This document shows positions 1 through 26,784 of a stretch of 26,784 nucleotides of DNA, piece by piece. Below the pieces are notes generated by a model. It ran no database searches, was not told the DNA's origin, and worked only from the letters and a program-made list of their open reading frames with translations. The stretch is taken from the IMG/VR virus record IMGVR_UViG_3300021139_001647, positions 1 to 26,784 of that record, one strand, 5' to 3'. Source of the DNA: a virus. The position numbers were made by a program, and so were the translations under genes. Each line of letters opens with the position of its first letter. Within the stretch, counting starts at the first letter, position 1.

Positions 1-33
1 TGGATTTGAAACGTAGCCAGAATACATTGTCAT
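1..33 (-). CDS. 5' end of a minus-strand gene cut by the window edge
   Basis: An ATG at 33-31 opens a minus-strand frame reading MTMYSGYVSNP before the window ends. The frame stays open, and it begins where a divergent gene would be expected next to the plus-strand peptidase gene at 117. Eleven residues are too few to name a product. The second ATG (27-25) is an equally possible start. This is called mainly because the rest of the genome is packed with minus-strand genes. Confidence 0.35.
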   Translation of the reverse strand, partial: MTMYSGYVSNP

Positions 34-116
34 ATTATTATTAAAATAAGTGTTAAAGTCAAATATATATATACTTTCATTCTTGATCAATTGAAGTTAC
101 AATAAATAGACACATA
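34..116. promoter_or_regulatory. Divergent intergenic region with promoter-like boxes
   Basis: This AT-rich spacer separates a minus-strand gene (start 33) from the plus-strand peptidase gene (start 117). On the plus strand AATAAATA (101-108) differs by one base from the T4 late-promoter octamer TATAAATA and lies 8 nt before the ATG. On the minus strand TTGACT followed about 16 nt later by TAATAA resembles a sigma70-type promoter. Neither gene has a clear Shine-Dalgarno sequence. Both boxes are pattern matches in AT-rich DNA. Confidence 0.3.
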
Positions 117-761
117 ATGTTTACAAGAGTCTCATCATCTCCATATTGCTTTCGCCAAAAGAACGATAGAACTAAAAAACTCTATCTCAGTTCAGGCATC
201 CATGGAAATGAGACATCTGGTCCCTATACCCTCATGAGGTTATTGGAACAACCTGACTTCTTTCGTGGAATTGATACTACTGTATTTCCTATTCTAAACC
301 CTTATGGAAGAGATCATAATCAAAGACATAATGAGAATGATGTGGATTTGAATAGAGATTATAAAGACCAAAAAGAGATCGAGACTCAGAATCACGTAAA
401 GCTTTTGTCATTTGATTACGATTTAGCGATCTGTTTTCATGAGGCAGATGAGGCCGATGGTGCATACATCTATAAGCCTAATGCTAATAAGAATTTTACA
501 GTCCTTGAAAAGATACTTAATGCAATGCACGCAACGATGCCTATTGATTCAAGACATAAAGATTTGTTTATAGAACCAGGAATTGCTCGTGAAGTAAGAT
601 ATAAAGAAGAGCACGAGACCGAAGCTATATTCTTAGCCAACCATGGAGTAGATGCTTTTACAATTGAGGTCCCTCATAGGCTTCCAATGTATCAAAGAGA
701 AGCTACAATACGAGCAGCTATCACTGAAGCAATCAATATACTCAAGTCTCCTTCGACTTAA
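117..761 (+). CDS. M14-like zinc metallopeptidase / carboxypeptidase or amidohydrolase
   Basis: Predicted zinc hydrolase of the M14 carboxypeptidase / AstE-like superfamily (214 aa). Visible motifs: HGNE (H29 and E32, first two zinc ligands), the NDVDLNR signature at 74-80 typical of M14 enzymes, a third ligand candidate H108 in CFHEAD, and the catalytic-type Glu E184 in TIEVPH. It lacks a signal peptide and is short, essentially one catalytic domain. Substrate is unknown: a murein peptide amidase (MpaA-like) role in lysis and deacylation of a small molecule are both possible. It is the only convincing plus-strand gene here and overlaps the convergent HAD gene by 20 bp. The ATG at 117 is the first in frame, and no strong ribosome binding site is visible. 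Confidence 0.75.
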   Translation: MFTRVSSSPYCFRQKNDRTKKLYLSSGIHGNETSGPYTLMRLLEQPDFFRGIDTTVFPILNPYGRDHNQRHNENDVDLNRDYKDQKEIETQNHVKLLSFDYDLAICFHEADEADGAYIYKPNANKNFTVLEKILNAMHATMPIDSRHKDLFIEPGIAREVRYKEEHETEAIFLANHGVDAFTIEVPHRLPMYQREATIRAAITEAINILKSPST

Positions 762-1335
762 CGTATTCGTAGATCTGCTTCCAGGAAGTAACCTTAGGAA
801 CATCTAGAACCGCATTGTGATTATGAGGTTGAGATAGGAAGAGAGCATCTAAACCTAGATTCTTTCCTTCAATTGCGTTCTCTGGTTTATCCTCAATCCA
901 TATTAATCCTGAGTCTTTATATGGAGAAAGAGCCGCATGTTTTGTAGATCCCATTGGTAAACAATAGATATCCGAAAACACGTCTTCTCCAAAAACATGA
1001 TTCAAGTTGCGCTTTCTAAAGTATGTTGTAAGCCTATAATTTCCAACAGTACTAATTACGATGAATTTATAATTGAGCTCGCTATGAATCTTTTTTACAT
1101 AGTACTGAGCGTCAAGTAAAGGATCCAAGAATCCGATATCGATAGATTCATTAAATTCTTTAACTAATTGCGTGGCTTCATCCTTTGTGATATCAAACCT
1201 TTTATCGATATCATAGTGTCCACTATCTCTTACGTGGTATCCTTTTATGTTCAGCATCCAATTTGCGAACGCGTCGTTCCAATTTAATAGTACGCCATCG
1301 CAATCGGTCAAAATTATCTTTTCATTAGTGTGCAT
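742..1335 (-). CDS. HAD-family 5'(3')-nucleotidase-like phosphatase
   Basis: A 197-aa HAD hydrolase. Motif I is TDCDGVL (nucleophile D11, acid/base D13), motif II is ST at 95-96, K132 is a fitting motif III Lys, and IEDKPENA (E148, D149) is the metal-binding motif IV. The size and cap fit the small deoxyribonucleotidase-like enzymes that many large phages carry, which would dephosphorylate (d)NMPs in nucleotide salvage. A polynucleotide phosphatase role cannot be excluded. It lies directly downstream of the HNH gene (3-bp gap), consistent with co-transcription. Its 3' end overlaps the convergent peptidase gene by 20 bp. The ATG at 1335 follows CATAAATA, a late-promoter-like sequence that also encodes the end of the HNH protein. 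Confidence 0.75.
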   Translation of the reverse strand: MHTNEKIILTDCDGVLLNWNDAFANWMLNIKGYHVRDSGHYDIDKRFDITKDEATQLVKEFNESIDIGFLDPLLDAQYYVKKIHSELNYKFIVISTVGNYRLTTYFRKRNLNHVFGEDVFSDIYCLPMGSTKHAALSPYKDSGLIWIEDKPENAIEGKNLGLDALFLSQPHNHNAVLDVPKVTSWKQIYEYVKSKET

Positions 1336-1338
1336 GAT

Positions 1339-1650
1339 CTATTTATGGCTACTGAAATCGAAGGTCGTAATTCCACGATCGAATTCTTTATGATGGTTAG
1401 GACATAGAAATACGAGATTCTGAACTGAATTGACTTCCTCAACTCTTGCCTCTGAAGGAAAATCAGCTATCGCTTTGATATGACAAGCCTCAACGTATGT
1501 AGCATAACCACACACCTTACAAGAATAAGGAATATTGTTATCTTTCATTACCTTTCTGGCATTGATCCTTATATTATGGAATTTGCCTCGAGAACTATTT
1601 GCTGGATATTTGGACGTATATTCGCCTAATGTCATTTTAGCTATTTGCAT
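1339..1650 (-). CDS. HNH endonuclease
   Basis: A 103-aa protein with a zinc-finger-type HNH nuclease core: CKVCGY (C44, C47), ACHI with the motif His at about 57, then a PNHH-x-EFD block near residues 85-91. The product is probably a small DNA nickase or homing-type endonuclease. The ATG at 1650 has a good Shine-Dalgarno sequence (GAGGT about 6-8 nt upstream) lying inside the end of the upstream HTH gene, which overlaps it by 10 bp. That pairing suggests one functional unit, either two subunits or a split HTH-HNH enzyme. No flanking repeats mark it as a discrete mobile element. Confidence 0.8.
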   Translation of the reverse strand: MQIAKMTLGEYTSKYPANSSRGKFHNIRINARKVMKDNNIPYSCKVCGYATYVEACHIKAIADFPSEARVEEVNSVQNLVFLCPNHHKEFDRGITTFDFSSHK

Positions 1651-1988
1651 GATCTACCTCTTATTTCAACGTTGTTTCTTTTTAAAAATTTCAATATAGT
1701 TCCACAGCATACATTATACTTTGCTCCTATTTGAGAAGCGGTTCTACGTCTACCATATGCTGCAATAATATCAGCTTTTTGTTCTTCAGTTGGAGAAAAA
1801 ACTGTATAGCGATTGGCTTTAATATTATTCTTTTTCAGATGAAGACGAACTGCGGCATCGCTAATCAGGTATCTTGAGCATATCGTCTGCCAAGATTCAC
1901 CTTTTAAATAGTCGTTTACCACACCAATTTTTTGTTGATGAGTAAGACGACCATGAGGTTTTTTACCTCCTGGATATACTATCTTCAT
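1641..1988 (-). CDS. Tandem helix-turn-helix DNA-binding protein
   Basis: A 115-aa basic protein with two successive homeodomain-like helix-turn-helix units. The first spans about residues 15-55 (LTHQQKIGVVNDYL, then SWQTICSRYLISDAAVRLHL). The second spans about 65-108 (FSPTEEQKADIIAAY, then TASQIGAKYNVCCGTILKFL). Both copies end in an LKxNN-type recognition-helix tail, so they look like an internal duplication. This DNA-reading architecture is common in phage homing endonucleases, and the next gene encodes an HNH nuclease in another frame with a 10-bp overlap. It may supply target recognition for that nuclease or act alone as a regulator. The start overlaps the upstream stop as ATGA. Confidence 0.65.
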   Translation of the reverse strand: MKIVYPGGKKPHGRLTHQQKIGVVNDYLKGESWQTICSRYLISDAAVRLHLKKNNIKANRYTVFSPTEEQKADIIAAYGRRRTASQIGAKYNVCCGTILKFLKRNNVEIRGRSCK

Positions 1989-2224
1989 GTACCTGAAGTC
2001 GGGCGTCTCTTATCAGAAGCTTTGTTTAGCATATCGACAACTTCTTCCATTGACTCCATGACTTCCCATGTACCATGAGGAGGACAATGAACGAATGTGA
2101 CTTCATCTATTGTACCATCTTCTCTGACGGCAATGTTGTGGTGAACACTGACTACCATCTTAGCATTCAGAGCGATAGGTTTAGTTTTGTGTATAGGAGC
2201 TGCGTTAGTGAGTGTGATGAACAT
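1985..2224 (-). CDS. Small hypothetical protein
   Basis: A 79-aa protein I do not recognise. The N-terminal half is beta-rich (MFITLTNAAP, then KMVVSVHHNIAVREDGTIDEVTFVHC). The C-terminal helix is acidic (EVMESMEEVVDMLNKA). Such short proteins are typical of phage early regions and often act on host targets, but nothing here shows a function. It overlaps the 3' end of the upstream gene by 20 bp and shares an ATGA overlap with the downstream HTH gene, so it belongs to the same transcription unit. Confidence 0.6.
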   Translation of the reverse strand: MFITLTNAAPIHKTKPIALNAKMVVSVHHNIAVREDGTIDEVTFVHCPPHGTWEVMESMEEVVDMLNKASDKRRPTSGT

Positions 2225-2462
2225 AAAGGTTTGAGAAATTAAAAATTCGATCTAGCATTTCGACGGCTTGAGAATCTATGCACCAGCCGATGCTGTCTTC
2301 AGTTTCGACACGAGCAAAGTACTTCCATTGACCATTCTCGAACATGTTTTGATCATAGAACCAAGCCTGGTCTTGGTGATACTCCACCTCTCCTCGTGGA
2401 ATGAATTTGTTACTAATTGGATCCGTGGTAAGTATGATGTATTTTTTAGTAGCGGCATTCAT
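2205..2462 (-). CDS. Small hypothetical protein
   Basis: An 85-aa protein of unknown function containing PRGEVEYHQDQAWFYDQ and GQWKYFARVETEDSIGW, a Trp/Tyr-rich beta pattern. I start it at the ATG at 2462, one base after the stop of the preceding gene (TAA-C-ATG). A longer frame from 2504 would run through that gene. No membrane segment, cysteine motif or known catalytic motif is visible. Confidence 0.6.
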   Translation of the reverse strand: MNAATKKYIILTTDPISNKFIPRGEVEYHQDQAWFYDQNMFENGQWKYFARVETEDSIGWCIDSQAVEMLDRIFNFSNLYVHHTH

Positions 2463-2463
2463 G

Positions 2464-2757
2464 TTAGTGTTTTTGGTGGATATAGACGTCAAAACGAGCG
2501 GCATCTTTCATACGAATACCACCCATTTGAAAGTAATGGTAATTAACTGAGGCTGGATTATTCTTGCCTAAACGACCTTTTACACTGACACGATAAAGCT
2601 TTGGTTTTGTATTGGTATAAGCTGCAGTCTTTTTGGCAATCGCATTTGCAGCTGATATTGATTTACGAACTAACTCGATACGGAACATGTCGTCTGCGCA
2701 GAGAGGATCTGCGGTAAATACATAAGCTAGAGTACGGCGTTTATTGGTTAATTTCAT
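2464..2757 (-). CDS. Small basic hypothetical protein
   Basis: A 97-aa basic protein of unknown function (pI clearly alkaline, many Lys/Arg). It contains the stretches LAYVFTADPL and AANAIAKKTAAY and has no recognised domain. I chose the ATG at 2757 rather than a GTG 36 bases upstream, because the protein reads naturally from MKLTNKRR and a TATAAT box (2764-2769) sits immediately upstream. It is followed without spacing by the next small gene. Confidence 0.6.
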   Translation of the reverse strand: MKLTNKRRTLAYVFTADPLCADDMFRIELVRKSISAANAIAKKTAAYTNTKPKLYRVSVKGRLGKNNPASVNYHYFQMGGIRMKDAARFDVYIHQKH

Positions 2758-2849
2758 GACTACATTATACTTTATTCCACGAAATAAGTACACAAATATA
2801 GTCTAGTATAAGTTGTTGATTACCAATTACTTACACAACTCGAGTATTT
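2758..2849 (-). promoter_or_regulatory. Intergenic region with TATAAT box and small hairpin
   Basis: This is the gap between the ClpP-like gene and the downstream small-gene cluster. It contains TATAAT at 2764-2769 (minus strand). TGTACT lies 17 nt further upstream as a poor -35 match. If used, the transcript would be nearly leaderless for the gene starting at 2757. The region also contains TATATTTG upstream of that. Assignment is by pattern only. Confidence 0.3.
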
Positions 2850-2857
2850 TTATACTC
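2842..2857. repeat. Perfect 6-bp inverted repeat at the end of the ClpP-like gene
   Basis: GAGTAT (2842-2847) and ATACTC (2852-2857) form a perfect stem with a 4-nt loop, overlapping the stop codon of the ClpP-like gene. The stem is AT-rich and no U-run follows on the minus strand, so it is at best a weak terminator or an mRNA 3'-end stabiliser. Confidence 0.35.
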
Positions 2858-3464
2858 TTTTAGGCTGTTTTTTCTGCTCTGCCTGACGCTTCTTGAGTCT
2901 TTTATTTAGACGATCCACCACTTCTTTTGCGGATAACCATATATCCTTATTATCTAATATGGATTTAATCTCTAATGGATCTAAGAAATCCTCATAGATC
3001 TCTTCAAATAAGTTTTCTGACCATTTTCTTTCATGCTTAATCTGGTCAATCATTTCTCCACCTTTACCAACGGTTCCACCTGAATAGTTATGGAACATGA
3101 ACATTGAATGCGGTGATATCTCATATTGATCTGACATGAGGAATATAATCGTTGCAGCTGACATACAAGCACCTTCAACAGAAGCCACGATTTGACCCTT
3201 ACATTCTTTCATAACTCTCATGAATTGAATGGCAGTCCATAGATCTCCTCCACATGAATTAATGTATATCTTAATCGTATCATTTGAGGACGCATGGCGT
3301 ATATGATTAAACCATTCAGTATATTTTGAAGCCTCCTCAATCTCTCCAACGATATAGAATTCGTGGAGATATCCCAATGGCTTTTCAATAAAGGAATCTG
3401 CAGGCTTCTTTCCGGTGTTTAATAAATCCGAAAAAGGATTGCTCAGCGTCTTTTGATTTTTCAT
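2850..3464 (-). CDS. clpP: ClpP-like serine protease (S14 family)
   Basis: A 204-aa ClpP-fold serine protease. The core reads IYINSCGGDLWTAIQF (about 66-81). The nucleophile Ser is in GACMSAA (S102), the catalytic His is in FMFHNYSGG (H125), and the catalytic Asp is plausibly D174 in NKDIWLSAKEV. It has a long basic Lys-rich tail (about 186-204) instead of a normal ClpP C-terminus. In bacteria ClpP forms a tetradecamer fed by AAA+ unfoldases. No partner ATPase is encoded here, so this may work alone, with a host Clp ATPase, or as an inhibitor or mixed-ring subunit. Its location among early, nucleic-acid genes argues against the prohead protease role. The ATG at 3464 has no evident Shine-Dalgarno sequence. 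Confidence 0.85.
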   Translation of the reverse strand: MKNQKTLSNPFSDLLNTGKKPADSFIEKPLGYLHEFYIVGEIEEASKYTEWFNHIRHASSNDTIKIYINSCGGDLWTAIQFMRVMKECKGQIVASVEGACMSAATIIFLMSDQYEISPHSMFMFHNYSGGTVGKGGEMIDQIKHERKWSENLFEEIYEDFLDPLEIKSILDNKDIWLSAKEVVDRLNKRLKKRQAEQKKQPKRV

Positions 3465-3482
3465 GTAGTATTATGTATACGA

Positions 3483-4163
3483 TTAAATGTTCCCAAAAAC
3501 TTTTCTTTTCCGATATTCTTCGATTGTATTTAGAAGATCCTTTGTCCAATCATCTCGATGTTCTATGAATACGAGTGGCTCTTGATAATCCACAGACATA
3601 AGAGTTACAAGTTGCGTAATAGGTATTCCGGTTCTTTCCTCAAACATGATAGCGTATGCCGCTTCTTGCATGAAGTAATTGGTGATGTCCAATCTATTCT
3701 TCTTTTTCTTTGAGGTCTTTATATCAACGATTGATAACTTTCCATCGAATTTACCAATAATATCAACTCGACCTGCAACTCCAAGATGATCAGAATATAA
3801 AGGTTTTTCCTGAAGATATATGTTATTGAGTCGGGCGTCTAGTATAGGAGCCAATGATTTAAAGTTCTGAAGTACATCTGGCATGACTCCTTGTTTAGGA
3901 ATATCCTCATTATTAATATACTTCTCTACAAGAGTATGAACTGCAGTGCCACGTGCACACGCTTTTCGGCTTATTCGGTTTGCTTCTTCCTCTCCTACAC
4001 GACTCCTCCAAGCTTGTATATGAGCCTCTGAGAGTATTCCAAGTACAGTCGTTATGGAAGGATATTTCTTTCCTTCGGGTGTCGCGTAGGTTCTACCAGT
4101 TTCCTTTGTTTCACAAAGTAAATCTTCATAATCTAACTTGACTGGTTCATGTTTGAAAATCAT
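3483..4163 (-). CDS. PD-(D/E)XK exonuclease, RecB/Cas4-like
   Basis: A 226-aa nuclease of the RecB-like PD-(D/E)XK fold. Visible in order: SITTVLG near 36-42, the RGTAVH helix with motif H76, Glu near 119 (LQEKPLYS), GRVDIIG with D134, the catalytic DIK at 147-149, and the downstream QEAAYA helix (Q166), the classic RecB motif order. Comparable proteins in T4-related marine phages are annotated as exonucleases and probably degrade host DNA or process replication ends. I start at the ATG at 4163 rather than a TTG 15 bases upstream. It overlaps the 59-aa upstream gene by 17 bp. Confidence 0.8.
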   Translation of the reverse strand: MIFKHEPVKLDYEDLLCETKETGRTYATPEGKKYPSITTVLGILSEAHIQAWRSRVGEEEANRISRKACARGTAVHTLVEKYINNEDIPKQGVMPDVLQNFKSLAPILDARLNNIYLQEKPLYSDHLGVAGRVDIIGKFDGKLSIVDIKTSKKKKNRLDITNYFMQEAAYAIMFEERTGIPITQLVTLMSVDYQEPLVFIEHRDDWTKDLLNTIEEYRKRKVFGNI

Positions 4164-4326
4164 TATCGTCGTCGTCAATAATATCAGTTATATCGTCTAG
4201 ATGGATGTGTCGCTTTTCCATCAAGCGATCCTCTGGTATTCTTTGAGGCTTAGGCAACTTTTTATTATGCTTAGGCTTCTTTTTTGAGAGCTCGAGTTCA
4301 TTCTCCTCGTGCTTTTTAGTGTTCAT
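4147..4326 (-). CDS. Small charged hypothetical protein
   Basis: A 59-aa, highly charged and probably disordered protein. It has a Lys-rich N-terminal half (ELSKKKPKHNKKLPKPQR) and a C-terminus ending in an Asp run (IIDDDDNDFQT). The start at 4326 overlaps the PhoH stop as ATGA, which indicates translational coupling to PhoH. A longer reading from 4404 would lie inside phoH and is not used. The function is unknown; an acidic tail of this kind can mimic nucleic acid, but that is speculation. Confidence 0.65.
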   Translation of the reverse strand: MNTKKHEENELELSKKKPKHNKKLPKPQRIPEDRLMEKRHIHLDDITDIIDDDDNDFQT

Positions 4327-5039
4327 GTTTTGTTTTCCTTTTGTACGATTTCTTTTGTCATGATATAGTCTCTCACAAGTCCAGATCTGACTATGTCTTG
4401 CCAACCAAATTCAGCACAATAGAAGTACTTCATCTTCTCTACAATCTCCATGAAATCGAGTATACCTGACTTATCCTTGGTTCTTTCAAGGTCAGTCTGG
4501 TAATAATCACCACACATGATAAGTCTGCAATTTTCACCCAGACGAGTGATGATGGAGTCTAATTCATGGAAGGTTAGATTCTGCATTTCATCGATGATCA
4601 CGATTGAGTTTCGAAGAGTAATACCTCTTACAAAGGATGTCGTTAAAAATTCTACCTGATGCTTTGCCATAAGTTTACCCCAAGCTCCAGCATCTCCAAA
4701 TAACTCTGAACATATTGCGATATAAGGATAAAGATAGGTTGCTTCCTTCTCCTCTCGATCTCCAGGTAAGAATCCGATGTCACGTGTCGGAACAATCGAT
4801 CTTACTATAATAATCTTTTCTGCTTTAGATTCTCCTTTTAAGATTTCCTCAAAAGCAAGATACATCGCAATAAATGTCTTACCTGTACCTGCACTTCCTG
4901 AAAGACAAAGATTGTTATTCTTCTTATAAGCGTTAAAAACCTTTTTCTGAGTGTCGGTAAGAGGACTTATTTCTTTAAGATTCTCAAGACGAAAACCCGT
5001 CGGCTGAAGTTTGACCTTTTGTTGTTTTGATTTAGCCAT
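4323..5039 (-). CDS. phoH: PhoH-like P-loop ATPase
   Basis: A 238-aa PhoH family protein (RNA-helicase-like P-loop ATPase), widespread in marine T4-related and other large phages. Walker A is GSAGTGKT (48-55), followed by the PhoH-type IIIVRSIVPTRDIGFLPGD segment, Walker B VIIDEMQN, and the sensor-like LIMCGDYYQTDL. Length matches the PhoH core without the N-terminal PIN domain found in PhoH2. PhoH proteins are linked to RNA metabolism and to phosphate starvation in E. coli, but the phage role is not settled. The start is placed at MAKSKQQ (5039), 4 bp after the FmdB-like gene ends. An upstream ATG would overlap that gene. Confidence 0.9.
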   Translation of the reverse strand: MAKSKQQKVKLQPTGFRLENLKEISPLTDTQKKVFNAYKKNNNLCLSGSAGTGKTFIAMYLAFEEILKGESKAEKIIIVRSIVPTRDIGFLPGDREEKEATYLYPYIAICSELFGDAGAWGKLMAKHQVEFLTTSFVRGITLRNSIVIIDEMQNLTFHELDSIITRLGENCRLIMCGDYYQTDLERTKDKSGILDFMEIVEKMKYFYCAEFGWQDIVRSGLVRDYIMTKEIVQKENKT

Positions 5040-5043
5040 TATA

Positions 5044-5304
5044 TTATTTTGTTCTGATCGTATGATTTTTTCCTGCACCAGCCTTTATTCTATCCTGGAC
5101 TTCTTTCCAGCCATCTCCAGCTCTTTTGAATGGAGATATACCATGGTCATAATGGAAAGCTCCAACTGCAACTCCTCTTTCTAGCTTTTTCTTCTTGCAA
5201 ACTGGGCAAGGAGTCTTCTTTGTAAAATTATCTCGATCAATGATCGAAACACATTCTTCGAATGTATAGCCGCATGCTTTGCAGCTGTAATCATAGGTTG
5301 GCAT
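5044..5304 (-). CDS. FmdB-like zinc-ribbon protein
   Basis: An 86-aa protein beginning MPTYDYSCKACGYTFEE, the hallmark of the FmdB-type putative regulatory zinc ribbon. The two knuckles are CKAC (C8, C11) and CPVC (C33, C36). A basic C-terminal part follows (FKRAGDGWKEVQDRIKAGAG). T4-related phages often have a homolog. Binding of nucleic acid or a regulatory role is assumed by fold only. It sits directly upstream of PhoH. Confidence 0.8.
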   Translation of the reverse strand: MPTYDYSCKACGYTFEECVSIIDRDNFTKKTPCPVCKKKKLERGVAVGAFHYDHGISPFKRAGDGWKEVQDRIKAGAGKNHTIRTK

Positions 5305-5316
5305 AGTAGTATTGTA

Positions 5317-5874
5317 TTATAAATTTTTTACAAACCAATCTGGCGTATCTCTCTTGGTCCATGTCATTTTAAATCTCGCTTGTTTGGTTTGATAAAAGGA
5401 TTTATATGACGCAACTGGATCATCTGGATTCATACACTCAGGGTTCGATTTCATTGCTAATGGAAATTGTGTAATACCAAGATCTTCGATATTTCTTGGA
5501 GCTTCGTCAAGTATGAATCGAAGCATTGTATCGGTCTTATGAACTTTACCATACCGATATGTATATTCGTCGCATAATGCCACAAAGTGCTGGTAATGCC
5601 AGAGATAATTACCCAGAGATTCCATTGTCCATTTCGTACATGGGTGACCAGTATGAACTGCTCGATAAAGGGCTTGATCCATAGCTGCGTCTGGTATAAT
5701 CCAACTTTTTACTTTACGACCTTTGTCATTCTTGGTTTCTCTGATAACGCCATCGAGTAGTCGATGGGTGGTCGAAAGCATCTGAGCTGATTCGACCACC
5801 ATCTTTACTACATGCTTATCGCACTGAGACTTGGCTGCTAAAACTGGATCTGTATCTAACACGAAGATGTTCAT
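5317..5874 (-). CDS. Conserved phage protein of unknown function
   Basis: A 185-aa protein that starts MNIFVLDTDPVLAAKSQCDKH and contains CDKHVVKMVVESAQML, HPCTKWTMESLGNYLWHY and FPLAMKSNPECMNPDDPVASY. I recognise this combination as a conserved family in T4-related marine phages, but I cannot assign a biochemical function. The conserved Cys, His, Lys and Trp residues suggest an enzyme or nucleic-acid-binding protein rather than a structural one. DNA repair has been suggested for some phage relatives; I treat that as unproven. It sits in the replication/repair block between the FmdB-like gene and a small coiled-coil gene. A 6-bp hairpin lies 8 nt before its ATG. Confidence 0.7.
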   Translation of the reverse strand: MNIFVLDTDPVLAAKSQCDKHVVKMVVESAQMLSTTHRLLDGVIRETKNDKGRKVKSWIIPDAAMDQALYRAVHTGHPCTKWTMESLGNYLWHYQHFVALCDEYTYRYGKVHKTDTMLRFILDEAPRNIEDLGITQFPLAMKSNPECMNPDDPVASYKSFYQTKQARFKMTWTKRDTPDWFVKNL

Positions 5875-5882
5875 ATCAATAA

Positions 5883-5902
5883 CCTACACTATTCAATGTA
5901 GG
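5883..5902. repeat. Small hairpin upstream of a start codon
   Basis: CCTACA (5883-5888) and TGTAGG (5897-5902) form a 6-bp perfect stem with an 8-nt loop in the 37-bp gap between two genes. On the minus strand the hairpin ends 8 nt before the ATG at 5874. A TGTACA palindrome (5904-5909) abuts it. It could insulate the two genes or affect translation. No U-run follows. Confidence 0.35.
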
Positions 5903-5911
5903 CTGTACATA

Positions 5912-6094
5912 TTAAATTGCTACTGCTTCTTGCTGCTGATAGGGCTGAAGACTTTGGATATAGTCTAAAAGGAACTGTCGTTTTTTCTGAATTAAGACTG
6001 CTTTCTTTATATCGCCTTCTTTTTCAAGACGTTGGATATAATAATCTAATTCTACTGAATCTTGTTTTAACCGTTCGATTTGTGATTCTATCAT
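5912..6094 (-). CDS. Small coiled-coil protein
   Basis: A 60-aa protein, helical almost throughout, with heptad-like spacing (IESQIERLKQDSVELDYYIQ, then LEKEGDIKKAVLIQKK). No known domain is seen. It could be a small dimeric accessory factor of the neighbouring replication proteins. It starts at the ATG at 6094 with no clear ribosome binding site. Because it is short and nothing else in the 6095-6149 gap codes, confidence is moderate. Confidence 0.5.
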   Translation of the reverse strand: MIESQIERLKQDSVELDYYIQRLEKEGDIKKAVLIQKKRQFLLDYIQSLQPYQQQEAVAI

Positions 6095-6149
6095 TTAGCT
6101 ACGTGTATATTGTTTTAACGAGCATAATGTAGTGAAGCAGTGTTGCTCC

Positions 6150-6605
6150 TCAAGAAATTTGTTTTTTAGGTTCGTCCTTGATAAGATTTGGCCAAACCTC
6201 TTGAACTAATGCCTTCGTGATTCCTTTATATCTTCCGGAAAACTTTTTATCCTTCATGGCAAATAGCATCTCGGCATCTTTTGGATCAACGCCTTCAACG
6301 ACTCCCATGAATAAGCTTTCTCTCTTCTGTGGAGATAGCTTTTCACCTGGACCACCTTTTACAAAGTAGGAGAATTCTACAGTCCTACGTTTCAGGTCTG
6401 ATGGAGGCATTCCTTCCTCTGATAATTGAGAAGTGTACTTTGGAGTACCCTTTGGTAAAATGAAAACAATTGAATCGTCAAATGCTGCCTTCAAGACGTC
6501 CCTGAGGCCTAGACAATTATATTGTTTGAGTATTGCGATTTTTTCTGCTCGTGAAGAGGCATTGCCTGCTTTTTCAAGAATTTCGTGAATAGTTAAGTTT
6601 AGCAT
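6150..6605 (-). CDS. DUF6433-like T4-type conserved protein
   Basis: A 151-aa protein resembling the DUF6433 family common in T4-related phages. Features: an N-terminal helical pair (IHEILEKAGNASSRAEKIAIL), then the signature LRDVLKAAFDDSIVFILPKGTP, a middle SPQKRESLFMGVVEGVDPKDAEMLFAMKDKK, and the C-terminal YKGITKALVQEVWP. The function is unknown; homologs sit with replication and repair genes. It starts three bases after the RNase H stop, with GAGGAG about 11 nt upstream as a possible ribosome binding site inside the end of rnh. Confidence 0.75.
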   Translation of the reverse strand: MLNLTIHEILEKAGNASSRAEKIAILKQYNCLGLRDVLKAAFDDSIVFILPKGTPKYTSQLSEEGMPPSDLKRRTVEFSYFVKGGPGEKLSPQKRESLFMGVVEGVDPKDAEMLFAMKDKKFSGRYKGITKALVQEVWPNLIKDEPKKQIS

Positions 6606-6607
6606 AG

Positions 6608-7456
6608 TTAGTTGAACTCCTCAGCACATTCAATGAGTTGAGCACATCGTTTAGAAATAAGATAGTTTAGTATATTAGAATTCGTTTTCACGGACTCAAA
6701 GGTATTTATAATCTCCGTCTTCTTATCTTCAGGGATTTGAGATAGGTCGATCATTGTCCTATTTCTTAGGAAATTTTTATAGGTATCGGAATCCATAATA
6801 TTGGACAGGTTGTCCCATTGTTTGATCCATTCCTCGATCTTCTTTGATGTTAAAGGCTTCTGACGTATTCCATCGACAAAAGTATTATCTGCATTTAACA
6901 CATTTGGAACACCATCGCCTGAATCGCCTCTCAATACCTTTTCTTGTAAGGCACGAACAGGATCGGCTTCCTTCATGATTTGTTTCGTCATAGGCGAAAA
7001 TTGTTTCACATTCTTGTAACGATGCAGCTGGATAAAATCTTTATCCGAAGAGATGATCATGACAGGTTCGTTCTTTCCAAATTCTTGAGTTGATTCAACT
7101 AGAGTCGCAATCACATCATCAGCCTCAATTGTTTGGAGGTGAACGACTTTGTATGGTAAATTCTGAGAGATCTCATCTCGAACTAAACCAATGATTCGAA
7201 AGAACTCTTCCCAGTCCAAACCAGATTCTTCACGGTTCTTTTTGCGATTTGCTTTATACTGAGGATAAACTTTCTTTCTCCAGTTAGATCCACCATCACA
7301 AGCAAGTATCATTTTTCCATACTCATCACGGTACTTAACGTTATACATTCGAAGCGTATTCAGAATGAGATGACGTATAAACCCCTCGTTCACTTGAACG
7401 TTCTGAGAAGAAAATACACTTGATATGGCAACACCTGAATAGTCAACGATGATCAT
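6608..7456 (-). CDS. rnh: T4-type RNase H / 5'-3' exonuclease
   Basis: A 282-aa member of the FEN-1-like 5' nuclease family, matching T4 RNase H in length and motif order. Acidic metal-binding residues are visible at D5 (VDYSG), D54 (ACDGG), the EADDVIA block (D113, D114), SSDKDFIQL (D138, D140) and GDSGDGVPN (D178, D181). In T4 this enzyme removes lagging-strand RNA primers and some adjacent DNA. A basic helical-arch segment (YPQYKANRKKNREE) is present. A sigma70-like promoter (TTTACA, 17 nt, TAGTAT) lies just upstream, so rnh may head its own transcription unit. Confidence 0.9.
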   Translation of the reverse strand: MIIVDYSGVAISSVFSSQNVQVNEGFIRHLILNTLRMYNVKYRDEYGKMILACDGGSNWRKKVYPQYKANRKKNREESGLDWEEFFRIIGLVRDEISQNLPYKVVHLQTIEADDVIATLVESTQEFGKNEPVMIISSDKDFIQLHRYKNVKQFSPMTKQIMKEADPVRALQEKVLRGDSGDGVPNVLNADNTFVDGIRQKPLTSKKIEEWIKQWDNLSNIMDSDTYKNFLRNRTMIDLSQIPEDKKTEIINTFESVKTNSNILNYLISKRCAQLIECAEEFN

Positions 7457-7465
7457 GATTTAAGA

Positions 7466-7494
7466 ATACTATATTGGTATCCTTATAATGTAAA
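7466..7494 (-). promoter_or_regulatory. Sigma70-like promoter candidate before rnh
   Basis: On the minus strand TTTACA (7494-7489), a 17-nt spacer and TAGTAT (7471-7466) match the -35/-10 layout of an early host-type promoter. They lie in the 40-bp gap upstream of rnh. The predicted start is only a few bases before the ATG at 7456, so the message would be nearly leaderless. Confidence 0.4.
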
Positions 7495-7496
7495 TA

Positions 7497-7937
7497 CTAA
7501 AATTGGAGAGCCTTTAAGTGCTTTCTATTGATTCTTACCCAAATGAGATCGTTATAATAGTTTGAGTCCAGAATCGCTTTTCGAGTAATTTGTTCATATA
7601 ACTCATAGTATGAGCACTCACTCTTCGAGGAACATATGTGAAGTATGGTCCTTTCAAACTGTTCAGTACCAATAGTTTGCACATCTTCTTTTAAGACATT
7701 ATTGGATCCAAAATAGTCTTTCCAATCAGATTCAACGAAAGTTCTCTTTTTCTTTCCCTTGACTTTCTTGAATCCTTTGAAAAAAAAGAGTTTTTTTCCT
7801 ATATAAAGTTTTCCGGTTTGTTTATTTCGAATTAGATAGACAAACCCAATATCTTTCTTCGGATCTAGATCGGTAGGCTCAAAAGGCAAATTATTATAAT
7901 ACCACATAAAGTGGTATTTATTATGTCTCTTCTTCAT
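7497..7937 (-). CDS. GIY-YIG-like nuclease-fold protein
   Basis: A 146-aa protein with a GIY-YIG-type core: GFVYLIRN (31-38), then KLYIGKK (43-49). These are followed by a basic KGKKKRT stretch, WKDYFGSNN (72-80) and YYELYEQ, whose Glu fits the catalytic Glu of the fold. Homologs in T4-related phages are labelled Seg-like or GIY-YIG endonucleases but are conserved in place, which hints at a resident DNA-processing role rather than homing. The 5' end overlaps the preceding zinc-ribbon gene by 17 bp. Confidence 0.7.
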   Translation of the reverse strand: MKKRHNKYHFMWYYNNLPFEPTDLDPKKDIGFVYLIRNKQTGKLYIGKKLFFFKGFKKVKGKKKRTFVESDWKDYFGSNNVLKEDVQTIGTEQFERTILHICSSKSECSYYELYEQITRKAILDSNYYNDLIWVRINRKHLKALQF

Positions 7938-8130
7938 CTAAAATATCATCTGCGGAGTCAGCTTCATGACTTCCGCAGAATGGACAATACTCTGGATAAT
8001 TATCATAGTCAGTGTCGCTATCTCCGTTCTCACTCTCTTCGGGCCACTCGATGGGATCATCGGATACACGAAAAGCGACTACGTAGATAGCGCCACAACA
8101 TGAACATTCTTTATCGAGCTTCTGAATCAT
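7921..8130 (-). CDS. Small acidic zinc-ribbon protein
   Basis: A 69-aa protein with two CxxC knuckles (C9/C12 in CSCCG and C49/C52 in CPFCG) separated by a very acidic loop (WPEESENGDSDTDYD), and an acidic tail. It is a likely zinc-binding ribbon of unknown role. The start overlaps the nrdA stop (ATGA), so it is translationally coupled to nrdA. That makes a role beside the reductase conceivable, though unproven. Confidence 0.65.
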   Translation of the reverse strand: MIQKLDKECSCCGAIYVVAFRVSDDPIEWPEESENGDSDTDYDNYPEYCPFCGSHEADSADDILDEEET

Positions 8131-9785
8131 GCTTCACAAGAGACGCAGTTGAGTAGATTCCTACTTAACTCTTGGGCAGGATGAGTTCCACGCTGATAGT
8201 ACAGAGTTTTGATTCCTTGCTCCCAGGCAAAGATCAAGAGTTGATTGACTTCCTTTGGCGGAGTCTTTGGGTGAACCATCATATTAATGGATTGACCCTG
8301 ATCGATAAACTTCTGACGAGCCGCAGCTTGAATAATGATCTCTTTCTGCGATAATTCACCGAAGGTCTTGAAGACTTCTTTCTCGGCGTCCGTCAAGAAT
8401 TTCAAGTGCTGAACAGAACCACCATGAACAAGGATTGTTTTCCATGTATCATCATCGTTCTTGTCATACTTCTTGAGTACTTCCTTGAGGTATGGATTCT
8501 TATAAGTGAATGAACCTTTTGCAAGCTTCTTTACAAAGTAGTTTGAATTTAATGGTTCGATGCTTGGAGAAACTTGACCTAGGATAAAGCTTGAGGAGGT
8601 TGTAGGAGCAACTGCAAGAGTAGTTACATTACGCCTTCCTGTTCCTTTTAAGAACTCTGGTTCACCTAGCTTTATTGCTAGCTCTTCGGTTGCTTTATCA
8701 GCCCGTTCACGAATTGTTTTCCAGATACTTGTGTTCAAGAGTTTAGCCTCAAATGATTCAAAGCCAATGCTCTTGGATTGAAGAAGCGAATGCCAACCTA
8801 GAACACCTAGACCTAGTGCTCTCTGGTTTTTGGCGAAGTTATGTGGGTGATCCATGAACTTCATTCCCTCAGTCTTACGAACGAATTCTTCATTCACAGA
8901 ATCAAGGAAATAGATCATCGTCTCAACTGCATCAGTCTCTTTAATTTCGTCCCAATGAAGTAGATTTAATGAAGAAAGAACACAAACAAAGCTTTCGGTC
9001 TCATTTGAACTGAGCATGATCTCAGAACAAAGATTACTTGCATTGATCTTACGTCCTTTGTCTTTATAGACTTTAGGCGCAGCCTTATTTACGTTATCAG
9101 TAAAGAATATGTAAGGATAGCCAGTTTCAAAACGTTTCTGAATCACTTTACCCCAGATCGCACGCTTATCTTTATCACCGTCTAACATAGCCTTCATCCA
9201 TTTGTCAGTGATGGTGATACCGATACTCATGTTTTGAATCGCATGACCGTCGCTTCGAATCTGCAAGAATTCTAATACGTCTGGGTGTTCGATTGGTAAG
9301 TATGCGGCAAATGAACCACGACGAGCTGATCCTTGAGAGATCACGTCTGCAATCGTATCGAATAACTCCATGAAATGAACTGGTCCAGACGATTCACCTC
9401 CAACTGAGATAGCGGTACCTCTGGCACGAAGATCTCCAAAGTATCCAGAAGTTCCACCGCCGTGTTTGGACATGATTCCAACTTCAGCTGCTTTGTATAG
9501 AATATCTTCCATTCTATCGGAGATATGAGAATTGAAACAAGAGACGGGTAAGCCTCTCTTGTTTCCAAAGTTGGTCCAGACTGGAGTTGCAAGTGAGTAG
9601 AAGCCGCGAGACATATAGTCCTCAAACTTCTTTGCGAATCCTTCTATTCCTAGAATCTTTTCTGCGTTCTGAGCTATCTGATGAATTCTTTTCTCAGGAG
9701 TGACTCCTTCTTCTAAGTATCCTCGCTCTAAATAGAGTCTTGAATGATTGTTAAGCCAATAGTATTTCTCTGTATTTGTCGACAT
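8127..9785 (-). CDS. nrdA: Class I ribonucleotide reductase large subunit (short form, no ATP-cone)
   Basis: Catalytic subunit of class I ribonucleotide reductase, reducing NDPs to dNDPs, 552 aa. All key residues are visible: C83 (VSCFN) and C268 (FVCVLSS) form the redox pair. N251, C253 and E255 sit in NLCSEI, Y529-Y530 in LYYQRG carry the radical path, and C547/C550 in the C-terminal NCVSCEA reload the site. The protein begins directly with the catalytic helical region and lacks the N-terminal ATP-cone (about 100 aa) of E. coli or T4 NrdA, so activity control by dATP through that domain should be missing. The specificity loop GGGTSGYFGDLRARG is present. The upstream neighbour is nrdB (8-bp gap). 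Confidence 0.95.
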   Translation of the reverse strand: MSTNTEKYYWLNNHSRLYLERGYLEEGVTPEKRIHQIAQNAEKILGIEGFAKKFEDYMSRGFYSLATPVWTNFGNKRGLPVSCFNSHISDRMEDILYKAAEVGIMSKHGGGTSGYFGDLRARGTAISVGGESSGPVHFMELFDTIADVISQGSARRGSFAAYLPIEHPDVLEFLQIRSDGHAIQNMSIGITITDKWMKAMLDGDKDKRAIWGKVIQKRFETGYPYIFFTDNVNKAAPKVYKDKGRKINASNLCSEIMLSSNETESFVCVLSSLNLLHWDEIKETDAVETMIYFLDSVNEEFVRKTEGMKFMDHPHNFAKNQRALGLGVLGWHSLLQSKSIGFESFEAKLLNTSIWKTIRERADKATEELAIKLGEPEFLKGTGRRNVTTLAVAPTTSSSFILGQVSPSIEPLNSNYFVKKLAKGSFTYKNPYLKEVLKKYDKNDDDTWKTILVHGGSVQHLKFLTDAEKEVFKTFGELSQKEIIIQAAARQKFIDQGQSINMMVHPKTPPKEVNQLLIFAWEQGIKTLYYQRGTHPAQELSRNLLNCVSCEA

Positions 9786-9793
9786 TACGTGTA

Positions 9794-10765
9794 TTAAAAT
9801 AAATCTGTTTCTGCAAAGCTCTGGGACTTCTTGGAATATTCGATTGGACGGCTATGGAAGAAATCGGTCATATTGTTACCGAGTATCTGTTCATCGAACC
9901 ATGTCGTCTTCTTGATCATCTCTGGATCTACATCAAAGATCTTACGGTATCCAATTTGGACAAGGGAATCATTCATACGATTCATGATGAATTGATTCAA
10001 TAGCTCAGAGTTTAGCTTCTCTGCGCCGTATCCATTCACGATCCATTCAATGATTTTACCCTCGTACTTGATGGCTTCTTTTGCTTCTGAAAGAATCTTA
10101 TCCTCAAGCTCTTGATCGAAGATCTCTGGGTGTTCTTCACGAATCACATTCACGATCTTGATGCCAATCATTGCATGAAGGTTCTCTTCACGTGAGGTGT
10201 ACTCAACTTGCTTATTGGTATCCTTTAACAAATTCTTATAACGACCAAAGTACCCAATTGTGTAAAATTGAGAGAACAATGCAATATTCTCGACGAAGAG
10301 AGTAAAAAGGATCAGGCTATAAACGAATTGCTTCTTATTGTCTGTATGAAAATGATGCAGGTATTTGCGTAAGTAATTGACGCGTCCACGAATGATAGGT
10401 AATTCAAGGATCTTATCAAAGGAATCTGAGATACCTAGAACCTCAAGTAGGCGCTCATAGGCATCTCCATGAATTACCTCCGAATTGGCCATCACGTATC
10501 CTAGGTCATTGATCGTTGGATGAGGTAGGTTCTCTCCAAGTTTTGCCCAGAACTTCTTTACAGAAATTTCGAGTTGACCAATTGTGGATAGTGCGCGAAC
10601 AATGATTTCTTTTTCTTGTTCGGTTAAAGATACGCGAAAGTCCTGATTATCGCTCTGGAAATTAAATTCCCTATGAGTCCAGAAGCCATTTTGCATGGCC
10701 TCGATATATTCTTGTGTCCACGGATAGTGGTCAGGTTTACGAGATATCTGTTCTTCGAAGATCAT
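9794..10765 (-). CDS. nrdB: Class I ribonucleotide reductase small (radical) subunit
   Basis: Radical-generating subunit, 323 aa. The dimetal ligands visible are E96 and H99 (SEVIHGDAY), E159 (FVENIA), and E194 with H197 (EENLH). Y103 sits at the radical-tyrosine position, so a Tyr-radical enzyme is expected. The first ligand appears to be Glu (E66, GQLEISV) where E. coli and T4 have Asp. The spacing to E96 is 30 rather than 31 residues. The C-terminal tail ETDLF would dock into NrdA. It is the first gene after the late-operon terminator, and promoter-like sequences lie upstream, so nrdB-nrdA is probably an early or middle unit. Confidence 0.95.
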   Translation of the reverse strand: MIFEEQISRKPDHYPWTQEYIEAMQNGFWTHREFNFQSDNQDFRVSLTEQEKEIIVRALSTIGQLEISVKKFWAKLGENLPHPTINDLGYVMANSEVIHGDAYERLLEVLGISDSFDKILELPIIRGRVNYLRKYLHHFHTDNKKQFVYSLILFTLFVENIALFSQFYTIGYFGRYKNLLKDTNKQVEYTSREENLHAMIGIKIVNVIREEHPEIFDQELEDKILSEAKEAIKYEGKIIEWIVNGYGAEKLNSELLNQFIMNRMNDSLVQIGYRKIFDVDPEMIKKTTWFDEQILGNNMTDFFHSRPIEYSKKSQSFAETDLF

Positions 10766-10916
10766 AGTAGGATGTTTAAAAGATTGACATTAATTAAAGT
10801 ATCAAAAGAGATACTCTATCAAGCTTCCTGCAAGTGTACACTCTAAAAATTAGAATGGTTGCAGTATCCTATCTATAACGAATTATTTTTCCAGAAGGAA
10901 AAATTTAAAACTATTT
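10766..10916 (-). promoter_or_regulatory. Intergenic control region upstream of nrdB
   Basis: This is a 151-bp gene-free segment. Nearest nrdB, TTGATA (10822-10817), 18 nt and TTTAAT (10798-10793) form a sigma70-like promoter candidate. Within the spacer AGTATC and GATACT (10798-10803 and 10810-10815) are a 6-bp inverted repeat. AGTGTACACT (10833-10842) is a perfect 10-bp palindrome that could be an operator. A hairpin (10885-10904) lies next to the upstream gene. No open frame of note exists here. Confidence 0.4.
10885..10904 (-). terminator. Candidate terminator at the end of the late head operon
   Basis: ATTTTTCC and GGAAAAAT form a perfect 8-bp stem with a 4-nt loop (TTCT on the minus strand), 12 bp past the stop at 10917. 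The following minus-strand sequence (AATAATTCG) is only moderately T-rich. The hairpin is symmetric, but only minus-strand genes flank it. Its position between the head genes and nrdB supports a terminator role. Confidence 0.45.
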
Positions 10917-11297
10917 TTACATCCCGTCAACAGACCTGCGGCGTATCGCCCTCATTGCACCTGTGGTAGAATCCTTTAATACCACTACATGCTTCCGGTA
11001 TCGAGTTGCATAGTCATATATGGCTTTATGCTTCTCGTTGTTCATATCCAGATTGCGTGCCCATCTCTCAAATTTCATTCTTCCTGTCTGAAACTTCTTG
11101 AATAGCTCAGGTTCTACCTCAAAAGACTTGTACTTACGGCGCATGAGACCACCTGAATTTGGCGGCATAGCCATTGTCGAGCTATCTCCAGTTACATTTG
11201 CTGCAACTGAGCCAGTTCCGCCTGAAGCCCCAGCAGCACCTCCGGCACCACCTGCTCCGCCTCCGTCTTCTGTGAATGTTTTAAATGATTTGATCAT
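10917..11297 (-). CDS. Gly-rich head-region protein with capsid-targeting-like N-terminus
   Basis: A 126-aa protein starting MIKSFKTFTE-D, which resembles the T4 capsid-targeting sequence of internal proteins (MKTYQEFIAE, cut after Glu by the prohead protease). Next comes a Gly/Ala/Ser linker (residues 12-47), then a basic, probably helical C-terminal domain (FEVEPELFKKFQTGRMKFERW, then Arg-rich RAIRRRSVDGM). It may be packaged in the head or bound to DNA. It is the last gene of the late operon, coupled to the previous gene by ATGA, and followed by the candidate terminator. The leader match is by eye and cleavage is inferred. Confidence 0.65.
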   Translation of the reverse strand: MIKSFKTFTEDGGGAGGAGGAAGASGGTGSVAANVTGDSSTMAMPPNSGGLMRRKYKSFEVEPELFKKFQTGRMKFERWARNLDMNNEKHKAIYDYATRYRKHVVVLKDSTTGAMRAIRRRSVDGM

Positions 11298-11881
11298 CGA
11301 GTTATGTCTTCGGTTGAGATACAGATCATCTGTTGAGTTTCACTGTGTTTTACTTTAAAAACTGGTACACCTAGAACATATCCAGCAGGCGTGACTGCTT
11401 CTGTGACATGAATACGTGAATGAGGATAAGCTCTAAATTCTGCGTTACTTACAATTGGACAATGAGAAGTGAGACTATATGTTCCAGGTTGGAGTTGTCC
11501 TTTTTCATTCAAGAACCAAGTGTTCTCATTCAGAGACATATCAACCTTTACATCCAACTTCTCAAATACTTTTTGAATGCCTTTATCAGTCATTCCTGTC
11601 TGTTCCTTAATAAGATATAAGGCAGCTGCATATGATGCAAGACGAGTTCTTCCAAGAGGTAACTTATTCAAGAGTCTCTTGATGTTGAAGACAAGACGAT
11701 TGAAAACACTATACGCGTCTCTTTCCTGAGGCGTCTTTAACTCTGAAGCTTTCTTGAGTAGATTTCCATCTTTATCGACGATCTTAAGCTTATACGCGTC
11801 AGTGTTTTCCCATGGAGTCACTAAGAGTTTTAGGAACTTATAGGTATAAACTACATCTGCTGCTTGGCCAATGATGTTCAT
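11294..11881 (-). CDS. Conserved head-region protein of T4-related phages
   Basis: A 195-aa protein beginning MNIIGQAADVVYTYKFLKLL. It has a conserved VTPWENTDAYKLKIVDKDG stretch, a basic helical middle (FNRLVFNIKRLLNKLPLGRTR) and a C-terminal beta-rich part (PAGYVLGVPVFKVKH). I recall this overall pattern from proteins encoded beside head and core genes of T4-related phages, but no function is assigned. It shares ATGA overlaps with both neighbours. There is no signal peptide or clear membrane span. It is likely a virion or assembly protein, judged from operon position. Confidence 0.6.
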   Translation of the reverse strand: MNIIGQAADVVYTYKFLKLLVTPWENTDAYKLKIVDKDGNLLKKASELKTPQERDAYSVFNRLVFNIKRLLNKLPLGRTRLASYAAALYLIKEQTGMTDKGIQKVFEKLDVKVDMSLNENTWFLNEKGQLQPGTYSLTSHCPIVSNAEFRAYPHSRIHVTEAVTPAGYVLGVPVFKVKHSETQQMICISTEDITR

Positions 11882-12246
11882 ATCTTTCGAAGTATTTCTG
11901 CTATTTTAAGATCTACTGGTATTTCTACTTTTTCTGTTTCTGATAGGTAATCTAAGTATATGAGGAAGGTTTTAACTGAGGGCCAGAGCTCTGGTTCGAT
12001 CTTGAAGAAGATCATCTTGTTTGCCGCTGGGATTCCAAATACATTATAGAGAACAATAAGGTGGTTAAGGACTAGTCTTTCTTGAATCTCTCCAGATTGT
12101 TTGTATCTCCGGAGTAAGCGTTTGATATATTTAATTCTTGCAAGATCTGAATAGAACTCTGCGACATCTATACATTGAGGATTGTTATAGTGTTTCGAGG
12201 CGAAGATCAAGAAATTCTCATCATTTAATTCATCGAATACTTTCAT
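11878..12246 (-). CDS. Conserved phage protein (all-helical)
   Basis: A 122-aa, probably all-alpha protein: MKVFDELNDENFLIFASKHYNNPQ, then DLARIKYIKRLLRRY, ERLVLNHLIVLYNVFG and a C-terminal KIEPELWPSVKTFLIYLDYL. I recognise it as a family conserved in T4-related phages with no known biochemical role. It is coupled to the next gene by ATGA. Upstream, AATAAATA (minus strand, 12265-12258) lies 11 nt before the ATG and is one base off the late-promoter octamer, so an internal late start is possible. Confidence 0.65.
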   Translation of the reverse strand: MKVFDELNDENFLIFASKHYNNPQCIDVAEFYSDLARIKYIKRLLRRYKQSGEIQERLVLNHLIVLYNVFGIPAANKMIFFKIEPELWPSVKTFLIYLDYLSETEKVEIPVDLKIAEILRKI

Positions 12247-12263
12247 AATATAGAAACTATTTA

Positions 12264-12536
12264 TTAGGTAGTTTCAGAGGGCGGTACCGGTCCATCCTTT
12301 TTTGAACAAGAACAGATCTGATCATAATCCACCATGGTCAATACACCACGATCCTTTATTTTAATGATGTTTTCTACAAGCTCGTGAAGTTCGACATCAG
12401 TCTTGATATCTTCTCTCGCCGCTTCAAGAATACGAATCAGCAATGGTACGTTAAGGGATATGACATCCCCTAACGATTCATTTGCACAATCGTATTCAAC
12501 AAGCATCTGACGATAAGCATCGAATTGATTACTCAT
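12264..12536 (-). CDS. Small helical hypothetical protein
   Basis: A 90-aa protein of unknown function, mostly helical and acidic (SLNVPLLIRILEAAREDIKTDVELHELVENIIKI). It has a short Cys-containing segment (CSCSKK) and a Pro-rich end. It overlaps the previous gene by ATGA. The late-operon context suggests a virion or assembly role. No motif identifies it. Confidence 0.6.
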   Translation of the reverse strand: MSNQFDAYRQMLVEYDCANESLGDVISLNVPLLIRILEAAREDIKTDVELHELVENIIKIKDRGVLTMVDYDQICSCSKKDGPVPPSETT

Positions 12537-12832
12537 TTAAGATTCCTATCTTTACAGATCTTACGAACAAGTGACTGTTTGTTGTCCTTCTTTGTGACCT
12601 TAAGATTTAATAACTCAGCAATCTCGACAAGATCTTTCTTCTTCAGCTTCTTGACTGATTCCTTTGTAAGAATCAGTTCTTCTTCCTCAAAGAAATCGTC
12701 TGAACCAGTACTCTCTATTGGATTTTCTGGTTCAAACTCTTCTCTTGATAATTCAGAAAGATAGCTTTTCTCCTGTTTATGATAACCGAGAAAGCTACTG
12801 ATTGCAGATAAGATCTTTTCGAGTGCGTTCAT
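12533..12832 (-). CDS. Small protein with SAP/Rho-N-like C-terminus
   Basis: A 99-aa protein. After an N-terminal helix (ALEKILSAISSFLGYHKQ) comes an acidic linker (SREEFEPENPIESTGSDDFFEEEEL). A C-terminal helix-loop-helix follows (SVKKLKKKDLVEIAELLNL, then KQSLVRKICKDRNL), which looks like a SAP or Rho-N-type nucleic-acid-binding motif (the pattern LKKxDLxEIAxxLxL...KxxLVxxI). DNA binding inside the head would fit its place between head proteins, but this rests on the motif alone. Starts at the ATG at 12832. Confidence 0.6.
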   Translation of the reverse strand: MNALEKILSAISSFLGYHKQEKSYLSELSREEFEPENPIESTGSDDFFEEEELILTKESVKKLKKKDLVEIAELLNLKVTKKDNKQSLVRKICKDRNLK

Positions 12833-12856
12833 TATTATTATTACGCTTTTTTGCGT

Positions 12857-14776
12857 TTACCTGCCATTGATATAGCCTTCATCCATTTCAGTAGATTCAT
12901 CAGTCTTTGTTGTGTATCCTTTAAAGATTTCTGGATGAAGATCTTCTACAGGAGGGCTTCCATATCTACTTGCCTGTTGATTGTAGTAGTGGTGCATGTG
13001 TACAGCTTTTGCTACAGCGTGTCTTGGTCCAGAATAACTTACAGCGTGATCTGGATCTCCTTCATGACGGTGAACTTTTACTTCAGGATGACGCACTTTA
13101 TACTCGGCTTTATGGCCCCCAAAGTCATCGGAATGAAATCCATGGTTGTCGATTGCTCTACTATGAACATGGTCATCATGTTTTGGCTTAGGAGTAGGCT
13201 TTGTCGCATGCTCGTGATCTGAAACATAACCGCCATGCCAATCTGGGTCATCGCCTTCTTCGTCTTCTTCATCTTCTTTTAAGGTTGATTCCTTTAACTT
13301 TGGAATCACTGCATCTTCTGGTTTAGCTGCTGGCAAATCTGATTGCTTTAAAGCATCTGCGCCATCTTGAGCTGCACCAACTTCAGCCGAATCATCGACG
13401 TTTACGTTTTTAACATGGGCATCACGCATCTTCTGCGTTGTTGGATCCATTACTTCTGGACCTGCAACGGCATTGTCTGGACCACCGTCTTTCTTTGGAT
13501 TATCGGCGACTGGGAATGCATTGGTCGATTCGTTAACAGAAACCTTTTGCATTTGAGCATATGCTTCAGCTACACTCAAAAGATTCTTTGTGCTGTTAAC
13601 TTGAACTGATTCTTTTTGAGCAGAATAGTATGCTCCAAGAGCCATTTTCTGGCGCATTTCTTTGGATTTACCAGCAAACTTTGGGTTCTTGCTGTGAACG
13701 AAATCGTGGATCCATTTTGATGCTGGATCACTTGGATTGAGTACTTCATCTAAATGCTTCTCTTCTTCCCAAGCATCTTGAGTTGATTCATTTTCGACTG
13801 GGAACTTTTCACCGCCAACTTCAAAAGAAGTTTTTCCAGCAGCTTGTGCTTGCTGTTTCTTGAGATGGAAAGTACCTACGTTCTCGTCTTCTTGTTTAGC
13901 TTCTTCAGTCGTATAAAGTCCTTCCTCTAAAGCTTTTGCATGATGTTCTTTTGCTTTTGTAGCATGATGTGCAGCAAGAGTATCATTAAGTCCTTGAGCG
14001 TATCTTTGAATTCTTCTGTGAGCATTTTCTACATCGCCATGTTCGTCACGTCCCATTGCTTTTTTAGAAGCTTCATTTGCATGATGAGAAGCCATGTTTA
14101 AGTGATGATCACTCATTTTTAAATGATGTTTGTTATGGATATCACTATTAGCATTAACTGCAGCATGTTTATGAGATGAATGCGCATTTAAATGATTTAT
14201 AGAAGCATCTATATGAGAGTGCGTTTTTGAATCTGGATGATGATCAGCATGACCTGTACTTGCATTAGCTCTCTGAGTATCTAAATTTGCCTGCTTTGAT
14301 TCTGTATTTTCTTCATCCATCATTTTTTCATTATAAGCTTCTTCGGCCATTGCTGGGAGCATCATGCTTGCAGCTGAATCTTGTGTTTCTTTGTCGTCTT
14401 TATTTGCGACTTGGATCTTCTTTGAGAGATCTACATTAGCTGGTTCATTTCCAGCGTCACAGCAAGCTTCTTCTTGTTGTGTAGGAGCTGGTTTCATTGG
14501 CTCGTTATAAGCTGCAGCGATTGACTTTGCTTGCATCTCTTTTTCATTTCCAAGTTCAGGAAATACTGCTTCTTTGATCTTATATTGCTTACCTTCGAAA
14601 GTAGCGATAGAAGTATTATTTGCACGAGCTTCGAAGATTGCTTTCGTGAAAGCTTCTACCTGTTCGTTCTTAATGGATGCTGGGACCCATTTAGGACGGT
14701 TTGTGTTTGTTGCTGGTGCTTGCATTGAGCGGTAAGACTCTGCAAGAGATTGAGCTGAGCTTGTTTGTTTTTCCAT
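12857..14776 (-). CDS. Large His/Ala-rich modular virion-region protein
   Basis: A 639-aa, low-complexity, probably mostly helical and disordered protein. In order: an AESYRSM motif (12-18); an AF-x2-AI...FEGKQYKIKE module (42-69); a His/Ala-rich helical repeat zone (about 175-285, with HHLKMSDHHLNMASHHAN); a second GKTSFEVGGEKFPVE copy of the FxGKxYxV module (314-328); a WIHDFVHSKNPKFAGKSK...MALGAYY module (355-384) found in many large-phage proteins; a second AEAYAQM (403-409); and an acidic then His-rich tail. Such proteins are candidates for prohead core or internal head proteins. The ATG at 14776 has a clear Shine-Dalgarno sequence (AAGGA). The function is unknown. Confidence 0.75.
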   Translation of the reverse strand: MEKQTSSAQSLAESYRSMQAPATNTNRPKWVPASIKNEQVEAFTKAIFEARANNTSIATFEGKQYKIKEAVFPELGNEKEMQAKSIAAAYNEPMKPAPTQQEEACCDAGNEPANVDLSKKIQVANKDDKETQDSAASMMLPAMAEEAYNEKMMDEENTESKQANLDTQRANASTGHADHHPDSKTHSHIDASINHLNAHSSHKHAAVNANSDIHNKHHLKMSDHHLNMASHHANEASKKAMGRDEHGDVENAHRRIQRYAQGLNDTLAAHHATKAKEHHAKALEEGLYTTEEAKQEDENVGTFHLKKQQAQAAGKTSFEVGGEKFPVENESTQDAWEEEKHLDEVLNPSDPASKWIHDFVHSKNPKFAGKSKEMRQKMALGAYYSAQKESVQVNSTKNLLSVAEAYAQMQKVSVNESTNAFPVADNPKKDGGPDNAVAGPEVMDPTTQKMRDAHVKNVNVDDSAEVGAAQDGADALKQSDLPAAKPEDAVIPKLKESTLKEDEEDEEGDDPDWHGGYVSDHEHATKPTPKPKHDDHVHSRAIDNHGFHSDDFGGHKAEYKVRHPEVKVHRHEGDPDHAVSYSGPRHAVAKAVHMHHYYNQQASRYGSPPVEDLHPEIFKGYTTKTDESTEMDEGYINGR

Positions 14777-14839
14777 GACGGGTTCCTTAATTAATTAGTA
14801 AGTTAGTTTTTTTTTTGAGTAAGATAAAGTTTTATTAGT

Positions 14840-15760
14840 TTAGCAGTTCCATTTTCTAAGTGCAAGAGCTTTACGAGTTGGTTTACCATGCTCGTCTTTC
14901 ATAGGTCCTTTTACTCCACTCATTCTAGCACAGAACGAGTGACGGCGTGCCGCAGCTTTGCCATGTGGATCTAATTCACTTGGTGGAGTTGTGACTGCCA
15001 TTTTTAAATGATGTCCAGGGTTCTCACGATTATACTTATCTACGCCGGCCTTAGTGAGTCCACCTGTTTCAGACTTGTACTTGTCTTCTTCGAGTCTTTT
15101 CTTTGAGGATGGTTTCTTCTGAGTCATCGCATCGTGAACTGCATTGCGATGGTGTTCCCAGTGTTGAGTGTGTACTTCCTCAGCTTTACCATGACCTGCA
15201 TGAGCTGGGTGACCTTTACCATGAGCTTCTCCTGCAATCGCATGTAACTCTGCTGCGTGATAATGTGCGGCTTGAGCATCGTGGTGCAAGTTTGGATTTG
15301 ATTCGGCGTCAGCGGATTTAGCATGAGCAATTTTTGTCGCTTTCCATGCTTTTGCTGATAAGTGATGAGCGGTTAATCCTGCTTCATCATCGAGTAAATA
15401 TTGTCCTGGATGGTTGTCCAAGGGGCTATTGCATTCCTCATCGAATAAGTGAGGGTGCTTTGTGTGTGCTTCGTACTCGTCGTCGTGATGGTTGATCACT
15501 GCTTTACGAACATTAGGTTTTGTACCGTGAAAAGTAATTGTCTTATCAGAGTGAAAGTTGGTATCGACATTATGTGCCCTTTTATTATAGTCCTTGTAAT
15601 CGCTCTGGATGCCTTTGCGAGTGTGACCCACCCATATCGGATTCGATTCGATATCAGCGGACGATTCATTGCGCATCGAGAGATAAGTTTCTGCGACGGC
15701 TTTTGTTTTATCCATTAGCTCTTTTTTCTCGTCTGAGATTGCGGTGGGTACTGAGTCCAT
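14840..15760 (-). CDS. His-rich modular protein with Cys-terminated DUF6321-like domain
   Basis: A 306-aa protein. Near the N-terminus AETYLSM (23-29) repeats the motif of the 639-aa neighbour. An IWVGHTRKG element follows. Residues 130-210 are a His/Ala-rich helical repeat (HHDAQAAHYHAAELHAIAGE). The C-terminus (about 228-306) is a widespread phage module: GLTKAGVDKYNRENPG, then KAAARRHSFCARMSGVKGP, then GKPTRKALALRKWNC, ending in Cys. I associate it with DUF6321-like domains, with moderate certainty. The role is unknown; the late operon points to the virion or the prohead core. A 10-base poly-A tract (minus strand, 14816-14807) lies in the gap after it. Confidence 0.7.
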   Translation of the reverse strand: MDSVPTAISDEKKELMDKTKAVAETYLSMRNESSADIESNPIWVGHTRKGIQSDYKDYNKRAHNVDTNFHSDKTITFHGTKPNVRKAVINHHDDEYEAHTKHPHLFDEECNSPLDNHPGQYLLDDEAGLTAHHLSAKAWKATKIAHAKSADAESNPNLHHDAQAAHYHAAELHAIAGEAHGKGHPAHAGHGKAEEVHTQHWEHHRNAVHDAMTQKKPSSKKRLEEDKYKSETGGLTKAGVDKYNRENPGHHLKMAVTTPPSELDPHGKAAARRHSFCARMSGVKGPMKDEHGKPTRKALALRKWNC

Positions 15761-15764
15761 GTGA

Positions 15765-16169
15765 TTATTTATTTTCTACCTTTGTAAGGGATCTGTCTGA
15801 GAGTGTGTCTAAACGGTTAAAGATACGATCTTGTCCTGATCTTAATGCTTCGAGAACTGCTCTCTGAGATGCTTGTTCACGAATGATCGATTGAAGAGTT
15901 TCATTGATTGCGCTTTGCTGCGCTTCGGATCTTACGCGGAATTCCTCAAGAGAACCGATCCGGACCTTGTATTCTGAGATATGGTCTCGAACAGTTCCAT
16001 TTAAAGCATCAAACTCTTGATGACTTGGGAATTGTGTATGGAAATATGCGAGTACTCCAGCAATTACAAATGGAGTTACCCAGGCTAAGATCTTTCCGAC
16101 TGCATGCCAGGATAGACCCTTCTTTTGAAGGGTAATATTTGCCTTAGATTCGTGCATTGGAGGAATCAT
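15765..16169 (-). CDS. Single-pass membrane protein with coiled coil
   Basis: A 134-aa protein with one strong transmembrane helix (about residues 25-43, VGKILAWVTPFVIAGVLAYF). A long coiled coil follows (about 50-130, with heptad pattern through LNGTVRDHISEYKVRIGSL and INETLQSIIREQASQRAVL). The topology is N-in with a periplasmic coiled coil, or the reverse. It resembles spanins or holin-accessory proteins in outline, but no lysis cassette is adjacent. Its position in a head operon could instead mean a membrane tether for prohead assembly. It overlaps the previous stop by one base (TAATG). M5 is an alternative start. Confidence 0.7.
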   Translation of the reverse strand: MIPPMHESKANITLQKKGLSWHAVGKILAWVTPFVIAGVLAYFHTQFPSHQEFDALNGTVRDHISEYKVRIGSLEEFRVRSEAQQSAINETLQSIIREQASQRAVLEALRSGQDRIFNRLDTLSDRSLTKVENK

Positions 16170-17437
16170 TATGCTTTCTCGTTCTTTTCTTCCTCTTCTT
16201 CGTACTTCTTGTCTGCGTCTTGAGGATTTGAGAACATTACATTACTGAATACCTCATCAATTTTGTCAGAAGCAATTGCGATCTTGGATTGCATCCAAGC
16301 CTGAAGCGCTTCATCATCATTCATGAGTTTATTCTCGATAGACATTGCCATGACTGCGATCTTACGCAGTTGACGGCATGCCATACCGACTTCTTCGGAT
16401 TCATCTTCTTTATAGTCCATAGCTTCGTAGATTCCTCTCTCAAGTTTTGTGGCTTTTGATAAGTGCCATTTGTGCATCGAGTGATCTCCACGCTTCTGAG
16501 CGTCAAGAGCCATCTTCTTACGAAGAGTGATGCGTTCGTTCTTTCTATCAAATGGGTCAGCTTCTTCTTTCATGGATTTAGCTGCCATTGCTGCATGTTT
16601 TGCTGCTTGATCTAAATGTTGTCCAGCTTCCGAAGATTTCTTATCAATCGTATGAGCCGTATATGCTGCGGTGTGAGCTTTTGAAGCTGCTTCGTGATCA
16701 GCTTTTGTATTTGAAGCATTTGCTTTCTGAGAAGCTGCATGAGCCTTTGCTGAATAATCTGAAAGGTGATCTTCTTCCATCGTCTCTTCTTTTGGAACAC
16801 AGTTAGGAACAGTCTTACCGTCCTTCTGTTTTGTTCCAATCGCTTCATAACCTTTCCAGCAAGCGTCTTCTAATCCTTCTTTCCTTAGAAGAGAATCTGA
16901 AGCGCCAAATTTTCGTGCTCTATCTGCATGATATTTTGCTTCACTCTTGTGCCATCCAGAGTTCTGTGGATCGTTCTTTATGCCGGCCTTATGATGTTTT
17001 AAATGTTGAAGATGATGAGCGAGTTGTTTCTCGATGTATTGAGTGATCGTTTCTTCAGTCATCGATTTTGCTGCAGTTGCGTGCTCTTTTGCCTTTGAAT
17101 CATGATAAGCAACTGCTCCACCCTGCGAGACTGCATGAGCCATCTGGTGAGCTTGCATCGCCTTCAAGTGATTGTCGCGAGAAGGAAATTTAAGAGCTTT
17201 TGCAGTAGCTTGAGCCGCATGATAAGAAAGGTGTCCTAATGATCTTAAATTCTGTGCATCTGGACTCATTCCAGCCGCTTCATCATAAGTTGTAGGATAT
17301 CCACACAACTCGTTCGTTTGGATCTTATCAGGATTTACATCTTGTCCTGGAGTTCCTTGCTTATATTTGTTTATAAGCTCGGGTGTACCCCATTCTCCTG
17401 CTCCGAGTTCTTCTCTGATTGCTTTAAGATTCTTCAT
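16169..17437 (-). CDS. His/Ala-rich modular protein with CW-PNCVP module
   Basis: A 422-aa protein. In order: an N-terminal leader MKNLKAIREELGAGEW, faintly like a capsid-targeting sequence; His/Ala helical repeats (65-180, for example HLKAMQAHQMAHAVSQ); the module ACWKGYEAIGTKQKDGK-TVPNCVP (192-215), recurrent in large-phage proteins; a second Ala/His helical repeat (225-290, KAHAASQKANASNTKADHEA); a basic segment; and a C-terminal QLRKIAVMAMSIENKL...ALQAWMQSKIAIASDKIDEVF module (356-398), also recurrent in phages. It is probably an internal head or core protein, inferred from composition and operon. The start shares ATGA with the nucleotidyltransferase gene. Confidence 0.75.
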   Translation of the reverse strand: MKNLKAIREELGAGEWGTPELINKYKQGTPGQDVNPDKIQTNELCGYPTTYDEAAGMSPDAQNLRSLGHLSYHAAQATAKALKFPSRDNHLKAMQAHQMAHAVSQGGAVAYHDSKAKEHATAAKSMTEETITQYIEKQLAHHLQHLKHHKAGIKNDPQNSGWHKSEAKYHADRARKFGASDSLLRKEGLEDACWKGYEAIGTKQKDGKTVPNCVPKEETMEEDHLSDYSAKAHAASQKANASNTKADHEAASKAHTAAYTAHTIDKKSSEAGQHLDQAAKHAAMAAKSMKEEADPFDRKNERITLRKKMALDAQKRGDHSMHKWHLSKATKLERGIYEAMDYKEDESEEVGMACRQLRKIAVMAMSIENKLMNDDEALQAWMQSKIAIASDKIDEVFSNVMFSNPQDADKKYEEEEEKNEKA

Positions 17438-18363
17438 GATGCTTTATTGAGAGTGCGTATTTTGCTAATTGAAATTCCTTCGCGAGTTGGCGTGCGAACT
17501 TGGATTGGTTTTGCTGTTGGCATTGGAGCAGGATCCAACTTTTCATTTGGGATCACCTTGTTCTCAACGAGTTCAACGGCATTCAACCATTTGCGAACCT
17601 TGCGTCCATCACTTAGGCTCACAAGAAGATAGTTAGGTCCACAGTGAGTGATGCTACCAACTTCTTCCGATTCTTTGATTACAACTTGATCTCCAACTTC
17701 AAAGAGCTGTCCAGCTACATATGCTTCGCGACGTTCTGAAACGGTCTCAAGTTGAATATGCTTTCTAAAATTCTTCGATTCCTTTAATCCAAGACCATTA
17801 CGAACTGCATTGAACAGTTCCTCGATCTCAGTGAAGCTTGAAGGAAGTCCTTTTGCAAATGTATTAAAATCGTTTGCCGCTGCAGCAAGTCTCATTCTAT
17901 CCTCGAGGTCATTGCTTTCAGTGATTGATACAGCACGGATCTTTTTAAAGTTAAAGAACTTATTTGCTTCTCCTTCAAGGAATACACCATTGTTTGCTTT
18001 TAGGACTGTGTCATATTGTATCGATCTTACATCATCTGCACAGATCTCAACTGAAGTAAATTTTTGCTCATAGAGCTTATAGCAGATATCTTTAATATCT
18101 GATACACTATCTGCTACGATGTTTCTGGCGTGCTTTGGAAACATCTTACGCATCCACTTTACTTTTTCCTCGAGAGGAAGTGGGTTGTTTTTCGTATCAA
18201 CACTATTTGATACGTAGATACGATAGGGTCTTCCTTTTGCCTGTTCAAATATCTTATTCAGGAACTTCTCATGATGAAGTGTCGGAGGATTGAACTTCTC
18301 AAAGACGATAACGATCTCCTTTGGTGCATCCTCAACGATGAACTGAGAGAAGGATTTGATCAT
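17434..18363 (-). CDS. Nucleotidyltransferase-like protein with capsid-targeting-like leader
   Basis: A 309-aa two-domain protein. Residues 1-11 (MIKSFSQFIVE) match the form of the T4 capsid-targeting leader, with a possible cut after the IVE tripeptide. Residues 16-150 form a cytidylyltransferase/NMNAT-type Rossmann domain. FEKFNPPTLHH (21-31) corresponds to the T/HxGH motif, but the Gly is replaced by His (TLHH); EKVKWMRKMFP and VSITESNDLEDRMR follow. Residues 210-265 are a small beta domain (REAYVAGQLFEVGDQVVI...DGRKVRKWL), KOW-like. Related proteins occur in T4-related marine phages. The substrate is unknown, and the altered motif leaves activity uncertain. It is ATGA-coupled to both neighbours. 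Confidence 0.75.
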   Translation of the reverse strand: MIKSFSQFIVEDAPKEIVIVFEKFNPPTLHHEKFLNKIFEQAKGRPYRIYVSNSVDTKNNPLPLEEKVKWMRKMFPKHARNIVADSVSDIKDICYKLYEQKFTSVEICADDVRSIQYDTVLKANNGVFLEGEANKFFNFKKIRAVSITESNDLEDRMRLAAAANDFNTFAKGLPSSFTEIEELFNAVRNGLGLKESKNFRKHIQLETVSERREAYVAGQLFEVGDQVVIKESEEVGSITHCGPNYLLVSLSDGRKVRKWLNAVELVENKVIPNEKLDPAPMPTAKPIQVRTPTREGISISKIRTLNKAS

Positions 18364-18602
18364 GGCTGATTTGCTTTGCCATGAAGGCTCTCAATGTTCT
18401 TCTTCTGTTTTGCCCGGCTATCTTCACGGTGCTTCTCGATTGCCTCTTGAGGCGATCCTTCTTCAGGAAGTAGGCCATGATGACGTTTCCACGCATAGAG
18501 ATCTTGCATCTCTGTCTGGCCATTCGTATAATTGACTGTGATGAAATCCTTGAAAGAATACATTGTTTCGAGTTGCCCATCGAGCGAGAAGATGTATCCC
18601 AC
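18360..18602 (-). CDS. Small hypothetical protein, first gene of the late operon
   Basis: An 80-aa reading from a GTG at 18602, or 67 aa from the ATG at 18563 (MYSFKDFITVNYTNG). The ATG form places MYSFKDFITV at the N-terminus, reminiscent of the SFxxF leaders of two later genes, and leaves about a 50-nt leader after the late promoter. I give the longer form because neither start has a Shine-Dalgarno sequence. The rest is helical and charged (MQDLYAWKRHHG, AIEKHREDSRAKQKK). The function is unknown. It is coupled by ATGA to the nucleotidyltransferase gene. Confidence 0.6.
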   Translation of the reverse strand: MGYIFSLDGQLETMYSFKDFITVNYTNGQTEMQDLYAWKRHHGLLPEEGSPQEAIEKHREDSRAKQKKNIESLHGKANQP

Positions 18603-18619
18603 TCGTAATATAGTATGAC

Positions 18620-18627
18620 TATTTATA
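18620..18627 (-). promoter_or_regulatory. T4-type late promoter TATAAATA
   Basis: The minus strand carries an exact TATAAATA octamer, the T4 late-promoter consensus read by gp55-type late sigma factors. It lies in the 20-bp gap and gene end just upstream of the head-gene operon. The expected start is near 18614. It is the only exact octamer I noticed beside a gene start, and it stands where a late promoter is needed. Confidence 0.6.
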
Positions 18628-19369
18628 CTAAATCAAGATTTTGTAAATAGCCGAAAGGCGACTTTTCTGATATCGTTTTCAAGGTTTCAAGGTCTTTTAT
18701 GCCATGAGAGGCAAATGCGCCTCCTTTTATGGCGGCAATACACTCCTGGACACGAAACGGATGTCTAGCACAGGATATATTTTCCCAAGAATATGATAAT
18801 CCAGCCTCCAGGAGGTTGAAAACAGGGATTCCAGCCCTCTCTGATGCCATTCCGATGTACCGATCGGTATATCCATACTCGGCATCCCAGGGAGTCAATC
18901 TCTCCATTGAATCAGTGATCTTTTCAAGTGACTCCTTTGTATAGATCTGAGGGTAATGAAGGTAATAATTGGCTAGAAACTTCTTTCCAGGAACAGGGGA
19001 TACCGGTTCATTCATGAACTTGGTCGCCGATATCCATCCTTCTAAGGGGATTGCCCGATCTGGTATTGGTGCCCAACATAGGCTATCATATTCGAAAAGC
19101 ATCACATACTGATAATCTTTATAAGAATCCCTTGCCAGTTTCAGGCATTCATAGACTCTCATGTTTGTTTCCTTGGAATAAGAGCTTACATTATTCACCC
19201 TCTGGAATAGCTCGATCTCTGGATGCTTGATGTTAAGCTTATGTTCCAGAGGAGTCACTATAAGTAGACGCCCACAAGTCTTCAACCAATAAGGGATATG
19301 ACGAAGGACGGTATCCCTTACAGAGACATGTGCCATAACAATCCCTAGAACTTTAGATCTATCAAGCAT
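18623..19369 (-). CDS. Glycosyltransferase-like protein
   Basis: A 248-aa protein probably of GT-A fold. The N-terminal VLGIVMAHVSVRD strand-turn and the LLIVTPLEHKL strand precede YVMLFEYDSLCW (89-99), where EYDS occupies the place of a DxD-type metal motif. DAEYGYTDRYIG (162-173) and an HPFRVQECI segment follow. It may modify DNA bases, virion proteins or host surface sugars. I start it at the ATG at 19369, which overlaps the upstream glycosyltransferase stop by 8 bp (ATGCTTGA). A longer reading from 19453 would lie inside that gene. Family assignment is tentative. Confidence 0.6.
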   Translation of the reverse strand: MLDRSKVLGIVMAHVSVRDTVLRHIPYWLKTCGRLLIVTPLEHKLNIKHPEIELFQRVNNVSSYSKETNMRVYECLKLARDSYKDYQYVMLFEYDSLCWAPIPDRAIPLEGWISATKFMNEPVSPVPGKKFLANYYLHYPQIYTKESLEKITDSMERLTPWDAEYGYTDRYIGMASERAGIPVFNLLEAGLSYSWENISCARHPFRVQECIAAIKGGAFASHGIKDLETLKTISEKSPFGYLQNLDLV

Positions 19370-20120
19370 AATAATAGGCTTTATACTTGTGAGAGATTTC
19401 TCCTGATGGTTCTCTATGGGCATCCTTGACTCGATTCCATTTCTGAGGACCATGCTCGTGCAGGATATAAGTTTCGTTTGTATTCCTACCCCAGATGTAT
19501 GACCAGTTTAATTGTCTTGGGAGTTGAATGGCTCGATTCTGCTTCATGAGTATATGACCGACCATTGTCCAAGCGATCTGCTCAAGCATGGTGTTATTAT
19601 TTCTTTCCTTACAGAATCCATATTGGATCTCGTATAAGGAAGCAATGTCCTTTCGATCCTGAGAATTATCTGTTCCAAAATAAAGTACTCCGGCATTACA
19701 TTCTCGAACATACTCATTGAGTCCAGAGATCTGTCTCACGTTTGGATCATCGCCAATTCCAAATGCAACTTTTGGAAGACCCTCAATGATCCGAGTAGGA
19801 TCCTTGACGAAGAAAGCATCTGCATCGAGTATGATGCACCTTCCTAGAACTTGAATCGATTGACAAAGGAGAGTTCCTTTTATGTCAAAGTTCTTACCCT
19901 TTCGAACGATCGAGGGTATCGCATTTGTATAAAATCGAAGGTATGAGAGAGGAGCAGTTCCATCTTTCTCATAAGGTACTGCATCAGGAGGAACTGGAAC
20001 ATCCAAGTCGCAAATGATTACGACTCGGTATTTGCATCCGGATTTTTTATATTGTTCAATCCAGGCATTAAGAAGTGGTAAGAAAGCGGGATCCCCGAAG
20101 TGTGTAATTCCGATAATCAT
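19362..20120 (-). CDS. Glycosyltransferase-like protein with DxD motif
   Basis: A 252-aa protein resembling GT8-type glycosyltransferases. Features: N-terminal MIIGITHFGDPAFLPLL, YRVVIICDLDV, then CIILDADAFFVKDP with the DAD metal motif (D99, D101). The acceptor-side segment ECNAGVLYFG is typical of the family's NxGV region, and C-terminal LPRQLNWSYIWG and YILHEHGPQKW supply a His likely to bind metal. It probably transfers a sugar from an NDP-sugar; the acceptor is unknown. It overlaps the next glycosyltransferase-like gene by 8 bp and the previous gene by ATGA, so the three are co-translated. Confidence 0.75.
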   Translation of the reverse strand: MIIGITHFGDPAFLPLLNAWIEQYKKSGCKYRVVIICDLDVPVPPDAVPYEKDGTAPLSYLRFYTNAIPSIVRKGKNFDIKGTLLCQSIQVLGRCIILDADAFFVKDPTRIIEGLPKVAFGIGDDPNVRQISGLNEYVRECNAGVLYFGTDNSQDRKDIASLYEIQYGFCKERNNNTMLEQIAWTMVGHILMKQNRAIQLPRQLNWSYIWGRNTNETYILHEHGPQKWNRVKDAHREPSGEISHKYKAYYYA

Positions 20121-21031
20121 TCTGCAAATAATATAATTGGTGAAGATAAACTTTCGGCTTTGTACTGAAGACAGATACTCATGATATAGGTTTTTCCAGC
20201 TTCAACACAAATACAATCGTCTTTAAGAAGTGATATGTTTATGCCATATTTAGATATAGCTTCTGCTTTTAAATTTCTTATTGGCTCATGTACCATTACT
20301 TCAAATGGGTACTCGTCTCCTTTTGCAATCACATTCACGTATGGTGGATAAGCAATATCAGTATTCAACCACTCATCAATGATATGAGCTAAAAGTTTAT
20401 CAGATTTCATTCTGCTATAGCATTCAAACAAGTCATCACGAAGTTCATTCAAGAGCTTAGTTCCTATTTCGTTCGCTTGTTTCCGGATTCCTGGATTCAA
20501 TTTTAGATATTGCTTTCTCTTCTCAATTGATTCCGGAAGTCCTAATTTTTTAACAGCTTCTTTTGTCAATCTCAAAGCACTCTTCTCAAGATTCAGCTTG
20601 AGAATCTTATCAATACTTGAAAGAGTCTGATTCTTAAAAACGATTTCTTTTTTCTTTGTTGGTATATTACGAGTTGAGATACCGATGAATCCATTTGCAG
20701 GACCAGAAGTAAATTCAACTAATATGTTTGTAGGATTATCAGTATTTGGAATACCTTGTCCTATCACTTGATGGATCTCTGATATATTTGAAACCCAAAA
20801 AACACCCTTCACTGAACCAGAGTATCTATTTTTATAACACCATTTTAAGAACTCTTGAGCCATCTTTTCGGCTCTTCCAATACCAACTTCGGCTTCTTTA
20901 TTTGAAAGGCTAGCTATGGTTTTATTATATTTGGCTTGAGCCGCAGCTCCTACTTTTCCCCAATTTCGGTTCGCGAGTACGAAAGCAAGATGCAATTCAG
21001 ATACATGAGAAATAGGGGCATTGGTTGTCAT
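20117..21031 (-). CDS. Unrecognised 304-aa protein under a hairpin-buried start
   Basis: A 304-aa soluble protein I cannot assign. The N-terminal half has a helical segment (HVSELHLAFVLANRNWGK, then GRAEKMAQEFLKWCYKN), then beta-rich NILVEFTSGPANGFIGISTRN. The middle is basic and helical (EKSALRLTKEAVKKLGLPESIEKRKQ). The C-terminal part again has strands (PYVNVIAKGDEYPFEVMVHE). The beta region faintly recalls restriction-endonuclease-like folds, but no catalytic D/ExK is evident, so I do not claim that. Its start codon lies in the 3' arm of a 13-bp perfect hairpin. The stop overlaps the glycosyltransferase start (ATGA), suggesting a linked function. Confidence 0.6.
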   Translation of the reverse strand: MTTNAPISHVSELHLAFVLANRNWGKVGAAAQAKYNKTIASLSNKEAEVGIGRAEKMAQEFLKWCYKNRYSGSVKGVFWVSNISEIHQVIGQGIPNTDNPTNILVEFTSGPANGFIGISTRNIPTKKKEIVFKNQTLSSIDKILKLNLEKSALRLTKEAVKKLGLPESIEKRKQYLKLNPGIRKQANEIGTKLLNELRDDLFECYSRMKSDKLLAHIIDEWLNTDIAYPPYVNVIAKGDEYPFEVMVHEPIRNLKAEAISKYGINISLLKDDCICVEAGKTYIMSICLQYKAESLSSPIILFAE

Positions 21032-21060
21032 TTGGTCTTATTTATTCGACCAAATGACAA
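21025..21060 (-). promoter_or_regulatory. 13-bp hairpin over a start codon, with late-promoter-like loop
   Basis: TTGTCATTTGGTC (21025-21037) and its exact complement GACCAAATGACAA (21048-21060) form a 13-bp stem with a 10-nt loop; a one-base bulge would add further G-C pairs. On the minus strand the ATG of the 304-aa gene (21031-21029) lies in the 3' arm. The loop reads GAATAAATAA, containing AATAAATA, one base from the T4 late octamer. It fills the gap after the SprT-like gene. No U-run follows, so a terminator is unlikely. Confidence 0.6.
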
Positions 21061-21064
21061 ACCT

Positions 21065-21562
21065 TTACTTTCTTATATAGTCTGGATCATACTTGTTCCA
21101 GGAAGCATTCTTAAACTTCTTTTGCTGCGAGAATTTAGCATGAAGTCCTACTTCTCTACCATAAGCATCAAACTCCCATGGTAAATCGTAGTAGTCTATC
21201 TTTCGAGTATCGTATTTCTTTTTCTTCCAGACTATGACATGTAGGCTGCTCGTATCTCTTAATTCTCCGAGTACGTACTGCTTTACGTGAGCGCACTCAT
21301 GAGCAAGTGCGCGAAGCAACCCATGTATCTGCATACTGGCATCAATGTTTATTTCAAATTCTCTGGGTTCGTCCTCATCGTCTTCCCACATGACATCGGC
21401 ACGGCACCCGCATCTTTTGTAATAGTCCTTCCTTAACTTAATAACTAGCATCACCTCATAGTAATTATGAGGTAATAACTTTTTCAAATAAAAGCTGGCC
21501 GCTTCCGCGACCAGCTCTCTTTGAAGTTTTGATCCGCCTGAGACTGCTATCTCACTGTCCAT
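21065..21562 (-). CDS. SprT-like zinc metallopeptidase-fold protein
   Basis: A 165-aa protein of the SprT-like family. The zinc motif is HECAH (H88, E89, H92) in the helix LLRALAHECAHVKQYV. A third ligand may be supplied by a downstream Glu or His in the conserved segment DLPWEFDAYGREVGLH (about 126-141), which is typical of phage members. Eukaryotic SPRTN cleaves DNA-protein crosslinks; phage function is not known. I use the ATG at 21562, which overlaps the upstream gene end by 11 bp. A longer reading starts at a TTG (21604) and is less likely. Confidence 0.75.
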   Translation of the reverse strand: MDSEIAVSGGSKLQRELVAEAASFYLKKLLPHNYYEVMLVIKLRKDYYKRCGCRADVMWEDDEDEPREFEINIDASMQIHGLLRALAHECAHVKQYVLGELRDTSSLHVIVWKKKKYDTRKIDYYDLPWEFDAYGREVGLHAKFSQQKKFKNASWNKYDPDYIRK

Positions 21563-21758
21563 TGATGGCCGCAATTTTTCTGTCTTCGTCGGATAAAAGG
21601 GCAAAAAGTAAATTACTGCCTGAAAGCATCAATTCCACGAATGCTGCGTTATAACGGTGGTCAAAGGCATTATGAATGGCAAAGCCAATCATCATTCCTG
21701 ATGACATGTAACTAAGGCGATATAAGTAGTTTTCTGCGAATTTTACAAATCGGTTCAT
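21552..21758 (-). CDS. Small membrane-associated hypothetical protein
   Basis: A 68-aa protein with two hydrophobic stretches, SYMSSGMMIGFAIHNAF (about 16-32) and FVELMLSGSNLLFALL (about 40-55), followed by a charged tail (SDEDRKIAAINGQ). It is possibly a two-span small membrane protein of the sort phages use for host membrane modulation or holin-like roles. No specific family is recognised. It overlaps the SprT-like gene by 11 bp. Confidence 0.55.
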   Translation of the reverse strand: MNRFVKFAENYLYRLSYMSSGMMIGFAIHNAFDHRYNAAFVELMLSGSNLLFALLSDEDRKIAAINGQ

Positions 21759-21772
21759 ATAGTAGTAATAAT

Positions 21773-21976
21773 TTATTCTTCTAGTTTGTTGATGTAGTTG
21801 TCTGCGTTGTATTTAGTAATCTCTCTGGCCTCTTGCTCGATCTCTCGCTGAGAGACAGGGATTACTCCAAGAGCTATCGTTTCTTGCCTAGCTCCGAAAA
21901 GTTTTAATAATTTCTGAATAACTGCGGGTTTGTTTACCTTATATCTTCCATCTGGAAGAAGGGATAATAAATTCAT
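21773..21976 (-). CDS. Small hypothetical protein
   Basis: A 67-aa helical protein of unknown function (KPAVIQKLLKLFGARQETIAL, then REIEQEAREITKYNADNYINKL). It is the first gene after the structured RNA candidate at 22024-22116, with 47 nt between, so its expression may depend on that structure. The ATG at 21976 has no clear Shine-Dalgarno sequence. Confidence 0.55.
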   Translation of the reverse strand: MNLLSLLPDGRYKVNKPAVIQKLLKLFGARQETIALGVIPVSQREIEQEAREITKYNADNYINKLEE

Positions 21977-22023
21977 GAACTGTCACTCTAACAATTTGTT
22001 GACTGAAAAAGAACGAAAAAATA

Positions 22024-22116
22024 AGGGTCAAGCTGGTCAGGGGGTTTTTTATATCCGTAAGTTAGGTCAGTTATTGTCTTGTTTGTTGTTTAGTTGATCC
22101 TAACCAGCTCGACCCT
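22024..22116 (-). ncRNA. Long-stem structured RNA candidate
   Basis: Arms 22024-22041 and 22099-22116 are an 18-nt inverted repeat enclosing 57 nt. In minus-strand RNA all 18 positions pair, 16 Watson-Crick and two G-U; in plus-strand RNA the same two become A-C and C-A mismatches. A T-rich tract (TATTTTTTCG) follows the 3' arm on the minus strand. A loop segment (CCTAAC, from 22061-22066) could pair instead with GTTAGG in the 5' arm, giving an alternative fold. It may be a terminator with a large loop, a regulatory leader for the gene at 21976, or a small RNA. Confidence 0.5.
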
Positions 22117-22135
22117 AAAGTGAGAAAAAGGCGTA

Positions 22136-22282
22136 TTATTTCTTAATATTGCCTTTGATAGTATCTACTGCATTTTTGATGGTGTCTTCTGTGGCATTGA
22201 TTTCACCCTGGAGTTTGGTTCCAGAGAAATATCCTGCATAGAAAGAAATACCACAAAGAACTATGATAAAAAATAAGGTCAT
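22136..22282 (-). CDS. Hidden 48-aa single-pass membrane protein
   Basis: A 48-aa frame, ATG at 22282 to TAA at 22136. It begins with a hydrophobic helix (LFFIIVLCGISFYAGYF, about residues 3-19), followed by a hydrophilic helical tail (KLQGEINATEDTIKNAVDTI) ending in KK. The start overlaps the upstream stop as ATGA, the coupling signature used throughout this genome, which strongly supports translation. The function is unknown; small membrane proteins of this kind can be toxic or regulatory. The structured RNA starts 19 nt past its stop. Confidence 0.65.
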   Translation of the reverse strand: MTLFFIIVLCGISFYAGYFSGTKLQGEINATEDTIKNAVDTIKGNIKK

Positions 22283-22596
22283 TTTACGAATTGGTATAGT
22301 TGTGGATGTTTGCCACGAATACCAGGACGCTTTGGAGATTGTCCTAGATTCTTAGCGTTTTTCTTTACGTACTCGATAAGATACCAGTGACAAATACCAG
22401 TAGCTTCAAAAATCTGTTCGAAAGTAAATGGAGTCGTAGGAAAGTTAAACTTTTCAACGATTGCCACTGCTTCCGCCTTCTTCAAACCACGACGGTAAGA
22501 AGGAGTTTTAACTGGTTTTGAAGCTACAGCTGAAGTAGTTGTAGCTGGTTTAGCAGCTGCATGACCAGCTGCGATAGTTGTTGTTGACGATTGCAT
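22279..22596 (-). CDS. Small basic hypothetical protein
   Basis: A 105-aa protein with a low-complexity Ala/Thr/Ser-rich N-terminus (about 1-30) and a basic C-terminal domain. The C-terminal domain has a helix-turn-helix-like pattern (LKKAEAVAIVEKFNF, FTFEQIFEATGICHWYLIEYVKKN, then RPGIRGKHPQ). DNA binding is plausible from the second part, but no family is recognised. It is preceded by a 128-bp gap with promoter-like boxes and coupled by ATGA to the 48-aa membrane protein. Confidence 0.6.
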   Translation of the reverse strand: MQSSTTTIAAGHAAAKPATTTSAVASKPVKTPSYRRGLKKAEAVAIVEKFNFPTTPFTFEQIFEATGICHWYLIEYVKKNAKNLGQSPKRPGIRGKHPQLYQFVK

Positions 22597-22656
22597 ATAT
22601 TACTCTTATTGGTTATTATATTTGGTTAGGAGATTAATCCTTCACTGATAGTACAA

Positions 22657-22676
22657 AATATACTCAGATTTGTACA
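22657..22676 (-). promoter_or_regulatory. TGTACA-N8-TATATT element upstream of a small gene
   Basis: In the 128-bp gap before the gene at 22596, minus-strand TGTACA (22676-22671) is followed after 8 nt by TATATT (22662-22657), leaving about a 60-nt leader. The same pair with a 7-nt spacer occurs before the gene at 24840. GTACAAA and TTTGTAC around this site can also form a 7-bp stem. This may be a promoter with an activator site. Confidence 0.35.
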
Positions 22677-22724
22677 TTAAAAAAGGCAATCTTTAAATGT
22701 TATAAGTTATTGATTCCCAACGGC

Positions 22725-23417
22725 TTATGTCCAGAACATTTCTCGATTATCAATTATCCAACGACATAGCTTTGTGTCAGCATCTTTTAATTTCTTTTCT
22801 GCCTCTATAACATCTTTATAGACAACAAGATAAGGTCCATTGCTGTTTAGATCCACTAGATCATAGGCGATCGATAACTTTCTTACAAGTTCGGCTCTTC
22901 CAGTCTTTGCATAGTCATAATATTGCTTAATGAGTTTTGCCATCTTCTTGTGTTCTTTCGTGGAATCCCAATCAATGACCTCAAAGCATTTCTTACGCTC
23001 CACGAATTCAATCATACATTGAATATGGAAATTCATGATGATCTCAAATAGATCTGTTTTCTTTGGAGGAAATACGATATCTCTCATTTCCTTGTGAGGA
23101 TTAAAGAGCTTCAATTTTACATTATGAAAAGGCTTTGAGATCTTTTTGCAGATCTCATCTACAAAAGACCAAAAGGTATTACGAACAAAGTATTGAATTG
23201 GATAGTACTCTTTTACGTACTTATTGAACTTATCCCATTCGCTTTCCTTCTTAGACTTTTTCGTGTCGTATCTCATTGCAAACGGTTCTAGATATATCGG
23301 ACACGGCCAGAACCATACACGGGTTTCACGTTTATTGAAAGCTAGATTCAAATAAGAATCTAGTGTATCAACTGAAAAGTCATCAACTTGATATTTTGAA
23401 ACAAATTGTCTACGCAT
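22725..23417 (-). CDS. Conserved large-phage hypothetical protein
   Basis: A 230-aa protein with recognisable conserved blocks, FHNVKLKLFNPHKEMRDIVFPP (about 97-118) and DLFEIIMNFHIQCMIEFVE (about 122-140), then a Lys-rich helical region and a C-terminal RWIIDNREMFW. I believe I have seen this pattern in several unrelated large phages, but I cannot name a function. It overlaps the upstream gene by 8 bp. No membrane or cysteine motif is seen. Confidence 0.65.
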   Translation of the reverse strand: MRRQFVSKYQVDDFSVDTLDSYLNLAFNKRETRVWFWPCPIYLEPFAMRYDTKKSKKESEWDKFNKYVKEYYPIQYFVRNTFWSFVDEICKKISKPFHNVKLKLFNPHKEMRDIVFPPKKTDLFEIIMNFHIQCMIEFVERKKCFEVIDWDSTKEHKKMAKLIKQYYDYAKTGRAELVRKLSIAYDLVDLNSNGPYLVVYKDVIEAEKKLKDADTKLCRWIIDNREMFWT

Positions 23418-23952
23418 CTGTGGAATCTATTTCTTCTTGAATTGGTGTATAATCACTAGCATTCTTTTGTGCATATTCTGGATTTAGAACCTTGATCCAT
23501 CCATTATGGCTATGAAGAACTCCGACGGATCCTGTCATTTCACAGGTATGAATCGACATGGTCTCTGCCATGTGTACAATCCCGTTAAAATAACTCCTAT
23601 AACCATTTAGAATCTCTTGAGCCTTTTCAGGCCATTTCTGTATGATGATTTGAGTATTAGGGGTATACTCTTGATGGAAATAGAATCGAAGACTTCCATA
23701 CTTCTCTTTGACTTGATCTGCCACAATCTGAGGAGGATCTAATCGAATATAGTTGTTTTCAACTTCATCATGAACTACGAACCCAGTACTATACGTATTC
23801 TGTAATGCTTCGCAAAGTACATCTATAAGATGGTACCAACCGTCCTCACACTCAAATCCCCAGCACATAGCAGTTGTACGCGGATCTCCATTTCGATTCA
23901 CGAAGATCTTTGGGTACTTCTTGCAGAGTGAGGAATCGAGTTCAGGACTCAT
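23410..23952 (-). CDS. Conserved phage protein of unknown function
   Basis: A 180-aa protein whose blocks KKYPKIFVNRNGDPRTTAM, CWGFECEDGWYHLIDVLCEAL, VKEKYGSLRFYFHQ, HMAETMSIHTCEMTG and GWIKVL belong to a family common in phage genomes and sometimes in bacteria. Conserved Cys residues (CWGFEC and TCEMTG) might bind metal, although the second position of the usual C-terminal CxxC pair is Thr here, so a metal site may be incomplete. The function is unknown. It overlaps the following gene by 8 bp and starts shortly after a 97-aa gene. Confidence 0.7.
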   Translation of the reverse strand: MSPELDSSLCKKYPKIFVNRNGDPRTTAMCWGFECEDGWYHLIDVLCEALQNTYSTGFVVHDEVENNYIRLDPPQIVADQVKEKYGSLRFYFHQEYTPNTQIIIQKWPEKAQEILNGYRSYFNGIVHMAETMSIHTCEMTGSVGVLHSHNGWIKVLNPEYAQKNASDYTPIQEEIDSTDA

Positions 23953-23955
23953 GAA

Positions 23956-24249
23956 TTAGCTTTCTTGGTTTGAGGAACGTTGGTGTATGTCGTAGGGTTG
24001 AGCAAACCAATGGATTGTATCTGAGGACAATCTTTTATTTTCACGGTCTGACCAATTTGCACGTTCATTCGCAGTGGCATTTGCCTTTAATTGCGGTGCT
24101 GGACGTTGGTATTCGGTTATTCCTCTACAAGTTTTTACCATCTCGGTCATAGCTTTTACCTTTCTACGGTAATTGTATGAATCAAAAAGACGATAATGCT
24201 TAGGATTAAAGTCGAATTTAGGTTCTGAACTGATTTTATGTTTTTCCAT
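23956..24249 (-). CDS. Small hypothetical protein
   Basis: A 97-aa basic protein of unknown function. It contains FNPKHYRLFDSYNYRRK, then a Pro/Ala-rich segment (ITEYQRPAPQLKANATANE), and ends in charged Trp-containing residues. It sits between two better-conserved phage genes and starts 7 bp after the 194-aa gene, so it is probably co-transcribed. No motif is recognised. Confidence 0.6.
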   Translation of the reverse strand: MEKHKISSEPKFDFNPKHYRLFDSYNYRRKVKAMTEMVKTCRGITEYQRPAPQLKANATANERANWSDRENKRLSSDTIHWFAQPYDIHQRSSNQES

Positions 24250-24255
24250 GGTGTA

Positions 24256-24840
24256 TTATCTAGTTATTGTAAATGCTAAATCTTGAAATTTGTGTCCAAT
24301 ATAGATTAAAACGTTGGCGATTCTTTTTGTAACTATCCTGTATGGTCTGGTATTGAATAAGTACTTGTTCTTCCATTTCGCGTTCTCGATCTCTTGATCT
24401 CTCTTCCATCTCTCTAATGATTCTTTCCTGGGACCATTGTCTTCTGCGGTGAACTCTGCAAGTTTAACTTTTTTAAGTACGCCATTATTAAAGGTGAACA
24501 TCCACTCGCTGAAGCAATCCCACTTGTCATTGACGTCTCTCGTGTAGTCATATCCGAATACTTCACCTGTGAATTTTACTTTTTTTAAGTATTCACCATC
24601 GTGCTCGAGATGGCCTAGATCATCAAGAGGACTTTCCGACTTATCTTTTTCTGGAACTATCCATCTTGAGTTCTTATATCTTTTGACATAAAGCATCTTG
24701 TTTTTGATAACATAATTGCTCATTTCGTTGTCAAAGTCTTTCGTCTGGAGTTGCCAAGACTTCTTTTTATCAAGGTCTAGCAGACGCATCTCATCATTGA
24801 GAGGAAGCTTTTCAGCGTGTAAGTAGTCGAACATTCCCAT
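24256..24840 (-). CDS. Conserved phage protein with MGMFDYL N-terminus
   Basis: A 194-aa protein starting MGMFDYLHAEKLPL, followed by SWQLQTKDFDNEMSNYVIKN, a pattern common to many uncharacterised phage proteins (MGMFD...LPxP...FQTK). The body is beta-rich with acidic and Trp-containing segments. The C-terminal stretch (RIANVLIYIGHKFQDLAF) is mildly hydrophobic. The function is unknown. It is preceded by a sigma70-like promoter (TTTACA, 16 nt, TATATT) that lies within the end of the hidden 49-aa gene. Confidence 0.65.
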   Translation of the reverse strand: MGMFDYLHAEKLPLNDEMRLLDLDKKKSWQLQTKDFDNEMSNYVIKNKMLYVKRYKNSRWIVPEKDKSESPLDDLGHLEHDGEYLKKVKFTGEVFGYDYTRDVNDKWDCFSEWMFTFNNGVLKKVKLAEFTAEDNGPRKESLERWKRDQEIENAKWKNKYLFNTRPYRIVTKRIANVLIYIGHKFQDLAFTITR

Positions 24841-24860
24841 TGTAGTAATTTGTTGAGTTT

Positions 24861-24888
24861 AATATATCAAGTCTGTACAGATTGTAAA
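24861..24888 (-). promoter_or_regulatory. Sigma70-like promoter candidate before the MGMFDYL gene
   Basis: On the minus strand TTTACA (24888-24883), a 16-nt spacer holding TGTACA, and TATATT (24866-24861) fit an early promoter, with about a 15-20-nt leader before the ATG at 24840. It partly overlaps the end of the 49-aa gene. The -35 matches that of the rnh promoter candidate. Confidence 0.45.
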
Positions 24889-25016
24889 TCCGAAAGTACA
24901 TCAGATGAATTAAATAATTCATTTTGAATCTCTAATTCGAAGATTGGAATTGTCTTTTCGACGTATGGTTCGAATGCTTCAGAAATATCTGCAAAAGTCA
25001 TTTGTTTAGTTTTCAT
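24867..25016 (-). CDS. Hidden 49-aa acidic protein
   Basis: A 49-aa frame from the ATG at 25016 to the TGA at 24867, filling most of a 182-bp gap behind the helicase gene. It reads MKTKQMTFADISEAFEPYVE, then a helical acidic stretch (IPIFELEIQNELFNSSDVLSDLQSV). It begins 6 bp after the helicase stop. It is probably real given the packing of this genome and the clear protein-like composition. The function is unknown; such small acidic proteins can be regulators or DNA mimics. Confidence 0.55.
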   Translation of the reverse strand: MKTKQMTFADISEAFEPYVEKTIPIFELEIQNELFNSSDVLSDLQSVQT

Positions 25017-25022
25017 AAGTTA

Positions 25023-26393
25023 TTATTCTACTTGGAATCCTGCAAAGTTATGGTCTTTCTTTGGAGTGAATTTTGAATTTAAATTATCTTTCGTGAGTGT
25101 TTGAGCTTTATCTTCTACATCATATAACTTCATTTTTGCTCGATCTACGCCAATTACAAATCTCTTATTTTTAACAATATCATTGTAACGGTTCTTTAAT
25201 TGCTTTACCATGATTTGTCCCATCTTCTCAAGTTCTTCAGTTGAGATCAAAGCAAACATTAAATCAGCAGTCGCTGGAAGACCGAATGATTCAGATGTAT
25301 CAGTAAGTTCTACATCACTATTACCGAATCCAGATCTGGTTGTTTGCGTCGCAGAGAAGATAGGAACATCAAACTCTACAGCCAATCCTCTTATCTCCTC
25401 CGCGATCGCTTTTACCAATGAGTATGTATTTACGCCGCCACTAAGTCCTCGTATTCTTTCTGAGGAGCAAATATTTAAATAGTCAATAAAGATTACATCT
25501 GGAGCAAAGTCCTTCTTCAATTTTAATTCATTCAAGAGCGCTCTAAAATGGCCTGAATGAGCCGAAGCAGTTGGATATTCTTTAATGATAAGTTTTCCAG
25601 TGGTATTGGCTGCAATCTTTGTGATCTTATTGTCAAACATCTCACGAGGGAGTGTTTCTAATTGATCGATGGCAATATTCATTAGGTTTGCATCGATACG
25701 TTCTGCAATCCTTTCCTCAGACATTTCCATCGTGATATAAAGGACATTCTTTCCTTGTGATAAGGCAGAAGATGCAACATGACACATGAAGAGTGATTTA
25801 CCGACACCGGTTCCTGCAAGAGCAATATTAAGAGTCTTCTTTGGAACTCCTCCTTTTGTGATGGTATTAAATTTCTCTAGGTCGAATGGTAAACGATCCT
25901 CAACTTTATGATAGAAGTCAAACCGGTCATCTGCATCGATGATGTAATCATGACCGACACTATTATCAAAGTTAATGCTTAAAGCCTTCTGGAGAATATC
26001 AGGAATGGCGGTTTGAGTCTTTGTTTTACTCTTTCCATCAATAATTTGAATCGCTTCCATGATGGCTAGATACACTGCACGGTCCTTGCACCATTTTTCA
26101 GTATTTTCCTCTAACCATTTTTCCTCGACAACTGGATTCTCGTTTAAAGATTCGACAATCTTTACGGCCTGAGGATACGATTCCTCAGAAAGCTCTGCCC
26201 CATCTAACTCAATTGATAATGCAGTAGATGTCGGTAACTTATTATACTTCGAGATAAAATTAAGTATGATTCGATACACGGCTTTATGAGAGCCTTCGAA
26301 ATACTCTGTTTTAATGAAGGGTAGCACTTTCCTACAGAACTTTTCATCATTGATCAGCTTCTGTAAAATCGTTAATTGTAGGTTCGATACCAT
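25023..26393 (-). CDS. 41: T4 gp41-type replicative helicase
   Basis: A 456-aa replicative DNA helicase (hexameric, 5'-3', RecA/DnaB fold) matching T4 gp41 in length and motifs. The N-terminal domain (1-140) carries LPFIKTEYFEG. Walker A is GTGVGKS (194-200), YITMEMSEERIAERIDANL follows, Walker B is IFIDYLN (D304), then FSATQTTRSGFG and the SESFGLPATADLMFALI motif near 368-384. It drives the fork with a primase and a loader that are not in this window. The ATG at 26393 aligns with the gp41 N-terminus. It overlaps the upstream gene by 47 bp. Confidence 0.95.
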   Translation of the reverse strand: MVSNLQLTILQKLINDEKFCRKVLPFIKTEYFEGSHKAVYRIILNFISKYNKLPTSTALSIELDGAELSEESYPQAVKIVESLNENPVVEEKWLEENTEKWCKDRAVYLAIMEAIQIIDGKSKTKTQTAIPDILQKALSINFDNSVGHDYIIDADDRFDFYHKVEDRLPFDLEKFNTITKGGVPKKTLNIALAGTGVGKSLFMCHVASSALSQGKNVLYITMEMSEERIAERIDANLMNIAIDQLETLPREMFDNKITKIAANTTGKLIIKEYPTASAHSGHFRALLNELKLKKDFAPDVIFIDYLNICSSERIRGLSGGVNTYSLVKAIAEEIRGLAVEFDVPIFSATQTTRSGFGNSDVELTDTSESFGLPATADLMFALISTEELEKMGQIMVKQLKNRYNDIVKNKRFVIGVDRAKMKLYDVEDKAQTLTKDNLNSKFTPKKDHNFAGFQVE

Positions 26394-26724
26394 TTGATTT
26401 TTCTTGTGAGCCTAATTTATATTTGCCCGTGTCCAATGCGTTTTGAATAATATGACTTAATATATCTCCTAATAAGTTCTTAAACTCTGGAGTTTTCTCT
26501 AGCTTTTTCTTATTGTGCTTCTTAGGAGACTCGTTAATAACGAATTGAAATGAAAGAGTAGCACCATTGCCATCTTCATTGGTTTTTATTCCAACCTTAC
26601 CATAAGTGACGATTACATCTTTGTACTTGCCTTTTTTAATCTTCACTGAGTACATCAGTGAATCCGGCTTCTCTACAAAGTTGTAGTCGTCCTCAGTGAT
26701 TCGATTAATTCTCTTCGTCGTCAT
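26347..26724 (-). CDS. Conserved T4-related phage protein upstream of gp41
   Basis: A 125-aa protein starting MTTKRINRITEDDYNFVEKPDSLMYSV. It contains KIKKGKYKDVIVTYGKVGI and EFKNLLGDILSHIIQNAL. A similar protein lies between uvsX and gene 41 in T4-related cyanophages. The core is beta-rich, followed by a Lys-rich linker and a helix. It probably has an accessory role in replication or recombination, inferred from position. The ATG at 26724 is used; an upstream ATG at 26766 would overlap another gene further. The start overlaps the previous gene's end by 20 bp. Confidence 0.7.
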   Translation of the reverse strand: MTTKRINRITEDDYNFVEKPDSLMYSVKIKKGKYKDVIVTYGKVGIKTNEDGNGATLSFQFVINESPKKHNKKKLEKTPEFKNLLGDILSHIIQNALDTGKYKLGSQEKSNGIEPTINDFTEADQ

Positions 26725-26784
26725 CTTTAATAGAAGGTGTATCGGTATTGACTGCGCCCATTCCAAGCTTGTACTTGGAACGAA
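26705..26784 (-). CDS. 3' end of a gene cut by the window edge (possibly uvsX)
   Basis: The last 26 codons of a minus-strand gene: RSKYKLGMGAVNTDTPSIK followed by an acidic DDDEEN end and TAA at 26707-26705. An acidic C-terminus and the location just upstream of the gp41 partner suggest UvsX recombinase, as in T4-related gene orders. The fragment itself carries no diagnostic motif. It overlaps the next gene by 20 bp. Confidence 0.45.
   Translation of the reverse strand, partial: RSKYKLGMGAVNTDTPSIKDDDEEN

Follow-up and report, generated by a model that had tools for sequence, protein, structure and literature searches.

The loops of natural terminators are short, with a median of 4 nt in Term-seq data and a range of 3-13 nt accepted by TransTermHP (PMC12207403), and in a further survey more than 90% of terminator loops are shorter than 13 bases (PMC8355165). 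The stem-loop described here lies in a viral record of 26,784 bases, which was analyzed over its whole length and is referred to below as the window. It resembles the canonical intrinsic terminators of TransTermHP in its G+C-containing stem, the U-tract directly after it, its position on the coding strand and its location just past a stop codon, and it is unlike them in its loop, which measures 57-63 nt in the window and its close relative rather than 3-13 nt. Short-loop hairpins between p105/p48 and p67 in related loci (L059/L170, L138/L168 and L140-L166) share the gene neighborhood and strand of the window stem, and the hairpin of L059 also has its AGCUGG/CCAGCU core. These hairpins differ in having 4-11-nt loops, otherwise different stem sequences and, in some cases, less U-rich tails. 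Attenuators and riboswitch expression platforms, with their mutually exclusive terminator and antiterminator, offer a further parallel in that the loop contains a possible second partner for the 5′ arm, but this second fold is not above chance, and neither an Rfam match nor a recognizable aptamer or leader peptide is found. Judged from sequence, the stem-loop is quite probably an intrinsic (Rho-independent type) terminator with an expanded loop, marking the 3′ boundary of the p105-p48 unit in a T4-like phage.

The window is part of a T4-like phage genome, and every likely gene around the stem is encoded on the minus strand. It encodes a gp41-like DnaB helicase (PHROG 19), and its top DNA matches among phage records are the helicase genes of T4-like cyanophage and pelagiphage. 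The first gene of the upstream unit is p105 (22279-22596, minus strand), which is kept beside the hairpin in relatives. It is followed by p48 (22136-22282, minus strand), a predicted membrane protein of 48 aa that is 96% identical to its counterpart in L057 and whose stop codon lies 19 nt ahead of the stem. Downstream of the putative terminator lies p67 (21773-21976, minus strand), which is conserved in relatives, so that the stem sits between the 48-aa and 67-aa open reading frames exactly as the first-pass annotation had placed it. Protein queries with p67 against bacterial genomes, and with p67 and p105 against phage records, return no convincing relatives. Further downstream, positions 21065-21604 (minus strand) encode a 179-aa protein with a HECAH (HExxH-type) motif that belongs to PHROG 10499, of unknown function, and whose cyanophage match is annotated as a WLM protease domain protein.

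The sequence upstream of p105 contains a candidate sigma-70-like promoter for the p105-p48 unit, TGTACA-N17-TACTAT (22648-22676, minus strand), proposed from its consensus only, and L057 has TTTACA-N17-TACTAT at this site. A degenerate palindrome near 22714 precedes the candidate promoter in the window. The T4-type late promoter TATAAATA occurs twice in the window, which is the chance level, and neither copy is near the stem. No promoter was recognized between the hairpin and p67 on reading the window sequence, and p67 may therefore need read-through.

The stem is formed by a 5′ arm, AGGGUCGAGCUGGUUAGG (22099-22116, minus strand), and a 3′ arm, CCUGACCAGCUUGACCCU (22024-22041, minus strand), the latter carrying the CCAGCU part of the core common to the L059 hairpin, and folding places a 57-nt loop between them (22042-22098, minus strand). 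The minus strand continues directly past the stem with the T-rich tract TATTTTTTC, of which the U-tract UAUUUUUUC (22015-22023, minus strand) abuts the stem. An 18-bp stem completed on the minus strand by two G-U pairs, with a 57-nt loop and a T-rich tract after it, had been described in the first-pass annotation, and each of these features is borne out. Minus-strand RNA forms the complete set of 18 pairs, two of which are G-U, and the same two are A-C mismatches in plus-strand RNA. The minus-strand fold has a minimum free energy (MFE) of -32.1 kcal/mol, where shuffled sequences average -16.6 (z -5.1), and none of 200 shuffles is as good; the plus-strand fold of the stem region has a z of -2.5. 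A scan of both strands of the window for stems with loops of up to 100 nt and a U-rich tail ranks this stem as the strongest, at -34.3 kcal/mol, with -20.0 for the best of 16 shuffled strands. There is no further copy of a stem arm elsewhere in the window.

The loop consists of 30 A, 14 C, 9 U and 4 G, and folding leaves it essentially unstructured because of this A-rich, G-poor composition. In the folding model its penalty relative to a 4-nt loop is about 2 kcal/mol only. The loop has no counterpart in the rest of the window, nor among about 50 related loci, and its interpretation as a copy of another element was rejected on that basis. A coding function was likewise rejected, as indels of 6 and 2 nt between the window and its relative break the reading frame.

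The close relative is represented by two near-identical contigs (L003-L006, L057 and L058) that are identical over the stem-loop element. Its 5′ arm reads GGAUCGAGUUGGUUAGG, and its U-tract is kept as UUAUUUUUUUC. Despite seven substitutions in the arms, the relative keeps 17 of the 18 stem pairs, and none of these shared pairs is broken. Both sides have changed in pair 4 (G-C to A-U) and pair 10 (C-G to U-A), and one-sided changes interconvert Watson-Crick and G-U pairs at positions 7, 14 and 17. The sole pair lost is the outermost A-U, and an inner A-U is gained, so that the relative's stem is again 18 bp, with a loop of 63 nt by folding. The two wobbles of the window and the three of the relative are all G-U on the minus strand, where the plus strand would give mismatches. 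The check proposed for the homologous intergenic region thus yields paired substitutions, two of them double and three one-sided. Random placement of equal numbers of transitions in the arms leaves every pair intact in about 9% of trials, or in about 2% when two double changes are also required; for arbitrary substitutions these values are about 0.03% and 0.02%. Sliding the pairing by one to three columns lowers the share of paired cells from 97% to 22-53%. The compensated changes and strand-specific wobbles support RNA-level selection on the minus-strand helix, as first suggested from the window alone, with the modest statistical weight of two independent sequences. Scans of viral contigs for the exact 18-mer and a loop 16-mer return the known relative only, plus chance hits, and comparing the element with phage records at the DNA level gives one weak chance match only.

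Several properties expected of a terminator are present. The gene-strand transcript forms a stable stem (18 pairs, -32.1 kcal/mol, z -5.1), a U-tract lies immediately 3′ of it in both the window (UAUUUUUUC) and the relative, a same-strand gene ends just upstream, with 19 nt between the p48 stop codon and the stem, and pairing is maintained in evolution over two independent sequences. Against a terminator, a loop of 57 nt is far outside the natural range. Since the loops of the window (57 nt) and relative (63 nt) exceed the 3-13 nt limit of TransTermHP, the element is classed as a non-canonical long-loop variant and not as a canonical member. In the proposed mechanism, RNA polymerase would transcribe the 5′ arm, then the unstructured A-rich loop and then the 3′ arm of the minus-strand transcript. 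A 10-bp alternative hairpin may form first during transcription and would be displaced once about 13 nt of the 3′ arm appear. The 18-bp hairpin would then close while the U-tract is made, and release of the transcript at this tract would insulate the downstream p67. Both actual termination and its efficiency are matters that we infer from these features.

Loci with the order p105, hairpin and p67 were gathered via the helicase and via nine aligned p67 proteins. Of the 36 more distant p67 loci, 27 carry a stable hairpin between p105 and p67 with a loop of 4-11 nt, and among the nine that do not, four hold little upstream sequence. Clear U-tails follow the hairpins of L059/L170 (13 bp, loop of 7, tail TTTTATAG) and L138/L168 (17 bp, loop of 4, tail TTTTTTAA). 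Stable short-loop hairpins are also found in this interval in L148, L150, L151 and L165, and those of L139, L141/L146 and L147 are weaker or not clear. The tails of several distant hairpins are only moderately U-rich, which makes some orthologues unconvincing as terminators. Because most relatives carry a compact hairpin at the same site, termination is the best-supported of the roles initially proposed for the stem.

L059, the nearest of the short-loop loci, has a helicase 84% identical to that of the window and carries its hairpin after a small open reading frame laid out similarly to p48. A covariance model of the large-loop hairpin, searched against 622 kb (related loci plus the window), ranks the L059 hairpin as its top non-self match (21.4 bits, E 0.069), an E-value that is only suggestive on its own. 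In this alignment AGCUGG is matched with CCAGCU, and 59 loop positions of the model are skipped. Given this match and the identical gene position, the window and L059 hairpins are likely orthologous. Long-loop stems in L128 and L068 were dismissed as near the level of shuffles. As the long loop occurs only in the window and its close relative, lineage-specific loop expansion is the simplest reading; the large loop would be derived and not ancestral, having grown in the window's lineage from about 7 nt to 57-63 nt.

Other palindromic elements are found around these genes. An operator-like palindrome, which reads TTAAGTTGTTGGTAATCAACAACTTAA in L059, lies upstream of a sigma-70-like promoter before p105 (L059:10650-10690 and L057:11670-11700); the copies on the minus strand of the window near 22714 and 2820 are more degenerate than that of L059. 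In L140, L148, L151, L165 and L167 the hairpin between p105 and p67 has a near-constant loop, TAAGTTRTT, which is the palindrome's left half, and the stems differ, that of L167 being entirely different from the other four. The right half, ATCAACAACTTAGG, is located downstream in this group, ahead of the next gene's promoter, and in several members could pair with the hairpin loop region over 12-17 bp. At L061:14259-14320 and L166:2437-2501, a -10-like TACTAT or TAGTAT lies about 7-12 nt ahead of the p67 start codon, a short distance that suggests leaderless or very short-leader mRNAs in these two loci. Within the window, a 10-bp hairpin (21493-21516, minus strand; arms AGCTGGTCGC and GCGGCCAGCT, then TTTATTTG) sits in the start region of the 179-aa reading frame and has an arm sequence in common with the L059 terminator hairpin; scanning found no stem as strong at that place in L057 or L059.

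The loop invites the question of regulation. The stem could act as a conditional terminator, in which the 5′ arm pairs first with the loop segment CUGACCUAACU as an antiterminator, and formation of the 18-bp stem, governed by a ligand, a protein or a stalled ribosome, would control p67 and downstream genes. Positions 22061-22066 (CCUAAC) can indeed pair with GUUAGG of the 5′ arm, the best version being a 10-bp stem with one bulge that is present in both phages. This stem is the MFE fold of incomplete transcripts up to the point where about 13 nt of the 3′ arm have been made. The inner 5′ arm, which is used by both folds, is unchanged between the window and relative, and the lack of a recognized promoter from the hairpin to p67 would also fit such control. 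However, shuffling the loop gives a fold with the 5′ arm that equals or betters the natural one in 23% of cases for the window and 19% for the relative, and the full-length transcript favors the 18-bp stem by roughly 20 kcal/mol. Conservation of the loop does not exceed that of the noncoding DNA nearby (4/57 changes versus 1/66), Rfam yields no family match at gathering or permissive thresholds, with weak hits at chance level only, and the gapped pattern of the alternative fold is found among viral contigs only in the relative, plus chance hits. Compared with attenuators and riboswitches, the locus has neither an antiterminator that is stronger than chance and conserved nor a known aptamer or RNA family in Rfam. 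As shuffled loops equal the alternative fold, a regulatory switch is unsupported and the second fold was rejected as a conserved switch; what stands of the two exclusive folds in the first-pass annotation is that the pairing can form, and what does not is that it exceeds chance. A conditional terminator is thus unlikely. It is just as doubtful that the enlarged 57-63-nt loop made a constitutive terminator regulated, as an antiterminator or protein-binding platform governing read-through into p67 and the genes beyond it. The stem-loop might instead serve RNA processing or stability, or be a small RNA, with a double-strand RNase cutting the stem or the stem protecting a 3′ end, and with its loop bound by a host RNA-binding protein. 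A 3′ end that is protected or protein-bound would likewise be consistent with a long stem, an A-rich unstructured loop and a U-tail, and no result here separates such a role from termination, but relatives carry compact, U-tailed hairpins at this position, which favor a plain terminator, and the loop is without relatives, which leaves this role quite unlikely.

The substitution pattern in the arms raises an explanation at the level of DNA. Template switching in replication can copy the sequence of one arm into the other in one step and so yield compensatory changes (PMC8794818), and an inverted repeat could keep its complementarity by such quasipalindrome correction without selection on RNA. 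The arms differ between the window and relative at 7 of 36 positions, compared with 12 of 695 in the rest of 21552-22282 (Fisher p 1.3e-5) and 0 of 204 in the p67 gene, indicating that they evolved faster than their surroundings with pairing nonetheless kept. The outer 12 shared pairs of the relative are all Watson-Crick, as one switch would leave, and some of the compensatory changes could stem from such an event. Template switching is not the whole story because G-U pairs persist in both phages; correction would not leave five wobble cells that are all G-U on the same strand. It also leaves unexplained the U-tract and the hairpins with different stem sequences at the same place in relatives, and is very unlikely as the full account. 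As a separate observation, identity to the relative over 19000-26784 is strongly mosaic (compared with L005/L057), at about 98-100% over p67 and p68 and 56-72% in the 304-aa gene just downstream (20117-21031), which points to recombination.

With the long-loop terminator as the preferred reading, the stem is a small, clear case of an RNA helix that changes fast yet is compensated within nearly identical DNA. Terminator finders limit the loop to about 13 nt and so would miss the window's hairpin. The orthologue pair, with loops of 7 and 57 nt, provides a natural test of the effect of loop length on termination. If long-loop hairpins do terminate transcription, phage and bacterial terminators would be under-counted.
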